DNA of 64,000 bases from Anaerolineales bacterium (GTDB taxonomy: Bacteria; Chloroflexota; Anaerolineae; Anaerolineales; UBA11579), in assembly GCA_026129255.1 (NCBI GenBank), contig JAHCIJ010000001.1, positions 772,965 through 836,964 on the forward strand, given 5' to 3'. Below are positions 1-64,000 of the stretch, one piece after another. The notes below the pieces were generated by a model that did not search any database, was not told the origin of the DNA, and was given only the letters and a program-made list of their open reading frames with translations. A program made the position numbers and the translations under genes. Within the stretch, counting starts at the first letter, position 1, and each line of letters opens with the position of its first letter.

Positions 1-2
1 AT

Positions 3-1349
3 TTCGAACTCGAGCTGGAGCGTATCCAGGAGTTTCTACGAGAAGACCAAATCACTGAGGCACTCGAAGTGTTTAAGGGCCTCAACCTCGGCGACCAGGT
101 GGAGGTCTACAACCTGCTCCCCGAGGACCGTCAAGAAGAATTCATCAGCCTGCTGCCACCCGAAGAGGTGGCGGAACTGTTTAACCGCCTGAGCGATGCG
201 CAGGCGGTGGACGCGGCCGAGCATCTCACGGCGGAGACGCTGTCTGAGATCCTGGATGAGATGCAGCCTGACCAGGTGGCAGACATCCTGGGTGACCTGC
301 CGCCGGAGCAAGCCAACGAAGCGCTGCAACAGATGGAGGATCCCGAAGATGTGATCCCCCTGCTGGCTTATCCGGATGAGACGGCGGGTGGCCGCATGAC
401 CACCGAGTACATTGCCATGCGCCGCCACACCAAAGCCTCGCAAGCCATCGACTTTTTGCGCGAGGTAAGCCCAGACCATGAAGTGCCGTATTACGTCTTC
501 GTCATCGACCGGGAACGTCGCCTGTGCGGTGTGGTGGGCATGCGCGAGCTGGTGGTGGCCGCACCGGAGAAGCTCATCGAAGACTTGATGGACCCGGAAG
601 TGATCTTTGTCACGGCAGGCACCGACCAGGAAGAAGTGGCGCGCCTGATGAGCAACAACAACCTCTCGGCCATCCCGGTGGTGGACGATGGCGGACACAT
701 GTTGGGCGTGATCACACTGGACGACGTGATCGATGTGCTCAAAGAAGAGGCCGGTGAAGATATTCTGCAGCTGGGTGGTGTTGAGCCTGGCCCGTTGCTG
801 GACATACCCTATTGGTCGCAGAAGATCTCGCAGGTGGTGCGCTCACGCTTCACCTGGCTGCTGACACTGTTCGTCGCCGAAACGTTGACGGGCACCGTGT
901 TGCGCCACTATGACGAAGCCTTGCAAGCCGTGGTCTCGCTGGCCTTCTTCGTACCGCTGCTGATCGGCACGGGTGGTAATGCTGGCTCGCAAACGGTGGC
1001 GACCATCATCCGTGGCATGGCGCTGGGCGAAGTGAAGCGCAGCGAGATGCTGTGGGTGCTGTGGAAAGAATTCCGCACCGGAGTAGCACTGGGCCTGCTG
1101 CTGGGCGTGGTGGGCTATGTGCGCGCGTTGATGTGGGGCGTAGACTGGCACCTGGCGGTGACCGTGGCGCTGACCATCGGCATTATCTGCGTGTGGGCCA
1201 ACTCGGTGGCAGCGCTGGTGCCGATGCTGGCGGACAAGATCGGCATTGACCCCACGATCATCTCTGGGCCGTTCATGTCTACGCTGATCGATGCCACGGG
1301 GCTGGTGATCTACTTCACGCTGGCGGTTTGGATCTTACCCCAACTATAG
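3..1349 (+). CDS. mgtE: Magnesium transporter MgtE (5' end cut by window edge)
   Basis: Mg2+ channel/transporter of the inner membrane. The reading frame is open from base 3 to the stop at 1347-1349 (448 residues visible), so the GTG at 69 is not the start and only a few N-terminal residues are missing. Order of parts: an acidic helical MgtE N domain (first ~150 residues), a CBS pair (about 150-270, including the stretch around AIPVVDDGG), then the hydrophobic channel domain with the family motif GNAGSQ. In the family the N and CBS domains sense cytosolic Mg2+ and gate the pore. The length and domain order are normal. The next gene follows after 27 nt in the same direction but has no obvious functional link. 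Confidence 0.95.
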   Translation, partial: FELELERIQEFLREDQITEALEVFKGLNLGDQVEVYNLLPEDRQEEFISLLPPEEVAELFNRLSDAQAVDAAEHLTAETLSEILDEMQPDQVADILGDLPPEQANEALQQMEDPEDVIPLLAYPDETAGGRMTTEYIAMRRHTKASQAIDFLREVSPDHEVPYYVFVIDRERRLCGVVGMRELVVAAPEKLIEDLMDPEVIFVTAGTDQEEVARLMSNNNLSAIPVVDDGGHMLGVITLDDVIDVLKEEAGEDILQLGGVEPGPLLDIPYWSQKISQVVRSRFTWLLTLFVAETLTGTVLRHYDEALQAVVSLAFFVPLLIGTGGNAGSQTVATIIRGMALGEVKRSEMLWVLWKEFRTGVALGLLLGVVGYVRALMWGVDWHLAVTVALTIGIICVWANSVAALVPMLADKIGIDPTIISGPFMSTLIDATGLVIYFTLAVWILPQL

Positions 1350-1376
1350 TTGGGGCCGCAGCTATAGGCCAGCATC

Positions 1377-2084
1377 TTGGGCATGCAGACGCTGCTACGC
1401 GTATTCTTCTACCTGATCTATCACCCCCTGGCGTGGACGTATGACGCGGTGGCGTGGCTGGTGTCGCTGGGCCACTGGCGCAGCTGGGTCCACAGCGCGC
1501 TGAGCGAACTGCCGCCCAGTGGCCGCATTTTGGAACTCGGTCATGGCCCTGGCCATCTGCAAGTGGCTATGCGCATGGCGGGCTATGCCCCAGTTGGCAT
1601 CGACATCAGCGCCCAGATGGGCCGCCTCGCCGGACGGCGACTGGCCAACGCTGGCCATACCCCACTGTTGGTGCGGGCTGACGGGCGCAAGCTGCCCTTC
1701 CGCGTCGACGCCTTTGACGGCGTGGTGGCGACCTTCCCCACGGAGTACGTAGTGCAGGCCAGCACGCTGAGCGAAATGCGCCGCGTGCTGTGCCCCGGCA
1801 GCCGCCTGGTGCTGCTGCCGGTGGCCTGGATCACAGGGGGTAGCCTGTTGGAGCGTGCGGCGGCGTGGCTGTTCCGCATCACTGGCGAAGCAGGCAGCTG
1901 GGATGGACGCTTCACGCAGCTGGTGCAGGCGGACGGTTTTGAGGTACAGGAAAAGCGCGTGCAACTGCCTGCCCGGGGATTGCTTCGCTCGCGCTCCCTC
2001 GTAGTGCGTCGCTCGCAAAGACAAACAGAACAAGCCGGGTCTGAAGTGATGCTGCTGCTGTGCACTCCTCATGAGCGTGATTGA
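1377..2084 (+). CDS. Class I SAM-dependent methyltransferase with repeat-derived insert
   Basis: Predicted small-molecule methyltransferase of 235 aa; the substrate is unknown. Motif I is ILELGHGPGH (about residues 50-59), followed by an acidic strand end (VGIDIS) and the motif-IV-like DAFDGVVATFPTEYV. The C-terminal region is odd. Between VQLPA and SEVMLLLC lies a basic segment containing GLLRSRS and RRSQRQ, encoded by a copy of the TTTGCGAG-type intergenic repeat (1975-2024). The reading frame survives the insert, which sits just before the expected last core strand. The N-terminus is hydrophobic (LLRVFFYLIYHPLAW) and may associate with the membrane. It overlaps the next gene by 14 nt. Confidence 0.8.
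   Translation: MGMQTLLRVFFYLIYHPLAWTYDAVAWLVSLGHWRSWVHSALSELPPSGRILELGHGPGHLQVAMRMAGYAPVGIDISAQMGRLAGRRLANAGHTPLLVRADGRKLPFRVDAFDGVVATFPTEYVVQASTLSEMRRVLCPGSRLVLLPVAWITGGSLLERAAAWLFRITGEAGSWDGRFTQLVQADGFEVQEKRVQLPARGLLRSRSLVVRRSQRQTEQAGSEVMLLLCTPHERD
1975..2024. repeat. TTTGCGAG-family palindromic repeat (half copy) inside a gene
   Basis: ATTGCTTCGCTCGC near the left and GCTCGCAAAGACAA at the right match the right half of the full elements at 37730 and 45699. Here it is translated as part of the methyltransferase, in the same frame and orientation as the copy at 37730. Confidence 0.85.
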
Positions 2085-2742
2085 TACGCTGCTGGCCGAG
2101 ATCTTTGCCACGCGCAAGCCAGCCTTCTACGGCGAATTTGCAGAGTGGCTGCGTGGCTCACGCCGCTTCCGCGAGTTCGCTCATGCTTATCGCAATAAGA
2201 TACGTGCCAAGCTGACCAATGCTAAGCACGCGGGCAGCCTGGACGACCTGCGCGCTGAGCTGCATTCGGCGGCGCTGCTGTGTGGCGAGCAACGCTTTGC
2301 CGTGGAGTACGAGCACTATGCCGCGGCGAAACAACGCGGCCCGGATCTCACTGTGCTATTCAAAGGGCACACCACGTTCAATGTGGAGGTACGCCGAGTG
2401 CAGGCTGGCAGCAGCTACCTTGAGCAAGTGATGGCCAAGAAGGTGAAGCAACTGCCGGCAGGCGTGATCAATGTGCTGTGGCTGGCGGCGGATGGCGAGC
2501 TGGCCGAGAGCCGCGTACATGCTGCGGCCGCTACGCTGCTACAGCATACTCAGCAGAAAGACGATGGCTATTTCGCAGCGATGGGCTACGAGCGTGCCAG
2601 CTCCTTCCTCAAGCAGTATGCACGGTTGAGCACAGTACTGGTGTGGCAGGCGGAGCCGCTGTTGATTACAAATTCGATGACACGCCATACGCTGCCAAGT
2701 GATCTGCAGAGCGCACTGCGGCGGCTGAGCCTGGCTAAGTGA
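2071..2742 (+). CDS. Uncharacterised protein, possible nuclease-like fold
   Basis: A 223-aa soluble protein that I do not recognise. The ATG at 2071 overlaps the end of the methyltransferase by 14 nt, which suggests translational coupling. The middle part reads RGPDLTVLF then FNVEVRR: an Asp after a strand followed about 15 residues later by Glu-x-Arg. This resembles the PD-(D/E)xK nuclease core, with Arg in place of the usual Lys. That is a weak pattern match, and function is not assigned. The rest is helical and basic. No signal peptide or membrane segment is visible. Confidence 0.65.
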   Translation: MSVIDTLLAEIFATRKPAFYGEFAEWLRGSRRFREFAHAYRNKIRAKLTNAKHAGSLDDLRAELHSAALLCGEQRFAVEYEHYAAAKQRGPDLTVLFKGHTTFNVEVRRVQAGSSYLEQVMAKKVKQLPAGVINVLWLAADGELAESRVHAAAATLLQHTQQKDDGYFAAMGYERASSFLKQYARLSTVLVWQAEPLLITNSMTRHTLPSDLQSALRRLSLAK

Positions 2743-3001
2743 TCATTTCCATTTTCTCCCCCACCTACTCAAGACCGGGCTATCCGCGGCTAGCCCAGAT
2801 GCAGCCAAAGCTGCCAAGCAGAAACCGGGTGAGCCGCTTTGCGTGCCTCTACGCGGCCGGAGCGAACAGGTGGGCCCTGCCCTGAAGGCTGACCCGGGTC
2901 GGCGTGGAGCGCAAGGCGGCTGGCAACAGGTTTCGGCAGCAGTGTGCCATAGGTGGCGGGGATAAGGCGTGATTTGGAGTGGGATGTCAAGGAAGAGAAA
3001 A

Positions 3002-3030
3002 GGAGAAGGGAGAAAGGAGAAAGGATGAGG
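3002..3030. repeat. Heptamer tandem repeat, unit GGAGAAA
   Basis: Four consecutive 7-nt units (GGAGAAG, GGAGAAA, GGAGAAA, GGATGAG) form a purine tract. It is one of several heptamer arrays in this window that share the period but not the unit. Confidence 0.75.
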
Positions 3031-3049
3031 AAAAAAAATGTGGCTGCGA

Positions 3050-3084
3050 GGATCCCTAGCCTTCGGCTGCTGCGCTCGGGATGC
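3050..3084. repeat. Half copy of CATCCCGAG/GGATCCCT repeat
   Basis: Begins GGATCCCTAGCC and ends CTCGGGATGCA, like the right half of the full elements at 19790 and 20031. A near-identical half copy lies at 4634-4677. Confidence 0.75.
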
Positions 3085-3094
3085 ACGTTGCCTC

Positions 3095-3154
3095 CAACAG
3101 GGCTGGTTTGTAAACGGGGCCGGCGAGATGCCCTTCGCTGCGCTCAGGGTGACA
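3095..3154. repeat. CAACAGGGCTGG...CAGGGTGACA repeat, copy 1
   Basis: Shares its start (CAACAGGGCTGG) and end (GATGCCCTT...CTCAGGGTGACA) with a second copy at 13411-13471, including the 3' arm that complements GATGCCCT. Confidence 0.7.
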
Positions 3155-3293
3155 CGGTTTCCTATTGCGGATGTCAAGATTGGACGGAGGGAGTGCTGAT
3201 TTGTGGCTGCTGATTGCGGATTGGGCAGATGCGCGGCACTCTTGCGCTGCTACACAGCGTGGTCAGAATGACAAGAGTGTGGGCAGATTGCTT

Positions 3294-3333
3294 CGTCCGT
3301 TTGCCGCAAGCGGCAATACTCCTCGCAATGACA
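3294..3333. repeat. ATTGCGAG-family half repeat
   Basis: AGATTGCTTCGTCCG at the left and CTCGCAATGACA at the right. Part of the same family as 4529, 19955, 34853, 50690 and the full copies. Confidence 0.8.
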
Positions 3334-3348
3334 TTAAGGGAGTTGATT

Positions 3349-3354
3349 TACAAT
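3349..3354 (+). promoter_or_regulatory. -10 box for leaderless phosphatase mRNA
   Basis: TACAAT ends 9 nt before the ATG at 3364. The absence of a nearby Shine-Dalgarno sequence supports transcription starting at or just before the start codon. Confidence 0.5.
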
Positions 3355-3363
3355 TCCGCGGCG

Positions 3364-4071
3364 ATGGAAATACAGATCGGTGTTGCCAAGATCAATAAGT
3401 ACGCTGTATCCGAAAGCGGCGATACGCTCGAGGTGGTGGAGCGCCCCAGCGGCGGTATGTCCGTGGTGCTGGCGGATGGCCAGCGCTCCGGCAAGAGCGC
3501 TAAGGTGATCTCCACCATGGTGGTGCGCAAAGTGATCACCCTGTTGGCCGAGGGTGTGCGTGATGGCGCGGCGGCGCGGGCGGCTTCGGATTATTTATAC
3601 ACGCACCGCAACGGCCAGGTGCAATCGACGCTCAATATTGTTTCCATCGAGATGGAGAGCCGCAAGCTGCTGGTGACGCGCAACAATCCGCTGCCCGTGC
3701 TGGTCTTCCAGGATGGTGAGATTACCAGCTTGGATGAGCCCAGCGACCCGGTGGGCTTGCGGCGCGAGACGCGCCCGGTGCTGACTCAACTGGAGATCAA
3801 GCCGGGGCTGACGGTGGCGGTGTTCACCGACGGCTTGCCGTTTGCCGGTGAGCGCAACGGCAAGCCGATGGACATCCACACCGCCTTCAATCGCATGGCA
3901 ACGCTGGGCGAGAGCGCGCAGACGATCGCCGACGGGCTAATGGCTGAGGCGCTGGAACTGGAGAGCCACCGGCCGGGCGACGACATCAGCATTCTGGTGT
4001 TAGGGGCGCGCACCAGCAGTACCGACACTGTGCGGCGCATGAGCGTGAGCCTGCCGGCCTGGCCCGGGTAG
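3364..4071 (+). CDS. SpoIIE-type PP2C serine phosphatase
   Basis: Predicted stand-alone SpoIIE/RsbU-like phosphatase of 235 aa. PPM signatures are LADGQRSGKSA near the N-terminus, VFTDGLP in the middle and PGDDISILVLG near the end, which carry the metal-binding Asp/Gly residues. No sensor or membrane domain is present, so it probably acts in the cytosol on a phosphorylated partner such as an anti-sigma antagonist; none is encoded nearby. The frame is open upstream to 3214, but that part is a translation of repeat DNA. The ATG at 3364 is preferred because MEIQIGVA begins the conserved domain and a TACAAT box lies 9 nt upstream. The P-loop gene follows 9 nt later. Confidence 0.85.
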   Translation: MEIQIGVAKINKYAVSESGDTLEVVERPSGGMSVVLADGQRSGKSAKVISTMVVRKVITLLAEGVRDGAAARAASDYLYTHRNGQVQSTLNIVSIEMESRKLLVTRNNPLPVLVFQDGEITSLDEPSDPVGLRRETRPVLTQLEIKPGLTVAVFTDGLPFAGERNGKPMDIHTAFNRMATLGESAQTIADGLMAEALELESHRPGDDISILVLGARTSSTDTVRRMSVSLPAWPG

Positions 4072-4074
4072 AAT
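4069..4074 (+). promoter_or_regulatory. -10 box, leaderless start of P-loop gene
   Basis: TAGAAT with exactly 6 nt to the ATG at 4081. It overlaps the stop codon of the phosphatase gene (TAG at 4069-4071). Confidence 0.5.
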
Positions 4075-4080
4075 ACGAGC

Positions 4081-4434
4081 ATGAGTAGTACCAAGCCGCG
4101 CGTTGGAGTGGTTGGCCCATGCAAATCGGGCAAATCCACCCTGGTGCGCGGCTTGCAGGAGGCAGGCTACCCTGCCAACCAGATCGCCCAGGAACATTCG
4201 TTTACGCCACGCATGTGGCAGCTGATCTCTCCCCCAGACATTCTTCTTTATCTGCACACCGAGTATGCGAACACGGTGGCACGCGGGCTGCAGTGGCTGG
4301 AGCGCGACTATGCCGAGCAGCAGACGCGGCTGGCGCACGCACGCCAGCATGCCGATTTCGAGATCAGCACGGATGAGCTGCCAGCGGAGGAAGTGCTGCG
4401 GCGGGTGTTGGAGTTTTTAGGGGGAGTAGAGTGA
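4081..4434 (+). CDS. Small P-loop NTPase
   Basis: A 117-aa protein with a Walker A motif GPCKSGKST at residues ~12-20. The remainder is shorter than a Ras-like GTPase domain, and no NKxD guanine-specificity motif is visible. SPPDILLYLH may be the Walker B strand. The first 20 residues resemble EutP/PduV-like or adenylate-kinase-like P-loop proteins, so the exact family is open. It lies immediately behind the SpoIIE-type phosphatase in the same direction, suggesting a joint regulatory role, but it also has its own possible -10 box. Confidence 0.7.
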   Translation: MSSTKPRVGVVGPCKSGKSTLVRGLQEAGYPANQIAQEHSFTPRMWQLISPPDILLYLHTEYANTVARGLQWLERDYAEQQTRLAHARQHADFEISTDELPAEEVLRRVLEFLGGVE

Positions 4435-4528
4435 GGAGTGATTTGGGAGCAGTGAGCAGGTTAGTAGCTTATGCTAGTAGATCAAAAAAGCTGAATACGC
4501 CGCTCATGCGAATGCCAAGAAGCAAACC

Positions 4529-4579
4529 CAGATTGCTTCGTCCGTTTGCCGCAAGCGGCAATCCTCCTCGCCAATGACA
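4529..4579. repeat. ATTGCGAG-family half repeat
   Basis: CAGATTGCTTCGTCCG to CTCGCCAATGACA; almost the same as 3294-3333. An upstream GAAGCAAACCC may be the remnant of the left half. Confidence 0.75.
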
Positions 4580-4633
4580 AGAATTTTGTGCCGCCGCGCA
4601 GTGCGTTCGTAGTGCTGCAATGGCAATACTGTG

Positions 4634-4677
4634 GCCTAAAGGATCCCTAGCCTTCGGCTGCTACGCTCGGGATGCAC
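4634..4677. repeat. Half copy of CATCCCGAG/GGATCCCT repeat
   Basis: CCTAAAGGATCCCT at the left and CTCGGGATGCA at the right; near twin of 3050-3084. The stretch 4435-4686 contains only such remnants and no gene. Confidence 0.75.
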
Positions 4678-4686
4678 GAATACAAC

Positions 4687-4717
4687 AAAAAAGGCGGGCC
4701 AATGGCCCGCCTTTTTT
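4687..4717. terminator. Bidirectional rho-independent terminator
   Basis: Stem GGCGGGCC / GGCCCGCC with loop AAT, flanked by A6 and T6. It can serve the plus-strand P-loop gene and the minus-strand carboxypeptidase gene. Confidence 0.9.
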
Positions 4718-4731
4718 GTTGGCTGAAAAGC

Positions 4732-6198
4732 CTACTGCGACTTCTTGATGAAATCTGTCAGGTGTTTGTGCTGGATTTTGAGCGAAGCCTCGTGGATGTA
4801 CATCATGTGACCGGCTTCATAGTATTCCATCGAGATGTTCTTGCGTAATGCGGGCGGCAACTGCAAGTGGTTGAAGGTGTACTCGGTGGCGAAGAACGGC
4901 GTGGCCAGATCGAAGTAGCCATTGGCTACGAAGACTTTGAGGGCGGGGTTAATCACCATGGCCTGGCGTAGCGTTTCGGCCACGTTGAGGTATTGGTTCT
5001 CGTGTTCCTTGTAGCTCCAGGGATGGACGCGGCCGCTCAGGATCTCGTAGGGTAGATCACTCTCGAATTCAAGCTCGGCGCGCACGTATTGGTTGAGCGC
5101 GGCGGTGAAGGCGCCCTGGATGGCGGCGTAGCTGGGGTCGAATTCGTAATTCTCGCCGGCATCGTCTCGGTCTGAGGCGATATAGCGCGAGTCGAGCCGC
5201 CCCACCGTCTTGCTCTGGGCGCGCAGCAGCTCCTTGGTGAAGCGATGGATCTCGATGCGCAGGTTGGTGCGCTGCACATACTCCACAGACAGGCCGGTAT
5301 AGGCGGCCAGCTTGGTAGCGAAGTACTGGCGCTGCTCCTCGGGCAACGCATCGCCCTGCATGAGCGCGCTGGCGTATTCGCCAGCGGCGAAAGCGCGCAC
5401 TTCGTTCAGCGTGCGCTCCAAGTTCTTCTGCAGCCCGGCGCCCAACTGTTTGTGATACCAGGCCGTGGCAGTGTAAGTGGGCAGGAAGAGAATGTAGGGC
5501 AGATCGTTGCCGATGTTGAACAGCAGCGTTGAAAACTCCAGCACGGAGGAGATGAGCATGATGCCGTTGAGAGACATCCCGTGGCGGTCTTGCAGATGGC
5601 CGGAGAGCGCAGCGGCACGCGTAGTACCGTAGCTCTCGCCGATGAGGAACTTGGGCGAGCTCCAGCGCATGTGGCGGCTGGTGAACAGGCGGATGAACTC
5701 GGCGACGGTCTCGAGATCCTTTTGGAAGCCGTGGAACTGCTTGGCGGCCTCACCCGGTACCGGGCGGCTGTAGCCGGTAGTCACCGGGTCGATGAAGACC
5801 AGATCAGTCTCGGAAAGGATCGAGTAATCGTTGTCCACTAAACCGAAGGGCGGGCGCGGCATGCTGTCATCCAGTGGCATATTCACACGGCGCGGGCCGA
5901 GGATGCCGAGGTGCAGCCAGACGGAGGAAGAGCCGGGGCCGCCATTGAACGAGAAAGTCAGCGGGCGAGGCTTGGCGCCTTTTGGCTGCTCTGCAATGTA
6001 CGCCGTGTAGAAGACGGAAGCCTTGGGCTTGTGCTCGCCTTTGTCATCGTCCTCTTCTTTGAGGATGAAGGTGCCGGCGATGGCAGTGTACTTGAGCGGC
6101 TTGCCAGCGATGGTGACCGTGTGCTGGGTTTCGACGCGCTGCTCTTCAGGCTGCTTGGGCTCTTCGGCTTTGCTCTTGGTCTCTGTGGTTTCACTCAT
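4732..6198 (-). CDS. Serine carboxypeptidase (peptidase family S10)
   Basis: Predicted alpha/beta-hydrolase peptidase of 488 aa. Visible landmarks are FNGGPGSSSVW (oxyanion region, residues ~84-94), GESYG with nucleophile Ser189, NGYFDLATP with Asp430 and AGHMMY with His464: a complete S10 triad. No signal peptide is visible; the N-terminus is charged (Glu/Lys/Pro-rich), so it may be cytosolic or exported by an unusual route. Bacterial homologues of this length are commonly annotated as S10 peptidases of unknown substrate. A TTG at 6204 is in frame, but the ATG at 6198 is preferred because GAGGTG lies 8 nt upstream. Confidence 0.9.
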   Translation of the reverse strand: MSETTETKSKAEEPKQPEEQRVETQHTVTIAGKPLKYTAIAGTFILKEEDDDKGEHKPKASVFYTAYIAEQPKGAKPRPLTFSFNGGPGSSSVWLHLGILGPRRVNMPLDDSMPRPPFGLVDNDYSILSETDLVFIDPVTTGYSRPVPGEAAKQFHGFQKDLETVAEFIRLFTSRHMRWSSPKFLIGESYGTTRAAALSGHLQDRHGMSLNGIMLISSVLEFSTLLFNIGNDLPYILFLPTYTATAWYHKQLGAGLQKNLERTLNEVRAFAAGEYASALMQGDALPEEQRQYFATKLAAYTGLSVEYVQRTNLRIEIHRFTKELLRAQSKTVGRLDSRYIASDRDDAGENYEFDPSYAAIQGAFTAALNQYVRAELEFESDLPYEILSGRVHPWSYKEHENQYLNVAETLRQAMVINPALKVFVANGYFDLATPFFATEYTFNHLQLPPALRKNISMEYYEAGHMMYIHEASLKIQHKHLTDFIKKSQ

Positions 6199-6217
6199 TA
6201 TCAAGACACCTCATAGG

Positions 6218-6934
6218 TTACAGGCTTAGATTATAGATGCCCGCCAGCACCAGTAGCACTGCGCCGAGGCACAGAAAGGGTGCGTATGCAATAGAAGCGA
6301 ACATGGAATAGCGGCCGCGCAGCAGGCTGATGAGCACAAGGCCGAGGCTGTACAGCCCGGCCAGCAGCACACCCGCGAACAGCGCCGGCAGCACGGCGGG
6401 CCAGCCGAGCAGCAGGCCGATGACGCCAGCCAGGATCACATCGCCAAAGCCGAGGGCTGTGTCTTGCCAGGCTTGTTTGCGCAGGCGCGCCAGCAGGCGG
6501 CCGATAAGCTCGCCGGAGAAGTACAGGCCGAGCATGAGACCAAAGCCGGCTGCCCCACCTGCCAGCGTGGGCAGCGGCTCGTGGCGCATGACGCCGATGG
6601 CGCCGAGCGCCAGCGCACCGAAGATACTGACCGGGTGCAGGACCAGACGATGCTCGATATCGATGACGGTGACGAGCACGAAGTAGCTGAGGACAAAGGC
6701 GAGCAGATATAGCGAAAAGTCCGCCGGAGGATTCTGGAAGATGTAGATGCAGGCCAGCAGCAGGACGACGTGGACGACGAACTTGCGCGGCGAGTGGATG
6801 TACTCCCCTACTGCTTGTGCGCTCAGCGGCCACCAGGCGGGCCGCGTCAGGCGGCGGTGGGCTGGCAGCACGTCGGCGAGGTAGTTGACGGCCAGGCCGG
6901 AGAGCAGGCCGAGGGCGATGGCGGCAAGCAGCAT
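6218..6934 (-). CDS. Prepilin peptidase-like membrane protease (A24)
   Basis: Aspartic endopeptidase that in the family cleaves type IV prepilin-like signal peptides at the membrane. It has 238 aa and is almost entirely hydrophobic. The two catalytic-Asp motifs are VIDIEHR and GFGDV. The N-terminal NYLADVLP resembles the family's NVxxxRLP segment. The Cys pairs of the N-methylase domain are missing, so it may lack methylase activity. Start choice: the frame continues to 6991, but the ATG at 6934 has TATAAT exactly 6 nt upstream (6941-6946 on the plus strand) and begins the first membrane helix. No pilin genes are in the window. Confidence 0.8.
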   Translation of the reverse strand: MLLAAIALGLLSGLAVNYLADVLPAHRRLTRPAWWPLSAQAVGEYIHSPRKFVVHVVLLLACIYIFQNPPADFSLYLLAFVLSYFVLVTVIDIEHRLVLHPVSIFGALALGAIGVMRHEPLPTLAGGAAGFGLMLGLYFSGELIGRLLARLRKQAWQDTALGFGDVILAGVIGLLLGWPAVLPALFAGVLLAGLYSLGLVLISLLRGRYSMFASIAYAPFLCLGAVLLVLAGIYNLSL

Positions 6935-6940
6935 ACGGGG

Positions 6941-6946
6941 ATTATA
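6941..6946 (-). promoter_or_regulatory. -10 box, leaderless start of prepilin peptidase gene
   Basis: TATAAT on the minus strand, 6 nt before the ATG at 6934. It decides the start codon. Confidence 0.55.
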
Positions 6947-7017
6947 GAGCATCCACAAGCGGCGCTTTAAATCATGATAAACTCCCGCCACAAGCCATTA
7001 TAGGAAGGAAATAGAGT

Positions 7018-7767
7018 ATGGCACATAAAGCTTTGGCGACAAGTCGAACGCCGGCACTCATCATCTACCTACTTGATGTTAGTGCATCCATGGAAGATGA
7101 ACTAAATGGCCGTCCACGAATCGATATAGTCATGGACTGCCTAAGTGCCGCCCTGCAGCAAATGGTCTTCCGCTCCACAAAAGGCGGGCAAGTTTCTCCG
7201 CGCTACCGCATTGCCATTTTTGCCTACAGCGATGATGTCTATGACATCCTCGATGGTGTCCGGACTATTGATGAGGTTGCTAGCCTGGGTATGCCAGAGT
7301 TAGGCACGCTCCGGGGCACTGACACAGCTAAGGGCTTTCTGGAAGTTGAGAAATTGCTCAAGCAAGAGCTTCCACACATAGGCGATAGCCCAGCGCCCTT
7401 AGTCTGCCACATGACCGATGGGGAATATACAGATGATGACCCCGAGCCTATCGTCAGGCGCATTATGGACATGGCATGTGCCGATGGACGCGTCTTGGTT
7501 GAGAACATCTTTATCTCAGACGACATTCTGGATGAGGACATTGACGACCCAACAGAATGGCGCGGCGTGACCTCAGGGAGTGAGCTGTCCAATCCCTATG
7601 CAGAAAAACTGCGCGCGCTGTCCTCAAAGCTTCCCGAGAGCTACCAGACAATCATGCGTGAAAGCGGTTACAGCCTGGAAAAAGATGCGCTAATGCTTTT
7701 GCCGGGGCAAAGCGCTGAGCTGATTGAAATGGGCTTCGTAATGTCTGGCGCCACTCCTACTGCATAA
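7018..7767 (+). CDS. VWA-domain protein of a VWA-PP2C-kinase module
   Basis: A 249-aa von Willebrand factor A protein. The MIDAS is complete: DVSAS at residues 20-24, Thr in RGTDTAKG (~100) and Asp in MTDGEY (~134). It resembles TerY-like cytosolic VWA proteins. No signal peptide or membrane helix is visible. A good ribosome site (GGAAGG) precedes the ATG. The next genes are a PP2C phosphatase (9 nt downstream) and a Ser/Thr kinase, the same trio found in the TerY-P triads of tellurite/stress-response loci. The VWA protein is therefore probably a phospho-regulated scaffold. Base composition is visibly less GC-rich than in flanking housekeeping genes, suggesting acquisition by transfer. Confidence 0.85.
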   Translation: MAHKALATSRTPALIIYLLDVSASMEDELNGRPRIDIVMDCLSAALQQMVFRSTKGGQVSPRYRIAIFAYSDDVYDILDGVRTIDEVASLGMPELGTLRGTDTAKGFLEVEKLLKQELPHIGDSPAPLVCHMTDGEYTDDDPEPIVRRIMDMACADGRVLVENIFISDDILDEDIDDPTEWRGVTSGSELSNPYAEKLRALSSKLPESYQTIMRESGYSLEKDALMLLPGQSAELIEMGFVMSGATPTA

Positions 7768-7776
7768 TCCGGCGCA

Positions 7777-9015
7777 GTGTCCAAGTCATTCATTGCTGTT
7801 TCACAGGACGTTGAGACGCCAACAAGCTGGATCACCTCATCCAGCTTCAAATTAAGATATGCCTACGCGCGCGCTGCCGATTGTCAAAAGAACGGGGCGC
7901 CCGGCCAAGACTATCTATGCTTTTCTCACGACGCGGATACGGTCGTATTCGCACTGTGCGATGGGGTGAGTCAGTCCTTTTATGGAGACTTGGCTGCCAT
8001 GTTTCTTGGCAACTATCTCCTAGGGTGGTTGGCGGACGCAGGCAAGAAGGCTGCCACAGCCGAGGATCTTCAGGTCTATCTAGCCAGTAAGTTCACTGGC
8101 GTTGTTGCTGAAAGTCAAAAGAGGGTAAGTGAGTACATACTCCCTGAAAACTTAGCGCCGATAGTTGCGCAAGTGCTGGAAAAGAAGCGCGCCATGGGCA
8201 GCGAAAGCACCTTCATTGGTGGCCGGATAGATTTCAAAGAAGGGAACCTTAAACTCGCTTGGGGAGGCGATTCGCGGTTGAGGTTGTGGGGAAAAGGGAA
8301 TGAAGTTACTGATACGTATCTGCCAAAAGACTCGTTTCGAACCATGGAGCGCTGGTCGACCCACAAAGGCGTGGTCGGCCGGTTTCATACTTGTGTTCTA
8401 CCGCTAAGAGTAATTGACCGCATTCTTGCATACTCAGATGGCTTTTCCCGTCTTGACGCGATCTCTCACCTTATGCCACAAGACTCTGCGATTGACATGC
8501 TGATGCATGAGGCTACACAGGAGCCAAGCAGTGACGATATAAGCTTCATGGAAGTCGTGATGAATTCTGTACCCAAGCCGCGGGCACAACGTGCCAGCGC
8601 ACCCAGCCAACCATTGCTGCACCTAGACAGCAATGAAATTGCCCTGGGCTGGCAGGGCGTACCAGGATGCGAGCACTATGAAATTGAATACTCTTCGGAA
8701 AATGGCCGCCGCCACTGGTTAACAAAGACCGATAGCTGGCGGTTGCCATTCTCGCTACTGCCCGGATTAGCTGGTGCATTTCGAATACGGCCTTGGGTCT
8801 CAGGTGAACCAGGAGAATGGTCTCCCCAACTCAATTTCTCCCTGGCAGGTCAGGGTGCAACCCACTCGCTGCAAGCCTCGGAAACCCCAGCACCTATGGA
8901 GCAATTTCCTGAGCAGGTTGTCAGCAATGGGCACAGGCTTGAAGCCAGGCTTGTGGCCCTTGCAGTGGTACTCGGGGTGATCACCGGGCTTATATGCTCC
9001 GCACTTCTGCGCTGA
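7777..9015 (+). CDS. Membrane-anchored PP2C phosphatase with FN3-like domain
   Basis: A 412-aa protein starting at GTG. Residues ~30-260 form a PPM/PP2C phosphatase: QDYLCF, LCDGVS (Asp62), WGGDSRLRLW (~162), YSDGFSR (~219) and SSDDIS (~252). Residues ~270-350 look like a fibronectin type III domain (IALGWQGVPGCEHYEIEY, FRIRPW). A single C-terminal helix (ALAVVLGVITGLICSALL) ends the protein, so it is tail-anchored with the catalytic domain probably in the cytosol. It should oppose the kinase encoded 22 nt downstream, with the VWA protein as shared partner. The GTG start has no strong ribosome site; coupling from the VWA gene 9 nt upstream is likely. Confidence 0.85.
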   Translation: MSKSFIAVSQDVETPTSWITSSSFKLRYAYARAADCQKNGAPGQDYLCFSHDADTVVFALCDGVSQSFYGDLAAMFLGNYLLGWLADAGKKAATAEDLQVYLASKFTGVVAESQKRVSEYILPENLAPIVAQVLEKKRAMGSESTFIGGRIDFKEGNLKLAWGGDSRLRLWGKGNEVTDTYLPKDSFRTMERWSTHKGVVGRFHTCVLPLRVIDRILAYSDGFSRLDAISHLMPQDSAIDMLMHEATQEPSSDDISFMEVVMNSVPKPRAQRASAPSQPLLHLDSNEIALGWQGVPGCEHYEIEYSSENGRRHWLTKTDSWRLPFSLLPGLAGAFRIRPWVSGEPGEWSPQLNFSLAGQGATHSLQASETPAPMEQFPEQVVSNGHRLEARLVALAVVLGVITGLICSALLR

Positions 9016-9037
9016 GCCAGAATGCATAGGGACAAAC

Positions 9038-11116
9038 ATGGTATATCGGCCAAAAATTAAGGATTCGCTACTGATCGATGGAGAGAAGTTCACCATTCAG
9101 GAACACCCCACTGCGCAGGGGATGCCTTATGGACAAACCGGGCGCCGCGCCACTGTATACCAAATTCGCTCCACTACTAGCCGAGAACTCAAAGCTCTGA
9201 AGGTGTTTACACTCGCCTTCCGCCGCCAATGGACCGCAACTGAGCTAAAAATACTCAATACGCTTGCCAAGACGCCTGGTTTACAAGCCGCCCAGAGAAT
9301 GATGCTGGCGCCCAGCTCGCACGCCGAGCTTCTTAAAAAGGAACCTGACCTCATTTATGCCCAAGTGATGCCCTGGGTAAATGGCAAAACTTGGCAAGAA
9401 ATCATTCTCACACGCGAGCCATTGAACTCAAAAGAAAGCCTCGAGCTAGCCAAAGGGCTGGCTGGCCTGCTCGCCAAGCTGGAGACCAGAGGCATGGCGC
9501 ATTGCGATCTTTCTGGTCCCAACGTCATGGTGCAAAGAGGAAACCAAGTTGCCCTAGTTGATTTAGAAGAGGTGTATGCAGAAGGGCTAGGCGAACCAAA
9601 ACGGAAGCCTGCTGGTTCTGAAGGATACGCACACCTCAGCGTCAGCAAAGGGGTCTGGTCGCCCGAGGCGGACCGCTTTGCATCCGCGGTGCTGCTGGGC
9701 GAAATGCTGTGTTGGTGCGATGCCGCTGTGCGGGAAGCCGCTTATGGAGAGCAGTACTTTAGCCCCAAGGATATGCAAATAGAGGGCAAGCGCTTTAGCT
9801 TGATGCATCGTACACTGCAGGAAAAATGGGGAGATGAAATTGCGGGTCTATTCGAAAAAGCTTGGAAAAGCAAAACCCTTAGGGGCTGCCCAACAGCAGA
9901 AGAATGGCAAAAAGCCCTCATTATCAGCGAGAAGGAACAGACTGAGCGAAGCTTAAATCAGGTTGAGACTCTGATGCAGGCAGGCAAGCTGCATGAGGTT
10001 GTAGCGCTTGCCGAGGAAATCTATGCTTTCGCGCCGCTCAGGGGCAACCTTCCACTAACGCGTGCGCTCATGAAGCTTGCCGCCGAAGAAGAAAAGCAAG
10101 GACGAGCGAGCGCAGCCCGCGCCCACTATGAGCGTGCTTACAAAATTCATCCAACGGGCAATGTAGGCTATGAGCTTGCAAAAAATGTAAGGCGTTTACA
10201 GAGTGAAACCAAGTCCCCAGTCAAAAAAGCAAAACAGCCATCTCGACCGGCCCGCAAGTATGCGAAACGCACCGAGAGACCAGTAGAAGACGAGCCACGC
10301 CCTGGCATGGATCAAAGTATATGGCTGTGGGCAGGAGTCCTTGTCCTGATCCTCTTTTGGCTATACCTCATTTCGAATCCAGGTAGACAGCCTAGCGTCC
10401 CTGCCCCCGCCCCCGCAGCTACCGTGGCTCAACCAATGCCAACGCGAACAGCGGCCCCCACATCCACGCGGATTCCCAGTACGGCCACGCCGTCTCCGCA
10501 GGCTCGGCAGTCCCCTCAGCTGGCGCAGGCGGAGCAATGGCCCTTTGTCCTTTACGATGACTTTGCGTCAAACAATAATCACTGGATACTTGGCGAACTA
10601 GGCTACAGTGACAGTGATTGGCGGGCTACGGGCGGGCTTTCAAACCAGGCACTTTATTGGCAAGTGACCCAATCATCACCTTCAGGGGTCTATTTCAGGG
10701 ATTATCCCTGGCCACAAGATGAACTGGAGACCTTCTACTTTTACGTATGGGCCTGGCAGGAATACGGACAGCCAGAAACAGCCTGCTATGGCATCAGCTT
10801 TAGAGAAAATGAAGCGGGTTATTACCTGCTTGCTGTATGCCAAGACTCTAGCTACCAGGTGTTTGCACTGGTTGGCGATACCTGGGAAACGATAAAGCCT
10901 TGGACCTATACAGCCGATATTTATAACACTCAGCCAAATCAAATTGGCGTGCTTGCCTATGGCTCACAATACCATATCGTTATCAACCACACAGTCGTGT
11001 ACACATTTAGAGACACACGCTTGCAGAGTGGGATAACTTCGCTGGTCATGTGGGCCTCTGCGCCAAACGACACGCCTACTTATTACTTTTGGGACCTTGT
11101 AATTCAATCTCCTTAG
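9038..11116 (+). CDS. Transmembrane Ser/Thr kinase with external sensor-like domain
   Basis: A 692-aa protein. Kinase domain ~10-300: ATP-binding Lys55 in LKALKVF, catalytic loop HCDLSGPNV (His155, Asp157, Asn162; HCD instead of HRD) and metal-binding Asp175 in VDLEE where DFG is usual. A short helical TPR-like region follows (~310-390), then a basic linker, one membrane helix at ~428-445 (WLWAGVLVLILFWLYLIS) and a Pro/Thr-rich spacer. The outer domain (~500-692) is rich in Trp and Tyr and resembles a concanavalin/LamG-like beta sandwich. It is third in the VWA-PP2C-kinase operon. Probably it senses an outside ligand and phosphorylates a module partner; the ligand is unknown. Confidence 0.85.
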   Translation: MVYRPKIKDSLLIDGEKFTIQEHPTAQGMPYGQTGRRATVYQIRSTTSRELKALKVFTLAFRRQWTATELKILNTLAKTPGLQAAQRMMLAPSSHAELLKKEPDLIYAQVMPWVNGKTWQEIILTREPLNSKESLELAKGLAGLLAKLETRGMAHCDLSGPNVMVQRGNQVALVDLEEVYAEGLGEPKRKPAGSEGYAHLSVSKGVWSPEADRFASAVLLGEMLCWCDAAVREAAYGEQYFSPKDMQIEGKRFSLMHRTLQEKWGDEIAGLFEKAWKSKTLRGCPTAEEWQKALIISEKEQTERSLNQVETLMQAGKLHEVVALAEEIYAFAPLRGNLPLTRALMKLAAEEEKQGRASAARAHYERAYKIHPTGNVGYELAKNVRRLQSETKSPVKKAKQPSRPARKYAKRTERPVEDEPRPGMDQSIWLWAGVLVLILFWLYLISNPGRQPSVPAPAPAATVAQPMPTRTAAPTSTRIPSTATPSPQARQSPQLAQAEQWPFVLYDDFASNNNHWILGELGYSDSDWRATGGLSNQALYWQVTQSSPSGVYFRDYPWPQDELETFYFYVWAWQEYGQPETACYGISFRENEAGYYLLAVCQDSSYQVFALVGDTWETIKPWTYTADIYNTQPNQIGVLAYGSQYHIVINHTVVYTFRDTRLQSGITSLVMWASAPNDTPTYYFWDLVIQSP

Positions 11117-11149
11117 TAAGTTGCAAAAGAGGATGCAACGAGCAAAGAA

Positions 11150-11920
11150 TCATTCCAGCTTGTTTAGCGCACCACCAGCGACAATTGCAATCAATCCCAG
11201 AAGCGTACCCCAAAGCCCTAATTCAAAATTGACCGTAAATCCTGCATCACGGCTGCCTACCAACTCCTGAAAGAAGTCATAACGAGAGTACATAGCCAAC
11301 AAACCCACCAAACCCAAACCAACTGGCCCCAAAACTTTTACCTGTTCGCTATTGTCTCCGCTGAAAAACCGGTAGGCAAGATAAATAGCACCCAATGCCG
11401 CCAGAAGCACCAGCCATAAAGCCGGGCCACCTTCAACAGGCTGCCCCATGAACGAAAAACCGCTTGCCAAATCTGCCCCATTAAGACTCAGGCTACTTTG
11501 ACCACAGGCAACAGTGACCCATGGCAAGAAAAAGCAAATCAAAACGCCCAGGGCGCCACTCGTGCTAGCCTTAAAACCGCGCGTCAGACTGCCCCAGAAA
11601 TCGGAAGCAGCCTGCGCGGACACCAGCGGCGGATGCTGAACCGCTGGTTCGTTATCCGCATACTGATCGCGGCTACGCTGAGCTGGGCGTGCTGCGGGAG
11701 TCTCCGCTAGATGAGCGCCACACTCAGGGCAAAAATTAGCAGATCTTTTGAGCTTTTCCCCACAATTGGGGCAGAATGCCGTGGCGGCAGCCCTCGGCTC
11801 TGCAGCCGTGGGAGTTACAGTTGCACGCCTGCTCTCGCGCTCCTTTGCTCCGCTACTTTCTTGCTTCTCACCACCTAGTGGTCGAAATCCCTTAAGCGGA
11901 GACCCATCGTTTTGGCTCAT
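11150..11920 (-). CDS. Zinc-ribbon membrane protein with SPLKGFRPL motif
   Basis: A 256-aa protein of no named family that I recognise. The N-terminus MSQNDGSPLKGFRPLGG is followed by a charged, Ser/Thr-bearing linker, a zinc ribbon (CPNCG ... CPECG, ~residues 50-70), another disordered linker and a membrane part with about four hydrophobic segments (LGVLICFFLPWVTVACG, LWLVLLAALGAIYLAY and two more). The same N-terminal motif and ribbon occur in the protein encoded upstream at 11943-12851. It converges on the kinase gene with only 33 nt between them. Inference: substrate or output protein of the kinase/phosphatase pair. Confidence 0.75.
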   Translation of the reverse strand: MSQNDGSPLKGFRPLGGEKQESSGAKERESRRATVTPTAAEPRAAATAFCPNCGEKLKRSANFCPECGAHLAETPAARPAQRSRDQYADNEPAVQHPPLVSAQAASDFWGSLTRGFKASTSGALGVLICFFLPWVTVACGQSSLSLNGADLASGFSFMGQPVEGGPALWLVLLAALGAIYLAYRFFSGDNSEQVKVLGPVGLGLVGLLAMYSRYDFFQELVGSRDAGFTVNFELGLWGTLLGLIAIVAGGALNKLE

Positions 11921-11942
11921 ACAACTCTCCTTAGCCTAGTTA

Positions 11943-12851
11943 TCAAAACTCACCAATCGCAGAAGGATCCAACTCAACATCTGCCTTGCTTAATGCAAAT
12001 TCCAAAGAGCCCATCACTGCCTGGAACAAAAGCTTGCTTTTCTCGCGCTCAGGGCTGTCATCATTAAATGGCGACTTGCCTCTCAGCATTCCAAAACCAG
12101 CAATCAGCGCCACCAAGCCAATGCCTGTCCAGAAGAAAAGCAACCCAATAGCGAAGACAAAAGCACCAAGGCCACTGGAGCGGCCAGTTTGTCTGGGAGA
12201 AAGTTCGTAATGCTTGACCTCCAGCAAAAGATCATTGCCATACGACTCCAGGCAAATCAGAGTGCTAGCAATTTCGCTGGCTCGCACGGAGCTTAGAACT
12301 GCATCGGGTTTCATTTTTTTACTTACTACAAAATACTGTCTGTCCCCATTTTCGATCAGAGTGGTTTCAGCACCGGGGATATTGCGTTTGACTATCTGGG
12401 AGATGAGGGCATTCCTGGCAAGGTCTGCTTTGCTGCCCTGCAGAGTAAATATCGTAGAAAAGCTGATAACTTCAACACCAAATTCATTCTTAAGCGAGCG
12501 GACATTTCTGGCGCTGTGATGCGTTTTATTTGCAGATGCAATTGGAAATGGTTCTGGCCTATTACGAAGCTGGGGCGCATCCAGAGGCTCACTGATCTGC
12601 CCGCTAGGCTCGATAGGCTCCCCACAGTTAACGCAAAAATTAGTAGCAGAAGATAGCTCAAACCCGCACTCAGAGCAAAACTCGGCTGCTGAGAAGGGCT
12701 GCCTTCTTTGCGGACGTGGAGCAGGCTTGCGGTCTGTGAGCTTCTTGGGCGGATTCGCTTTAGGCTCGGGCCGAGGCTCATGCCCCTTCCCTGCTCCTGA
12801 AGAGCCATCCAATGGTCTAAATCCCTTCAATGGGGATTCGCTTTTACTCAT
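11943..12851 (-). CDS. Zinc-ribbon membrane protein with SPLKGFRPL motif (larger)
   Basis: A 302-aa protein. It opens with MSKSESPLKGFRPLDG, nearly identical to its downstream neighbour, followed by a Pro/Lys-rich linker and a zinc ribbon (FCSECG ... FCVNCG, ~residues 60-80). A globular alpha/beta part follows (~115-215, including FGVEVISFSTIFTL and QYFVVSKKMK), then a paired membrane segment (GAFVFAIGLLFFWTGIGLVALIAGFG) and an acidic C-terminal tail. The two genes are 22 nt apart and probably co-transcribed; a ribosome site (GGTGAGGTG) precedes the ATG. The conserved Ser-Pro-Leu-Lys start could be a kinase target or a protein-binding peptide; that is a guess. Confidence 0.75.
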   Translation of the reverse strand: MSKSESPLKGFRPLDGSSGAGKGHEPRPEPKANPPKKLTDRKPAPRPQRRQPFSAAEFCSECGFELSSATNFCVNCGEPIEPSGQISEPLDAPQLRNRPEPFPIASANKTHHSARNVRSLKNEFGVEVISFSTIFTLQGSKADLARNALISQIVKRNIPGAETTLIENGDRQYFVVSKKMKPDAVLSSVRASEIASTLICLESYGNDLLLEVKHYELSPRQTGRSSGLGAFVFAIGLLFFWTGIGLVALIAGFGMLRGKSPFNDDSPEREKSKLLFQAVMGSLEFALSKADVELDPSAIGEF

Positions 12852-12896
12852 TCACCTCACCTTTGCTCGCCAGTCTATCATAATTGGAAGCAGAAC

Positions 12897-12929
12897 AAAA
12901 AAGACCGAGCTTTCGCTCGGTCCTTTTTA
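12897..12929. terminator. Hairpin terminator
   Basis: Stem GACCGAGC / GCTCGGTC with loop TTTC, preceded by A6 and followed by CTTTTT. It can end trxA transcription on the minus strand (A-run read as T-run); it also insulates the accessory block. Confidence 0.85.
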
Positions 12930-12944
12930 GTTCTGTGCTCAGTG

Positions 12945-13304
12945 CTAGTTTACGTCTGCTGCGGGTTTGGAGGCTACATCGACGAATTGGTCGAAGAGCT
13001 CGCGCAGCATGGGCTCGGGCAACGCACCGACCTGGCGGTGCACCAACTTGCCGCCGGCGACGAAGAGCATGGTGGGGATGCCGCGCACATCAAACTGGCC
13101 GGCCCACTGGGGGTTCTCGTCGGTGTTGACTTTGGCGATGACTACTTTGCCGGCATACTCCTGGGCAAACTTGTCCAAGATGGGGGCTACGGCGCGGCAG
13201 GGGCCACACCACGGCGCCCAAAAGTCCACCACTACGGGTGTTTCAGATTGCAAGACAGCCTTCTCAAAGGCTTCATCGGTTACGTGTACAGGTTCGTTGA
13301 TCAT
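12945..13304 (-). CDS. trxA: Thioredoxin
   Basis: Cytosolic disulfide reductase of 119 aa, the normal thioredoxin length. The active site is WAPWCGPC (family WCGPC), the cis-Pro segment is RGIPTMLFV, and the buried Asp lies in VVDFWAPW. The frame extends to 13349, but the ATG at 13304 is chosen because GGAGCAAGA sits directly upstream and MINEPVHVTDEAF matches the usual thioredoxin start. No thioredoxin reductase is encoded in this window. A stem-loop terminator lies just downstream at 12897-12929. Confidence 0.96.
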   Translation of the reverse strand: MINEPVHVTDEAFEKAVLQSETPVVVDFWAPWCGPCRAVAPILDKFAQEYAGKVVIAKVNTDENPQWAGQFDVRGIPTMLFVAGGKLVHRQVGALPEPMLRELFDQFVDVASKPAADVN

Positions 13305-13410
13305 TCTTGCTCCATGGTTGGGTTCTACGTCATAGATGCGCCAAGGCATGACAATCTTACCGTCTTCCCCAAGCTGGCGCTTGCAATGCCCTTAAGGAGA
13401 TGCGTTGTAT

Positions 13411-13471
13411 CCAACAGGGCTGGCTTGTGCAAAGGCTGCTCAGATGCCCTTTGCTGCACTCAGGGCGACAC
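13411..13471. repeat. CAACAGGGCTGG...CAGGGCGACA repeat, copy 2
   Basis: Second copy of the element at 3095-3154: same CAACAGGGCTGG start, then GATGCCCTTTGCTGC and CTCAGGGCGACA. It lies in the 225-nt gap between trxA and scpA. Confidence 0.7.
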
Positions 13472-13517
13472 ATGCGCTGCTATGCAGAGCGATCGGAGTG
13501 CGCAGGTAGCGCAGGAG

Positions 13518-13523
13518 TATAAT
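13518..13523 (+). promoter_or_regulatory. -10 box fixing the GTG start of scpA
   Basis: Perfect TATAAT with 6 nt to the GTG at 13530; no ribosome-binding site. This indicates a leaderless mRNA starting with GTG. Confidence 0.6.
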
Positions 13524-13529
13524 GCCCGC

Positions 13530-14309
13530 GTGGTTTCCCTTTTGCATCGAGATGCCCCCCAACCGTATACCGTAGACACGCCGGTCTACCAAGGCCCGCT
13601 GGACCTGCTGCTGCAGTTGATTGAGCGCGCCGAGCTGGATATTACCAAGCTGGCGCTGGCGCAGGTGACGGACCAGTTCCTGGGCTACATGCGCACGCTG
13701 CAAGAACTCAAAGCCGAGCGCGTGTCTGAGTTCTTGGTGGTGGCGGCACGCCTGATGCAGATCAAGTCTGAGGCGCTGCTGCCCCGCCCCGTCGTGCGCC
13801 AGCCAGACGAAGAAGACCCCGGCGAGGCGCTGGTGCAGCAGCTGCTGCTCTACAAGCGCTTCAAGGAGCTGGCCAGCCTGCTGACCCTGCGCCAGGATAC
13901 GGCGTTGCGCAGCTACCTGCGCATGGCGCCGCCGCCCAAAGTGGAAGGCCGCCTGGACCTAAGCGGCATGACCGCCGAAGACGTGTTCCGCGCGGCGATG
14001 AAGGTGCATACGCGGGCGGATGCCCGTGCGCCCCTGCGCACAGTGGTGGCTGCGCCGCGGGTGACGATCCGCGAGAAGATCAAGGCTATCGCCGATGTGC
14101 TGCGCCACAAGACTATGACGACGTTCCGCGAGCTGGTCTCCGGCACGCCTGACCGCTTGCATGTGGTGGTGACCTTCCTGGCGATGCTGGAGCTGGTGCG
14201 CCGCTACCGTATTGCGGCCAAACAAGAGGAGTTGTTCCAGGAGATCGAGCTGCGCCGCGATGACAACTGGAACGAGACCCTCGACTTTGAGTTGGAGTTT
14301 ACGGAGTAA
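13530..14309 (+). CDS. scpA: Segregation and condensation protein A
   Basis: ScpA kleisin that bridges the two heads of SMC in the condensin complex; 259 aa is the normal length. Visible family features are YQGPLDLLLQLIERAELDI near the start, the helical EFLVVAARLMQIKSEALLP, and a C-terminal winged-helix part (FRELVSGTPDRLHVVVTFLAMLELV). The frame is open further upstream to 12942, but that region lies over trxA on the other strand. The GTG at 13530, 6 nt behind TATAAT, gives the proper N-terminus. smc is in the same window (22691-26281), not adjacent; scpB, which often follows, is absent here. Confidence 0.92.
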   Translation: MVSLLHRDAPQPYTVDTPVYQGPLDLLLQLIERAELDITKLALAQVTDQFLGYMRTLQELKAERVSEFLVVAARLMQIKSEALLPRPVVRQPDEEDPGEALVQQLLLYKRFKELASLLTLRQDTALRSYLRMAPPPKVEGRLDLSGMTAEDVFRAAMKVHTRADARAPLRTVVAAPRVTIREKIKAIADVLRHKTMTTFRELVSGTPDRLHVVVTFLAMLELVRRYRIAAKQEELFQEIELRRDDNWNETLDFELEFTE

Positions 14310-14342
14310 GGGCTGTTTCAAAGACCAGATAGGCTTTTCTTG

Positions 14343-14410
14343 TCCTAAGGATTCCTCGGCTGTAAAGTCTGCGTTGAAGGGTGAGCTCATTACACCGCCT
14401 CGGAATGACG
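14343..14410. repeat. CATTCCGAG-family half repeat
   Basis: CCTAAGGATTCCTCGG at the left and CCTCGGAATGACG at the right: the right half of the element found complete 19 nt downstream. Confidence 0.8.
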
Positions 14411-14428
14411 TAGATTTCTCAACCATCC

Positions 14429-14573
14429 CGTCATTCCGAGCCTGAGCGAAGCGAATGGCGAGGAATCCTTTAGGGCATTCCAAGTACAAGCTGGACTTTT
14501 ATTGCCCTAAAGGATTCCTCGGCTCTCTGCATGGCAGTCTTAGTAGCATCTGAAATGCCGCCTCGGAATGACG
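14429..14573. repeat. CATTCCGAG palindromic element, full copy
   Basis: Outer arms CGTCATTCCGAG / CTCGGAATGACG and inner arms GGAATCCTTTAGGGCA / TGCCCTAAAGGATTCC form a long two-part hairpin. It ends only 9 nt before the GIY-YIG start codon. Confidence 0.9.
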
Positions 14574-14582
14574 TGCTTACCT

Positions 14583-14888
14583 ATGCCATACTACGTATAT
14601 ATCCTAGCAAATCGCACACGTACTATATACACCGGCGTAACCAGCAACCTAGAAGGTCGAATAGCACAGCATAAATCCAAAGCTCAGGTTGGCTTCACTC
14701 AAAAGTACGACACTACCAAACTGGTTTATTATGAGGAGCATGCAACAGCGCTTGAAGCTATTGCTCGTGAAAAGCAAGTTAAAGCGTACAGAAGAGAAAA
14801 GAAGGTTGCTCTCATCAACGCACTCAACCCCAAGTGGCAAGACCTAGCTGAGGATTGGGAACCGAATGCCCACGAAGAAGACGACTAA
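14583..14888 (+). CDS. GIY-YIG domain protein
   Basis: Small stand-alone GIY-YIG nuclease-superfamily protein (UPF0213/YhbQ-like), 101 aa. MPYYVYILAN and IYTGVT are the GIY and YIG strands (here YVY and YTG). A later EEHATALEAIAREKQVKAY carries the usual Glu-rich helix and YRREKK follows. Biochemical role is unresolved for most of this family. An in-frame ATG at 14568 lies inside a repeat arm (GGAATGACG), so the ATG at 14583 (MPYYVYIL, the standard family start) is preferred. The codon usage is less GC-rich than neighbours. It overlaps the E1 gene by 23 nt and sits directly behind two palindromic repeats. Confidence 0.85.
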   Translation: MPYYVYILANRTRTIYTGVTSNLEGRIAQHKSKAQVGFTQKYDTTKLVYYEEHATALEAIAREKQVKAYRREKKVALINALNPKWQDLAEDWEPNAHEEDD

Positions 14889-16956
14889 AACCACCAAAGC
14901 CAAGACCACCAAGAAGGCCGCTGCTCCCAGCGTGGACTGGGAGCAGGTTGCCCGGCTGCTGCTCACCTCGCGTACGATCGATGAGATAGAGGAGCAGGAG
15001 CTAGCGCCAGCGGGCAAGGTGACCTACCAGTTCTCCTCCAAGGGGCACGAGCTCTCGCAGATCCTGCTGGGGCTGCAACTCACCCAGGGGCACGATGCGG
15101 CTACGGTGTATTACCGCAGCCGCCCGTTCATGCTGGTCGCTGGCCTCACGCCGCAGGAAGCCTTCGCCGCCGACATGGCGCGCACCGGCTCGCCGTCTGA
15201 GGGGCGCGATGTGGGCGTGGTGTACAGCCTGCCGCCGCGGCATGGCGTGACCGTACTGCCCTCCTCCGGCGATGTGGGCGCGCAATACACGCCTGCGGCG
15301 GGCTGGGCGCAGGCGGCGACCTACTACCAAGGTGAGCTTAAGGACAAGGACTGGAAAGGCGCCATCGCTGTGGCGCTGGGCGGCGACGGTTCGGTGGCCA
15401 CCAACGGATTCTGGGCGGCGTTGACGATCGCCACCACGCTTGAGCTGCCCATGCTGTTCTTTATTGAGGACAACGGCTACGGCATCTCGGTGCCTAAGCA
15501 CTTCCAAACTCCGGGCGGGGATATTGCCGCCAATTTGAAATCCTTCAAGAACCTGCGCATCACCACCGGCTCCGGTACGGAGCCAAAGGAGACCGCCGAG
15601 CGCATCGCTGATGCGGTGAGCTACGTGCGCTCGGGTGCGGGCACGGCGCTGCTCAAGCTGAGCGTACCGCGTCTGACGGGTCATACCTTCGGCGAAGACC
15701 AGACCGCCTACAAGAGCGCCAAGCAACTCAAAGAAGAGCAAAGCCGCGATCCGCTGCTGGCAGTGCGCAAGCACCTGGGCGCAAAGTTTGATTGGGACGG
15801 CCTCAAGGCCGATGTAGAAAAAGACGTACGCGCCCAGCTGGCGGCCGCCGAGCAGAACCCGGAGCCGGCCAGCTACACCGGCACGCTGCACCTCTTCGCC
15901 AGCGGCGAACACCGGGCGCAGGTGCCCCCAGCGCTCAACAAGCCTGCGGTGAACTTCGACAACGCAGCCGCCGAAGATGGCGCACGCATCAATATGTCTG
16001 AAGCCATCCGCCGCACAATGGAAGTAGAGCTGGAGCAAAACCCACGCCTGCTCATCTTCGGTGAGGATGTTGGCCCGCGTGGCGGCGTGCACCGCGTCAC
16101 GCTGGATCTGCAAAAGAAGTACGGCGCGGCACGCGTCTTCGACACCTCGCTCTCCGAGGAAGGCATAATCGGCCGTGCGGCGGGCATGGCGATGGCCGGG
16201 CTGACCGCCCTGCCCGAGATCCAGTTCCGCAAATACGCCGACCCCGCCACCGAGCAGATCAACGACACCGGCTGGGTGCGCTGGCGCACGCACGGCAAGT
16301 TCGCCGTGCCGATGGTGATCCGCATCCCGGTTGGCTACAGCAAGAAAACTGGCGACCCGTGGCACTCCGTCTCGGGCGAGGCCATCTACACGCACAGCCT
16401 GGGCTGGCGTGTGGCGATGCCCTCCAATGCCGCCGATGCCGTCGGCCTGCTGCGCGCTGCGCTCCGCGGCCAAGACCCCACGATCTTTCTGGAGCATCGT
16501 GCCCTGTACGATTCGCCCATCTCACGCCGCCCCTACCCGGGCGACGAATACGCCCTGCCCTTCGGCAAGGCAGCCGTGTTGCAGGCGGGCAACAAGCTCA
16601 CCGTGGTGACCTGGGGCGAGATGGTGCACCGCTGCCTCGAGGCCGCCGAGCCATTCGCTGGCCAGGTGGAGTTGCTCGACCTGCGTACTGTCTCCCCATG
16701 GGACAAGGAGGCCGTGCTGGCCTCGGTGCGCAAGACCGGCCGCGTGCTGATCACCCACGAGGATACGCACACCGGCGGCTTCGGCGGCGAGATCGCCGCC
16801 ACGGTCGCCGAGGAAGCCTTTGCCTATTTGGATGCGCCCGTGGCGCGCATGACCACGCCGGACGCATTGATCCCCTACAACATCGCTTTGATGAACACCC
16901 TCATCCCCAGTGTGGAGGCCTTACGAACACGCATAGAAGAATTACTCACCTGGTAA
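14866..16956 (+). CDS. Fused alpha-beta E1 of a 2-oxoacid dehydrogenase
   Basis: Thiamin-diphosphate-dependent E1 component (branched-chain 2-oxoacid or pyruvate dehydrogenase type), 696 aa. The alpha half (~25-330) holds the TPP motif GDGS...N with FFIEDNGYGIS. The beta half (~370-696) starts at INMSEAIRRTMEVEL and includes IFGEDVGPRGGVHRVT, PEIQFRKYADPATEQI and the C-terminal transketolase-like domain (KLTVVTWGEMVHRCL, HEDTHTGGFG). The alpha and beta subunits, normally separate genes, are one polypeptide. The N-terminus is an unusual Lys/Thr-rich tail (KKTTKTTKAKTTKKAA), perhaps for E2 docking. No E2 or E3 genes are nearby. Substrate cannot be fixed from sequence alone. Confidence 0.9.
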   Translation: MPTKKTTKTTKAKTTKKAAAPSVDWEQVARLLLTSRTIDEIEEQELAPAGKVTYQFSSKGHELSQILLGLQLTQGHDAATVYYRSRPFMLVAGLTPQEAFAADMARTGSPSEGRDVGVVYSLPPRHGVTVLPSSGDVGAQYTPAAGWAQAATYYQGELKDKDWKGAIAVALGGDGSVATNGFWAALTIATTLELPMLFFIEDNGYGISVPKHFQTPGGDIAANLKSFKNLRITTGSGTEPKETAERIADAVSYVRSGAGTALLKLSVPRLTGHTFGEDQTAYKSAKQLKEEQSRDPLLAVRKHLGAKFDWDGLKADVEKDVRAQLAAAEQNPEPASYTGTLHLFASGEHRAQVPPALNKPAVNFDNAAAEDGARINMSEAIRRTMEVELEQNPRLLIFGEDVGPRGGVHRVTLDLQKKYGAARVFDTSLSEEGIIGRAAGMAMAGLTALPEIQFRKYADPATEQINDTGWVRWRTHGKFAVPMVIRIPVGYSKKTGDPWHSVSGEAIYTHSLGWRVAMPSNAADAVGLLRAALRGQDPTIFLEHRALYDSPISRRPYPGDEYALPFGKAAVLQAGNKLTVVTWGEMVHRCLEAAEPFAGQVELLDLRTVSPWDKEAVLASVRKTGRVLITHEDTHTGGFGGEIAATVAEEAFAYLDAPVARMTTPDALIPYNIALMNTLIPSVEALRTRIEELLTW

Positions 16957-17318
16957 CGCTTGCCTTGCTGCTGGCGGCGTGCAGTACGCCGCCGGACACC
17001 TCGCAAGTGGCGGAACCTACCGCGGAGCTCAGCGCGCAGGAGGAGCAAGGCAAGCGCGCCTTCAGCCAATACTGCGGCGCCTGCCACAGCATCGTTGGCG
17101 ATACGTCCATCGTCGGCCCCTCGATGGCGGGCATCGCCACCCGCGCCGAGACGCGTATCGAGGGCATGAGCGCACACGACTATCTGATCGAGTCGATCCT
17201 TGACCCCGGCGCCTACCTGGTGCCTGGCTTCGACAACCTGATGCCCAGTACCTGGGGCACCACGCTGACCGGTGAGCAGATGGACGCCATTATTGCGTTC
17301 ATGCTGACACTCAAGTAA
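16941..17318 (+). CDS. c-type cytochrome lipoprotein
   Basis: Exported single-haem cytochrome c of about 125 aa. A lipobox (LLLAACS) follows a hydrophobic stretch (HLVTLALLLAAC), so it is probably lipid-anchored on the outer face of the membrane. The haem motif is CGACH and a likely axial Met is in NLMPSTW. The gene overlaps the end of the E1 gene in another frame. No ATG, GTG or TTG fits before the signal peptide; ATT at 16941 or CTG at 16950 are candidate starts, so the 5' end is uncertain. It sits upstream of the MauG/beta-helix gene and is a likely electron-transfer partner. Confidence 0.75.
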   Translation: MTHLVTLALLLAACSTPPDTSQVAEPTAELSAQEEQGKRAFSQYCGACHSIVGDTSIVGPSMAGIATRAETRIEGMSAHDYLIESILDPGAYLVPGFDNLMPSTWGTTLTGEQMDAIIAFMLTLK

Positions 17319-17337
17319 CTATTCTGTGTTGTACTAC

Positions 17338-17375
17338 GTACCCGCACATAACCCCATGTGCGGGTACAGTTTTTT
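17338..17375 (+). terminator. Strong rho-independent terminator after cytochrome gene
   Basis: Perfect 12-bp stem GTACCCGCACAT / ATGTGCGGGTAC with loop AACCCC, then AG and a T-run. Confidence 0.9.
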
Positions 17376-17417
17376 GCAGCATGCAGTTTGTAGTACCTAA
17401 GAGGAGAGATAACGCTG

Positions 17418-19661
17418 ATGAAAACCATCCTGACCTGGATCTTACGCATTCTGGGCGTGCTGCTCGGTGTGCTGGTGATCGCCCTGGCCGTGGCGGCCTT
17501 TACGCCGGTGCCACGCGATGAGCTGCCCAGCGTGTACGGCGCAGGTGCTAGCTCGGTGCAGCCTTCCACCACCGGCCTGTTGCGCGCCTTCCCGGAGCTC
17601 AACTCTCCGGTGGACAATCCCCAGACCCCGGAAAAAGTTGAGCTGGGCCGCTTGCTGTTCTTTGACCCTGTGTTGTCAGACAACAATGAGATGAGCTGCG
17701 CCAGCTGCCACCACCCCGACCTGGGCTTTTCTGATGGTATGCAACTGGCCCAAGGCGTGGAGGGCGAAGTGCAGCGCAACGCGCTGAGCCTGTGGAACGT
17801 GGCCTACAACGCACACTTCTTTTGGGATGGCCGCGCCGAAACGCTGGAAGACCAAGTGCTGGTGCCGCTGGAACACCCCAATGAAATGCAAGTGAGCGAC
17901 CGCGCCGCCCTGGAAGCAGAGCTGGCGGCCATCCCCGGCTATGTAGAGCTGTTCGAAGACGCTTTCCCCGGCGAGCCTATCAGCACGCTCAATGTGCAGC
18001 GCGCCCTGGCGGCATTCGAGCGCACGCTGATCAGCAATGACAGCCCGTTTGATGCTTACGCCGCCGGGCAGCTGGACGCACTGACCGCCAGCCAGCGCCG
18101 CGGCTTTGCCTTGTTCCGCTCGGCGGCGACGCGCTGCTTCGAGTGCCACAGCGCGCCCACCTTCGCCAATGACACCTTCCGCATCACGGGCGTGGCCGAC
18201 CTGGAGGGCCAGGAGCACGACCCCGGCCGCTCGGCCGTGGGCGATGCGCCGGACAGCGCCTTCAAGGTGCCGACCTTGCGCAACATTGTGCTCAGCGCGC
18301 CTTACATGCACAACGGCATCTTCTCCAGTCTCGAAGAAGTCATTGACTTCTATGCAGGTGGCGGCGGGCGCGCTGACGGCGTGCAAGGCGTTGACCCGCT
18401 CATCCGCTCGTTTGAGCTGACCGCGCAGGAGAAGGCTGACCTGATAGCGTTCCTGTACAGCCTGACCGATGAGAGCAACCTGCCGCAGATCCCTAGCGAA
18501 GTGCCTTCGGGCTTGCCGGTGGTCTCGCCGATGCGCAACATCGAGCGCGAGACCGCGGCTGAAACCAACGCCAATCCTAGCGGTGAAACCGTGGGCAGCG
18601 GCAGCGGCGAACAGATCGTAGTGCAGGCTGGCGAAACCATCCAGGCTGCGGTGGACCGTGCCCGCGCCGGCGACACGGTGCTGATCCCATACGGCGTGTA
18701 TCACGAACGCGTGGTAGTGGACCTGAACGACATCACCATCCTGGGCGTGCCCAATGACGCCGGCGAGAACCCGATCCTGGATGGCCAGGATAAGCTCACC
18801 GAAGCAGTGATCGCCTCGGGCAACAACTTTGAGATCGGCTACCTGACGGTGAAGAACTACACTGACAACGGCGTGATCGTGGAAGGCGTGACCAACGTGC
18901 ACATGCACCACATCTACGCCGAGAAGACCGGAACCTACGGCCTGTACCCTGTACAGAGCACCGGTGTGCTGATCGAATATAGCGAGGTGACGGGCGCAGA
19001 CGATGCGGGCATCTATGCCGGGCAGAGCGAAAACGTGGTCATCCGCCACAATGTGGTGCACGGCAACGTGCTGGGCATTGAGGCGGAGAACACGGTCAAC
19101 TCGGAGCTGTACGGCAACCATGCCTACAACAATACCTGTGGCATCCTGGTGGTGTTGCTGCCGCATCTGACCTCGCGCGTTTCGCTCAACACCGTTGTGT
19201 ATGACAACCTGATCGAGGCTAACAATCACAGCAACTTTGCCAAGGAAGGCACCGCGGCGGCGATCATGCCGCCCGGTACCGGCATCGCCTTGATCGCCTC
19301 TGACAATGTTGAGGTCTACAATAACATTGTGAAGGACAACAACACCGGCGGTATCGGCATCTTCAGCCTGACGATCGCCTTTGACAAGGACGAGATCGAT
19401 GTGGGCGACCGCCCGGAGAACATCTACATCCACGGCAACCAGCTGAGCAACAACGGCCAGCAGCCGGATCCGTTCCTGGCGCAACTGGGCGTGCCGGGCT
19501 CAGACATCCTGTGGGATGTGAGCGGGGCCGGTCTGCGGGTGGACCAGCCTGAAGAAGGCTTGAACGTGTTCCCGCCCGTGCTGCCCAGCTCCAGCTGGAG
19601 CGATTGGGCGTACAACATGTACTGGAATGCGCTCAATTTCCTGATCGGGCTGATTAGCTAG
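17418..19661 (+). CDS. Di-haem MauG-type peroxidase fused to a parallel beta-helix
   Basis: A 747-aa exported or membrane-anchored fusion. It has an N-terminal membrane helix (LGVLLGVLVIALAVAAF). Residues ~50-360 are a bacterial di-haem cytochrome c peroxidase/MauG domain with two haem sites, CASCH (~94) and CFECH (~240), plus typical LGRLLFFDPVLS, WDGRAETLEDQ and VPTLRNIVLSAPYMHNG. Residues ~395-690 are a right-handed beta-helix built of PbH1-like repeats (starting with IQAAVDRARAGDTVLIPYGVY). Family knowledge: MauG-like enzymes oxidise proteins or peroxide; beta-helices bind or cleave polysaccharides. The fusion suggests an oxidative step on a surface polymer. RBS AGGAGAG precedes the ATG. 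Confidence 0.88.
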   Translation: MKTILTWILRILGVLLGVLVIALAVAAFTPVPRDELPSVYGAGASSVQPSTTGLLRAFPELNSPVDNPQTPEKVELGRLLFFDPVLSDNNEMSCASCHHPDLGFSDGMQLAQGVEGEVQRNALSLWNVAYNAHFFWDGRAETLEDQVLVPLEHPNEMQVSDRAALEAELAAIPGYVELFEDAFPGEPISTLNVQRALAAFERTLISNDSPFDAYAAGQLDALTASQRRGFALFRSAATRCFECHSAPTFANDTFRITGVADLEGQEHDPGRSAVGDAPDSAFKVPTLRNIVLSAPYMHNGIFSSLEEVIDFYAGGGGRADGVQGVDPLIRSFELTAQEKADLIAFLYSLTDESNLPQIPSEVPSGLPVVSPMRNIERETAAETNANPSGETVGSGSGEQIVVQAGETIQAAVDRARAGDTVLIPYGVYHERVVVDLNDITILGVPNDAGENPILDGQDKLTEAVIASGNNFEIGYLTVKNYTDNGVIVEGVTNVHMHHIYAEKTGTYGLYPVQSTGVLIEYSEVTGADDAGIYAGQSENVVIRHNVVHGNVLGIEAENTVNSELYGNHAYNNTCGILVVLLPHLTSRVSLNTVVYDNLIEANNHSNFAKEGTAAAIMPPGTGIALIASDNVEVYNNIVKDNNTGGIGIFSLTIAFDKDEIDVGDRPENIYIHGNQLSNNGQQPDPFLAQLGVPGSDILWDVSGAGLRVDQPEEGLNVFPPVLPSSSWSDWAYNMYWNALNFLIGLIS

Positions 19662-19681
19662 ACGCAGAGATAAGTAAATAG

Positions 19682-19715
19682 AAAAGGCAGCCGCAATATG
19701 CGGCTGCCTTTTTTT
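19682..19715. terminator. Rho-independent terminator
   Basis: Stem AGGCAGCCGCA / TGCGGCTGCCT around ATA, with A-run before and T7 after. Ends the MauG/beta-helix gene. Confidence 0.92.
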
Positions 19716-19789
19716 GTGTGCATAGGGTAATGCTTGGGCGGGTCTGAGACCCGCCCCTACGTTGTGAGCATACGTATGCCATGCCTAGT

Positions 19790-19896
19790 GTCATCCCGAG
19801 CGCAGCGAGGGATCCTTTAGGCCACAGCAAAGATAAGTATCTTTTTGAAACCACCTAAAGGATCCCTCCTCGGCCTACGGCCTCGTTCGGGATGAC
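19790..19896. repeat. CATCCCGAG palindromic element, copy 1
   Basis: Outer arms GTCATCCCGAG and CTCGTTCGGGATGAC, inner arms GAGGGATCCTTTAGG and CCTAAAGGATCCCTC. The core is almost identical to the copy at 20031, 241 nt downstream. Confidence 0.92.
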
Positions 19897-19954
19897 GGAA
19901 TGGTCTATCAGGTGTGCGGAGTTTGATACTTGGCTCACATTGGTGCACGCTGGT

Positions 19955-20001
19955 CAGATTGCTTCGTCGGCGCAGCGAAGCTGCGCACTCCTCGCAATGA
20001 C
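19955..20001. repeat. ATTGCGAG-family half repeat
   Basis: CAGATTGCTTCGTCGG to CTCGCAATGACA with an internal small hairpin GCGCAGCGAAGCTGCGC. Confidence 0.8.
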
Positions 20002-20030
20002 AAGCTGCAGCCGGCACAACCCAACTTAGT

Positions 20031-20138
20031 GTCATCCCGAGCGTAGCGAGGGATCCTTTAGGCCACAGCAAAGATAAGTATCTTTTTAAAACCACCTAAA
20101 GGATCCCTCCTCGGCCTAGCGGTCTCGTTCGGGATGAC
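20031..20138. repeat. CATCCCGAG palindromic element, copy 2
   Basis: Same outer and inner arms as 19790-19896. Differences are limited to a few bases in the spacer and right outer arm, so the two copies are recent relatives. Confidence 0.92.
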
Positions 20139-20279
20139 AAGCGGCATGTTTGAGCGAGTTTTAGAGTGCCCTCCGCCTGCTCCCTGCCCGCTTATCACCT
20201 GCATTTATGCTAAAATTCCTCGCTTATTAACTCGCTCTTGGCCGCGCAGCCAAGGGCTTGCCCGTGAGAAGGAGTTTTG

Positions 20280-20570
20280 ATGCGCACGTATGAAGTGACG
20301 TTTATTGCCCACCCCGACCTGGACGGCGATGCCTTTAAGGCGTTGAACGAGCAGGTGCAGGGCTGGATCGCCAATGTTGGCGGCAAGATCGAGAAGACCG
20401 ATGTGTGGGGCAAGCGCAAGCTGGCCTACCCCATCAAGAAGCAGGCCGAGGGCCAGTATGTGCTGCTGCACGTTGCACTGGACCCTGCCTCCTGCGCCGA
20501 GCTGGAGCGCCAGTTCCGCCTGCAAGAATCCGTGATGCGCTTCCTCATCGTGGCGGTGGACGAGGCCTAA
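20280..20570 (+). CDS. rpsF: Ribosomal protein bS6
   Basis: Small-subunit ribosomal protein S6, 96 aa, the normal length. MRTYEVTFIAHPDLD at the start and KRKLAYPIKKQAEGQYVLLHV in the middle are typical. RBS AGAAGGAG precedes ATG 20280; the TTG one codon upstream is not needed. In most bacteria the operon is rpsF-ssb-rpsR; here ssb follows after 17 nt but rpsR is missing. Confidence 0.96.
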   Translation: MRTYEVTFIAHPDLDGDAFKALNEQVQGWIANVGGKIEKTDVWGKRKLAYPIKKQAEGQYVLLHVALDPASCAELERQFRLQESVMRFLIVAVDEA

Positions 20571-20587
20571 ACCCCCTCGCAGGCACT

Positions 20588-20998
20588 ATGAGCCGCGGCC
20601 TCAACAAAGTGATGCTCATCGGCCACCTCGGCCGAGACCCGGAGTTGCGCTACACGCCCGGAAACCGGGCGGTAGCCAGCTTCAGCCTGGCCAGCAGCCA
20701 AAGCTGGACCACGGCCGAGGGTGAAAAGCGCACAGAGACCGAATGGTTCAAAGTGATCGCCTGGGCTGGCCTGGCCGAATTTGCCAACCAGTATCTCAAG
20801 AAGGGCCAGCAAGTCTACGTTGAGGGCCGCCTCAAGACCCGCCGTTGGCAGGATGAGCAAGGCAATCCGCGCAGTGTGGTGGAAGTAGTGGCGCGTGAGA
20901 TCCTGATGCTCAGCGAGCGTCGCGAAAAACTGGATGCTGAAACGCCCTTCCAGGATGACCTGTATCCCCAAGGGGACGAAGACGAGTTCCCTTTTTAG
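20588..20998 (+). CDS. ssb: Single-stranded DNA-binding protein
   Basis: SSB of 136 aa with an OB fold: MSRGLNKVMLIGHLGRDPE at the start, ETEWFKVIAWAGLAEF and YVEGRLKTRRW further on. The acidic tail DEDEFPF is the conserved tip that recruits repair and replication partners. The linker is short compared with E. coli SSB. The frame is open upstream across rpsF in another frame, but the ATG at 20588 gives the standard N-terminus. Second gene of rpsF-ssb. Confidence 0.95.
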   Translation: MSRGLNKVMLIGHLGRDPELRYTPGNRAVASFSLASSQSWTTAEGEKRTETEWFKVIAWAGLAEFANQYLKKGQQVYVEGRLKTRRWQDEQGNPRSVVEVVAREILMLSERREKLDAETPFQDDLYPQGDEDEFPF

Positions 20999-21049
20999 TG
21001 CGGCACATTCCTGCGCCGCATCACCCTTACTCGCAGAAAGTACAGCAGT

Positions 21050-22312
21050 ATGGACAAGAAATCATTCAATCTGACTCCCAAGAACCTGATCGGCGCAGAG
21101 CGTGACCGCTTCTACAGCCGTCTGCTGACCTATGGCACCATCCTGGTGGTGCTACTGGTGATCGGCCTGGTGGGTTTCTCCATTGTGCGGGAGAAGTACA
21201 TCATCCCCAACCAGACGGTGGCAGAGGTCGAAGGTGTGGAGATCACTGGCTCGCAGTACCAGCAGCGCGTGCGCCTGAACCGAATTCGTCTGGTGAACAC
21301 CTTTATCCAGTACTACCAAATGCAAAGTCTGGTGGTGGATCCCAGCTTTCAGCAGCAGCTGTACGTACAGCTGCTGGGCATCCAACAAGAGCTGACGCCG
21401 CTGGTGACGGGCGAGACCACGCTGAACGAGCTGATCGACGATGAGCTGCTCAAGCTGGCCGCCGCCGAGCGCGGCATCACGGTCAGCGAAGCCGACGTGG
21501 AGCGCGAACTGCAGTCGTTCTTCGGGTACTTCCCGCAGGGCACGCCGACCGCCGCCCCCACCAACACGCCTTACGTAACCCCCACCTACACCGCACTGCA
21601 AATGGACATGTTGGGCATCGCGCCCACGGCGGAAGCAGAAGAGGGCGAAGCCACCGCGGTGCCTACGGCGACTGCAACAGCCGCCCCGCTGCCCACCAGC
21701 GCCCCCATCCCCACGGCCACCCCCGTGACCGAGGAGGGCTACCGCCTGCTGCTGGACGAGTACCTGGCCAGCCAGACGGCAGACGCCCAGGTGAGCGAGC
21801 AGGCCATCCGCGAGGCGATCTATGCCGGCCTGCTGCGCGATGCGTTCCGCAAGCAGATGGAGCAGGATGTGCCGCGTACCGAAGAGCAGGTGTGGGCGCG
21901 CCATATTCTGGTAGCTACGGAAGCTGAGGCCCAGGATGTGCTTGATCGCCTGGGCAATGGCGAAGACTGGGCTGCCATCGCCATGGACGTTTCCATGGAC
22001 ACAGCCAACCGCAACATCGGCGGTGACCTGGGCTGGTTCCACCAAGCCCGTATGGTGGCGCCGTTTGCTGAGGCCGCCTTTGCCCTCAAGGTGGGCGATG
22101 TGAGCGAGCCGGTGCAGACTGACTTCGGCTGGCATGTTATCCAGGTGCTGGGTCATCAGGATATGCCGGTGAGCACAGAAGACTTCCAGCAGCGCGTGTA
22201 CCTGGCGCTGGACGAATACCTGGCTGGCCTGCGTGAAACCTACACGTGGGAGATCATCGGCGAGCGCTGGAAGGCAGCCACGCCAGACAAGCCTGGCTTG
22301 CCGATCCTGTAA
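21050..22312 (+). CDS. Membrane-anchored parvulin-type peptidyl-prolyl isomerase
   Basis: A 420-aa SurA/PrsA-like foldase. One membrane helix (~27-47, GTILVVLLVIGLVGFSI) anchors it with the rest outside. Residues ~55-150 form a SurA-N-like helical chaperone region, followed by a Thr/Pro/Ala-rich spacer (~165-230). The PPIC domain is at ~280-375: WARHILVATEAEA, GGDLGWFHQARMVAPF and TDFGWHVIQVL. In the family it isomerises X-Pro bonds and helps exported proteins fold. A helix-rich tail follows. It lies 51 nt behind ssb but is functionally unrelated; a terminator follows. Confidence 0.88.
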   Translation: MDKKSFNLTPKNLIGAERDRFYSRLLTYGTILVVLLVIGLVGFSIVREKYIIPNQTVAEVEGVEITGSQYQQRVRLNRIRLVNTFIQYYQMQSLVVDPSFQQQLYVQLLGIQQELTPLVTGETTLNELIDDELLKLAAAERGITVSEADVERELQSFFGYFPQGTPTAAPTNTPYVTPTYTALQMDMLGIAPTAEAEEGEATAVPTATATAAPLPTSAPIPTATPVTEEGYRLLLDEYLASQTADAQVSEQAIREAIYAGLLRDAFRKQMEQDVPRTEEQVWARHILVATEAEAQDVLDRLGNGEDWAAIAMDVSMDTANRNIGGDLGWFHQARMVAPFAEAAFALKVGDVSEPVQTDFGWHVIQVLGHQDMPVSTEDFQQRVYLALDEYLAGLRETYTWEIIGERWKAATPDKPGLPIL

Positions 22313-22327
22313 GCAAAAAGTAAACGC

Positions 22328-22369
22328 AAAAGAGCCGCTGCATCCATGGGGACGCAGCGGCTCTTTTTT
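22328..22369. terminator. Bidirectional rho-independent terminator
   Basis: Stem AAAGAGCCGCTGC / GCAGCGGCTCTTT, loop ATCCATGGGGAC, then T-run. Shared by the isomerase gene (+) and pspC-like gene (-). Confidence 0.9.
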
Positions 22370-22384
22370 GTTTGCTACGGAGTA

Positions 22385-22582
22385 CTACTCTGCGGGGATG
22401 ATCAGCCAGCCGAGCACATACAGCAGCAGGCCCGGCACGCCGCCCGGCAGGAAGGCGATGATGAACGCCAGGCGGAACCAAAAGGTACTGATGCCGAAGA
22501 AGGCTCCCAGGCCGCCACACACTCCGGCAAATACACGGTCGGTACGGGAGCGGCGCAGCGGCCGCCCAGATGTGTTAAACAT
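22385..22582 (-). CDS. PspC-domain membrane protein
   Basis: A 65-aa PspC-like protein. RSRTDRVFAGVCGGLGAFFGI is the family opening, followed by two hydrophobic segments ending in VLGWLIIPAE. PspC proteins sense envelope stress in phage-shock systems, but no PspA is in the window and short orphan PspC proteins are common. RBS GAGGTGAG precedes the ATG. It may be read together with smc upstream, since both are on the minus strand 108 nt apart. Confidence 0.88.
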   Translation of the reverse strand: MFNTSGRPLRRSRTDRVFAGVCGGLGAFFGISTFWFRLAFIIAFLPGGVPGLLLYVLGWLIIPAE

Positions 22583-22670
22583 GTCTCACCTCGTATCTAA
22601 ACACTTGAGCGAAAGCGCCCATCTGAATCTATACGCAGGCTGCGCCGCGTGGTTGCATGCAATCCGTGGG

Positions 22671-22696
22671 CGTTGTGCTAGCGCGTTGTGCTAGCG
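22671..22696. repeat. 13-bp perfect tandem duplication over the smc stop
   Basis: CGTTGTGCTAGCG occurs twice in a row; the smc stop codon (22691-22693) lies in the second copy. Confidence 0.8.
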
Positions 22697-25600
22697 CGAG
22701 TAACGCTCATCCACCTGGTCGAGACGCAGACTGATCACCTGGCTGGCGGTGTCACGCCCCATCGTGATGCCATAGATCACATCGGCCACCTGCACCGTGT
22801 TGCGGTTGTGGGTGATGACCACGAACTGGGTCTCCTGGCTGAGCTCGCGGAGCACCTCAGTGAAGCGGCCTACGTTGGCTTCATCCAGCATGGCGTCGAC
22901 CTCATCCATGACGCAGAACGGCGTGGGCGAAGCCTTGAGCAGCGCAAAGACCAGCGCGGCGGCGGTGAGGCTGCGCTCGCCGCCGGAGAGCAGCGCCAGA
23001 CGCTGCGTGCGCTTGCCGGGCAGCCGCGCTTCAATGTCAATACCGGTCTGGCCGCCTTCGCCGCCTTCAGTGAGCAGCAGGCTGGCGGAGCCGCCGTTGA
23101 ACAAGCGGGCGAAGATGATCTTGAACTCGGCGGCGACGCGCTCAAAGGTGACCTGGAACTCTTTCTCCATCATCACATCCAGCTCAGCGATGACCTGCTT
23201 GAGATCGACCTCGGCGGAACGCAAGTCGGTCACCTGCGCTTCCATGCTCTCGACGCGCTCCTTGATCTCGACGTACTCTTTTTGGGCTTCGGGGTTGACG
23301 GCGCCCAGGCGGCGAATTTGGTTACGCTGCTGCTTGAGCGTCTCTTCCAGCTCAGGCGCCAATACCTCGACTGTGGGCAATTTTTCGACCAGCTCGCCCA
23401 GCGGCAGCGGCGTGGGTCCGGAGACAATTTCATCGTATTGGAAATTCACCAGGCCGAAGTCATCTTCGATGCGGCCGCGCAAGGTCTCCAGAGATTCCTG
23501 CTGGCGGGCCAGCGAGATCTGCGCCTGGGTGTGGTTGCGCTCGGCGGCGCTCAGCCCCTGCAGCGAGCTCGTCTCGTTGGTCTGCGCTTCGGCCAGGGCG
23601 GCATCGGCGGCGGCCAGCTCGGTCTCGGTGGGCTCGATCTGGGTCTGCAGGGTCTCGATCTCCTGCCCTACCTGGCCCTCTTGCTGGCTGAGCTCTTGGC
23701 GCTCATTGCGGATGGATTGCACCAGCGCTTCAAGTTCCTGCACGCGCTCGTGGTGCGAGCTGAGCTGGCTCTCGGCGCGCTGCAGCTGCTGCTGGCGCTC
23801 GGCCACGCGGCGCTGGGCCTCCTGCTGAGCACGCTGGCCAACGGCCAGGCGCATTTCCCAGTGAGCGACCTGGGCATGCAGCTCCTCGGCAGGCTCTTCT
23901 ACGGCGATGGCCATTTCGCTTTCGAACTCCGCTTCGGCGGCGGCCATCTGCGTGGCAATCGTAGCTTCTTTGGTCCTGAGGGTGGCAATCGTTTCTTCGC
24001 CGGTGGCCTGCTCGCCTTGTAAGGTGCGCTGCTGGGTCATGAACCAATCCAGCTGGCGTTGCAGCTGGCTGGCCTCCATCTCCTGGCCTTGGACTTCGCG
24101 GCGGCCGAGGTCCACTGCGGCCTGGGCGGTTTCCAGCTCATGCACGGCGGCCTGGCGCGCCAGCTCGCCTTCGTCGGCACGCTCTGCCAGCTTGGCCAGT
24201 TCGCTCTCCAGCTCGGCCAGTTGCGCGGCCGCCTGTTCCAGTTCAGCGCGCAGCTCACGCTCCTGACGCGGGCGCGCCAGCGCGGCGGCGGACTTGGCGG
24301 CACGCACTTCAATGATGCCGGCACGATGGAAGACCTCGCCACGCAGCGTGACGACCTGGGCCGCATCGGCATGCTCGGCCAGCAGGCCGCGGGCGGCCTG
24401 GCGACTCTCGGCCACCAACACGCGCCCCAGCAGCAGATCCACGACGGGGCGCAGCTCACCGGCTACGTCTACAAGATCGGCCGCCACACCCACCAGGCCG
24501 TTGCCGGGTTGCGCGCTAAGGCGCGCCGCGGCACGCAAGCCACTGAGCGGCAGGAGCGCAGCCGAGGTGTCGGCGCCCTCCAGTAAGCGGAGGGCGTCTT
24601 CAGCCTCATCCACGATCACGCCATCGATGTAGGCACCCAGGGCGGCGGCGATGGCCGCTTCGTACTGTGTGGCTACACGCAATTCGCGGCCAAGCGTGCT
24701 CTTGGCAGGCTGCAGCCCCCATTCCTTGGCAGTTTGCAGCAGCAGCTTGGCGCCCTCGGCATAACCAGCGGCGTTGGCCTCTTCGAGGCCGCGGATCTCA
24801 GCGGCCAGGCGGGCCTGGCGTGTCTGCAGCTGGGCGCGGCTGGCCTCACGCTGCTTGTGCTGCTCTTGCAAGCGAGAAACTTCGGCAGCGGCGTCTTCGA
24901 CCAGTTTCTTTTGCTCCGCGGCGCGCTGCTCAGTTTCGGTGACTTTGGCGCCGAGTTTCTCGGTGGCCTGGGCCAGTTCGGCAATGTCGCCTTGCACTTT
25001 GCCGATCGTACCGGCCAGCTCGGCCAACTCAGCCTTCTTGCGCTCCAGGCTGGAGACCAGCATCTCGCGCTGGGCGCGGGAATTGGCTTGCTGGGCCTGC
25101 AGCTCGACGACGCGCTCACGGGCGGCACGCGTACGGGCTTCCTTCTCATGCTGGGCGCCCTGCTTGCTCTGCAACTCGGCGCGAGCCTCGTCCAGCTTCT
25201 TCTGCGCCTCGGCGCCCTCTTCTTCATAGCGAGCAGCGTCTTGCTCGGACTCTTGCAAGCGCGCCTGCAGGCCAGCCAGCTCGCTTTCGACGCGCTGGCG
25301 CTCCTCTTCGAGCGCTATACGGCGCTCCCCAAGGGCACGCTCGCGCTCATCGGCCACGGCAAGGTCACGGCTGGCGCCCTGGCGGCCAGCGTGCAGCTCG
25401 GCCAGTTTGCGGTGCCACTCGTTCAGCTGCACACGCAGCTCCTGCGTGCGCGTGCGCAGCATGGTCACTTCTTCGTTGTTTTGCGATTGCTTCTGGCGCG
25501 CCTGCACCAGATTTTGCTCATGCAAGTCGGCATCCTGGCGCAGTTCACGAATATCGGCCTGCGAGCGGTTCCAGTGATAGCCGTACCACTCCCGCAGAGT

Positions 25601-26281
25601 GTTGCGCAGATCGGCACGCAGGGTGGCAAATTCCTCGGCGCGCTCGGCCTGGCGCTGCAGGCTGCGCAAGCGCGGCTTGAGCTCGGAAAGGATATCTTCC
25701 ACGCGTTCAAGGTTGCGCAGGGTGGTCTCCAAGCGGCGCAGGGATTGCTCCTTGCGGTCACGGTAGAGGCCGATACCCGCCGCCTCTTCGAAGAGGCGGC
25801 GGCGCTCGTCAGACTTCAGGGTCAGGGCGGCATCCACCAAGCCCTGGCCGATGACGGTGTAGGTGCGCTCAGACAGGCCGGAGGCGGCCAGCAGCTCGCT
25901 GACGTCTTTGAGGCGCACTTTCTGATTATTGATGAGGTACTCGTTCTGCCCGTCTTGGTAGGCGCGGCGGGTGACGGCTACCTCGGCAAAGTCCACCGGC
26001 AGCCAGCCCTCGCTGTTGTCAAAGGTGATCGTGACGCTGGCCATGCCGGATTTGGAGCGCGACTCCGAACCGGCGAAGATCATGTCTTCGGTCTTGCGGC
26101 CGCGCAGCAAGGCGTAGGATTGCTCGCCGAGCACCCAGCGTAACGAGTCGGCAATGTTGGATTTGCCAGAACCGTTGGGGCCGACCACGGCGGTGATGGG
26201 TGCGGCAAACTCGAACTTCTGCGCGCTGGCGAAGGTCTTATAGCCGTTAAGTTCCAAGGACTTTAGTCGTAATGTTTTCAC
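22691..26281 (-). CDS. smc: Chromosome partition protein SMC
   Basis: 1196-aa SMC ATPase, full length for the family. Walker A GPNGSGKSN at residues ~34-42, then two long coiled coils either side of a hinge (~500-660, around GAYIDGVIVDEAEDALRLLEG). The C-terminal head has the ABC signature LLSGGERSLTAAAL and Walker B CVMDEVDAMLDEA. It compacts and segregates the chromosome with ScpA (13530-14309). It starts 6 nt after the rnc stop and is probably co-transcribed with it, the common rnc-smc pair. Confidence 0.97.
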   Translation of the reverse strand: MKTLRLKSLELNGYKTFASAQKFEFAAPITAVVGPNGSGKSNIADSLRWVLGEQSYALLRGRKTEDMIFAGSESRSKSGMASVTITFDNSEGWLPVDFAEVAVTRRAYQDGQNEYLINNQKVRLKDVSELLAASGLSERTYTVIGQGLVDAALTLKSDERRRLFEEAAGIGLYRDRKEQSLRRLETTLRNLERVEDILSELKPRLRSLQRQAERAEEFATLRADLRNTLREWYGYHWNRSQADIRELRQDADLHEQNLVQARQKQSQNNEEVTMLRTRTQELRVQLNEWHRKLAELHAGRQGASRDLAVADERERALGERRIALEEERQRVESELAGLQARLQESEQDAARYEEEGAEAQKKLDEARAELQSKQGAQHEKEARTRAARERVVELQAQQANSRAQREMLVSSLERKKAELAELAGTIGKVQGDIAELAQATEKLGAKVTETEQRAAEQKKLVEDAAAEVSRLQEQHKQREASRAQLQTRQARLAAEIRGLEEANAAGYAEGAKLLLQTAKEWGLQPAKSTLGRELRVATQYEAAIAAALGAYIDGVIVDEAEDALRLLEGADTSAALLPLSGLRAAARLSAQPGNGLVGVAADLVDVAGELRPVVDLLLGRVLVAESRQAARGLLAEHADAAQVVTLRGEVFHRAGIIEVRAAKSAAALARPRQERELRAELEQAAAQLAELESELAKLAERADEGELARQAAVHELETAQAAVDLGRREVQGQEMEASQLQRQLDWFMTQQRTLQGEQATGEETIATLRTKEATIATQMAAAEAEFESEMAIAVEEPAEELHAQVAHWEMRLAVGQRAQQEAQRRVAERQQQLQRAESQLSSHHERVQELEALVQSIRNERQELSQQEGQVGQEIETLQTQIEPTETELAAADAALAEAQTNETSSLQGLSAAERNHTQAQISLARQQESLETLRGRIEDDFGLVNFQYDEIVSGPTPLPLGELVEKLPTVEVLAPELEETLKQQRNQIRRLGAVNPEAQKEYVEIKERVESMEAQVTDLRSAEVDLKQVIAELDVMMEKEFQVTFERVAAEFKIIFARLFNGGSASLLLTEGGEGGQTGIDIEARLPGKRTQRLALLSGGERSLTAAALVFALLKASPTPFCVMDEVDAMLDEANVGRFTEVLRELSQETQFVVITHNRNTVQVADVIYGITMGRDTASQVISLRLDQVDERYSR

Positions 26282-26287
26282 GCGGTT

Positions 26288-27034
26288 TTAGCGATCCATC
26301 TCTTCTGTCTCAATGCGTTGCAGTGCAGCACGGGCGGCAATTTTACTCGCGGCTTGCTTGCTGCGGCCTTCGCCTTGCCCCAAGGTGCGGCCCCCCACCT
26401 GCACCTCGACCACGAAGTCTTTGCTGTGGTCTGGGCCGTGCTCGGCGATGATGTCATAGTGCGGTACGCCATAGCCGCGCGCTTGAGCCCACTCCTGCAG
26501 CTGGCTCTTGGGGTCACGGTCTTCCTCGCTGGCACGGATGCGCAGCATGGCGCCGTTGAGCATGGGCGTGACAAAATGCTGCACGGCAGGGATACCGCCA
26601 TCCAGGTACAGCGCGCCGACCAGCGCCTCAAAGGCGTTGCACAGCATGGAAGTGCGTGTGCGGCCGCCACCCTCTTCTTCACCGTGGCCGATACGCAAAG
26701 CACGGTTGATCTCGATCTGGCGACCAAACTCCCCCAGGCGCTCGGTGCTTACTAAGCTGGAGCGCAGGCGGGTCATCTCACCTTCGTTCATTTCAGGGAA
26801 GTTCTGATACAGCCAAGCCCCCACAACAAAATCGAGCACGGCATCCCCCAGGAATTCCAGACGCTCGTTATCCTCCAGCGCATCCGGATTTTCGTTGAGG
26901 TACGAGCGGTGCGTGAGGGCACGCACAATCAGGCGCGTATCCCGTATGGGCAACGCCAAGCGCGCAGCAAAACTCTGTGGAGTCTCCCGTTCCAGGCCCC
27001 GCTCCGAGGCGGCCCGCGTTGGGTTATCGGACAT
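26288..27034 (-). CDS. rnc: Ribonuclease III
   Basis: Double-strand-specific endoribonuclease, 248 aa. The signature NERLEFLGDAVLDF and the second acidic site in NAFEALVGALYLDGG are present; the dsRNA-binding domain occupies ~170-245 (DPKSQLQEWAQARG ... KQAASKIAARAAL). The first residues are an extra ~20-aa polar tail. ATG 27034 is preferred over the TTG at 27040. A large stem-loop lies in the leader at 27061-27118 and may be a self-regulation site. smc follows after 6 nt. Confidence 0.96.
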   Translation of the reverse strand: MSDNPTRAASERGLERETPQSFAARLALPIRDTRLIVRALTHRSYLNENPDALEDNERLEFLGDAVLDFVVGAWLYQNFPEMNEGEMTRLRSSLVSTERLGEFGRQIEINRALRIGHGEEEGGGRTRTSMLCNAFEALVGALYLDGGIPAVQHFVTPMLNGAMLRIRASEEDRDPKSQLQEWAQARGYGVPHYDIIAEHGPDHSKDFVVEVQVGGRTLGQGEGRSKQAASKIAARAALQRIETEEMDR

Positions 27035-27060
27035 ACCCAAGCCATCCTTCCCGGAACTGA

Positions 27061-27118
27061 AGGAACGCTAGCCACCCAGCATAGTTGCTGTGGGTGGCTG
27101 GCGATCCGCTAGTTCCTA
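27061..27118 (-). promoter_or_regulatory. Long stem-loop in the rnc leader
   Basis: Outer arms AGGAAC / GTTCCT enclose GCTAGCCACCCA paired with TGGGTGGCTGGC (one mismatch), loop GCATAGTTGC and an unpaired GATCCGCTA. No T-run follows on the rnc side, so it is not a typical terminator. By analogy with E. coli, where RNase III cleaves a leader hairpin in its own mRNA, it could be an autoregulatory site. Confidence 0.5.
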
Positions 27119-27131
27119 ACAAGAGAGTATT

Positions 27132-28364
27132 TTATTCGTATTTTCGCAAAACGAGGACGGCATTGTGGCCGCCAAAGCCGAAGGCATTGGTGATGGCCAC
27201 CTTGATCTTGGATTCACGGGCCTTGTTGGGGATGTAATCCAGATCGCACTCCGGATCCGGCTCTTCGTAGTTGATGGTGGGCGGCAGCATGCCGTCACGG
27301 ATGGCAAGTGCGCAGAACATGGTCTCGAGCGCACCGGTGGCGCCCATCATGTGCCCGGTCATCGACTTGGTGGACGAGATGGGGATGTTGTAGGCCTGCT
27401 GGCCGAAGGCCGTCTTGATGGCGGCGGTTTCCGAAGCATCATTGAGCGGCGTGCCGGTGCCGTGGGCGCTGATGTAGCCAACTTCGTCTGGATTAACGCC
27501 GGCGATCTTGAGCGCGTCCTTGATGGCCTGTGCCCCACCCGCACCCGTGGGAGACGGCGCGGTGATGTGGCTGGCATCGGCCGAGGAGGCGTAGCCGGCC
27601 AGCTCGGCGATGATGTTGGCGCCGCGCTGCTTGGCGTGGCTCTCGCTCTCGAGCATGAAGACGGCAGCGCCCTCGCCCATCACAAAACCATCACGGTTCT
27701 TATCGAAGGGGCGCGGCGTAGCTTCGCCGGGGGATTTCCGCGACATGGCTTGCATGCGGTCAAAGGAGGCCACGGCGATGCTGGTGATGGTGGCTTCGGC
27801 GGCGCCAGCAAACGCGGCATCGATGACGCCGGCACGGATCAGCGTCCAGGCCATGCCGATACCATCCTGGCCGGAGGCACAGGCCGAGGCCACCGAGAGC
27901 GCCGGCCCCTTGGGGCCGTGATCAATGCTGGCCAGGCCAGCGGCGCCGTTGGGCATGAGCATGGGGATGAGGAAGGGGCTGACGCGGCGCGGGCCGCCGG
28001 CGGCGATATCGAGCACACCGGATTCCAACGCGCCAATGCCGCCGATGGCGGCAGAGATGATGCTGCCGACGCGCGGCGCGTTGCTCTCGGTGATCTCCAG
28101 GCCGGAGCTGTGCATGGCCTGGGCGGCGGCACCCGCGCCGAAGAGCTGGTAGCGATCACGGCGGCGGGTTTCGCGCACATCCATGTATTGGCTGGCATCG
28201 AAGTCTTTGACTTCGCAGGCGATCTTGACCAAAAAGTCGGACGCATCAAAGCAGGTGATCGGGCCTACGCCAGACACCCCGTTGGTGACATTTTTCCACG
28301 TCTGCTCTACGGTGTTGCCCAAGGGGTTGACCGTGCCCAAACCCGTGATGACGACTTTTTCCAT
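27132..28364 (-). CDS. fabF: Beta-ketoacyl-ACP synthase II
   Basis: Condensing enzyme of fatty-acid elongation, 410 aa. MEKVVITGLGTVNPLGNTVEQTW is the standard start; the nucleophile Cys is in SVASACASGQDGIG, and the two His in SAHGTGTPLND and KSMTGHMMGATG complete the triad. The frame is open another 40 codons upstream, but ATG 28364 with GAGGT ahead is clearly the start. Gene order fabF-rnc-smc matches the common fab-rnc-smc cluster; acpP is missing and fabD lies elsewhere (33715). Confidence 0.96.
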   Translation of the reverse strand: MEKVVITGLGTVNPLGNTVEQTWKNVTNGVSGVGPITCFDASDFLVKIACEVKDFDASQYMDVRETRRRDRYQLFGAGAAAQAMHSSGLEITESNAPRVGSIISAAIGGIGALESGVLDIAAGGPRRVSPFLIPMLMPNGAAGLASIDHGPKGPALSVASACASGQDGIGMAWTLIRAGVIDAAFAGAAEATITSIAVASFDRMQAMSRKSPGEATPRPFDKNRDGFVMGEGAAVFMLESESHAKQRGANIIAELAGYASSADASHITAPSPTGAGGAQAIKDALKIAGVNPDEVGYISAHGTGTPLNDASETAAIKTAFGQQAYNIPISSTKSMTGHMMGATGALETMFCALAIRDGMLPPTINYEEPDPECDLDYIPNKARESKIKVAITNAFGFGGHNAVLVLRKYE

Positions 28365-28384
28365 GTGATACCTCAATTCCTCTC

Positions 28385-29488
28385 TTACGGCGCTTTCAAA
28401 CCAGACCCGCTGAGAATCAGTGCGATCGGGCCAGGGAGATCGGCAAAGTTTGCCAAGGTGGATAGCTGCCCCAACCCTGCCCACACAATCGCAGAGGTTG
28501 GCTCTACAAATAACCCTGCACGAGCCAGTGCGTCGCGGGCGGGTTGGATCTCGCCTTCGTCTACGGCGAGGAACTGGCCGCCGCTGGCCTGCACGGCGCG
28601 CAGCAACTCATCGCCGCGCACAGGCTGGTGCACGCGCACGCCTTCGGCCAGGGTTTGGCCCTCGGTGACCCAGGCCAGGCCCGCGGGGCCTTGCGTGCTG
28701 AGCGCCCACAGCGGCGCGCAGGCACGCGCTTGCACGCCGATGAGCACGGGCAGGCGTTGAATGAGCCCGGCGGCTTGGAGGGCGGCGAAGCCGCGCGCGA
28801 TGCCGAGCAGCAGGCTGCCGTGGCCCACCGGGGCGATCACGCAGCCCGGCGCCTGGTTACCGAGCTGCTCGTAGAGCTCATAGGCGATGGTGGCGATGCC
28901 CGGCAGCCCGAAGGGCATGTAGGCGTGGCTGGCATAGGTTTCGCCGCCCTCGGCGGCGCGCTGGACGGCGAGGGCGGCTTCCGAACGCGGGCCGAGGATG
29001 CTGACCAGCTCGGCACCGTAGGCTTCGATCTGGGCGCGCTTGGGGCCGGAGGCTGAGTCTGGCACGAAGACGCGCGCAGCGATGGCGGCGCGGGCGGCAT
29101 AGGCGGCGAAGGAGGCGCCGGCGTTGCCGGAGGAATCTTCGATGGCGGAAGTTACGCCGCGGGTGCGCAGGAAGCTGAGCAGCGGCGCCGAGCCGCGGTC
29201 TTTGTAGGAGCCGGTGGGATTGAGATACTCCAGCTTGAAGGCCAGCCGCTTGCCGAAGGCGGCGCCTGCTACCAAGGGCGTGTTACCTTCGCCGAGATGG
29301 ATGGCCTCGGCCGAGTCTGGCAGCCCAAAGCTGGCGCGGTAGCGCCACAGCCCGGGCTGAGCGGAGTCTGGCGGCGTATAGGCAAGCTCACCCCGCAGGC
29401 TGAAGACGCCACCGCAATGCAAGCAGCGGTGCGGTGTGCCGGTGTCTGGATACGGGCGGTGGCAGTTGGTGCAGGTGTAAATCGTCAT
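28385..29488 (-). CDS. Threonine synthase-like PLP enzyme
   Basis: Fold-type II PLP-dependent enzyme, 367 aa. An N-terminal zinc-ribbon-like part (CTNCH ... CLHCG) is typical of one threonine synthase group. The PLP-binding Lys is in NPTGSYKDRG and the substrate loop SSGNAGAS follows; a glycine-rich phosphate loop may be VGHGSLL. Threonine synthase converts O-phosphohomoserine to threonine. The length is on the short side and cysteate synthase or related enzymes cannot be excluded. It ends 20 nt before the fabF start, so both may share a transcript. Confidence 0.85.
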   Translation of the reverse strand: MTIYTCTNCHRPYPDTGTPHRCLHCGGVFSLRGELAYTPPDSAQPGLWRYRASFGLPDSAEAIHLGEGNTPLVAGAAFGKRLAFKLEYLNPTGSYKDRGSAPLLSFLRTRGVTSAIEDSSGNAGASFAAYAARAAIAARVFVPDSASGPKRAQIEAYGAELVSILGPRSEAALAVQRAAEGGETYASHAYMPFGLPGIATIAYELYEQLGNQAPGCVIAPVGHGSLLLGIARGFAALQAAGLIQRLPVLIGVQARACAPLWALSTQGPAGLAWVTEGQTLAEGVRVHQPVRGDELLRAVQASGGQFLAVDEGEIQPARDALARAGLFVEPTSAIVWAGLGQLSTLANFADLPGPIALILSGSGLKAP

Positions 29489-29511
29489 AGTGGGAGGTGA
29501 ATGGTAATTCG

Positions 29512-29570
29512 TTATTGGCTATTGGCTAGTCTATTAGTCCATTGGTCGACTAGTCGACTGGTTCTGACCA
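29512..29570. repeat. Octamer repeat array TNGTCNNN
   Basis: Consecutive 8-nt units TAGTCTAT, TAGTCCAT, TGGTCGAC, TAGTCGAC, TGGTTCTG. Same family as nine other arrays in this window. Confidence 0.8.
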
Positions 29571-29584
29571 GTGGACTGCTTATG

Positions 29585-30295
29585 CTAATCGCTCTGACTT
29601 GGAATGTATTGCCCTTCAACCCACTCTTCGCCATTAGGACCGACCTCTTTTTTCCAAATGGGCACGATCTCTTTGAGGCGGTCGATACCATAACGGGCGG
29701 CCTCGAAGACGCCGCTGTCGCGGTGGGCGGCGGTGCAGGCGATGAGCACGGTGGGCGTGCCGGGCTGCAGCGTGCCGATGCGCTGGGCGATGGCGATACC
29801 TTCGACGGCAGGCCAGCGCGAGCGGATCTCGGCGGCCACCTGGGCCATCTTGGCCTCGGCCATGGGGATATAGGCTTCGTAGACGAGGTGCTGGGTTGCA
29901 TGTGCAACGTCACCTTGCGTCACAGCACGCACCATGCCGCTGAAGAAACAGGCTGCACCGGTGCTAGGCAGCGTGATGCTGGCCAGCATCGCGTTGAGGT
30001 CGAGTGCGTCTTCGGTGACGGTGAACAGCGTCGGCAGAGCGTCGGCAGAGCCGCCGCTGACCGGCGGGAACAGCGCGATCTCGGCGCCATCCGGTACGAG
30101 GTCGGCATCGAAGGCGTACTCTTTGTTGACGGCCACCAGCATGGCAGTGGCGTGCGGCGCCAACTGCGGATAGGCGCCGAAGAGCACCTTCTTGAAAGCA
30201 GCCACATCGCTGCCAGTGGCTAGCTGCAGGCTAGAGCGGGGCACGCCCGCCTTCTCACGCAAAGTGGCGAAGAATAGCACGGTGACGGTATTCAT
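29585..30295 (-). CDS. MoaD-MoaE fusion, molybdopterin synthase
   Basis: Both subunits of molybdopterin synthase in one 236-aa chain. Residues ~1-85 are a MoaD-like ubiquitin fold ending in FPPVSGG, where MoaD normally ends in a free Gly-Gly that receives sulfur. Residues ~88-236 are MoaE: ACFFSGMVRA, HLVYEAYIPMA, IAQRIGTLQPG, HRDSGVFEA and PIWKKE. The internal Gly-Gly implies proteolytic cleavage after it, as in mycobacterial MoaX, unless MoaD sulfuration works differently. It overlaps the stop of the small basic gene by 3 nt (CGATGAATACC). moaC lies upstream on the same strand. Confidence 0.9.
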   Translation of the reverse strand: MNTVTVLFFATLREKAGVPRSSLQLATGSDVAAFKKVLFGAYPQLAPHATAMLVAVNKEYAFDADLVPDGAEIALFPPVSGGSADALPTLFTVTEDALDLNAMLASITLPSTGAACFFSGMVRAVTQGDVAHATQHLVYEAYIPMAEAKMAQVAAEIRSRWPAVEGIAIAQRIGTLQPGTPTVLIACTAAHRDSGVFEAARYGIDRLKEIVPIWKKEVGPNGEEWVEGQYIPSQSD

Positions 30296-30468
30296 CGGCG
30301 GCTCTTCTTGCGGCGCACGGTGAGCTTGACCTTGGCCGGCTCGGCCTTGGCCGCTTCGGCGCGTTTGCGCTGCATTTCCTGCAAGGTGAAGATGCTGCGT
30401 CCGCTCACGCGCATGCCGTGTTTCTTCTTTTCAAGCTTGGCCTCGCGGCGTTCCCATTTTTCAGTCAT
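30292..30468 (-). CDS. Small basic protein in the molybdopterin operon
   Basis: A 58-aa protein rich in Lys/Arg/Glu, beginning MTEKWERREAKLEKKKHG and ending VRRKKSRR. Its stop codon overlaps the MoaD-MoaE start (TGA in ATGA), so translation is likely coupled. No family is recognised; the composition suggests a helical nucleic-acid- or ribosome-associated peptide. A short 9-nt gap separates its ATG from the heptamer array. Confidence 0.6.
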   Translation of the reverse strand: MTEKWERREAKLEKKKHGMRVSGRSIFTLQEMQRKRAEAAKAEPAKVKLTVRRKKSRR

Positions 30469-30479
30469 GGCAAAAAATC

Positions 30480-30626
30480 AGTGATTGGTGAGCAGTGATT
30501 AGTGATTAGTGAGTAGTGAGTAGTGAGTAGTAATCAGTGAGCAATGATTGATGATTACTGCCACCTTAATCATTACCACTGTTCACTGTTCACTGTTCAC
30601 TGTTCACTGTTCACTGTTCACTGTTC
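30480..30626. repeat. Heptamer array AGTGAGT / ACTGTTC
   Basis: Left part: about eleven 7-nt units (AGTGATT, GGTGAGC, AGTGAGT x3 and variants). Right part: seven perfect ACTGTTC units (30578-30626). The two parts can pair loosely as one hairpin. The moaC stop codon (30618-30620) lies inside the right part. Confidence 0.9.
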
Positions 30627-31115
30627 ACCCGCCTCTCTATACTCCCCACCCGCCCCACCCGTCTTGCTGACGAGGCGAATATTTTGGATGTGCATGCTCT
30701 TCTCGGCGGCCTTGGCCATGTCGTAGATGGTGAGCGCGGCCACAGAGACGGCGGTGAGCGCTTCCATCTCCACGCCGGTCTTGCCGCGCGTGCGCGCCGT
30801 GGCGCGGATGCGGATGCCGGGCAGCGCATCGTCGAGCTCGAACTCCAGCGCAATGTGCTCGAGCGGCAGCGGGTGACAGAAGGGGATCAGTTCGGCGGTG
30901 CGCTTGGCGGCCTGGATACCGGCTACCTGCGCCACGGTGAGCACATTGCCCTTCTTCAGTTGCCCAGCGCGCACCAGCGCCAGCGTCTGGGGCAACATGC
31001 GTACCTCGCCCGCCGCTATGGCGGTGCGCTCGGTGATGTCTTTGTCACCAACGTCTACCATGCGGGCGTTGCCGGAGGGGTCGAGATGAGAGAGTGCGCT
31101 TGATTGCTTGGGCAT
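30618..31115 (-). CDS. moaC: Cyclic pyranopterin monophosphate synthase
   Basis: MoaC, which makes cyclic pyranopterin monophosphate from the MoaA product in molybdenum-cofactor synthesis; 165 aa. Typical segments are [42 protein letters not shown] and [21 protein letters not shown]. The last residues (GEYREAGEQ) and the stop codon are encoded by the heptamer array at 30480-30626. TATAAT ends 6 nt before the ATG at 31115, so the mRNA is probably leaderless. Divergent from prfB; the promoters are separated by another heptamer array. Confidence 0.94.
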
Positions 31116-31121
31116 GAGTTA

Positions 31122-31127
31122 ATTATA
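31122..31127 (-). promoter_or_regulatory. -10 box of moaC at a repeat edge
   Basis: TATAAT on the minus strand, 6 nt from the moaC ATG; its last bases touch the heptamer array. Confidence 0.55.
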
Positions 31128-31203
31128 GCTATCAGCAGTCAGCTATCAGCCAAAATCGGCGTAGGCAGCTGAGCGCTGAAAGCTGATGGCTGAACGCTAT
31201 AAT
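31127..31203. repeat. Heptamer palindrome AGCTATC / GCTGAAA between divergent promoters
   Basis: Units AGCTATC, AGCAGTC, AGCTATC on the left and GCTGAAA, GCTGATG, GCTGAAC on the right are reverse complements in consensus. The two edges supply the -10 boxes of moaC and prfB. Confidence 0.85.
31198..31203 (+). promoter_or_regulatory. -10 box of prfB at a repeat edge
   Basis: TATAAT 7 nt before the prfB ATG at 31211; it is fused to the last heptamer unit. Confidence 0.55.
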
Positions 31204-31210
31204 TAGCTTC

Positions 31211-32297
31211 ATGCAAGACATCATCGACCGCTTAACTGACGCTCAAGCTCGCATCCAATCGCTCTTGGAGCGTCTTTGACTTACCCCAACAAGAAGCTAA
31301 CCTAGCCACACTCGAAGAGCAATCCGCTGCGCCGGACCTGTGGGACAACCCCACCCAGGCGCAGCAACTGATGAAGCGCGTCTCCGGTCTGCGCGAGCAC
31401 ATCGAGAGCTGGCGCACGCTGGAATCCCGCATCCGTGAAAGCCGCGAGCTGGCCGAACTGGGCGACGAGAGCCTGCGCAGCGAGTTGGAAGGCGAAACTG
31501 GCGCCCTGGAGCGCGAAGTGGAACAACGCGAGCTGCGCACCCTGCTCTCTGGCCAGTACGACGAAGGCGAAGCCTTGCTGAGCATCAACGCCGGCGCCGG
31601 CGGCACGGACTCGCAAGACTGGGCCGCCATGCTGCAGCGCATGTACTTACGCTGGGCCGAGGAAGAAGGCTACAAGACCGAGATCCTCGACTCCACGCCG
31701 GGCGAAGAAGCGGGCATCAAGAGCGTGACCATTTCGGTGAGCGGACCGTACGCCTACGGCTACCTGCGCCCCGAGAAGGGCGTGCACCGCTTGGTGCGCC
31801 TGTCCCCGTTCGACTCGGCCAAGCGGCGGCATACTTCGTTTGCGCAGGTGGAAGTACTACCCCAGGTGGAAGATGTTGACCTGGACATTAATCCCAATGA
31901 TCTGCGCATCGACACTTACCGCTCCGGCGGCGCGGGCGGCCAGAACGTGCAGAAGAATGACACTGCCGTGCGTATCACGCATATTCCCACTGGCATCGTC
32001 GCCAGCTGCCAGAACGAGCGCTCGCAAGCCCAGAACCGCGAGAACGCCATGCGCGTGCTGAAGGCGCGTTTGTTGGAAGTGCTGGAAGCGGAGCAGGCCA
32101 AGGAGTTGGCGCAGCTGCGCGGCGAATACCAGAAGGCGGAATGGGGCAGCCAAATCCGCTCGTACGTGCTACACCCCTACCAGTTGGTGAAAGACCACCG
32201 CACCGAGTACGAAGAAGGCAACAGCCAGGCGGTGCTAGATGGGCGCTTGAACGGTTTTATTGAGGCGTATTTGAAAAGTCAAGTGGGGAACAATTAG
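31211..32297 (+). CDS. prfB: Peptide chain release factor 2 with programmed +1 frameshift
   Basis: RF2, which reads UGA/UAA stops; 361 aa after frameshifting. The first 22 codons from ATG 31211 end at an in-frame TGA (31277-31279) inside CTTTGAC, the classic prfB slippery site, with GGAG three bases upstream of CTT acting as the stimulatory Shine-Dalgarno. Skipping T31277 continues at GAC 31278 into the long frame. The stop-codon-reading motif is SPF (RLSPFDSAK), and the peptidyl-transferase motif GGQ is in GGAGGQNVQKN. Levels of RF2 regulate the slip. TATAAT 7 nt upstream suggests a leaderless mRNA. Confidence 0.97.
31267..31280 (+). promoter_or_regulatory. prfB programmed frameshift site
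   Basis: GGAG, three bases, then CTT TGA C: the stimulator and slippery codon of the RF2 autoregulatory +1 frameshift. The ribosome moves from CTT to TTT when UGA decoding is slow. Confidence 0.95.
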
Positions 32298-32300
32298 CTG

Positions 32301-32366
32301 ACCAAGCGACTAACAGACCAGCCGACTAAAGCAGATAGTCGATTGGTCACTTAGTCGATAGGTCAT
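32301..32366. repeat. Octamer palindrome GACYAANN / TNGTCNNN
   Basis: Left units GACCAAGC, GACTAACA, GACCAGCC, GACTAAAG; right units TAGTCGAT, TGGTCACT, TAGTCGAT, AGGTCATA. The arms are reverse complements in consensus. It lies between prfB and the CDF gene. Confidence 0.88.
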
Positions 32367-32377
32367 AGAAGAAGTTT

Positions 32378-33283
32378 ATGGAACGCGCTCGACTTACAAA
32401 ATACGCCTGGCTCTCCATTGCTGCGGCAGTGGTGACCATTGGGCTGAAGGCTGCGGCTTACTGGGTGACCGGCTCGGTCGGCTTGCTGTCCGATGCGCTC
32501 GAGTCGCTGGTGAACCTGGCTGGCGCGGTGCTGGCGCTGGGCATGCTCAGCCTGGCGGCCACGCCGCCCGACGAAGAGCACGCCTACGGCCACACCAAGG
32601 CCGAGTATTTCTCGAGCGTGATCGAGGGCGTGCTGATCATTCTGGCGGCAGTAAGCATTGCCTACACCGCCATCCGCGGCTTGTTGAACCCGCAGCCGCT
32701 CGAATCGATCGGGCTGGGCCTGGCTGTGTCCGTGCTGGCCTCGCTCATCAATCTAGGCGTGGCACAGGTGCTGCTGCGGGCAGCCCGCCGCCACAACTCG
32801 GCCAGCCTGGAGGCCAACGCCCAGCACCTGATGACGGATGTGTGGACCTCGGCCGGCGTGCTGGCGGCGGTGGGCCTGGTGGCGCTGAGCGGCTGGCAGG
32901 TGCTTGACCCCATCATCGCGCTGGTGGTGGCGGCCAACATTACTTATAGTGGCGTCAAGATCGTGCGCAAATCGGCCGCCGGGCTGCTGGATGCGGCCCT
33001 GCCGCCGGAGCAGCTGGCAGCGGTGCGGGCGGCCATCAAGGGCGAACTGCCCGAGGGCGTGCAATACCACGCCCTGCGCACGCGGCAATCCGGGGCGCGC
33101 AGCTTCGTTTCGCTGCACGTGCTGGTGCCGGGCGGCTGGACGGTGCTGCGCGGCCACCGCCTGCTGGAGCGCGTGGAGGCAGCGGTGCGCGCCGCCCTGA
33201 GCGGCGACGTCACCGTGTTCACGCATCTGGAGTCGATCGGCGACGTGGCGAGCTACGAGGACGAGGGGCTGGACAGAGGATAA
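32378..33283 (+). CDS. Cation diffusion facilitator transporter
   Basis: Proton-coupled divalent metal efflux protein (Zn/Fe/Co/Mn class), 301 aa, with about six membrane helices in the first ~210 residues and a cytoplasmic ferredoxin-like tail. Metal-site motifs: SDALESLVN in helix 2 (Glu and Asn where E. coli YiiP has Asp and Asp), [11 protein letters not shown] and HLMTDVW in helix 5 (His and Asp as usual). The Glu/Asn variant is seen in a common CDF subgroup whose metal I cannot assign. The C-terminal domain has [14 protein letters not shown]. It starts within 12 nt of the octamer palindrome; AGAAGAAG is the likely RBS. Confidence 0.9.
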
Positions 33284-33301
33284 TCTTGCTCCTATAAGTG
33301 T

Positions 33302-33330
33302 TTGACAAACTCTTCAGTACCCGCTATACT
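33302..33330 (+). promoter_or_regulatory. Sigma-70 promoter of rpmF
   Basis: TTGACA (33302-33307), 17-nt spacer, TATACT (33325-33330). The best -35/-10 match in the window; leader of about 55 nt to rpmF. Confidence 0.85.
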
Positions 33331-33392
33331 CCGTCCCTGCCTGCCTAATCGCAGGCGGTTTTGTGAATTGAACCGATTGAGAGACAACTGAA

Positions 33393-33578
33393 ATGACACC
33401 GCTTCCGAAACGCAAGACTTCCAAGGGCCGCCGCGACCGCCGCCGCGCCCATGATGCATTGCAGGCCCGCAACACCGTCACCTGCTCCAACTGCGGCCAG
33501 ATGCGCCTGCCCCACCAGGTATGCGCTAACTGCGGCTACTACAAGGGCCGCGAGGTCGTAAAGGTCGAGCGCGAGTAA
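33393..33578 (+). CDS. rpmF: Ribosomal protein bL32
   Basis: Large-subunit protein L32, 61 aa. PKRKTSKGRRDRRRAHDAL is typical, and two CxxC pairs (CSNCG and CANCG) form the zinc ribbon of the C+ form. It precedes fabD, as in the widespread rpmF-fab clusters. A strong promoter and a terminator (33594-33627) bracket it, so it may be a separate transcript. Confidence 0.96.
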   Translation: MTPLPKRKTSKGRRDRRRAHDALQARNTVTCSNCGQMRLPHQVCANCGYYKGREVVKVERE

Positions 33579-33593
33579 GCTCGAGCATGCTAT

Positions 33594-33627
33594 CAAAAGA
33601 CCCGTCAGTTGGCGGGTCTTTGTTTTT
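33594..33627 (+). terminator. Rho-independent terminator after rpmF
   Basis: Stem AAAGACCCG / CGGGTCTTT with loop TCAGTTGG, followed by G and T5. Confidence 0.88.
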
Positions 33628-33640
33628 AAGCCCAGGTCGT

Positions 33641-33690
33641 TTCGTCACTTAGTCTATTGGTCGACTAGTTGACCAACAGACTAAGTGACC
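33641..33690. repeat. Octamer palindrome between rpmF and fabD
   Basis: Units TTCGTCAC, TTAGTCTA, TTGGTCGA, CTAGTTGA then complementary CCAACAGA, CTAAGTGA. Directly upstream of the fabD -10 box. Confidence 0.85.
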
Positions 33691-33702
33691 AGTTTTTTCG
33701 TC

Positions 33703-33708
33703 TACAAT
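33703..33708 (+). promoter_or_regulatory. -10 box, leaderless start of fabD
   Basis: TACAAT with 6 nt to the ATG at 33715. It decides between this ATG and an in-frame GTG at 33685 that lies in repeat DNA. Confidence 0.55.
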
Positions 33709-33714
33709 TTCCCC

Positions 33715-34662
33715 ATGACACTCGATCCCAAAACCACCGCATTCATCTTCCCCGGCCAGGGCTCCCAAAAAGTGGGCATGGGCAAAGAGCTGGCCGCGGC
33801 CTACCCCGAGGCCAAGCAGGTCTTCGAAGAGGCGGATGCCGCGTTAGACATCCCACTCTCATCGTTGGCATGGGATGGCCCGGAAGCTGAGCTCAACGAT
33901 ACCGTGAACACGCAGCCTGCCCTGCTGGTGCACTCAGTGGCGGCGCTGCGTGTGTTTCAGACGCTGCACCCGGACTTTGTGCCCGCTTTCGTCGCCGGGC
34001 ACAGCCTGGGCGAGCTGAGCGCCGCAGTGGCCGCCGGCGCCATGGACTACCCCAGCGCGCTGCGCCTGGTGCGCCGCCGCGGCGAGCTGATGAAAGAAGC
34101 TGGCACGCAGGCGCCTGGCGGCATGGCGGCGATCTTAGGCTTGGATATTCCGGCACTGGATGCCATCTGCGCTGAAGCCAGCACGACCGACGAAGTGGTG
34201 CAGGTGGCCAACGACAACTGCCCGGGCCAGGTAGTGATCAGCGGGCACTCCGGCGCGGTGACGCGCGCCATGGAGGCTGCCAAGGCGGCTGGCGCCAAGC
34301 GCGCCTTGCCGCTGCCGGTGAGCATCGCCGCCCACTCGGCGCTGATGGCCACGGCGCAGGCCGCCTTCAACGAGGCGGTGGCGGCGGCAAACATCACCGA
34401 CCCAACCACGCCGCTGATCGGCAACGTGAGCGCCGCGCCGCTGGCGGATGCGGCCGCCCTGCGTGCCGATCTGCAAGCTCAGTTGACCTCACGCGTGCGC
34501 TGGACGGAGACGATCCAGGCACTGCGCGCCGCGGGCGTGACCACGTTCATTGAGTTGGGCACAGGCAACGTGCTCGCAGGGTTGCTCAAGCGCATCGATG
34601 CAGACGCGGTGGGCATTGCGCTGGGGAACCCAGAGGACTTTGAGAAGCTGGCAGCTGGGTAG
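33715..34662 (+). CDS. fabD: Malonyl-CoA:ACP transacylase
   Basis: Transfers malonyl from CoA to ACP in fatty-acid synthesis; 315 aa. FIFPGQGSQKVGMGKEL is the N-terminal signature, the nucleophile Ser is in AGHSLGELSA, and the active-site His is in SIAAHSALM. GPEAELNDTVNTQPALLVHS is also typical. ATG 33715 is preferred over GTG 33685 because the latter reads into the octamer repeat and TACAAT lies 6 nt ahead of the ATG. Other fab genes in the window: fabF on the opposite strand at 27132-28364. Confidence 0.95.
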   Translation: MTLDPKTTAFIFPGQGSQKVGMGKELAAAYPEAKQVFEEADAALDIPLSSLAWDGPEAELNDTVNTQPALLVHSVAALRVFQTLHPDFVPAFVAGHSLGELSAAVAAGAMDYPSALRLVRRRGELMKEAGTQAPGGMAAILGLDIPALDAICAEASTTDEVVQVANDNCPGQVVISGHSGAVTRAMEAAKAAGAKRALPLPVSIAAHSALMATAQAAFNEAVAAANITDPTTPLIGNVSAAPLADAAALRADLQAQLTSRVRWTETIQALRAAGVTTFIELGTGNVLAGLLKRIDADAVGIALGNPEDFEKLAAG

Positions 34663-34721
34663 CGCGCGTGTGGGGCGGAGCTGAGCTCTGACCACCGGGG
34701 ATGTACTCAATACAGAATCGC

Positions 34722-34765
34722 GTAGGGGCGAAGCATGCTGGCTGCGTAGCAGCCTACGCCCCTAC
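34722..34765. repeat. GTAGGGGCG...CGCCCCTAC palindrome
   Basis: Perfect 9-nt arms about 26 nt apart. Widespread-looking small inverted repeat in the 224-nt gap after fabD, which has no gene. Confidence 0.75.
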
Positions 34766-34852
34766 AAAGTCGATGTAGAACTCTGTCAGTTGGCATCAAA
34801 GTCAGTAATAGTGACACGAGCTGCAAAGCAGCCTGCGACATTTTGCCTACAC

Positions 34853-34881
34853 CAGATTGCTTCGCTTCGCTCGCAATGACA
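34853..34881. repeat. ATTGCGAG-family short repeat
   Basis: AGATTGCTTCGC and GCTCGCAATGACA with nearly no spacer; just outside the 3' end of the glycosyltransferase gene. Confidence 0.75.
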
Positions 34882-34886
34882 GGCGC

Positions 34887-36494
34887 CTAGGGCGCGAAAT
34901 ACTCCTGGTAGAGTGCTTCGTTAACGAAAACCAACCCAAACGCTTCGCGATAAACCAGGTAGTAGCCCGGCAACTCGCCCGCGTTGGCATCCCGGTAAAA
35001 CTCCTGGCTGGCGGCAAACCGTTCGGCATCTATCCCTACGACGTCATCGTTGAGATAATCCCAGATGCGCGTTTGGCTCAGAAACAGAATATCGAAGCCA
35101 TTCGAGCCAATGTATTCATGATCCAATGTTTCGAATTGGGCGCTGCGGGTCCAGCCCGCGCTCTCAGGGATATACAGATTTACGTCTGCATACACTTGGT
35201 AGCGTGCAGTTGGTAACGGGGTCAGCGCCTCGTTAGCCTGGGTATAAAACACAAGCGAAGAATTATTCTGCTGGCGGGTGAGCTGCTCGCGGTAACGGGC
35301 CGCAGAGTTCTGTGCAAAGTCCACAACGCCGTAGACACCCACGGCCAGCAGCAGCCCGGCCAACAGCGCCCAGGATCGCTGCTCCCGCCACCATCTGGCG
35401 GCTTCGGCGCGGTCTGCTGGCAGCGCCACCGCCAGGCATGAGAGCAGCGGCAGCGCGGCCGGCATCCAATACTGGTACTTCACGATCGAGAAGCCGAAGA
35501 CATATACAGCCAGCGGCAGCACCCAGGCAAGGATCAGGATGTGCAATAACCGGTTCGGGCCGCGCAACGCGGCCCAAACCGCGGCCAAAGTGGAGGCCAC
35601 CAGCAGCAGCCAACCCCCGAAGTGTTCAGCGAGCATACGCGTAACCTCTGGCAGGCCTTTGGCATAGAAAACCTCGAAACCATCAGCCATAAAGCCAGAT
35701 TGCATCGTAAGCGTACGGATGTACTGGGCACGCGCCGGCGCGTAGAGCAGAATCGGGTTGCTGGCAAAGAACACCGCCGCCATCACACCCAGGTAAGCGA
35801 GGGCCGCAATCAACAAATGCAGCCATGAGCGCTTGCGCTGGCGGTAGCCCAGCCAGAGATACACCAGAATAGCCAGAAAGAAATACACGCCAATTGTCTT
35901 GGTCTGCGCCGAGAGGCCGCAGGCCATGGCAGCCAGATAGAAGTTTGGCCCAAAACGCAGGTCATCTTGCGCCAGGAAGAACAAGGTCAGCATGGCGAAG
36001 AAAATCGCCAGGCTGTCAGGGTGCCACCAAAAGTTGTTTTGCACAATGCCGGGAACAATCGCGAGGAAGGCAAAAAGAACCAGAGCGCGGTAATCCCGGA
36101 ACTTGGTATGCAGGTAAACCAGCACCAGGATGGCGGCCAGCATGGGCAGCACGCTGACAAAGTTTCGCAGCACGGCCATCACCAGCGGGGTGTTTTGTAT
36201 TTGCCCCAGCCACTGCAGCGGCAGCATGAGGACAGCCGACCAGGCAAAGTGAGGGAAACCGTAAAAGTAATACTCGTAAGAGATGAAATGTACCAGGGCC
36301 TGCTTTACCGAATCCGCAGGGCGCACCATGTTCAGCATGTAGGGAAACGGCAAGGCTTCGTCAGGCTCAAAGCTCAACACCATTCCCATGTCTGCTGAAC
36401 CAACCTGATTGGGCAACCAGAACAGTGCAAACAAAACCACAAAGAACAACGCCAAGACCGCAATGATGAGTTTTTGGGTTCGTTGCATGGTCAT
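34887..36494 (-). CDS. Multi-pass membrane glycosyltransferase-like protein
   Basis: A 535-aa integral membrane protein with about 10-11 helices and a soluble C-terminal part (~410-535). The first outside loop holds FEPDEALPF, an acidic pair as in GT39/ArnT-type (GT-C fold) enzymes that use lipid-linked sugars; FWWHPDS in a later loop is also typical. Likely transfers a sugar from a polyprenyl phosphate to a surface acceptor. Start: ATG 36494, 5 nt behind TACTAT; the frame extends a few codons to 36509. Divergent from tRNA-Asp. The sequence is less GC-rich than its neighbours. Confidence 0.8.
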   Translation of the reverse strand: MTMQRTQKLIIAVLALFFVVLFALFWLPNQVGSADMGMVLSFEPDEALPFPYMLNMVRPADSVKQALVHFISYEYYFYGFPHFAWSAVLMLPLQWLGQIQNTPLVMAVLRNFVSVLPMLAAILVLVYLHTKFRDYRALVLFAFLAIVPGIVQNNFWWHPDSLAIFFAMLTLFFLAQDDLRFGPNFYLAAMACGLSAQTKTIGVYFFLAILVYLWLGYRQRKRSWLHLLIAALAYLGVMAAVFFASNPILLYAPARAQYIRTLTMQSGFMADGFEVFYAKGLPEVTRMLAEHFGGWLLLVASTLAAVWAALRGPNRLLHILILAWVLPLAVYVFGFSIVKYQYWMPAALPLLSCLAVALPADRAEAARWWREQRSWALLAGLLLAVGVYGVVDFAQNSAARYREQLTRQQNNSSLVFYTQANEALTPLPTARYQVYADVNLYIPESAGWTRSAQFETLDHEYIGSNGFDILFLSQTRIWDYLNDDVVGIDAERFAASQEFYRDANAGELPGYYLVYREAFGLVFVNEALYQEYFAP

Positions 36495-36499
36495 CACGA

Positions 36500-36505
36500 A
36501 TAGTA
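36500..36505 (-). promoter_or_regulatory. -10 box, leaderless start of glycosyltransferase gene
   Basis: TACTAT on the minus strand, 5 nt before ATG 36494. Confidence 0.45.
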
Positions 36506-36526
36506 TCACCGCCCCACGGGTTCTGC

Positions 36527-36556
36527 TTGACTATGCTTCCTGCCATGTGATAAACT
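36527..36556 (+). promoter_or_regulatory. Promoter of tRNA-Asp
   Basis: TTGACT (36527-36532) with GATAAA at 36549 (16 nt) or TAAACT at 36551 (18 nt); 12 nt before the mature tRNA. Confidence 0.6.
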
Positions 36557-36568
36557 CCTGCCATTAAC

Positions 36569-36644
36569 GGTCTCGTGGTGTAGCCTGGTTCAACACGCTG
36601 CCCTGTCAAGGCAGAGACCGCGGGTTCAAATCCCGTCGAGACCG
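36569..36644 (+). tRNA. tRNA-Asp (GTC)
   Basis: Complete cloverleaf of 76 nt: acceptor GGTCTCG / CGAGACC, discriminator G, D-loop with AGCCTGGTT, anticodon loop CTGTCAA (anticodon GTC, Asp), T-loop GGTTCAAATCC. CCA is not encoded. A terminator follows 4 nt later. Confidence 0.97.
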
Positions 36645-36648
36645 CACG

Positions 36649-36681
36649 AAAAGAGCCTCCGCATTTGCGGGGGCTCTTTTT
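36649..36681 (+). terminator. Terminator of tRNA-Asp
   Basis: Stem AAGAGCCTCCGC / GCGGGGGCTCTT with loop ATTT and a T-run. Confidence 0.9.
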
Positions 36682-36714
36682 ATTCGGCCAGAAATTCAAG
36701 CAGGATTGGTGTTT

Positions 36715-36827
36715 AGAGATTAGGGATTAGGGATTAGGCATTGGAGATTGGAGATTAGAGATTAGAGATTGGCACTGCGTGACCACCTGACAAATCGGCC
36801 GATCAGAATCTCAAGTCTCTAATCTCA
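36715..36827. repeat. Heptamer array AGAGATT with complementary arm
   Basis: Eight units (AGAGATT, AGGGATT x2, AGGCATT, GGAGATT x2, AGAGATT x2), then about 34 nt later AATCTCA, AGTCTCT, AATCTCA as the complementary arm. Confidence 0.88.
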
Positions 36828-36863
36828 ACAACAGTTGCCAGCTACCAATCCCATGCCCTGACT

Positions 36864-36869
36864 TATAAT
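36864..36869 (+). promoter_or_regulatory. -10 box, leaderless start of GcvT-like gene
   Basis: Perfect TATAAT with 6 nt to the ATG at 36876. Confidence 0.6.
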
Positions 36870-36875
36870 CCGCCC

Positions 36876-38183
36876 ATGCCGATTCCCTCCCCACTCTACA
36901 GCCGCACCGCTGCTCTGTGCACCACGCAAGAGTGGCGAGACTGGTCCGGCTACTTCTCGGCCATCACCTACGGCCCCAGCCACGAGGTGGAGTACTACGC
37001 CGTGCGCAACGCCGCCGGGCTGATGGACGCCTCGCCCCTGTACAAGTACGAGATCCGCGGCGCAGATGCCGAGCGCTTGCTCGACCGCATGGTGACGCGC
37101 AACGTGGCCAAGAGCCGCGTAGGCCAGGTGCTGTACACACCCTGGTGCGACGAGGACGGCAAGGTGATCGACGATGGCACGCTGGCACGGCTGGGCAAAG
37201 ACCACTTCCGCCTCACCGCGGCTGACCCCAGCCTGCGCTGGCTGCAGGACGTGGGCTACGGGCTGGACGTGGAGCTGCGCGATGTGTCCACCGAGTTGGC
37301 CGCTTTGGCTCTGCAAGGGCCGAACAGCTACGCCATTCTGCAATCTCTATTCTCCGATCCCAAATTGGGAACGCTGCGCTACTACAACCTGCTCCAAACC
37401 GAGTTCAACAACTCTCCACTCACGATCACACGCACCGGCTACACAGGTGACCTGGGCTACGAGCTGTGGATCGCCGCCGAGCACGCCGCCAGCCTGTGGG
37501 ACGGCGTGATGGAGGCCGGCGCAGGCTATGGCATCATGCCGCTGGGCCTGGCTGCGCTCGACATTTTGCGGGTGGAAGCCGGCCTGCTGCTGATCGAGGT
37601 GGACTACAGCAGCACCCTGCACGCCCGCATCCCGGAGCAGCAGAGCAGCCCGTACGAGATCGGCCTGGGCTGGGCGGTAGACCTGGACAAGGGTGACTTT
37701 ATTGGCAAGCAGGCGCTGCAACAAGAAGCGTCTTTGCGAGGAATGCTGCACAAAGTGCAGCCGACGAAGCAAACCCCAACTCAGAATCGGGGATTGCTTC
37801 GCTCGCGCAGCGAAGCTGCGCATCGCTCGCAAAGACAATCAGCACGCAGTCTTGTCGGCCTCGAAGTGGACTGGCATGACCTGGAGCGGCTGTTTGGCGA
37901 AGCCAATCTGCCGCCACAGGTAGCGGGCCGCGCCAGCCGCACGGCCGTGCCGGTGTATGCTGGCGCGAGCGGCGAGCACGTAGGTCAGGCCACCAGTATG
38001 GTGTTCTCGCCCATCCTCAAGAAATACATTGCCCTGGCCACCGTGCGCAGCGAATACGCCGAGCCCGGCGGCCTGCTTGAATTCGAGATCACCGTTGAAT
38101 ATGAGCGCAAGCGTGCCGGCGCCACGGTAAGCAAGATGCCCTTCTACAACCCGCCGCAGAAACGAGCGCTGCCCAATGGCTAA
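36876..38183 (+). CDS. GcvT-family aminomethyltransferase-like protein with repeat-derived insert
   Basis: Folate-binding enzyme of the GcvT/dimethylglycine-oxidase C-terminal family, 435 aa. Family features include SGYFSAITYGPSHEVEYY early on, ALQGPNSYAIL, ITRTGYTGDLGYELW and LDILRVEAGLLLIEVDY. The middle of the C-terminal part is broken by about 36 residues encoded by a palindromic repeat (37730-37836), between IGKQALQQE and ARSLVGLEVDW, which are contiguous in relatives. The frame is kept. TATAAT 6 nt before the ATG. It overlaps the following oxidoreductase gene by 8 nt; with two FAD enzymes it probably forms a demethylation/oxidation pathway for an N-methylated compound. Confidence 0.88.
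   Translation: MPIPSPLYSRTAALCTTQEWRDWSGYFSAITYGPSHEVEYYAVRNAAGLMDASPLYKYEIRGADAERLLDRMVTRNVAKSRVGQVLYTPWCDEDGKVIDDGTLARLGKDHFRLTAADPSLRWLQDVGYGLDVELRDVSTELAALALQGPNSYAILQSLFSDPKLGTLRYYNLLQTEFNNSPLTITRTGYTGDLGYELWIAAEHAASLWDGVMEAGAGYGIMPLGLAALDILRVEAGLLLIEVDYSSTLHARIPEQQSSPYEIGLGWAVDLDKGDFIGKQALQQEASLRGMLHKVQPTKQTPTQNRGLLRSRSEAAHRSQRQSARSLVGLEVDWHDLERLFGEANLPPQVAGRASRTAVPVYAGASGEHVGQATSMVFSPILKKYIALATVRSEYAEPGGLLEFEITVEYERKRAGATVSKMPFYNPPQKRALPNG
37730..37836. repeat. TTTGCGAG palindromic element, full copy, translated in frame
   Basis: Outer arms GTCTTTGCGAG / CTCGCAAAGAC; inner arms GAAGCAAACCCC-like and GGGGATTGCTTC. Lies entirely within the GcvT-like gene and encodes GLLRSRS ... HRSQRQS at its right half. 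Confidence 0.92.
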
Positions 38184-39774
38184 GCAAGCACAGTACGATG
38201 CCATCGTGATCGGTGGTGGGCACAACGGCTTGGTCAACGCCGCCTATCTCTCGCGTGCCGGGCTGAAAACGCTGGTGCTGGAGCAGCGCCATGTACTGGG
38301 CGGCGCCACGGTGAGCGAAGAGATCTATCCAGGTTTCAAGTTCAGCGTGTTCTCCTATGTGGTGAGCTTGATGCGGCCCGAGATCATCCGTGAGCTGCAA
38401 CTGGTGCGCCACGGGCTGACCATGCTGCCGCTTGAATCAACAATTACTCCGCTGCCGGATGGCCGCTACATTTACCGCGGGCCTGACTCGGCGGCCACTT
38501 TCCGCAGCATCAGCCAGTTTTCGACACGCGATGCGGAGGCCTACCGCGAGTACAGCTACGCTATGTATCACATGGCCAAGGCGGTCAAGTACATCCTCGG
38601 TATCCGCCCGCCCGATCCGACCTCGTTCCATCCGCGTGAGCTGATGGCCTTGCTCAAGCTGGGCAAGCACTTTCTCAGCCTGGGCGAGGAGAACATCTAT
38701 ACGCTGGCCAAGCTGATGACAATGAGCTCGGCCGATTTCCTTGAGGAATGGTTCGAAACCGACCCGCTCATCGCCACGCTATCCGCCAGCGGCATCATCG
38801 GCACTTTCCTCGGCCCGCGCTCGCCGGGCAGCGCCTATGTGCTGCTGCACCATTACATGGGCGAGATCGATGGCGTGTTCCGCGCCTGGGGTTTTGCCCG
38901 CGGCGGCACGGGCGGTGTGGCCGAAGCGATTGCCAGCTCGGCGCGCGCCCTCGGCGCCGAACTGCGCACCGAGGCGCGCGTGGCGCATGTCATTACACGC
39001 AACGGGCGCGCTGTGGGCGTGGCGCTAGAGAACGGCGAAGAGATCTATGCCAAGCGCATCATCTCCAGCCTCGACCCCAAGCTGACCTTCCTCAAGCTGG
39101 TGGACCAGAACGAGCTGCCCAGTGATCTAGTGCAGCGTGTGAGCAAATTTGATTCGTACGGTTCTTCTGGCAAGGTGAACCTGGCGCTGGATGGTATGCC
39201 GGAGTTGAGCTGCCTGCCCGGTTACGGCGAGCACATGCGCGGCGCAATTTCCATCAGCCCCAGTGTGAACTATATCGAGCGCGCCTACGACGAAGCCAAG
39301 TACGGCCGCTTTGCCAAGAAGCCATATATTGACATCATCCTGCCGTCGGCAATTGACCCGGGCATGGCTCCGCCGGGCAAGCACGTCATGTCGTGCTTTG
39401 TGCAGTACGCCCCCTACCAATTGGCCGAAGGTGATTGGAACAGCCAGCGCGAAGCCTTTGGTGATGCGGTGGTGAACACGCTGAGCGAGTACATGCCCAA
39501 CTTGAAGAACATGATCTTGCACCGCCAGGTGCTTTCGCCGTGGGATATTGAGCAGACCATTGGCATGAGCGGTGGCAACATCTTCCAGGGCGAGCTGAGC
39601 CTGTCGCAGCTATTCTTCCTGCGCCCGGCGCCAGGCTGGGCGCAGTACCGCACCCCGATTGCCAACTACTACCAGTGCGGCTCTGGCACGCACCCTGGCG
39701 GCGGCATCACCGGCGCGCCCGGGCGCCTGGCGGCCATCGAGATCCTCAAAGACGCGGGCAAGGTGTTGCAATAA
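38176..39774 (+). CDS. FAD-dependent oxidoreductase, PYROXD2/phytoene-desaturase-like (1)
   Basis: A 532-aa flavoprotein. The dinucleotide fold starts the protein (YDAIVIGGGHNGLVNAAYLSRAG, split here), with VLEQRHVLGGATVSEE behind it, and the C-terminal FAD-contact motif is near CGSGTHPGGGITGAPG. This family includes carotenoid desaturases and human PYROXD2; the substrate here is not known. Translation is coupled to the GcvT-like gene (8-nt overlap) and to the next, paralogous oxidoreductase (1-nt overlap). Confidence 0.9.
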   Translation: MAKQAQYDAIVIGGGHNGLVNAAYLSRAGLKTLVLEQRHVLGGATVSEEIYPGFKFSVFSYVVSLMRPEIIRELQLVRHGLTMLPLESTITPLPDGRYIYRGPDSAATFRSISQFSTRDAEAYREYSYAMYHMAKAVKYILGIRPPDPTSFHPRELMALLKLGKHFLSLGEENIYTLAKLMTMSSADFLEEWFETDPLIATLSASGIIGTFLGPRSPGSAYVLLHHYMGEIDGVFRAWGFARGGTGGVAEAIASSARALGAELRTEARVAHVITRNGRAVGVALENGEEIYAKRIISSLDPKLTFLKLVDQNELPSDLVQRVSKFDSYGSSGKVNLALDGMPELSCLPGYGEHMRGAISISPSVNYIERAYDEAKYGRFAKKPYIDIILPSAIDPGMAPPGKHVMSCFVQYAPYQLAEGDWNSQREAFGDAVVNTLSEYMPNLKNMILHRQVLSPWDIEQTIGMSGGNIFQGELSLSQLFFLRPAPGWAQYRTPIANYYQCGSGTHPGGGITGAPGRLAAIEILKDAGKVLQ

Positions 39775-41348
39775 TGGGCACTCAGCAAATGTACGACGCG
39801 ATCATCATCGGCGGTGGGCACAATGGCCTGGTCTCGGCACTGGTGCTGGCGCGGGCTGGCCGCCGCGTGCTGGTGCTGGAACGCCGCGCCCAACTGGGCG
39901 GCGCAGCCAGCACCGAAGAGTTGATCCCGGGCTTCCGTTTCAATACCGGCGCACCGAATGCCAACCTGCTGCCGCCGGATGTGTTCTCGCTGTTTCGCAA
40001 ACACCCGCCCAGCTTCATGCAGTCCGAGGTGATGTCTTTCGCGCCGCAGCTCGATGAAAGCGCCGTCACGATTTGGCGCAGCACAGAGCGCACCGCCATG
40101 GAGTTGGCCACCCACTCCGCCAACGATGCGCGCTCGTACTGGGAGTACGCCCGCCAACTGGAGCGCTTTGCGGGCGTGCTCGCCAAGATGGCGCAGCTGC
40201 GCCCGCCCAGTCTGACCGAGAACCCCGCGCGTTTGTTGCTGGCGTGGGCGCGGCTGGCGCTGGACCTGCGCCGCCTGGGTGGGCGCGACATGATGGACTT
40301 TATGCGCGTGCTGCCGATGGGCGCGGCCACCTGGCTCAATGAGCACTTTGAAAGCGATGCCATCAAAGGACTGTACGCAGCCTATGCCACCACGGGCGTG
40401 ATGCAAGGCCCGCGTGCCAGCGGCACGGCCTTCATGCTGCTGTACCAGCACATGGGCGGACTGCAACAGCGCGCCGTAGTGGGCGGCGTGGGCGCGGTCA
40501 GCGCCGGGCTGGCCGCCGAGGCACAGGAGCACGGCACCGAGATCCGCACCGGCTCCGGCGTGGCACGCATCCTGGCCAGCAATGGCCGCGTGCACGGCGT
40601 CGAGCTCGAGAACGGCGAGCAGCTCACATCGCGTCAGGTGCTCTCGAATGCTGACCCACACACTACATATCTAAAACTGCTCGGCCCGGCACAACTGGAG
40701 CCGCGTAGCTATCGCCGCATGCGCAGCCTCAAGCTGCGCGGCAGCACGGCCACGGTGCATTTTGCGCTCAGCGGCGCGCCGCAGTTCCTGGCGGCCATCG
40801 GGCAGCCGGAGCGTTTGCAGGGCGACATCATCATCAGCCCCAGCCTGGATTACGCCGAGCAGGCCTACGATGACGCCAAGCACGGCCGCCTGTCTGCCAA
40901 GCCGGTGCTGATCGCACGCATCCCCAGCCTACTGGACAGCACGCTGGCGCCAGCGCGCAAACACACCCTCTCGGTCACCGTGCGCTATGCGCCTTACGCA
41001 CTAGCGGAGAGTGACTGGGATGCTGAGCGCGAGCGCCTAGGCGACCTGGTGATGGATACGCTAGCCGAGTACGCCCCCAACCTGAACACACTTGTGGAGC
41101 AGCGCCACATCCTTACGCCGCTGGATTACGAGCGCGACTACGGCCTGGCGGGCGGCAGCGAAATGCACGGCCAAATGGGGCTTGACCAGTTGCTGTTGCA
41201 GCGCCCGATCTCCGGCAGCGTAGGTCACCGCCTCGGTGGCCATGCGCCGCAGGGCTTGTACATCTGCGGCGCGGGCGGGCACCCCGGCGGCGGACTGACC
41301 GGCCTGCCCGGCTTGCTGGCGGCGCAGCAGGCGTTAGCGGAGCAATAG
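39774..41348 (+). CDS. FAD-dependent oxidoreductase, PYROXD2/phytoene-desaturase-like (2)
   Basis: Paralogue of the preceding protein, 524 aa. YDAIIIGGGHNGLVSALVLARAG is the FAD fold (seen in two pieces), RRAQLGGAASTEELIPGF follows, and the C-terminus has CGAGGHPGGGLTGLPG. Similarity runs over the full length, so the pair arose by tandem duplication and may act as a heterodimer or on successive steps. The frame is open to 39675, but ATG 39774 overlaps the upstream stop by 1 nt (TAATG) and begins the fold directly. Confidence 0.9.
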   Translation: MGTQQMYDAIIIGGGHNGLVSALVLARAGRRVLVLERRAQLGGAASTEELIPGFRFNTGAPNANLLPPDVFSLFRKHPPSFMQSEVMSFAPQLDESAVTIWRSTERTAMELATHSANDARSYWEYARQLERFAGVLAKMAQLRPPSLTENPARLLLAWARLALDLRRLGGRDMMDFMRVLPMGAATWLNEHFESDAIKGLYAAYATTGVMQGPRASGTAFMLLYQHMGGLQQRAVVGGVGAVSAGLAAEAQEHGTEIRTGSGVARILASNGRVHGVELENGEQLTSRQVLSNADPHTTYLKLLGPAQLEPRSYRRMRSLKLRGSTATVHFALSGAPQFLAAIGQPERLQGDIIISPSLDYAEQAYDDAKHGRLSAKPVLIARIPSLLDSTLAPARKHTLSVTVRYAPYALAESDWDAERERLGDLVMDTLAEYAPNLNTLVEQRHILTPLDYERDYGLAGGSEMHGQMGLDQLLLQRPISGSVGHRLGGHAPQGLYICGAGGHPGGGLTGLPGLLAAQQALAEQ

Positions 41349-41368
41349 CCTGCTAGGCTCCGTCTACC

Positions 41369-41427
41369 CGTCGCTTGGTCTTCCAGTCAGTATCAGCGGA
41401 CTAGACGACCAAGCGACTAGCCGACTA
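41369..41427. repeat. Octamer palindrome
   Basis: CGTCGCTTGGTC ... AGTCAG on one side and GACGACCAAGCGACTAGCC on the other. Between the oxidoreductase operon and the GNAT gene. Confidence 0.8.
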
Positions 41428-41442
41428 TTTTTGGAGTTAAGC

Positions 41443-41967
41443 ATGGGCGCTAAGACTGCGATTACCCTCCGACCCTACGGCGATGGCGATTTTGAGCTTC
41501 TGCGGGCCACGTTGGGCGTGCCTGAGATGACGCAGTTTCTGGGCGGCCCAGAATCCCCGGAGAAACTCAGCCAACGTCACCAGCGCTATGTAGCGTTGCA
41601 AGAAAAAGGCGAGAACCGCATGTTCGTCATCCTGGCGGGAGCCGAGCAGCAAGCCGTGGGTACGATCGGCTATTGGGAGCACGAGTACGAAGGTGAGCCT
41701 GCCTGGGAAACAGGCTGGGCCGTGCTGCCCGCCTGGCAAGGGCATGGCTTGGCTTCGCAAGCCACGCGCGAGGTCATTGCGCGGTTGCGCACCGAGGGCA
41801 GCCGCCGCTATCTGTTTGCCTATCCCACCGTTGAGAATCTGGCCTCCAACGGCGTATGTCGCAAGGCGGGCTTCAAACTGCTTGGCCCGGAACCGGGCGA
41901 GTACCCCAAGGGCAACAAGATCACCTTTAACGTATGGCGTTACGACCTGGCCGCCTCATCGGATTAA
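41443..41967 (+). CDS. GNAT-family N-acetyltransferase
   Basis: Acetyl-CoA-dependent acetyltransferase of 174 aa. ITLRPYGDGDFELLRATL is the usual start; the CoA-binding segment is LPAWQGHGLASQATREVIARL (a Q/RxxGxA/G type), and ENLASNGVCRKAGFKLLG is the conserved C-terminal part. Resembles RimJ/RimL-like enzymes; the substrate is unknown. ATG 41443 with GGAG 6 nt upstream is preferred over the TTG at 41431. Confidence 0.88.
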   Translation: MGAKTAITLRPYGDGDFELLRATLGVPEMTQFLGGPESPEKLSQRHQRYVALQEKGENRMFVILAGAEQQAVGTIGYWEHEYEGEPAWETGWAVLPAWQGHGLASQATREVIARLRTEGSRRYLFAYPTVENLASNGVCRKAGFKLLGPEPGEYPKGNKITFNVWRYDLAASSD

Positions 41968-42072
41968 AGTCAGCAGCGGTTTTAGCACTTCAACAATCCT
42001 TGCGACAACAACAAATTCGGCTAGAATGCGGCCACATTGGATTTGTAACGGATATAAGTAACGGAGAACTAC

Positions 42073-42960
42073 ATGTCATTTAATGATCAAAAACGCCTAG
42101 ACCCTTCGCAAGTGCAGGACCGGCGCGGGCGCAGTACCGGCCGCAGCACGGGCCGCACGGTGGTGGTAGGTGGCGGACTTGGCCTGCTTGTACTGCTGGT
42201 TTCCATGTTCCTGGGTGTTGACCCATCGGCATTGTTGGGCGACACATCCTCTGGCCCAGCCTATACGGATGGCTACTCGCAGAATGCCTCGGAGCTGACC
42301 TCTGAGTGCCAAACCGGCGCCGACGCCAACCAGCGCCAGGATTGCCAGCTGGTTGGTTTTGTGAACAGCATCCAGGCTTTCTGGACGGATGAGTTCACCA
42401 ACTTTGGCATGCGCTATGTGCCAGCCCAGACGGTACTTTTCTCTGGCTCCACACAAGCCGCTTGCGGATTCGCCTCTAGCGCATCCGGCCCGTTCTACTG
42501 CCCGCGTGACCGCATGGTCTATGTAGATCTATCCTTCTTTGAGACCATCCGCACGCGCCTGGGGGCGCGTGGCGGCCCACTCGCCATGGCCTACATCATT
42601 GCACATGAGTACGGCCACCATGTCCAGAATCTTTTTGGCGTGCTGAACACCTCCGGCATGATCCGGGACACCGGCCCCGATAGCGAGATCGTGTTTGTGG
42701 AGCTGCAAGCAGACTGCCTGGCTGGCATCTGGCTGCACCACGCCACCCAAACGGGCTATATCGCACGTCTTACGCGTGAAGACATCATCCAAGCGCTGGA
42801 TGCTGCGGTTTCCGTGGGTGATGATCGCATTCAGCAGCAAACCCAAGGCTACGTCGTGCCGGATGCGTGGACGCACGGCTCATCCCAGCAGCGCCTGGAA
42901 GCTTTGCAAGATGGGTTGGCCTCTGGCGATGTGGATAGCTGCAACACGCCTGGGTGGTAG
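42073..42960 (+). CDS. Neutral zinc metallopeptidase, YpfJ type
   Basis: Membrane-anchored putative metallopeptidase, 295 aa. One helix near the N-terminus (VVVGGGLGLLVLLVSMFLG), then an outer domain with the zinc motif AHEYGHH (~177-183) and a downstream Glu in VELQADCLAGIW, as in the PF04228 family (E. coli YpfJ). RLDPSQVQDRRG at the start is a conserved cytosolic patch of the family. The substrate is not known. TAGAAT near 42014 and ACGGAG before the ATG give a promoter with a leader. Confidence 0.93.
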   Translation: MSFNDQKRLDPSQVQDRRGRSTGRSTGRTVVVGGGLGLLVLLVSMFLGVDPSALLGDTSSGPAYTDGYSQNASELTSECQTGADANQRQDCQLVGFVNSIQAFWTDEFTNFGMRYVPAQTVLFSGSTQAACGFASSASGPFYCPRDRMVYVDLSFFETIRTRLGARGGPLAMAYIIAHEYGHHVQNLFGVLNTSGMIRDTGPDSEIVFVELQADCLAGIWLHHATQTGYIARLTREDIIQALDAAVSVGDDRIQQQTQGYVVPDAWTHGSSQQRLEALQDGLASGDVDSCNTPGW

Positions 42961-42980
42961 CTCTCTTGACCAAGAAAATC

Positions 42981-43012
42981 AAAATGCCCTTTCTTACAGA
43001 AAGGGCATTTTC
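42981..43012. terminator. Rho-independent terminator, bidirectional
   Basis: Stem AAAATGCCCTTTCT / AGAAAGGGCATTTT with loop TAC. Between convergent metallopeptidase and MFS genes. Confidence 0.9.
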
Positions 43013-43039
43013 GTATCTGCTGCACTACAGTATGCAAAG

Positions 43040-44302
43040 TTAGGCAGCTTCAACTCTAGTGAAGCTCGCCACCCAGGCCGCAGCCAGGAACAACAGCGCG
43101 GCCAAGGCATACAAGGTTAAGTAGCCTAAGGTGCCTGCCGGGGTGAGCTGATTAAGCGGATCGATCAGCAGGCCGCCCAGCAGGCGCGCCACCGTGCCGC
43201 CCGCTGCGCCAGCAATACCGGCCAGGCCAATGTAGCGCCCTGCCTCCGGCTTGGGCACGATGTCGGTGAGTTGAGCAAAGTTGGCCGAGAGGTAAATGCC
43301 CGCGCCGCAGCCAATCAGCCCGGCGGCCACCATCAGCCAGTTGAGATCACGCACCACCAGCACCAACAGCGTGCCCGCCGCGGCCATCAGGCAGGCGGCG
43401 ATCACCACGGGCGCACGGCCCACACGGTCGGCCAGGCGGCCGGAGGGCACAGCCACGGCCAGGATGGCGCCGCCCAGCACGATGGAGAGGCGCGCCAGGT
43501 AGCGCTGCGCGTCCGCCTCGGGCAGGCCGACTACCCCCACCACGAACAGCAGCAGGAACTGGCTCAAGATCACGAAGCCGACCCAGAACAGGAAGCGGTT
43601 GGCAAACCACCAGCGGAAGGCGTGCTGAGCGCGCCAATCGAAACGGAAGCTGTCTATGTAAGTTTTGAACAGCGGCTCGCGCACGGGTTCGCCTTGCTCA
43701 TACGGCTCATTACGCATGCCCAGCCAGGTGAACAGCAGCGCCAGCAGCAGGCCGAGCACCGGCACGGCCATGGCAGCGAAAACTGCACCATCACCCAGCT
43801 CGGGCTGGCGGGAGAGCAGCTCGCCGGCCACCAGGCGGCCCACCAGCACCGCCAGGATCTCGGTGAGTGACTTCAGGCCGGAGGCCAGGCCGCGCTGAGC
43901 GGCGGGCACGCGGTCAGCATACAGCGCCTCCCAGGGCGCAAAGATGATATTGTCACCAAAGCGCCACAGCAGCACGCCAAGCACGAAGACCCACACCGCC
44001 GGCGCCAGCCCCACCAGCAGCAAGCCTGCCGCCATCAACGGCACACCGACGATGAAGTAGGGCAAGCGGCGCCCGAGTGGTGAACGCGTGCGGTCGGACA
44101 GCAGACCTACCAACGGCCCCATCAGCAGCACCAACAGCGAGCCCGCCGCGGTGCTGAAGCCCAACAGCGTATTGGGATTGTCTGGCGCCAGTTGCAATAC
44201 CTTGAAGCCATACAGCGCCGGGTCGAGCGTGTTGCTGAACAGCGTGAGCGCAAAGCCGAAGGAGGCGATGGCGAGGAGGCGCGACAGGGAGAGGTTTTGC
44301 AT
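43040..44302 (-). CDS. MFS transporter
   Basis: Twelve-helix major facilitator of 420 aa. PLVGLLSDRTRSPLGRRLPYF is the loop 2-3 signature (G-x-x-x-D-R family) and its shape resembles sugar/cation (GPH) symporters and related exporters. A second copy of the signature, PSGRLADRVGR, is in the second half. Substrate unknown. ATG 44302, 9 nt behind TACAAT, is preferred over an in-frame start at 44323. Convergent with the metallopeptidase gene and divergent from citrate synthase. Confidence 0.88.
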   Translation of the reverse strand: MQNLSLSRLLAIASFGFALTLFSNTLDPALYGFKVLQLAPDNPNTLLGFSTAAGSLLVLLMGPLVGLLSDRTRSPLGRRLPYFIVGVPLMAAGLLLVGLAPAVWVFVLGVLLWRFGDNIIFAPWEALYADRVPAAQRGLASGLKSLTEILAVLVGRLVAGELLSRQPELGDGAVFAAMAVPVLGLLLALLFTWLGMRNEPYEQGEPVREPLFKTYIDSFRFDWRAQHAFRWWFANRFLFWVGFVILSQFLLLFVVGVVGLPEADAQRYLARLSIVLGGAILAVAVPSGRLADRVGRAPVVIAACLMAAAGTLLVLVVRDLNWLMVAAGLIGCGAGIYLSANFAQLTDIVPKPEAGRYIGLAGIAGAAGGTVARLLGGLLIDPLNQLTPAGTLGYLTLYALAALLFLAAAWVASFTRVEAA

Positions 44303-44311
44303 GCGGCCCTG

Positions 44312-44317
44312 ATTGTA
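44312..44317 (-). promoter_or_regulatory. -10 box of MFS gene
   Basis: TACAAT on the minus strand, 9 nt before ATG 44302. Confidence 0.45.
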
Positions 44318-44323
44318 AGTCAC

Positions 44324-44380
44324 GCGACCAATCGACTAAGTGACCAACCGACTGTCAATTGGTCGATTGGTCTACTGGTC
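44324..44380. repeat. Octamer palindrome between divergent genes
   Basis: Left units CGACCAAT, CGACTAAG, TGACCAAC, CGACTGTC; right units AATTGGTC, GATTGGTC, TACTGGTC. Confidence 0.85.
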
Positions 44381-44394
44381 AAGTGCGCTAGAAT
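44367..44394 (+). promoter_or_regulatory. Promoter of citrate synthase with -35 inside a repeat
   Basis: TTGGTC (44367-44372, an octamer unit), 16-nt spacer, TAGAAT (44389-44394). Leader of ~35 nt with CAGGAGC before the ATG. Confidence 0.5.
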
Positions 44395-44435
44395 ACACGC
44401 ACACTACCGGGTTTTATCTTTCAGGAGCTTCCCTA

Positions 44436-45578
44436 ATGTCTAACTATGTTCCGGGTTTGCAAGGTATTGTTGCTGTGCAGACCAATAAGAGTAAGGTGGA
44501 TGGCGAAGCCGGCGAGCTGGTCATCGCTGGTTTCAAGCTGGAAGAGATCGCCAGCCGCGCCAGCTTCGAAGAAATGGTCTACCTGCTGTGGCACGACCGC
44601 TTGCCCAGCGCCAGCGAACTGCAAGCCTTCACCGCCTCTCTGGCCGAGCTGCGCAGCCTGCCAAAGGCGACGCTGGCGCTACTCGAGGCCAGCGCTAGCT
44701 CTGAGCTGGATCTGATGGACGCGCTACGTATGGCCACCGGCACGCTGGGCCTGGACGCGCCAGCAGAGGGTACGGACGACTCGCTGGCCAAGCGCTTGCT
44801 GGCCACCTTCCCCACCATCGTGGCGGCGGCCTGGCGGCTAGCCAACGGCAAGCAGCCGATCGCTCCCGACGCCAGTTTGGGGCACGCCGCCAACTACTTG
44901 TATATGCTGGAGGGCGCGGCCCCCAGTGCAGCGCGCGTGCGTGGTCTGGAAACTTACCTCAACACCGTAATCGACCACGGCTCGAATGCCTCCACCTTCA
45001 CGGCACGCGTGATCATGTCCACTGGCACGGACTTCGTCTCGGCCATCGTCGGTGCCATCGGTGCGCTCAAGGGGCCGCTGCACGGCGGCGCGCCCGGCCC
45101 GGCGCTGGACATGGTCTTCGAGATCGGCACGGCGGAGAATGCCGAGCCGGTGCTGCGCCAAAAGCTGGGCGCGGGCGAGCTGCTGATGGGCTTCGGCCAC
45201 CGCGTCTACAAAGTGCGTGACCCACGCGCCGATGTGCTCTCCAAGGCGGCGCGTGAATTCTACGAAGCCGACGGCGACATGGCCTTGTACAACCTGGTGC
45301 AGGATGTGGAGAAGACTGCCATCCGCCTGCTGGAAGAATACAAGCCCGGCCGAAATTTACAAACCAACGTGGAATTCTATACCGCCCTGTTGCTGCACGG
45401 GCTCGACTTCCCCATCCCGCTGTTCACGCCTACTTTCGCGGTGAGCCGCGTGGGTGGCTGGCTGGCGCACTGCTTCGAGCAACGCGCCGAGGGTCGCATC
45501 ATCCGCCCGCAGTCGGAGTACACGGGTGTGGATGATAGGAAATGGGTGGCGGTGGAAAAGCGGGAATCGATTAATTGA
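44436..45578 (+). CDS. Citrate synthase (or 2-methylcitrate synthase)
   Basis: Condenses acetyl-CoA (or propionyl-CoA) with oxaloacetate; 380 aa, the short dimeric type. Active-site His are in GPLHGGAPG and GFGHRVYKVRDPRA; the third catalytic residue lies in NVEFYTALLL, with Glu where E. coli has Asp, as in a common actinobacterial/Chloroflexota form. C-terminal FTPTFAVSRVGGWLAH binds CoA. The upstream open frame to 44340 is repeat-derived; ATG 44436 with AGGAGC is the start. Confidence 0.93.
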   Translation: MSNYVPGLQGIVAVQTNKSKVDGEAGELVIAGFKLEEIASRASFEEMVYLLWHDRLPSASELQAFTASLAELRSLPKATLALLEASASSELDLMDALRMATGTLGLDAPAEGTDDSLAKRLLATFPTIVAAAWRLANGKQPIAPDASLGHAANYLYMLEGAAPSAARVRGLETYLNTVIDHGSNASTFTARVIMSTGTDFVSAIVGAIGALKGPLHGGAPGPALDMVFEIGTAENAEPVLRQKLGAGELLMGFGHRVYKVRDPRADVLSKAAREFYEADGDMALYNLVQDVEKTAIRLLEEYKPGRNLQTNVEFYTALLLHGLDFPIPLFTPTFAVSRVGGWLAHCFEQRAEGRIIRPQSEYTGVDDRKWVAVEKRESIN

Positions 45579-45637
45579 TTAATCAATGGATCGATTGATC
45601 GATTCGTCTATTGGTCATTTGGTCGGTTGGTCAGCAC
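45576..45637. repeat. Octamer-like repeat after citrate synthase
   Basis: Units ATTGATTA, ATCAATGG, ATCGATTG then TATTGGTC, ATTTGGTC, GGTTGGTC. Starts inside the stop codon region of the citrate synthase gene. Confidence 0.7.
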
Positions 45638-45698
45638 ACCGCTTTGCGCTTTTACTTGAGCTGACAATTGCGCTGGTAGTCCTGGCTACTCAGTATGC

Positions 45699-45832
45699 CG
45701 TCTTTGCGAGGAGCGCTGAAAGTTGCATCTTCATGCAACTTTCAGCCCCGAAGCAATCCCCAAGTCTATTTGCAAACCAGGTTGGGGATTGCTTCGCTCA
45801 CGCTGCGCAGCAGCGTATCGCTCGCAAAGACG
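45699..45832. repeat. TTTGCGAG palindromic element, full copy
   Basis: Outer arms CGTCTTTGCGAG / CTCGCAAAGACG; inner arms CGAAGCAATCCCCAA / TTGGGGATTGCTTCG; each half contains a smaller hairpin (GAAAGTTGCAT / ATGCAACTTTC and GCTGCGCAGCAGC). The intergenic reference for the copies found in genes. Confidence 0.95.
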
Positions 45833-45943
45833 ATATGGGGTGCGACCGCCCACCTCACCCACTATCGTGCGTCCTGAGTACTTCGCTCTGCTCAGCATAA
45901 ACTCCGTGAAGGACCCCTTGCAGGGCGTGTTGCCTAGCTAAAT

Positions 45944-45973
45944 AAAAGAGCCGCTTTTCGGCGGCTCTTTTTG
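45944..45973. terminator. Rho-independent terminator
   Basis: Stem AAGAGCCGC / GCGGCTCTT around TTTTCG, with T-run; directly after the DUF2200 gene on the minus strand. Confidence 0.88.
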
Positions 45974-45976
45974 CTC

Positions 45977-46354
45977 CTAGCTCACAGCCTCAGCGGGCTG
46001 GCGCAAGATCTTCTCCATTGCTTTGCCCTTGGCCAGCTCATCCACCAGCTTATCCAAGTAGCGCATCTCTTTCATCAGCGGGTCTTCGATCTCTTCAAGG
46101 CGCACACCGCACACCACGCCCGTGATCAACTCACGAGCTGGATTCATGTCTGGAGCTTCTGCAAAGAAGGTTTCGAAGGTGGTCTCACGCTTGATCTGCG
46201 CGTCCATCTGCTTTTTGTTGTAACCAGTCAGCCAATGGATGATCTTGTCAACCTCAGCCTTGGTGCGGCCCTTCTTCTCAGCCTTCTGCACGTACATGGG
46301 GTACACGCTGGAGAAAGTGATCTTATAGATACGTGGGTTGAATGTCTTAGCCAT
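45977..46354 (-). CDS. DUF2200 family protein
   Basis: A 125-aa cytosolic protein of unknown function. The segment [35 protein letters not shown] (seen in pieces) is the DUF2200 signature, and the rest is helical with an added C-terminal tail LRQPAEAVS. No catalytic residues are known for the family. Promoter: TAGAAT about 17 nt before a CGGAG ribosome site. Downstream of it lies a terminator. Confidence 0.85.
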
Positions 46355-46392
46355 GGTTACTCCGCTCGTTTGATTCTACTCCATCCCCTAGG

Positions 46393-47139
46393 CTAGCCGC
46401 CAAACAGGCCACCGATCACATCGCCCGCTACACCACCGGCTTTGCCCTTGTTGCGCTTGGCGCCGGCCAGGATGCGGTCGGCCAGACGCGAGAGCGGCAG
46501 GCTCTGCAAATACACCTTGCCGGGGCCAGTGAGCTGGGCCAGGAACAGACCCTCACCGGCGAACAGAGCGTTGGTGAAGCCGCGCATCATCTTGATATCA
46601 TAGTCCACCGTGGGCGCAAAGGCCACCAGGCAGCCGGTGTCCACTTGCAGGGTCTCACCCGCCGCCAGAGTCTTCTCGATCAGCGTGCCACCCGCGTGCA
46701 CCCAGGCCATACCGCTGCCCTCCAGGCGCTGGAGGATGAACCCTTCGCCGCCGAAGAGGCCGGCGCCCAGCCGCTTGGTGAAGGCGATCTCGATCTCGAC
46801 GCTGGGATCGGCGCACAGGAACGAATCCTTCTGGCAGATAAACTTCCCGCCCTCTGCGCTCAGATTAAGCGGCAGGATGCTGCCCGGATATGGCGCAGCA
46901 AAGGCCACATGCGAGACGTCTTGACTGATATTGGAGAAGGTGGAGATAAAAAAGCTCTCGCCGGTGAACATGCGTTTGAGCCCCTTGAAGATGCCGCCGA
47001 CGCCGGTCTGCATCTCAATACCGGCTTCCATATAGGTCATCGTGCCGGCTTCGCCGCGCACGGCTTCACCGGGGTCCAGCTCGATCTCGAGCAACTGCAA
47101 ATCATCGCCGTAGATCTTGTATGCAATTTCGTCTGGCAT
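46393..47139 (-). CDS. AIM24/TIGR00266-type protein
   Basis: A 248-aa beta-rich protein of the AIM24/DUF124 family. YKIYGDDLQLLEIELDPGEAV begins the repeat-like beta roll, and TGPGKVYLQSLPLSRLADRI near the end is the conserved family block. The C-terminus is Gly-rich (GGVAGDVIGGLFGG). Function is unclear; mitochondrial AIM24 affects membrane architecture, and bacterial relatives often sit near SPFH and zinc-ribbon membrane proteins. ATG 47139 has GAGGAGG upstream and is preferred over the start at 47301. TATAAT at 47183-47188 (minus) gives a short leader. Confidence 0.88.
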   Translation of the reverse strand: MPDEIAYKIYGDDLQLLEIELDPGEAVRGEAGTMTYMEAGIEMQTGVGGIFKGLKRMFTGESFFISTFSNISQDVSHVAFAAPYPGSILPLNLSAEGGKFICQKDSFLCADPSVEIEIAFTKRLGAGLFGGEGFILQRLEGSGMAWVHAGGTLIEKTLAAGETLQVDTGCLVAFAPTVDYDIKMMRGFTNALFAGEGLFLAQLTGPGKVYLQSLPLSRLADRILAGAKRNKGKAGGVAGDVIGGLFGG

Positions 47140-47182
47140 CTGTGCCTCCTCATCAACAAAGGGACGGACAAGTGTCCATCCG

Positions 47183-47188
47183 ATTATA
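47183..47188 (-). promoter_or_regulatory. -10 box of AIM24-like gene
   Basis: TATAAT on the minus strand, 43 nt before the start; the leader contains a good RBS, unlike the leaderless genes. Confidence 0.55.
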
Positions 47189-47223
47189 TACGGCGGGGTT
47201 GGCAAGAGGTTTCGGGGAGAAAT

Positions 47224-47309
47224 TTCCACAGATAAACACAGATGCAAAGACGATAAAACACGAACAAAATCAGCTTTATCCGTTTTAGAATCTGTGTTCA
47301 TCTGTGGAA
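47224..47309. repeat. CCACAGAT palindromic element
   Basis: TTCCACAGATAAACACAGATG at the left and its partner TCTGTGTTCATCTGTGGAA at the right enclose a ~45-nt A-rich loop. Half copies at 60476 and 63961. Confidence 0.9.
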
Positions 47310-47378
47310 GGGTCTCTCAGTCTTTAGACTACAGCCGTCCAAAAATCGGCTAAACTTACTTCTTAGGAGCGCACACAC

Positions 47379-47732
47379 ATGAAATCAATCGCAAAAATTG
47401 CTTCCTGGATCCTGATTTTCTTTGGCGTGCTCTTTATCTGGGGCGCGTTTAGTGACCAAGGCCAGCCCAGCTGGCTGCTGATCGGCGGAATCACGGTGGG
47501 CATTGGCTTTGCGCTGATGTGGTACGCCAACCAAAAACTCACCGCCCCGGGCGAGCAGAAGGTCACCTATAACGTGGATCTGACCGGCGACGTTAAGCTA
47601 GAGAAGTTCCTCTGTCAGCAGTGCGGCGGCGCGCTCAGCGACAAAAATGTGGCCTTGGTGGGCGGTGCGGTGAACGTCACCTGCCCGTTCTGCGGTGCGG
47701 TCTACCAGATCGAAGAGGCACCAAAGTGGTAG
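47379..47732 (+). CDS. Two-helix membrane protein with C-terminal zinc ribbon
   Basis: A 117-aa protein with two membrane helices (~8-25, ~31-50) and a cytosolic tail holding CQQCGG ... CPFCGA, a zinc ribbon. No family is recognised. It is the first gene of the plus-strand arm, 60 nt ahead of the DUF2207 gene, so it may belong to the radical-SAM locus, but the octamer repeat lies between them. TAGGAG precedes the ATG. Confidence 0.7.
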   Translation: MKSIAKIASWILIFFGVLFIWGAFSDQGQPSWLLIGGITVGIGFALMWYANQKLTAPGEQKVTYNVDLTGDVKLEKFLCQQCGGALSDKNVALVGGAVNVTCPFCGAVYQIEEAPKW

Positions 47733-47758
47733 GCGGACATACACTGTACGTGATTCAC

Positions 47759-47790
47759 GATTGACCAATCGACCAAGTGACAGGGTTGAC
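47759..47790. repeat. Octamer repeat upstream of the DUF2207 gene
   Basis: TGACCAAT, CGACCAAG, TGACAGGG, TTGACCG. Ends 2 nt before the start codon, leaving no room for a ribosome site. Confidence 0.7.
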
Positions 47791-47792
47791 CG

Positions 47793-49475
47793 ATGAAACT
47801 ACGACACCGAATACTGCTGCTCATCCTTGTTGCCCTGGTGGCGCTCGTGCCGCTTGGGGTGGCCTATGCTCAGACCTATGCCTTCCAGGTGCCTTACCAG
47901 CGCGTAGATGTGTACTGGGAGACCAACGGCACGCTCACGGTCACGTATGAGATCACTTTCCGCAACGAGAGCTATGCCGACCCGATCGATTATGTGGATG
48001 TAGGCCTGCCCAACGACTTTTATACGATCTCCAACATCAGCGCCTCCATCGATGGGCGGCCGATCACGCATATTGCCTATTCACCGTATGTAGACAGCGG
48101 CGTGGAGCTCGGTCTGGGTGGTAATGCCATCCAACCCGGCAACACGGGCACCGTGCGCATGACGGCAGCCAACATCCGCAATGTGCTGTATGTAGACAAC
48201 CAGGACGACGGGTACGCCAGTGCGCTGTTCATGCCGAATTACTTCGGCTCTGAGTTTGTGAACGGGCGCAGCGACATGACCGTGGTGTTCCATCTGCCGC
48301 CGGGTGTGCAGCCCAGCGAGCCCCGCTGGCACACTGCTGGGCACTCCGGCTTCCCCGAGACGCCCGCCACCGGCGTGGACAACTCGGGCCGTATTACGTA
48401 CACCTGGCGCAATACGAATGCCAGCGCCAGCGAAGATTACTTGTTCGGCGCATCCTTCCCGCGGCGCTACGTACCCAGCGACAGCGTGACCACGCCCAGT
48501 TTCTGGCAGCGCTACGGCATTGACCCCGAAGTGGTCATCACCCTGCTGGTGTGCCTGTGCTTCGCGGGTTTCTTCGGGATCATTGTGGTGTGGGCGGTGC
48601 GCGCGGAGCGCAGCCGCAAGCTCAAGTACCTTCCGCCCAAGATCTCGGTGGAGGGCCACGGCATCAAGCGCGGCCTGACGGCGCCGGAGGCGGCTGTGTT
48701 GCTGGAGCAGCCGATGGACAAGATCCTCTCAATGATCTTGTTCTCGGTGGTCAAGAAGGGCGCTGCCGAGGTGGTGAAGCGCGATCCGCTCGACGTAGCG
48801 CGCATCACCAAGCAAGCCACCGGCTTGCACGAATACGAGAATGAATTCCTGAACGCCTTCGCCGAAGATGGCACGCCCAAACGCCGCCGCGCACTGCAGC
48901 AGATGATGATCGGCCTGGTGCGCCGCGTGGCCAACAAGATGCGCGGCTTCAGCAAGCGTGAGACGGTGGAGTTCTACAAGAAGATCACCGCAGACGCATG
49001 GAAAGCCGTAGAAGCGGCAGATACACCGCAGATCAAGAGCGCGGCCTACGAAGAGAACCTGGAGTGGACCATGCTGGACCAGAACTACGACCGCCGCACG
49101 CGGGACGTGTTCTCCAGCGGGCCGGTGTACTTGCCACGCTGGTATGGCGGCTACAACCCCGTCTATCGCACCTCCGGCGGCGGCACGCCCAGCGTGAGCA
49201 AAGGCAGCGGCGCCCCCACGAAAACAACCGGCGGCGCATCCCTGCCCACCCTGCCCGGCGGCGACTTTGCCGCCTCGATGGTGGGCGGTGTGCAGAACTT
49301 TGCCGGCGGCCTGATCGGCAACCTGTCCGATTTCACCGGCGGCGTGACCAAGGTCACTAACCCGCCCCCGCCGCCCAGCAGCAGTAGCGGAGGCGGTGGT
49401 TTCAGCGGCGGCGGCTCATCGTGTGCGTGTGCCTGCGCAGGCTGCGCCTGCGCCTGTGCTGGTGGAGGCCGCTGA
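47793..49475 (+). CDS. DUF2207 membrane protein with Cys-Ala tail (probable radical-SAM substrate)
   Basis: A 560-aa protein. It has a signal peptide or anchor (LLLILVALVALVPLGVAYA), an outside beta-rich DUF2207 domain (~30-240), a membrane helix (~250-272) and a cytosolic part (~285-450) including GHGIKRGLTAPEAAVLL. A low-complexity Gly/Ser/Pro tail follows, ending SSCACACAGCACACAGGGR with six Cys at residues 544-555. Such tails are typical of peptides modified by radical-SAM enzymes, and the next gene (1-nt overlap) is of that kind. Inference: the tail is matured to a thioether- or otherwise cross-linked form on the cytosolic side. It shares its core with the protein at 50962-51969, which lacks the tail. 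Confidence 0.85.
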   Translation: MKLRHRILLLILVALVALVPLGVAYAQTYAFQVPYQRVDVYWETNGTLTVTYEITFRNESYADPIDYVDVGLPNDFYTISNISASIDGRPITHIAYSPYVDSGVELGLGGNAIQPGNTGTVRMTAANIRNVLYVDNQDDGYASALFMPNYFGSEFVNGRSDMTVVFHLPPGVQPSEPRWHTAGHSGFPETPATGVDNSGRITYTWRNTNASASEDYLFGASFPRRYVPSDSVTTPSFWQRYGIDPEVVITLLVCLCFAGFFGIIVVWAVRAERSRKLKYLPPKISVEGHGIKRGLTAPEAAVLLEQPMDKILSMILFSVVKKGAAEVVKRDPLDVARITKQATGLHEYENEFLNAFAEDGTPKRRRALQQMMIGLVRRVANKMRGFSKRETVEFYKKITADAWKAVEAADTPQIKSAAYEENLEWTMLDQNYDRRTRDVFSSGPVYLPRWYGGYNPVYRTSGGGTPSVSKGSGAPTKTTGGASLPTLPGGDFAASMVGGVQNFAGGLIGNLSDFTGGVTKVTNPPPPPSSSSGGGGFSGGGSSCACACAGCACACAGGGR

Positions 49476-50641
49476 TGGGTTTTCTCGACAAACTACGCGG
49501 CGGCGAAAAAGCCCAGCCGCTTGAACCCGGGCTGTTCTCGTACACCTCGCCCGCCAGCCATCCGCACCACTACCGCCTGCACCTGCGCGTAGAGCCGAAT
49601 GGCGAAGGCCTGCTGGTGATCAACGCCAGCACCGTGCTGCACCTCAACCACACCGCCACCGAGATGGCCTGGCACTTCATCCGCCTCACGCCGCCCGAAC
49701 AGGTGGCCGAGCAGATCGCCAAGCGCTACCGCACCGACAAAAAACACGCCACGGACGATTACGCCGAGTTCGCCAAGACGATCCAGACTCTGATCGAAAC
49801 GCCGGACCTCGACCCGGTGACTTATTTGGATGTCGACCGCGCTACGCCCTATGAGGACCTAACCGCGCCGTACCGCCTGGACATTGCGCTGACCTATAAG
49901 CTGCCCGAAGGCGCCCCCGCGGATGCTGCGCCGAATAAGCGTGTAGACCGCGAGCTAAGCACCGACGAGTGGAAGCAAGTCATCGACAAAGCCTACAACG
50001 CCGGCATCCCGCACATCACCTTCACTGGCGGCGAGCCGACTTTGCGTGAGGATCTGGCCGAGTTGCTGGCCCACGCCGAAGACCGCGGCCTAGTGACCGG
50101 CCTGGTGACCGACGGCCACAAGCTCACCGACACGCGCTATCTCAAGACCTTACTGGATGCAGGCTTGGACCATGCCATGATCGTGCTGCAACCCAGCGGC
50201 ACGCAGACCTGGGACTCGCTGGCCAGCTTCGCCTACTGGCGTGAAGTGCTCAACGATGACATCTTCATCGCCGCTCATTTAACGTTGACCAAGGACAACG
50301 CCGCCCAGGCAGACGCGCTGATCGACAAGCTCTCCGGCAGCGGCATCCGCGCCCTCTCGCTCAGCGAAGCAGACACCTCGCTGAGCGAGGCGCTGCACGC
50401 CGCCCGCGACCATGCCGGCGCGCTGAACCTGCCGCTGGTGTGGGACCTTCCCGTGCCGTATTCGGCGCTCAATCCCGTATCACTGGAGCTGGCGGCCGCC
50501 GCGGGCAAAGAGACGCCCCAGGGCGCAGGCAAGGCCTGGCTCTACGTAGAGCCAGATGGCGACGTGCTGCCCGGCCAAGGCACGAACAAGGTGCTGGGGA
50601 ACTTTGTACGCGATGCGTGGGACGCGATTTGGGGTAGCTGA
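49475..50641 (+). CDS. Degenerate radical-SAM protein without any cysteine
   Basis: A 388-aa homologue of the radical-SAM enzyme at 52103-53728. N-terminal PqqD/RRE-like domain (~30-108: LHLRVEPNGEGLLVI ... LHLNHTATEMA). The radical-SAM barrel keeps DIALTY and the SAM-contact motif FTGGEPTL (~183-190), but the CX3CX2C site is replaced by KLPEGAPADAAPNKR, and the SPASM-like end WLYVEPDGDVLPGQ has lost its Cys too. There is no cysteine in the whole chain, so no Fe-S cluster is possible. Likely a non-catalytic partner or chaperone that binds the leader or tail. Overlaps the DUF2207 gene by 1 nt. Confidence 0.85.
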   Translation: MGFLDKLRGGEKAQPLEPGLFSYTSPASHPHHYRLHLRVEPNGEGLLVINASTVLHLNHTATEMAWHFIRLTPPEQVAEQIAKRYRTDKKHATDDYAEFAKTIQTLIETPDLDPVTYLDVDRATPYEDLTAPYRLDIALTYKLPEGAPADAAPNKRVDRELSTDEWKQVIDKAYNAGIPHITFTGGEPTLREDLAELLAHAEDRGLVTGLVTDGHKLTDTRYLKTLLDAGLDHAMIVLQPSGTQTWDSLASFAYWREVLNDDIFIAAHLTLTKDNAAQADALIDKLSGSGIRALSLSEADTSLSEALHAARDHAGALNLPLVWDLPVPYSALNPVSLELAAAAGKETPQGAGKAWLYVEPDGDVLPGQGTNKVLGNFVRDAWDAIWGS

Positions 50642-50689
50642 GTTAGTCCTGAACGCAGCAACCTTCAGCGTAATCTACAACTCAGCTTG

Positions 50690-50738
50690 GAGATTGCTTC
50701 GTTGGCGGCATTAACATGCCGCCTACCTCGCAATGACA
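50690..50738. repeat. ATTGCGAG-family half repeat
   Basis: TTGGAGATTGCTTCG and CTCGCAATGACA with an inner GGCGGCAT / ATGCCGCC hairpin. Confidence 0.8.
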
Positions 50739-50814
50739 AACTGGTGTCACTTAAAGCGTAATTCCGTAAGTAATCTAGATTAGAACAAGGGTTATTACAT
50801 CGCCCCAAAGTGCT

Positions 50815-50955
50815 TGTCATTGCGAGGAGTGCTGCACATAGTGCAGCCGACGAAGCAATCCCCAAGCAGTCGATTAAGTATGCTAAAAACCAAACCCAGA
50901 TTGCTTCGTCCGCCTCGAACGGCAGGTGCCGTTCGGGTGCTCCTCCGCAATGACA
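50815..50955. repeat. ATTGCGAG palindromic element, full copy
   Basis: TGTCATTGCGAGGAG at the left and CTCCGCAATGACA (one base short) at the right, with inner GAAGCAATCCCC and CCAGATTGCTTC. Each half carries a small hairpin (CTGCACATAGTGCAG; GAACGGCAGGTGCCGTTC). Confidence 0.9.
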
Positions 50956-50961
50956 GACTGA

Positions 50962-51969
50962 TTATCCATAAAACGTAGTCCTGCGAATATCGCTCAGCAG
51001 TGCCGCGGTTACGGCATCATTTTCGTCGCCCAATTCCAGCTTGACGTCGTCTTCGTCCACCACGCCGTCCAGCTCAGCGTAGACGGCGCGTGCCCAGCGG
51101 GCAAAGGTGCGGCTGCCGAGATCCACCGGCTGCTGGCGCAACCACAGCGGCACATAGGAATAGTCGGCCTGGTCAAGCACGGCGACGAAGTCTTCGTTCT
51201 CGCCCAGCAGCACCCAGCCCAGGTTACGGTTGAAGATACGCTCGCGGTCAAAGGTCAGCGACCCATCGCTGCGCGCTTCCTTGGGGGCACGGTCAATGAT
51301 GAGCTTGTAGTAGGCACGCGTCTCATCGAGGCTGTATCCCCCCGCCCGGCCGGCCACATAGCGCACCAGCGGCTGTATTGCTACGCCCAGGTCGAGTTGG
51401 CGCACGGGGATGTTTGGATTGCTCTCGATGATCTCGAGGAACGGCTCTTCAAACTTGTGCAGCGATGCATTGATGGCCTGGGCGGCAAGGCGGCGGCGCT
51501 CGCCGCGCTCCTGGGCGGTCAGCCCCAGCCCGTGCGTACGAAAGGCTTCAGCCACTTCCACCGTGAAGGGTTCGCCACCCGTTTGGCGTAGGATGCCTTT
51601 GCGCAGCAACTCAAACAGGAGCAGCGTGAGCGTGATGTTGATCGGCCGCCCCAGCAGCACAGCAGCCTCAGGCGGCGTGAGCCCGCGCTTGACCCCTCCG
51701 CCTTCAATGCGCGCCACGGCGGGCTGGTACGCGGCGACCTGTCTGCGCCGCCAGGCCGCCCATGCCAGCAAGCCAACCAACGGCACGAAGGCCACTACCT
51801 GCGCCAGCGGCGAGACGGCGAACAATGCCAGCAGCCCGGCCGCCAGGGCGGCGAAAAGCAGCTTGCCCTGCCCGCGGCCTAGTTGAAAGAACAATAGCCA
51901 CAGCAACGCCGTGAACACGGCGACTGTGGCTATGCGCAGGATGCTATTGGCTTCGAAGGTGACGAGCAT
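50962..51969 (-). CDS. DUF2207-like membrane protein without tail
   Basis: A 335-aa protein. It has three membrane helices in the first ~75 residues, then a cytosolic domain homologous to the C-terminal part of the DUF2207 protein at 47793: GGGVKRGLTPPEAAVLLGRP aligns with GHGIKRGLTAPEAAVLLEQP. It lacks the outer DUF2207 domain and the Cys-Ala tail. It is encoded 133 nt downstream of the radical-SAM gene on the same strand but has its own TATAAT 8 nt before the ATG. Possibly a partner of the tailed protein in the membrane. Confidence 0.8.
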   Translation of the reverse strand: MLVTFEANSILRIATVAVFTALLWLLFFQLGRGQGKLLFAALAAGLLALFAVSPLAQVVAFVPLVGLLAWAAWRRRQVAAYQPAVARIEGGGVKRGLTPPEAAVLLGRPINITLTLLLFELLRKGILRQTGGEPFTVEVAEAFRTHGLGLTAQERGERRRLAAQAINASLHKFEEPFLEIIESNPNIPVRQLDLGVAIQPLVRYVAGRAGGYSLDETRAYYKLIIDRAPKEARSDGSLTFDRERIFNRNLGWVLLGENEDFVAVLDQADYSYVPLWLRQQPVDLGSRTFARWARAVYAELDGVVDEDDVKLELGDENDAVTAALLSDIRRTTFYG

Positions 51970-51977
51970 CAGGAGAG

Positions 51978-51983
51978 ATTATA
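51978..51983 (-). promoter_or_regulatory. -10 box, near-leaderless start of DUF2207-like gene
   Basis: TATAAT on the minus strand with 8 nt (CTCTCCTG read on that strand) to ATG 51969. Confidence 0.5.
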
Positions 51984-52009
51984 AGTGACGGAGGATGTAA
52001 TGCCGCCCA

Positions 52010-52064
52010 TTGGTCACTTAGTCATCTAGTCAGCGTTGACTATCAGACTAAGAGACTAAACGAC
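52010..52064. repeat. Octamer palindrome within the minus-strand arm
   Basis: TGGTCACT, TAGTCATC, TAGTCAGC then TATCAGAC, TAAGAGAC, TAAACGAC. Confidence 0.8.
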
Positions 52065-52102
52065 GGAGTGGCACCGAGCTAGCAATCGCTATTAGGCGGC
52101 GC

Positions 52103-53728
52103 TTACTTCCCCATCACGCCAATATCTTCCAGCCCGATCATGTCAAAGTTGCCGCTGGCACGCGTCTTGGTGCGCGTGGTGCTGGGCGATGGGGTGAAGC
52201 CGCCGGTGGGAATGTAGCCCGCGGTGTGGGAGTGTCCCTTGACCTGGTGGGCTGAGGCGCCGGTGCCACAGCTACCACTGCAGCCGGAGCAACCGCCGCC
52301 GCTGCCCTCGGAGATGCGTACGCCGTCACGCGCTTCGCGCTCGATACGGCAGCCGCCGCCGCACAGCGGCAGGTCAGGGCAGGTCCAACACTTCTCAGGC
52401 AGGCCGTAGCCCTTGGGATCTTGCTCGCGGTAGCGGAAGCTGCGGAACAGCTCGCCGTCCCAAATCTGTTCCCATGGGTCGTGCAGAATGTTGCCCGCCG
52501 AAACATAGTACGACTGGCACGGCAGCACATCGCCGTTGGGCTCAATGCACAGCGAGTACTCGCCGGCGTTGCAGCGCTTGGCGCCAATTTCAAGCTCCAC
52601 CGGCGACATGCGGCAATACTCAGTGGGCGTGTACCACAGGAAGCGCATGCCCATTTCGTTGGCTTTGTCGCGCACGCGCACCAGCAAGGCGGGCATCTCT
52701 TTTTCGTCGATAGCGTTGGGATGGGCAAAACCGCCACCGGAGTAGATCATGCCGTTCATGGCGAAGGTACGGATACCCAGCGAGTATAGGAACTCGATGA
52801 TCTCTTCCACATGGCCCATGTTGGCGCGCATCAGCGTGGTGTTGGTAATGACGTGCACACGGCTGGCCACCGCGTTCTCAATGCCCTGCACAGTCTGATG
52901 CCATGCCTTGGCACCCATCATGGCGTTGTGGACTTCGGCGCGGCTGGAGTCGAGCGTGAACTGCACGTGGTTCAAACCCGCATCGGCCAACTGCTGCATA
53001 TAGTCCTGATGCGCAATATGGCGGCCATTGGTGTTGAGGCCGACGACCATGCCGAGTTGGTCCGCATAGCGGATGACCTGTGGCAGGTCTGGGTGCAAGG
53101 TCGCCTCGCCGCCGGTCAGGATCAGATGCGGTACGCCTAGCTCAGCCAGGCGGTCAAGCACGGCATACCACTCCGTGAGCGGCAGCGACGGCATCTCGAG
53201 GCGATTGGCCTCGTTATAGCAATGCGGGCATTCGTTGTTGCAGCCGTAGGTCAGGGCGATGTCAACTTTGTACGGCGCATTGACCTCGACGCTGAACATG
53301 GGCGACATTTCCAAGGTGTCAGACAACTCACAGGTCGGGCAATCGCCATCCGGATGGGCAAAGCCCTCCACCATGTCATAGATCTGCTGCAGCTCGCGTT
53401 CGATCTGCGCCAACGGCACATCCGGGTGCCAGCCGCCGATGCGGGCGCGGGCTTGGGCACGCGGCACGCCATCGAGGGCCATCTTGGCCATCAGCGCGGC
53501 GGTGTGGTTGAGATGCACCACATCGGTCACATCAATAAAGAGCACACCATTGCCACTGGGCTCAAAGCGCAGGTGGATACGCATGCTGCGGCCATGCGCC
53601 ATCGCAATGTCGTAGGTGTGCAAGCCGATACGCGGCTTTTCAGGTTGAGAGAAAGCGGAGAGGAAGTTGGCGGTGTCGCTGCGCACTCCCTGCCAGAGCT
53701 TATTGACACTGCGAGTATCGAGGGCCAT
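52103..53728 (-). CDS. Radical SAM/SPASM enzyme with RRE-like domain
   Basis: A 541-aa peptide-modifying radical SAM enzyme. N-terminal PqqD/RRE-like domain (~48-124: IHLRFEPSGNGVLFI, VVHLNHTAALMA). The cluster motif CNNECPHC (Cys163, 167, 170) is intact, followed by the SAM motif LTGGEATL. The SPASM-type C-terminus has Cys in KRCNAGEYSLC, DVLPCQ, CWTCPDLPLCGGGCR. The tail is itself Gly/Ser/Cys-rich (GGGCSGCSGSCG), then Thr/Pro-rich. The likely target is the Cys-Ala tail of the DUF2207 protein 2.6 kb away in the converging arm. TATACT 7 nt before the ATG suggests a leaderless mRNA. Confidence 0.92.
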   Translation of the reverse strand: MALDTRSVNKLWQGVRSDTANFLSAFSQPEKPRIGLHTYDIAMAHGRSMRIHLRFEPSGNGVLFIDVTDVVHLNHTAALMAKMALDGVPRAQARARIGGWHPDVPLAQIERELQQIYDMVEGFAHPDGDCPTCELSDTLEMSPMFSVEVNAPYKVDIALTYGCNNECPHCYNEANRLEMPSLPLTEWYAVLDRLAELGVPHLILTGGEATLHPDLPQVIRYADQLGMVVGLNTNGRHIAHQDYMQQLADAGLNHVQFTLDSSRAEVHNAMMGAKAWHQTVQGIENAVASRVHVITNTTLMRANMGHVEEIIEFLYSLGIRTFAMNGMIYSGGGFAHPNAIDEKEMPALLVRVRDKANEMGMRFLWYTPTEYCRMSPVELEIGAKRCNAGEYSLCIEPNGDVLPCQSYYVSAGNILHDPWEQIWDGELFRSFRYREQDPKGYGLPEKCWTCPDLPLCGGGCRIEREARDGVRISEGSGGGCSGCSGSCGTGASAHQVKGHSHTAGYIPTGGFTPSPSTTRTKTRASGNFDMIGLEDIGVMGK

Positions 53729-53735
53729 AGATAAG

Positions 53736-53741
53736 AGTATA
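53736..53741 (-). promoter_or_regulatory. -10 box, leaderless start of radical-SAM gene
   Basis: TATACT on the minus strand, 7 nt before ATG 53728. Confidence 0.5.
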
Positions 53742-53751
53742 CGCGATAAAT

Positions 53752-53818
53752 CACTTAATCGACCAGCTGACTAAGCGACCAGATGACAGTCACTTGGTCG
53801 CTTAGTCAGCTGGTCATT
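53752..53818. repeat. Octamer palindrome between divergent genes
   Basis: Left units CGACCAGC, TGACTAAG, CGACCAGA; right units ACTTGGTC, GCTTAGTC, AGCTGGTC. The arms are nearly perfect complements. Confidence 0.9.
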
Positions 53819-53826
53819 GAGCGTTC

Positions 53827-53832
53827 TATAAT
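53827..53832 (+). promoter_or_regulatory. -10 box, leaderless start of methyltransferase gene
   Basis: Perfect TATAAT with 6 nt to ATG 53839. Confidence 0.6.
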
Positions 53833-53838
53833 TCCCTG

Positions 53839-54591
53839 ATGGATTTATCCCAAACCCATGCCCGCTACACCCAGCAAGCCTCTTGGACCGCGCCGGCGCG
53901 GCGCCACCTGCTGACGGCGGCCGGGCTACCCAATGCCCGGCGCGTGCTCGAGGTCGGCTGCGGCACAGGAGCGGTGCTGAACGGCCTGCGGCTGCCTGTA
54001 CGCTGTCTGCACGGGCTGGACATTGACCGGGCTGCCCTGCAGCTAGCGCGGCAGCACGCGCCGCAGGCGGTGCTCGCCGCGAGCGATGCGCACCGCTTGC
54101 CCTACCCAGACGCGTATTTTGATATTGCCTATTGCCATTTTGTGCTGCTGTGGCTGGCAGACCCAGCCCGCGGCCTGGCGGAGATGTGCCGCGTGGTGCG
54201 CCCAGGCGGCGCCGTGCTGGCGCTGGCCGAGCCGGACTACAGCCAGCGCGAGGATGAGCCAACCGAGCTGGCGGCGCTGGGCCACGCCCAGACAGCGGCG
54301 CTGCAAGCGCGCGGCGCACACACCAGCATCGGGGGACAGCTAGCGGCGCTGTTCGCCGCGGCCGGTCTGCAGTTGGTAGACGCCGGGCTGCTGCAAACAG
54401 GCGGTCTAGCAATAGGCGCTAGCGCGGCACAAGCGGCTGCCGCAGAGGCCAGCACCCTGCGCGCAGACCTCAGCGGGCGCGTACCGCCCGAGCAGTTGGA
54501 GCGCTGGCTGGCGCAGGACGCGGCGGCCAGCGCCGCGGGCACACGGCGGCTACACGTACCAACCTATTTTGCATTCGGCCGCGTGCTATGA
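53839..54591 (+). CDS. Class I SAM-dependent methyltransferase
   Basis: A 250-aa methyltransferase of the UbiE/Methyltransf_11 kind. Motif I VLEVGCGTG (~41-49), LDIDRAAL for motif II, DAYFDIAYCHFVLLWL and RVVRPGGAVLALAEP. The first ~25 residues (THARYTQQASWTAPARRHLL) are a family-typical helical cap. Substrate unknown. It is divergent from the radical-SAM gene, so a link with that locus is possible but unproven. The following membrane gene has its own -10 box (TATAAT ~54607). Confidence 0.87.
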   Translation: MDLSQTHARYTQQASWTAPARRHLLTAAGLPNARRVLEVGCGTGAVLNGLRLPVRCLHGLDIDRAALQLARQHAPQAVLAASDAHRLPYPDAYFDIAYCHFVLLWLADPARGLAEMCRVVRPGGAVLALAEPDYSQREDEPTELAALGHAQTAALQARGAHTSIGGQLAALFAAAGLQLVDAGLLQTGGLAIGASAAQAAAAEASTLRADLSGRVPPEQLERWLAQDAAASAAGTRRLHVPTYFAFGRVL

Positions 54592-54642
54592 GCCTGCGCG
54601 CCCAGCGTATAATGTGAATCAAACTCTTGCCAGTGAGGGATT

Positions 54643-55290
54643 ATGTTCAAAGATCATCGCAATTTGCTTGGCGTACTGCTGATCCTGTTCGGCGTGTACT
54701 TGGTGTTAGAACAGTTCGGCATCATCCCCGCCTCGGCCCGCGGCCTGGTGCCGGCAGCTTTGTTCATCATTGCTGCGATTTCATTGTTCTCCATGTTCTT
54801 CGCCAACCCCAGCCGGTGGTGGGCAGCCATGGTGGGCTTCTTTCTCTCCGGCTTAGCCATCTCCGCCCTGGTGGGCGTATTTGCCCCAGACATGAGTGAG
54901 CGCATTGGCGGCCCCATCTTCCTGGGGGCACTGAGCCTGGGCTTTGCTTCAGTTTTCCTGATCAACCGTGAGTTGTGGTGGGCCATCATCCCCAGCGGCG
55001 TCACGCTCTCGCTGGCGGCAGTCTCGTATTTCGAGAGCACGCCGGAGCAGCTGCCGTTTGAGCCAGCTGGTGTGCTCTTCATCGGCCTAGGCCTCACTTT
55101 CCTGCTGCTCTCTACTGTGAAAGCACAAGGCCAGCAGCTCGCCTGGGCGATCTACCCTGCCATCCCACTGCTGGTGTTTGGCACGATGCTAGCCTTGGGA
55201 ACAGAACAAAGCTGGTCGGTCATGGGGCCGTTGCTGCTCATTGCTGGCGGTGTCTGGCTTCTGTATTCTTCGCTGCGCAAGCGCAACTAG
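54643..55290 (+). CDS. Uncharacterised membrane protein
   Basis: A 215-aa protein with six or seven hydrophobic segments and very few charged residues. MFKDHRNLLGVLLILFGVYLVLEQFGIIP is reminiscent of the LiaF/DUF5668-like two-helix unit that often starts with a DHRN-type segment; the rest extends this. No catalytic residues. TATAAT at ~54607-54612 and GAGGGA ahead of the ATG. Role unknown; possibly envelope sensing. Confidence 0.7.
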   Translation: MFKDHRNLLGVLLILFGVYLVLEQFGIIPASARGLVPAALFIIAAISLFSMFFANPSRWWAAMVGFFLSGLAISALVGVFAPDMSERIGGPIFLGALSLGFASVFLINRELWWAIIPSGVTLSLAAVSYFESTPEQLPFEPAGVLFIGLGLTFLLLSTVKAQGQQLAWAIYPAIPLLVFGTMLALGTEQSWSVMGPLLLIAGGVWLLYSSLRKRN

Positions 55291-55363
55291 ACCCATTTGC
55301 TATATAATTCACGAATAGCCAACATCAATTTCTAATCAGGTTACTGGTTATACAAGGAGACTT

Positions 55364-56416
55364 ATGACCACCCGAGCTGCTGCCCAGAAGGGCACCAAAA
55401 CCCACCCCATCCCATTGTTCAAACGCTGGCAAACAGTGCTGAATGGCTGCAACATCCCTCAACTTGAGATCGCTGACGGCGTTACTCGCTGGCTGGTGAT
55501 CGCACGTGCCTGCGTGTTCTCCATGTCCTTCACCTCTGGCATGTTGGGTTTGCTCATCGCTGCTGAGCAAGTTGGCGTGAGCAACGTAAACTGGCTGCTG
55601 GGCATCCTGGCCGTTATCGGTGTCGTCGTTGCGCACGCCTCCAACAACCTGCTGAATGATTACTTTGACGTGCGCCAGGGCGTGGACACCGAAGACTATC
55701 CGCGTGCCCAGTACAGTGTGCACCCCATCCTGGGCGGCCTGACCACGCCCAAGGGGCTGCTGGTGGCCGCCGCCATCCTGAATGTGGTTGACCTAGCCAT
55801 CATGCTCTACCTGTTTAGCCAGCGCGGCATCACCATCGTCGCCTTTGCCGTGGCTGGTCTGCTGCTCAGCCTCCTGTACACCAGCGTGCTGAAGCGCGCT
55901 GGTCTGGGCGAGCTGACCGCTCTCGTAGTGTGGGGGCCGCTGATGATCGGTGGCACCGCCTACGCGGCGGCGGGCACGATCAACCCTGCCATCTGGACCC
56001 TCACCCTGCCCTACGGCCTGATCGTAGCCTCCGTGCTGATCGGTAAGCACATCGACAAGATCAAGCCCGACAAGAAGGTCGGCGTAAACTCGGTACCCGT
56101 GCTGCTGGGCGAGGAGCGCTCGCTCAAGCTGAACAAGGTCACCTTCATCATCTTCTACATCCTGATCGTGGCAATGGTAGCCCTAAAGTACACCGGCCCC
56201 TGGGTACTGCTGACCTTCCTGGCCATCCCACGCCTGCGCCAAACCTGGAAGGCATATTCTGAACCCAAGCCCGCCAAGGCGCCTGCTGGCTGGACGGTAT
56301 GGCCGCTGTGGTACGTGAGCTGGGCTATGCTTTTCAACCGCAAGGCTGGCGAATACTTCACCCTCGGCCTGATCTTGAACCTCGCTACGCCGTATGTGAT
56401 GGGGCTGTTTAGCTAA
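55364..56416 (+). CDS. UbiA-family prenyltransferase
   Basis: Membrane-bound aromatic prenyltransferase, 350 aa, about eight to nine helices. The polyprenyl-diphosphate Mg2+ motif is NDYFDVRQGVDT (N-D-x-x-D type), and the second acidic motif is probably DKIKPDKKVG. The nearest functional group is MenA-like (1,4-dihydroxy-2-naphthoate octaprenyltransferase), but the substrate cannot be fixed from the sequence. An N-terminal polar tail of ~30 residues precedes the first helix. TATAAT near 55303 and AAGGAG before the ATG. The next gene follows by 6 nt. Confidence 0.87.
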   Translation: MTTRAAAQKGTKTHPIPLFKRWQTVLNGCNIPQLEIADGVTRWLVIARACVFSMSFTSGMLGLLIAAEQVGVSNVNWLLGILAVIGVVVAHASNNLLNDYFDVRQGVDTEDYPRAQYSVHPILGGLTTPKGLLVAAAILNVVDLAIMLYLFSQRGITIVAFAVAGLLLSLLYTSVLKRAGLGELTALVVWGPLMIGGTAYAAAGTINPAIWTLTLPYGLIVASVLIGKHIDKIKPDKKVGVNSVPVLLGEERSLKLNKVTFIIFYILIVAMVALKYTGPWVLLTFLAIPRLRQTWKAYSEPKPAKAPAGWTVWPLWYVSWAMLFNRKAGEYFTLGLILNLATPYVMGLFS

Positions 56417-56422
56417 AGCAAA

Positions 56423-57850
56423 ATGCTGGCGTACACACAAACCAGACGCAACTTCTGGGATGCGCTATACAACAAGGCTAGTCGGAAACCCCGGCTAGCC
56501 TTGCACTATCACCGCCAGCTAGCGCGCCATTACCAGGCACTGGTACCCAAGGGACAACGTGTACTCGAGTTAGGCTGCGGAGATGGCAAGTTGCTTGCCT
56601 CGCTCAGCCCAAGTTTCGGTGTGGGTGTAGATTTCAGCTATGCTGCGGTACAAGCCGCTCGCGAATGTCATCCGCAGTTACACTGGATTCAGACGGATGT
56701 CCACAGTTTGCCCATCCGGGGGACCTTTGACGTAATCATCCTCTCAGACTTGCTGAATGATGTCTGGGATGTGCAACTGCTGCTAGAACGTTTGCACTCC
56801 CTTTGCCACACGCGCACACGCATCATCATCAATTCCTACAGTCGCTTGTGGCAGCTGCCCCTCTCGATAGCAGAAGCACTTAAGCTAAAGAACCGATTGC
56901 TGACACAAAATTGGTTCACCAAAGAAGATACGATCAATCTGCTTGGCCTTGCTAGCTATGAACCAGTCAAAAGTAGCGCGGAGATACTCCTGCCTTTGCA
57001 CATTCCGCCGCTGTCCGGCTTCCTGAACAGTTTCCTTGTCAAACTGCCCTTCTTCAACATCTTTGCGCTCACCAACTACATCGCAGCGCGGCCACTCGAT
57101 AGCGGCCCGCGCATAGGTGTAAGTTTCCCGCCTAGCGTTTCAGTCATCATTCCGGCTCGCAATGAAGCCGGTAACATCGCCGAGATCTTTGCACGCGTGC
57201 CAGCCTTGGGCAGCCAGACTGAGCTCATCTTTGTTGAGGGCCACTCGAAGGACAATACCTACGAAGTGATCGAGCAGGAGATCCAGAGGCATCCGCACAT
57301 CAAATCCCAGCTATTGAAGCAGACCGGCATCGGCAAGGCGAATGCCTCGTGGCAGGGTTTTGCCGCAGCCAGCAACGACATCCTGATGATCCTGGACTCT
57401 GATCTTTCGGTCCCGCCTGAGGATCTGCGCCGTTTTTATGATGCCATCGCCGCCAATAAAGGCGAGTTCATCAATGGCACGCGGCTGGTCTACCCGATGG
57501 AACAGAACGCCATGCGTACTGCCAACCTGATCGGCAACAAAGCATTCAGCATGATCTTCTCGTGGCTGCTGGGGCAAACCGTGAAGGACACCTTGTGCGG
57601 CACCAAGGTGCTGTATCGCGAGGACTTTGAGCTGCTCAAGCAAGAATATTCCCTCTTCAGCAAAGTTGACCCTTTCGGTGATTTTGACCTGCTCTTCGGC
57701 GCGACCAAGCTCAACCTGCGTATTGTTGACCTGCCCATTCGCTACCGCGAACGCGTATACGGACAAACCAACATTCAACGCTGGCGCCACGGCGTGATGC
57801 TGCTACGTATTACAATAGCGGCAATGCTGAACATGAAATTTGTTGCTTAA
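56423..57850 (+). CDS. Methyltransferase-GT2 glycosyltransferase fusion
   Basis: A 475-aa two-domain protein. Residues ~20-205 are a class I methyltransferase (VLELGCGDGKLL, VGVDFSYAA, FDVIILSDLLNDV). Residues ~230-475 are a GT2-family transferase of the dolichyl-phosphate-glucose type: VSVIIPARNEAGNIAEIF, LIFVEGHSKDNT, ILMILDSDLSVPPEDL (the DSD/DxD site), and DTLCGTKVLYRED. Likely makes a polyprenyl-phosphate sugar and methylates a related product in surface-glycan synthesis. The GT2 C-terminus lacks the usual membrane helices. Less GC-rich than its neighbours. Confidence 0.88.
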   Translation: MLAYTQTRRNFWDALYNKASRKPRLALHYHRQLARHYQALVPKGQRVLELGCGDGKLLASLSPSFGVGVDFSYAAVQAARECHPQLHWIQTDVHSLPIRGTFDVIILSDLLNDVWDVQLLLERLHSLCHTRTRIIINSYSRLWQLPLSIAEALKLKNRLLTQNWFTKEDTINLLGLASYEPVKSSAEILLPLHIPPLSGFLNSFLVKLPFFNIFALTNYIAARPLDSGPRIGVSFPPSVSVIIPARNEAGNIAEIFARVPALGSQTELIFVEGHSKDNTYEVIEQEIQRHPHIKSQLLKQTGIGKANASWQGFAAASNDILMILDSDLSVPPEDLRRFYDAIAANKGEFINGTRLVYPMEQNAMRTANLIGNKAFSMIFSWLLGQTVKDTLCGTKVLYREDFELLKQEYSLFSKVDPFGDFDLLFGATKLNLRIVDLPIRYRERVYGQTNIQRWRHGVMLLRITIAAMLNMKFVA

Positions 57851-57880
57851 TTTCGTCATAAGCCAAAATTACAGAAACCA

Positions 57881-58609
57881 ATGACCACGAGCCGCTCTGT
57901 ACACGAAATTGAACACGGAAAGCGACTTCTCAGCTTAGGTGCAGAAGATGCTTGGGGCTGGGGTACTCCCGCCGGACGAAAACGTGCTGAGAAACGCGCT
58001 GCCAAGATCATCAATGCTGTCAGGCTTAGGGAAGGCAAGACCGTCCTGGAGCTAGGTTGCGGTACGGGAAACTTCACACAGGTTTTTGCCGCTACTGGAG
58101 CACAGATCACCGCGAATGACATTTCGCCTGATCTCCTGGAGGTTGCTCAGAGGGACAACCCTAGCGTGAAATTCATCTGTGCCCGCTTTGAGGATCTGCC
58201 AGGAGAAGAACTTTACGACTCGATAATTGGGTCTTCCGTACTGCATCACCTGGAGGTTGAACCCGCTTTAGCCAAGAGCTATGCTCTGCTCAAGCCCGGC
58301 GGCACATTTGCCTTTGCGGAGCCTAATATGCTCAACCCGCAGATCTTTGCCGAGCGCACCTTCATGCGCAAGTTACTTCCGCAAGTGTCCCCCGATGAGA
58401 CTGCGTTTGTGCGCTGGCAGTTAGCCAAACTATTGCAAAAACACGGCTTCGTAAATATCCACATCACTCCCTTTGATTGGCTGCACCCGCTCATCCCTGC
58501 CCCACTGATCAAGTTGACTGAGACGATCGGGAGCGTGCTCGAAAGCCTGCCGCTAGTGCGTGAATTTTCAGGGTCGTTGCTGATCAGCTTTCAGAAACCC
58601 GTACGTTAG
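57881..58609 (+). CDS. Class I SAM-dependent methyltransferase
   Basis: A 242-aa methyltransferase. EDAWGWGTPAGRKRAEKRA is an N-terminal segment common in methyltransferases of cell-surface glycan clusters; motif I VLELGCGTGNFTQ (~54-66), NDISPDLLEVA, IIGSSVLHHLE and ALLKPGGTFAFAEPN follow. It comes 30 nt after the methyltransferase-GT2 fusion gene and has a similarly lowered GC, so the two probably form one glycan-modification pair. Confidence 0.87.
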   Translation: MTTSRSVHEIEHGKRLLSLGAEDAWGWGTPAGRKRAEKRAAKIINAVRLREGKTVLELGCGTGNFTQVFAATGAQITANDISPDLLEVAQRDNPSVKFICARFEDLPGEELYDSIIGSSVLHHLEVEPALAKSYALLKPGGTFAFAEPNMLNPQIFAERTFMRKLLPQVSPDETAFVRWQLAKLLQKHGFVNIHITPFDWLHPLIPAPLIKLTETIGSVLESLPLVREFSGSLLISFQKPVR

Positions 58610-58701
58610 CGCTTGTCCTCGATCATGCTAAGCAAGGGAACAATTACATCTATCGTATAGATACTTGCTGCTGTAGGAACCAAGACTCAAGGGAGTGCCT
58701 A

Positions 58702-59214
58702 ATGAGCGAGCTACAAGACTTCCGCGCAGGCAAAGACGCCTTCTTCGCCACCAGTTCCCAGTCCCCGCTCACGCCTGAGCAGCGCGAGCATTTCACTGCG
58801 CTGAGCTACTTCCCCGAGAACCCGGCGCTGCGTCTCGAGGTCGAGATCCAGTCCTTTGAAGTGCAAGACTTCGTCGATATGCCAACTTCCACGGGGGATG
58901 TGAAGACCTATCAGCACTATGGGCGCTTCTCGTTTGAGGTAGAGGGCCAGACCGCCGAGCTCACGCTGTTCTCCAGCCCGCATGGATACTTCCTGCTGTT
59001 CGTCGACTCGTTGGCAGGCGCCGAAACCTATGGCGCCGGCCGCTACCTGGACCCGGAGCAGCTGGATGACGGCAAGTTCCTGATCGACTTCAACCTGGCC
59101 TACAACCCCTATTGCGCATATAACGAGATGTGGAATTGCCCTATCCCCCCGGCGGAGAACCGACTGAGCGTGGCGATACGCGCTGGTGAGAAGATCCCAC
59201 AGCTAGAGAAATAG
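58702..59214 (+). CDS. DUF1684 family protein
   Basis: A 170-aa soluble protein. FRAGKDAFFATSSQSPLTPEQ and the C-terminal DFNLAYNPYCAYNEMWNCP, then PPAENRLSVAIRAGEK, are the strong DUF1684 signature. Function of the family is unknown; the conserved Cys pair and Pro/Asn-rich stretch may bind a ligand. No signal peptide. GGGAG precedes the ATG and a small inverted repeat (ATCTAT ... ATAGAT, ~58648-58662) lies upstream. Confidence 0.9.
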   Translation: MSELQDFRAGKDAFFATSSQSPLTPEQREHFTALSYFPENPALRLEVEIQSFEVQDFVDMPTSTGDVKTYQHYGRFSFEVEGQTAELTLFSSPHGYFLLFVDSLAGAETYGAGRYLDPEQLDDGKFLIDFNLAYNPYCAYNEMWNCPIPPAENRLSVAIRAGEKIPQLEK

Positions 59215-59262
59215 GTCGATTAGTCAGTTAGTCGACTAGCTGACCAACTGACTAAGTGACCG
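59214..59262. repeat. Octamer palindrome
   Basis: GGTCGATTAGTCAGTTAGTC and its complement GACCAACTGACTAAGTGACC. It begins at the last base of the DUF1684 stop codon. Confidence 0.88.
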
Positions 59263-59278
59263 GGTTTGGTTTTTTGAT

Positions 59279-59284
59279 TAAAAT
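59279..59284 (+). promoter_or_regulatory. -10 box of FAD oxidoreductase gene
   Basis: TAAAAT with 9 nt to ATG 59294; no RBS, so probably leaderless. Confidence 0.45.
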
Positions 59285-59293
59285 CCATCCATA

Positions 59294-60475
59294 ATGAATA
59301 CATCCCACATCCTCATCGTCGGCGGCGGCACCTTCGGTGTCAACACCGCTCTGGAGTTGCGCGCCCGCGGCCATGCAGTGACCCTGCTGGAGCCTGGCCC
59401 GGTGCCGCATCCGGACGCGGCTTCTACCGACATCAGCAAGGTCATCCGCATGGACTATGGCCGCGATGAGTTCTACATGGAGATGATGGAGGAGTCGCTG
59501 GCGCTGTGGCGCAACTGGAACAGCGAGCTTGGCGAAACCATGTTCCACGAGACCGGCGTGCTGTACTTCACGCTGGATGGCATGGGACCAGGCGACTTTG
59601 AGTACGAAAGCTACCAGCTGCTGCTCAAACGCGGCCACGCCATCGAACGTCTGACCTCAGACGAGATCGGCAAGCGCTACCCTGCCTGGAACGCCAGCCT
59701 GTACCCGGACGGCTACCTCAACCCGCAGGGCGGTTGGTCGCCTAGCGGCCGCGTGGTGACGCTGCTGGCTGCCCGCGCCCGTGCCGCCGGTGTGCAGATC
59801 ATTGAGGGAGCGCGCTTCACTGAGCTTATCCAGGATGGCAGCATTGTCAAAGGCGTACGAACAGCCGACGGCAGCGAGCACTTCGCCGATACGGTGGTGG
59901 TGTGCGCGGGCACCTGGACCAGTACGCTGCTGCCTTGGCTGCAAGATGTGATCTGGTCCACAGCCCAGCCAGTGATGCATTTCCGCGTACCCGCTGCCGA
60001 GCTGGCCAGTTACCAGCCGCCGCTGTTCCCCGTGTGGACGGCAGACGTTGGCAAGACCGGCTGGTACGGCTTCCCTGCCCAGGCGGATGGCACGCTCAAG
60101 CTAGCCAACCATGGCCCCGGTTGGCCGATGGACCCTACCTTGCCGCGCATTATGCCGGAGGGGACTGAAGCCATGTTCCGCAAATTCCTGGGCGAGTCGC
60201 TGCCCGGGCTGGCTAACGCCGAGCGTATCTTTGAGCGCTTGTGCTTCTATAGCGATACGTTCGACGGGGACTTCTGGATCGACCGTGATCCTGAACGCCC
60301 CGGCCTGGTGGTGAGCGCCGGCGGCAGTGGCCACGCCTTCAAGTTCACGCCGCTGATCGGCGGCGTGACGGCGGACGTAGTGGAGGGCAAGCCCAACAAG
60401 TACGCGCACCGCTTTCAGTGGCGCGAGCGCGGCGAGGTGACCGCGGAGGAAGCAAGGTTTGTGGAGAGGAAGTAA
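59294..60475 (+). CDS. FAD-dependent amine/amino-acid oxidoreductase (DAO family)
   Basis: A 393-aa flavoprotein of the sarcosine oxidase/glycine oxidase (DAO) family. ILIVGGGTFGVNTALELRARG is the FAD-binding start (seen in pieces), with VTLLEPG at the second strand. SGRVVTLLAARARAAGVQI and VVCAGTWTSTLLP are the family middle motifs, and VVSAGGSGHAFKFTPLIG is the C-terminal FAD contact. It likely oxidises a secondary amine such as N-methyl amino acids. Its 3' end is partly duplicated downstream (60582-60658). Confidence 0.9.
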   Translation: MNTSHILIVGGGTFGVNTALELRARGHAVTLLEPGPVPHPDAASTDISKVIRMDYGRDEFYMEMMEESLALWRNWNSELGETMFHETGVLYFTLDGMGPGDFEYESYQLLLKRGHAIERLTSDEIGKRYPAWNASLYPDGYLNPQGGWSPSGRVVTLLAARARAAGVQIIEGARFTELIQDGSIVKGVRTADGSEHFADTVVVCAGTWTSTLLPWLQDVIWSTAQPVMHFRVPAAELASYQPPLFPVWTADVGKTGWYGFPAQADGTLKLANHGPGWPMDPTLPRIMPEGTEAMFRKFLGESLPGLANAERIFERLCFYSDTFDGDFWIDRDPERPGLVVSAGGSGHAFKFTPLIGGVTADVVEGKPNKYAHRFQWRERGEVTAEEARFVERK

Positions 60476-60516
60476 TCCACAGATAAACACAGATGTTTTG
60501 AAGACAGATGAAAGCA
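60476..60516. repeat. CCACAGAT element, left arm
   Basis: TCCACAGATAAACACAGATG immediately after the oxidoreductase stop; its right arm (GCATCTGTGG) is at 60595-60604. Confidence 0.8.
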
Positions 60517-60526
60517 GATTGTTATC

Positions 60527-60557
60527 AGTTATTAGTTCTTAGTTCTAGTTATTAGCT
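60527..60557. repeat. Heptamer array AGTTATT
   Basis: AGTTATT, AGTTCTT, AGTTCT, AGTTATT, AGCT; lies inside the CCACAGAT element. Confidence 0.7.
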
Positions 60558-60581
60558 ATAAAACTATTGGTTATCACCGCG

Positions 60582-60658
60582 CGTATCGCCTTTCGCATCT
60601 GTGGCGTGAACGCGGCGAAATAGCCGCGGAGGAAGCAAGGTTTGTGGAGAGAAAATAA
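60582..60658 (+). pseudogene. Partial duplicate of the oxidoreductase 3' end
   Basis: GTGGCG...TAA at 60601-60658 matches 60418-60475 without indels, including 28 identical bases through GCAAGGTTTGTGGAGAG and the same frame and stop codon. Similarity extends weakly upstream to ~60582 with a gap. The last 183 nt spacing contains the CCACAGAT and heptamer repeats. Confidence 0.85.
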
Positions 60659-60663
60659 CAGCT

Positions 60664-60694
60664 ACCTTGCGAAGGTTTTGAACCTTCGCAAGGT
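60664..60694. repeat. Perfect palindrome ACCTTGCGAAGGTT
   Basis: Two 14-nt arms (ACCTTGCGAAGGTT / AACCTTCGCAAGGT) with loop TTG; 6 nt after the duplicated gene end. Confidence 0.92.
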
Positions 60695-60706
60695 TGGACC
60701 CTCAAC

Positions 60707-60738
60707 AAAAAAGGCCGCAGCTTTCGCTGCGGCCTTTT
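60707..60738. terminator. Bidirectional rho-independent terminator
   Basis: Stem GGCCGCAGC / GCTGCGGCC with loop TTTC, A6 before and T4 after. Serves the oxidoreductase (+) and SPFH (-) genes. Confidence 0.9.
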
Positions 60739-60762
60739 ACTTACCAATTGCGAATTGCCAAA

Positions 60763-61794
60763 CTATCCGCCGAGGAACTTCTCCATGGCGGCCTTGCTAA
60801 TGCGGTAGCTCTCGCCCACCTTGCGAGCGGCCAGCTCCTTGGCTTCGATGGCGGACACGATGTCGGCTTCGGCCACCTTGAGGATGTTGGCGGCTTCCGC
60901 TGGCGTCATCACGTCCGGCATGGCGGCCGCGGCGGCCGCCGCTGTAGTGCCAGCGCCCTTCAGCGCCTCACTCATCACTTGACCAATACCCACACCGGCG
61001 CCGATGCCAGCCGTCAGGCCTGCACCGCCGCTGGGGTTGTTGGCCGCCTCGCGCATGGCGTCAGCTGCCTGCAGCTGCGTGTAAGTGGCGGAGTCCAGCA
61101 GACCCATGCTGCGTAGCGCCTCAGCCGTGGTGGCAGAGGGGGTCATGTTGGCAATGACGAAAGCCTTGAGCGCCAAACCGCGCGCTTCAAAGTCGTCCTG
61201 TGCTTTGGCGCGCACTGCGGCGCCGATCTCTTCCTGGTTGCCGATAATGTCCTGGACAGTGGTGTACTTGCCCTTCATCTCACCCAACAGGTCAGAGAAG
61301 CTGCGCAGCAAACGCGAGCGCAGATCATTCTCAATATCCACAGTGTCGTAGGTGCCCTGCGTACCGACCACCTGGGTCACGAACTGCTGCGGGTCTTCTA
61401 CGGAATAGGCATAGGTGCCAAAACCCTGCAGCAGCAGCCAGCCCAGGCCAACGCCGGGGGTCTGCATCACGATAGGCTGCGGAGTGCCCCACTTGCGATC
61501 AAGGAACTCGCGGCGGGAGACGAAGTAGACCTCAGCCGTAAAGGGGCTGCGATCGCTGAAAGCCTTGCCGATCAGGTCGACCAGCAGCGGCACATTGGCC
61601 GTGGCGATCGTGTGGCGGCCGGGCTTGAAGACGTCCAGCGCCTTACCGTCACGGAAGAAGACGGCGCTCTGCGATTCGCGCACGATCACCTGTGAACCGA
61701 TACGGAAGTCGCCCGCACCGCTCTCAGGGAAACGATGCACGATCTCTTCCTTCATCTCATTGGGGTATTCAATTACGTCAAAAATGCGAGCCAT
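60763..61794 (-). CDS. SPFH-domain protein with C-terminal HTH
   Basis: A 343-aa protein of the YdjI/virion-core-like SPFH family. Residues ~10-220 are the SPFH core (EIVHRFPESGAGDFRIGSQVIV, VFFRDGKALDVFKPGRHTI). A Gly/Ala-rich linker (~265-290) follows, then ~MTPAEAANILKVAEADIVSAI at ~293 to the end, resembling an excisionase/MerR-type winged helix (HTH_17). Relatives usually end in a zinc ribbon or SHOCT-like segment, so an HTH here is unusual. SPFH proteins form membrane-associated assemblies in envelope stress responses. It follows the small coiled-coil gene (26-nt gap) on the minus strand. Confidence 0.86.
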   Translation of the reverse strand: MARIFDVIEYPNEMKEEIVHRFPESGAGDFRIGSQVIVRESQSAVFFRDGKALDVFKPGRHTIATANVPLLVDLIGKAFSDRSPFTAEVYFVSRREFLDRKWGTPQPIVMQTPGVGLGWLLLQGFGTYAYSVEDPQQFVTQVVGTQGTYDTVDIENDLRSRLLRSFSDLLGEMKGKYTTVQDIIGNQEEIGAAVRAKAQDDFEARGLALKAFVIANMTPSATTAEALRSMGLLDSATYTQLQAADAMREAANNPSGGAGLTAGIGAGVGIGQVMSEALKGAGTTAAAAAAAMPDVMTPAEAANILKVAEADIVSAIEAKELAARKVGESYRISKAAMEKFLGG

Positions 61795-61820
61795 GGTCTA
61801 TTCTCCTCTTTGAGGTCGCT

Positions 61821-62342
61821 TTATTCATCCTGGGCGGTGATCGCTTCGCTGCGTTGGTCAAACGCGGCCACCAGGTCACGGCTCTGCGTGACCACATGGC
61901 GCACAGCGGCATCCATGCCGTCCGTGCCTAGCGAGGCGGCCACGTTTTGCACGCCGCGCTCAATATCATCAGCGTGGGCCAACAGCCCCAGGTCATACTC
62001 GTAGAGGCGGGCCAACTCATCTTCGTTGATCTTGATAGCCTCAAAGAAGCTGCTGTTGCCATAAGCGGCAGTACGCACCTTGTCGATGAAGGTTTGCAGC
62101 TTCGTGGCAGCCCCTTCCAGATCGTCGAGGTAGCTCAGTTCCTGGGCCGCGGCCAGGTCTTTCTGAACGTAGCTCAGCTGCTTGCGGATGGCCTCAAACT
62201 TGTCGGCCAGGGTCTCGCGCAGGATCTTATCCGCCGCACGGCGGTTCTCGCGCTCAATATAGCCTGAAAAGCCGGGTAGCTTGCTAGCCAGCATACGAAA
62301 GGGGTCTTGATCTGACGTCACTTGGTCGAACAAATCGCTCAT
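61821..62342 (-). CDS. Coiled-coil protein, partner of the SPFH gene
   Basis: A 173-aa, fully helical, charged protein (e.g. ADKILRETLADKFEAIRKQLSYVQKDLAAAQ, seen in parts). No named family. Its position right upstream of the SPFH gene, with likely co-transcription, suggests a physical partner. ATG 62342 with GTGAGG upstream is preferred over GTG 62354. Confidence 0.7.
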   Translation of the reverse strand: MSDLFDQVTSDQDPFRMLASKLPGFSGYIERENRRAADKILRETLADKFEAIRKQLSYVQKDLAAAQELSYLDDLEGAATKLQTFIDKVRTAAYGNSSFFEAIKINEDELARLYEYDLGLLAHADDIERGVQNVAASLGTDGMDAAVRHVVTQSRDLVAAFDQRSEAITAQDE

Positions 62343-62450
62343 GTTTAACCTCACTCTGCACGGTTAACGTACATCTGCCCGATTATACGACACTTAGCAT
62401 ATGCATTTTATAAACAATTTCTGTCGCCTAATGGCGGCTCCTTCGCTGCC

Positions 62451-62501
62451 CGTCTTTGCGAGGGCTGCGCTACTACGCCGCACCGTGGCCACGCAATGAC
62501 G
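62451..62501. repeat. TTTGCGAG-family short repeat
   Basis: CGTCTTTGCGAG and CACGCAATGACG arms with a loop of about 28 nt. Ends 34 nt before the aldolase start codon. Confidence 0.75.
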
Positions 62502-62519
62502 AGAGTACCGGGCCTATAG

Positions 62520-62525
62520 TAAAAT
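62520..62525 (+). promoter_or_regulatory. -10 box of aldolase-like gene
   Basis: TAAAAT with 9 nt to ATG 62535. Confidence 0.45.
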
Positions 62526-62534
62526 CATCTCACC

Positions 62535-63953
62535 ATGACTGCTGAAGCCCCCTCTACCCTACTTTCCATCCTTGGCACCGCCGCAGAGTACCGTGACGGC
62601 GCCGTTCACATCACAGACGAAGCTGCTATTCGCAGCCGCATCGGCGAGCTGGTGCACCTGGCTGGCCTGGGCAGCGAGACCGAGCAGGCCTGGGCACGCT
62701 ACCTGGTGCGCCTGATCGCCCTTGAGCTCGGCGCCATCCCGGCCAGCATTCACGACCTGTACCTGGCGCGTGGCCGCGGCGAGGTACCCCCCAGCTTCAC
62801 CGTGCCCGCCATGAACCTACGCGTGCTGGCCTTTGATGCGGCTCGCGCCGTGTTCCGCGTCGCCAAGCGCATAGACGCCAGCGCCTTTATCTTCGAGATC
62901 GCCCGCTCCGAGATCGGCTACACCGCCCAGCGCCCCGCTGAGTACGCCGCCAACATCCTCGGCGCCGCCGTGGCCGAGGGCTACCGTGGGCCGGTCTTCA
63001 TCCAGGGCGACCATTTCCAGATCTCGCTCTCGCGCTACAAGCAAGACCCGGACAAAGAGATCAGCGCCGTAGAAGAGCTGACCGCCGAAGCTCTGCAAGC
63101 CGGTTTCTACAATATTGACGTGGATACCTCCACCCTGGTGGATATCCATCTTGATGGCGAGCGCGCCCAGCAGTACATGAACGCCGAGCTCTCGGCGCAC
63201 TTCACGCAGTTCATCCGTCAGCACGAGCCCGCCGGGGTGACCGTCTCGGTCGGCGGTGAGATCGGCGAAGTGGGCAGCCAGAATTCCACCGAGGAGGAGC
63301 TGCGCGCCTATGTGGATGGCTACAACGAGGCCCTGGCTGCCAAAGACGGCAACCTTGTGGGACTGAGCAAGATCAGCATCCAAACCGGCACGTCCCACGG
63401 TGGCGTGGTACTGCCGGATGGCACGGTGGCGCAGGTCAAGGTAGACTTCGATACCCTGCTGCAGCTCAGCCGCGTGGCACGCAGCTACGGCTACGGCGGC
63501 GCGGTACAGCACGGCGCCAGCACCCTGCCGCAAGATGCCTTCGGCAAGTTTGTGGAGGCCGAAGCCTGCGAGGTGCACCTGGCTACGAATTTCCAGAACA
63601 TGCTGTACGACCGCCTGCCCAAGCCGGTACTCAGCGCGGTGTACGCTTACGTCAACGAGCATTTTGCAGTAGACCGCAAAGCGAACCACACGGACGAGCA
63701 GTTCCTCTACGAGAATCGCAAGCGCGCCATTGGCCCCTTCAAGCAAGCTTTCTGGGACCTGGGTCCGCAGGACAAGGCGCAGATCACCGATGCGTGGGAA
63801 GCCCAGTTCAGCTTGCTGTTCGAGCTGCTGGCGCTGGCTGGCACGCGCCGCTTTGTAGAGCAGACTGTGCAGCCCGCCAAAGTGGCACCTGACCGCAGCT
63901 TCTACTTCGGCAAAGAAGCCGAGCAAGAAGAGGTCAAGGATCTCTCTGACTAA
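62535..63953 (+). CDS. Class II fructose-bisphosphate aldolase-like protein
   Basis: A 472-aa Zn-dependent aldolase-fold protein. FIQGDHFQISL has the catalytic/zinc site region, VGGEIGEVGSQ the conserved Glu, and AVQHGASTLPQDAFGKF a third His; these match class II aldolases. It is ~120 residues longer than E. coli FbaA, with an N-terminal helical region (~1-80) and a C-terminal extension (~420-472). It might act on fructose bisphosphate or on tagatose- or other ketose-phosphates. No other glycolytic gene is nearby. Confidence 0.85.
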   Translation: MTAEAPSTLLSILGTAAEYRDGAVHITDEAAIRSRIGELVHLAGLGSETEQAWARYLVRLIALELGAIPASIHDLYLARGRGEVPPSFTVPAMNLRVLAFDAARAVFRVAKRIDASAFIFEIARSEIGYTAQRPAEYAANILGAAVAEGYRGPVFIQGDHFQISLSRYKQDPDKEISAVEELTAEALQAGFYNIDVDTSTLVDIHLDGERAQQYMNAELSAHFTQFIRQHEPAGVTVSVGGEIGEVGSQNSTEEELRAYVDGYNEALAAKDGNLVGLSKISIQTGTSHGGVVLPDGTVAQVKVDFDTLLQLSRVARSYGYGGAVQHGASTLPQDAFGKFVEAEACEVHLATNFQNMLYDRLPKPVLSAVYAYVNEHFAVDRKANHTDEQFLYENRKRAIGPFKQAFWDLGPQDKAQITDAWEAQFSLLFELLALAGTRRFVEQTVQPAKVAPDRSFYFGKEAEQEEVKDLSD

Positions 63954-63960
63954 GAATTTT

Positions 63961-63981
63961 TTACACAGATGAACGCAGATG
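63961..63981. repeat. CCACAGAT-family element at the right edge
   Basis: TACACAGATGAACGCAGATGC follows the aldolase stop; the right arm would be beyond the window. Confidence 0.65.
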
Positions 63982-64000
63982 CTAGAAATCGATAAACACG

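Follow-up and report, generated by a model that had tools for sequence, protein, structure and literature searches.

A radical-SAM/SPASM enzyme linked to the cysteine-alanine tail of a DUF2207-like membrane protein: a probable RiPP-like modification system in Anaerolineales

A 64,000-nt stretch of an Anaerolineales bacterium genome of 2.38 Mb (GCA_026129255.1, contig JAHCIJ010000001.1, positions 772,965 to 836,964, forward strand; hereafter the window) encodes an intact radical-SAM/SPASM enzyme, RS, close to a membrane protein, DUF_A, that ends in a Cys-Ala repeat. Sequence comparisons make it likely that RS modifies this tail. The tail is very probably changed chemically while attached to the membrane protein, because a near-invariant repeat travels together with an enzyme of the peptide-rewiring type; both the change and its manner are what we infer. 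The system appears not to have been described before.

Table 1. Features of the candidate tail-modification locus (window coordinates)
Feature	Position	Strand	Properties and evidence
ZR	47379..47732	+	117 aa; homologue in 41 cassette-adjoining loci; C-terminus conserved; transmembrane by hydropathy
DUF_A	47793..49475	+	560 aa; AF2 model pLDDT 79; hhalign against DUF2207 alignment, E 1.9e-19
DUF_A candidate leader/recognition segment (residues 486-522)	49248..49358	+	AF2 model and alignment A1; putative role
Cys-Ala tail CACACAGCACACAGGGR (residues 544-560), candidate core substrate	49422..49472	+	Invariant columns of A1; 84 DNA spellings, 7 protein versions
pRS	49475..50641	+	Pfam PqqD 1.7e-5, Radical_SAM 2.3e-11; cluster motif in 0/26 homologues
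DUF_B	50962..51969	-	Second DUF_A match in own genome, 38% over 82 aa
RS	52103..53728	-	541 aa; Pfam; AF2 pTM 0.82; nearest structures SkfB, SuiB, CteB, PqqE
RS RRE-like domain (residues 35-124, bbb-aaa)	53357..53626	-	Model; PqqD Pfam match in 11/37 homologues
RS radical-SAM cluster motif CNNECPHC (C163, C167, C170)	53219..53242	-	Invariant in alignment A2
RS SPASM cysteines C386, C404, C447, C450, C456, C460	52349..52573	-	Invariant in A2; Pfam SPASM 4.1e-12
MT, class I SAM methyltransferase, cassette member	53839..54591	+	Methyltransf_11 9.6e-22; homologue in 30 loci

DUF_A is organized as a signal peptide, a beta-sandwich ectodomain (residues 31 to 225), one transmembrane helix (about 245 to 276), a cytoplasmic helical domain, a disordered linker, and the Cys-Ala tail, which is predicted to lie on the cytoplasmic side; the C-terminus reads ...GGGSSCACACAGCACACAGGGR. 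The candidate recognition segment, predicted to fold as a short strand and helices, is conserved within clades and directly precedes a Gly-rich spacer. The ectodomain and membrane domain are conserved in all homologues, although the protein bodies diverge down to about 33% identity (alignment A1). The label DUF2207, given to this protein in an earlier note on the same DNA, held only at a distance. Pfam DUF2207 (PF09972) did not score above its gathering cut-off in this genome or among the scanned DUF_A homologues, whereas profile-profile comparison revealed a distant relationship spanning the ectodomain, the transmembrane helix, and the cytoplasmic part (hhalign 99.2%, E 1.9e-19, 329 columns). 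Unlike DUF_A, ordinary DUF2207 proteins with an intact end mostly finish in Gly/Ser without a Cys cluster, and none of those inspected had a Cys-rich C-terminus. A fold search with DUF_A matched nothing more specific than a beta-sandwich (M1 peptidase N-domain, ribophorin) and indicated no function, and neither DUF_A nor ZR falls into a curated family of Pfam, NCBIfam, or PADLOC.

The last base of the DUF_A stop codon, TGA, is also the first base of the pRS start codon, ATG, so the previously noted 1-nt overlap between the tail-bearing gene and a radical-SAM-like gene is correct. The description of the locus as two-armed fits the window but not a conserved layout, since the same genes form a single run elsewhere; the conserved unit is the enzyme-tail pair. 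Conserved cassette neighbors are limited to RS, pRS, ZR, and MT, joined locally by DUF_B and a LiaF-like protein. ZR carries two predicted transmembrane helices, a C-terminal zinc ribbon (CxxC...CxxC), and a conserved E-x-P-K-W end. The DUF2207-like protein of the converging arm, DUF_B, is indeed a paralogue of the membrane and cytoplasmic part of DUF_A, but it has neither ectodomain nor tail, and it adjoins RS only in loci of the window type.

The tail conforms to (Cys-Ala)n-Gly-(Cys-Ala)m-Gly-Gly-Gly-Arg. Among 106 homologous tails, the DNA spellings and protein versions given in Table 1 include a final Arg written with all six codons, and three consecutive Cys-Ala codon pairs occur in the 2.38-Mb genome in this tail only. 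This uniqueness, together with so few protein versions from so many spellings, excludes a chance origin. Neither Ala nor the final GGGR varies more than Cys does. A related membrane protein bears a (CHSA)n tail instead and adjoins a radical-SAM enzyme of its own branch; matches to a CHxxAC pattern in two further genomes (G172 and G307) were discarded, as they were not cassette-like and had no RS_C relative.

RS has both domains of an intact radical-SAM/SPASM protein (in Pfam, 9.9e-27 and 4.1e-12, respectively), as proposed earlier, and its CxxxCxxC motif and SPASM cysteines are invariant across 37 homologues (alignment A2). By both structure and sequence, its nearest solved relatives include RiPP maturases, and it falls far below every equivalog cut-off in NCBIfam. 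A viperin or defense reading was rejected: the PADLOC match was at superfamily level only (1e-17) and weaker than the PqqE-type match, and both SPASM and RRE are present. The claim of an RRE-like N-terminal domain on both radical-SAM proteins was borne out. In pRS, PqqD exceeds the Pfam cut-off (25.5 versus 23.4 bits) and recurs in 14 of 26 homologues. RS itself has no Pfam PqqD match, and its assignment rests on the matches in homologues, the bbb-aaa model, and an alignment of the RS and pRS profiles along their length (E 4e-86). Both proteins are thus radical-SAM-like, but only RS can be catalytic. The CxxxCxxC motif is absent from pRS and from all 26 homologues inspected, so that pRS is, by its sequence, a pseudo-enzyme, a paralogue of RS that carries an RRE. 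In at least two loci (L130 and L221), RS and DUF_A occur without pRS, and hence any adaptor role of pRS is not general.

Distribution across genomes ties the enzyme to the tail. RS, counted at E<=1e-60, was found in 28 of 400 genomes of the same phylum, and the tail pattern in the identical 28. Within the order, 27 genomes have both and 9 have neither, and no DUF_A was found in the genomes of the order that lack RS. In a second group, RS occurs in 37 of 281 genomes, 33 of which have the canonical tail; of the other four, two have a Ser-hinge tail, one has a CHSA-repeat tail, and in one the gene is cut by a contig end. In the four genomes with a tail only, it lies on a short contig or near a contig end. 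Among complete genes in these 681 genomes of two phyla, no tail-less orthologue stood beside the same radical-SAM genes. Eight RS loci lack DUF_A although each is flanked on either side by at least about 7 kb of sequence; the genomes of all eight encode the tail at another place. One apparent case of RS without a tail proved to be no exception, its genome having a frame-broken DUF_A with a short CACACAGGGR tail. In three tail-less genomes (G415, G418, and G420) a DUF_A match is absent, and only G415 has a DUF_B-like match. DUF_A covaries most strongly with pRS (r=0.94) and also with RS (0.72), the latter less tightly than in the pRS-DUF_A or MT-DUF_A pairs. The genomes surveyed are mostly MAGs, and common ancestry and operon linkage account for part of the co-occurrence. 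Nevertheless, the survey, the split loci, the CHSA tail with its own radical-SAM lineage, and the Cys-free ends of ordinary DUF2207 proteins all support the earlier proposal that the tail of a 560-aa membrane protein is the substrate.

In the reading that we propose, the locus encodes a RiPP-like modification system that acts on the C-terminal tail of a membrane protein of full size. Through its RRE, and in most cases with pRS serving as adaptor, RS would bind the conserved segment ahead of the Gly-rich spacer, which would bring the tail to the enzyme. RS would then work on the Cys-Ala repeat, most likely forming sactionine-like thioether links from Cys to alpha-carbon, although this chemistry taken by itself is tentative, at somewhat under an even chance. 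Such links would connect one Cys-Ala block to the other around a hinge of Gly or Ser. The tail would not be released from the protein and, given the predicted topology, would face the cytoplasm; MT and ZR may finish or control the process. Among the features of radical-SAM RiPP systems, the cluster motif and SPASM are found with an RRE on or beside the maturase, as is an encoded Cys-containing candidate substrate, the evidence for which is linkage; a small precursor with leader removal and export is not, the candidate being the membrane protein. It is nearly an even bet that this represents a general class, so far undescribed: radical-SAM/SPASM enzymes that carry an RRE, many of them accompanied by a pseudo-enzyme adaptor, would cross-link long Cys repeats, (CA)n or (CHSA)n, in the cytoplasmic tails of full-size membrane proteins. 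The outcome would be a permanent, cross-linked appendage of the protein, perhaps with a metal or redox function, and not a peptide for secretion.

Classical RiPP logic would instead have the modified tail cleaved from DUF_A and set free as a small peptide, making DUF_A an unusually large precursor. The Gly-rich spacer before the repeat and the modeled leader-like helix ahead of it are compatible with release, which we nonetheless consider unlikely: the survey of neighbors of homologous loci found no protease or exporter conserved in the cassette, the tail stays cytoplasmic in the predicted topology, and the ectodomain and membrane domain are maintained in all homologues. Slightly less probable still is an unmodified tail that binds metal or a cluster or has a redox function, with RS and pRS depending on it as a membrane-tethered donor of electrons, sulfur, or metal and the RS substrate lying elsewhere. 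Dense Cys repeats can bind soft metals, and the zinc-ribbon partner ZR fits a metal or redox role. However, no other conserved candidate substrate, including any small Cys-rich peptide, was found near RS; both RS and pRS carry an RRE, a domain that normally binds a peptide substrate; the invariance of Ala and GGGR exceeds what simple metal binding needs; and a separate enzyme branch goes with the CHSA tail. Low-complexity tails also occur on ordinary DUF2207 proteins, but a neutral extension with an incidental radical-SAM linkage is highly improbable and already contradicted by the protein-level invariance, the shared 28 genomes, the eight split loci, and the Cys-free ordinary ends.

Returning to tail modification by RS, SkfB and CteB (sactipeptide/ranthipeptide) and SuiB combine RRE, radical SAM, and SPASM as RS does and are its best structure and sequence relatives, at about 15 to 22% identity. 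They act on small precursor peptides, whereas the sole conserved Cys-rich candidate for RS is the end of DUF_A. PqqE with PqqD likewise pairs a PqqD-type RRE with a SPASM radical-SAM enzyme and is the best NCBIfam match (4.5e-35), but RS reaches 121.2 bits against an equivalog cut-off of 381.35, and no PqqA-like precursor was seen. The structure of RS also matches the anaerobic sulfatase-maturating enzyme (anSME), a SPASM radical-SAM enzyme that works on one active-site residue of a full-size protein, sulfatase, and has neither RRE nor repeat tail. Open-licence PMC papers yielded no description of DUF2207 with radical SAM, of the tail letters, or of radical SAM acting on membrane-protein tails, which is weak evidence of absence. 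Integral membrane proteins with the TIGR04222 domain, whose C-terminal tails are rich in Cys and in Gly/Ser, have been proposed as substrates of the RiPP-type MNIO (DUF692) enzymes; that proposal is itself without experimental proof, and MNIO genes are reported to be missing from a third of the genomes with TIGR04222 (PMC12452194). Both cases thus share a Cys-rich membrane-protein tail as proposed substrate. They differ in the enzyme, here a radical SAM/SPASM protein with its own RRE, and in the tail, here an invariant Cys-Ala repeat, predicted to be cytoplasmic and in strict co-occurrence with the enzyme. DUF_A scores 15.2 bits against the TIGR04222 cut-off of 43, a type C relative in another locus 23.2 bits, and no MNIO enzyme is found among the conserved neighbors of DUF_A. 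The MNIO proposal is the nearest published idea, and the RS/tail pair is its radical-SAM counterpart.

The radical-SAM enzymes of the RiPP type are chiefly known from small peptides that are secreted or become cofactors. If the proposed reading is true, a strictly conserved enzyme-substrate pair with an anchored membrane-protein tail as substrate would widen the use of this chemistry, offer a natural run of several Cys-Ala units for the study of regioselectivity, and give a first function to a branch of DUF2207-like proteins. Seen alongside the MNIO/TIGR04222 proposal, it would point to repeated recruitment of unrelated RiPP enzymes for the modification of Cys-rich tails on membrane proteins.

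Genome comparisons show the parts of the RS/tail system, their conservation and their linkage. With RS (the radical-SAM/SPASM enzyme proposed to mature the Cys-Ala tail of the membrane protein DUF_A) called at E<=1e-60, and related genomes counted as separate, so that no probability is attached to the counts, RS was present in 28 of 400 genomes from the phylum; those same 28, and no others, carried the tail pattern. Within the same order, 27 of 36 genomes had both and the other nine neither; in those nine a tail-stripped DUF_A query retrieved no DUF_A, and the cassette was therefore gained or lost whole. A second group consisted of 281 genomes from the phylum to which the record L081, deposited as Candidatus Zipacnadia, belongs; there RS and the tail pattern were found in 37 genomes each and together in 33. 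Of the four RS-only genomes, two had a Ser-hinge tail, one had a CHSA-repeat tail and one had a gene truncated at a contig end; in the four tail-only genomes the tail gene lay on a short contig or close to a contig end. The co-occurrence that the earlier note proposed to check holds for RS, and the tail-less orthologues that it named as contrary evidence were not encountered: no complete DUF_A without a tail was seen beside RS in either set.

Features of the window locus and of related loci
Feature	Position	Strand	Description
ZR	47379-47732	+	small zinc-ribbon membrane protein, upstream of DUF_A
DUF_A	47793-49475	+	560 aa, C-terminal end CACACAGCACACAGGGR
pRS	49475-50641	+	architecture as RS, without CxxxCxxC
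DUF_B	50962-51969	-	adjoins RS; shorter DUF_A relative without ectodomain or tail
RS	52103-53728	-	radical-SAM/SPASM protein, intact
Insert gene	L128:4923-5264	-	between RS and pRS, same-order cassette
Insert gene	L137:7688-8692	+	between RS and pRS, same-order cassette
(CHSA)n-tailed DUF_A-like membrane protein	L138:4049-5794	-	long Cys-His repeat, RS_C alongside or near
(CHSA)n-tailed DUF_A-like membrane protein	L183:6090-7808	-	long Cys-His repeat, RS_C alongside or near
(CHSA)n-tailed DUF_A-like membrane protein	L184:4915-6645	+	long Cys-His repeat, RS_C alongside or near
(CHSA)n-tailed DUF_A-like membrane protein	L223:8350-10080	-	long Cys-His repeat, RS_C alongside or near

Tails take the form (CA)2-5 G (CA)3-4 GGGR, with Ser replacing the Gly hinge in two genomes and one short variant, CACACAGGGR. 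The 106 homologous tails comprise only 7 protein versions in 84 distinct DNA spellings, which argues that the tail is under protein-level selection; all six Arg codons are used for its terminal Arg, and identity outside the tail falls to about 33% across the same homologues. The Cys-Ala repeat occurs once in the window's own genome. Every ordinary DUF2207 protein inspected in the phylum has at most one Cys among its 60 C-terminal residues, and those with an intact end mostly finish in Gly/Ser. A search near RS for conserved small Cys-rich peptides found none.

Split loci and (CHSA)n tails offer tests on which operon linkage has less bearing. DUF_A is missing from eight RS loci that have at least about 7 kb of sequence on both sides (L040, L048, L050, L051, L061, L065, L074, and L075), and in all eight cases the tail is encoded elsewhere in the genome. 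A membrane-protein family related to DUF_A (hhalign E 2.7e-26) ends in a repeat of another kind altogether, (CHSA)n. In 4/4 genomes it has a single adjacent or nearby radical-SAM enzyme that belongs to a distinct branch (RS_C); both RS_C enzymes tested matched Pfam PqqD and radical-SAM. No pRS, ZR or methyltransferase (MT) was recognised beside these four proteins.

SkfB, SuiB, CteB, and PqqE, all peptide maturases, are among the solved structures that lie closest to RS in sequence and in fold. An intact enzyme in the converging arm had been noted correctly (RS), but the second of two claimed radical-SAM proteins, pRS, lacks CxxxCxxC in the window and in 26/26 aligned homologues; the two families' profiles nevertheless align over their length (E 4e-86). 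An RRE, the PqqD-like domain delivering precursor peptides, had been assigned to both. For pRS, a Pfam PqqD score over cut-off supports it. The window RS itself has no such match, although 11/37 homologues do, and residues 35-124 of its model (pTM 0.82) form three strands, then three helices, the order defining an RRE (PMC12710340). Past SPASM, RS of the window clade carries a Cys/Gly-rich extension, GGGCSGCSGSCGTG (about 52240-52300, minus strand), missing or different in other clades.

Families of the same order arrange the cassette as ZR-DUF_A-RS-pRS-MT, and more distant groups as ZR-RS-pRS-DUF_A-MT; in the window these genes are split into two arms, with MT adjoining RS and, as the earlier note stated, one base common to the DUF_A stop and pRS start codons. 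The closest sequenced relatives are Anaerolineales MAGs. All four partners are present in 24 of 38 loci roomy on both sides of the tail gene. DUF_A distances correlate with those of pRS (r=0.94), MT (0.90), ZR (0.79), and RS (0.72), a pattern that fits pRS acting, where present, as a putative DUF_A-specific adaptor. Several features accompany these genes. DUF_B beside RS is confined to the window-type clade among loci seen; ZR ends, after its zinc ribbon, in a nearly invariant E-x-P-K-W, possibly a docking motif; a REP-like element (attgcttcgt...cgcaatgaca) lies in inverted and direct copies between the converging arms (50690-50960); and the same-order inserts encode either a protein with a PAS domain or a conserved one of ~335 aa that has no Pfam match.

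In the DUF_A model, a signal peptide and a beta-sandwich ectodomain precede one TM helix (245-276), after which come a cytoplasmic helical domain, a long disordered linker, helices at 489-522, and the disordered tail. Since the single TM helix follows a cleaved signal peptide, the tail is predicted to be cytoplasmic, whereas those of TIGR04222 proteins are proposed to be periplasmic (PMC12452194). Distant homologues have extra hydrophobic segments at the TM position.

The RRE would guide the tail to RS, whose radical chemistry would act on the Cys-Ala repeat; thioether links would be the likeliest product, given the relation of RS to SkfB/CteB and the Cys-rich substrate. We found no published description of such a system in the open-licence literature. 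The closest idea is the 2025 proposal that MNIO (DUF692) enzymes act on Cys-rich tails of TIGR04222 membrane proteins (PMC12452194); the RS system is its radical-SAM counterpart, with enzyme and tail far more strictly associated. In loci such as L130 and L221, RS occurs without pRS, and the minimal pair is therefore RS and the tail. The L221 and L222 cassettes carry the Ser-hinge tail CACAS-CACACA. L221, which comprises DUF_A, RS, and MT, is a useful minimal system for experiments.
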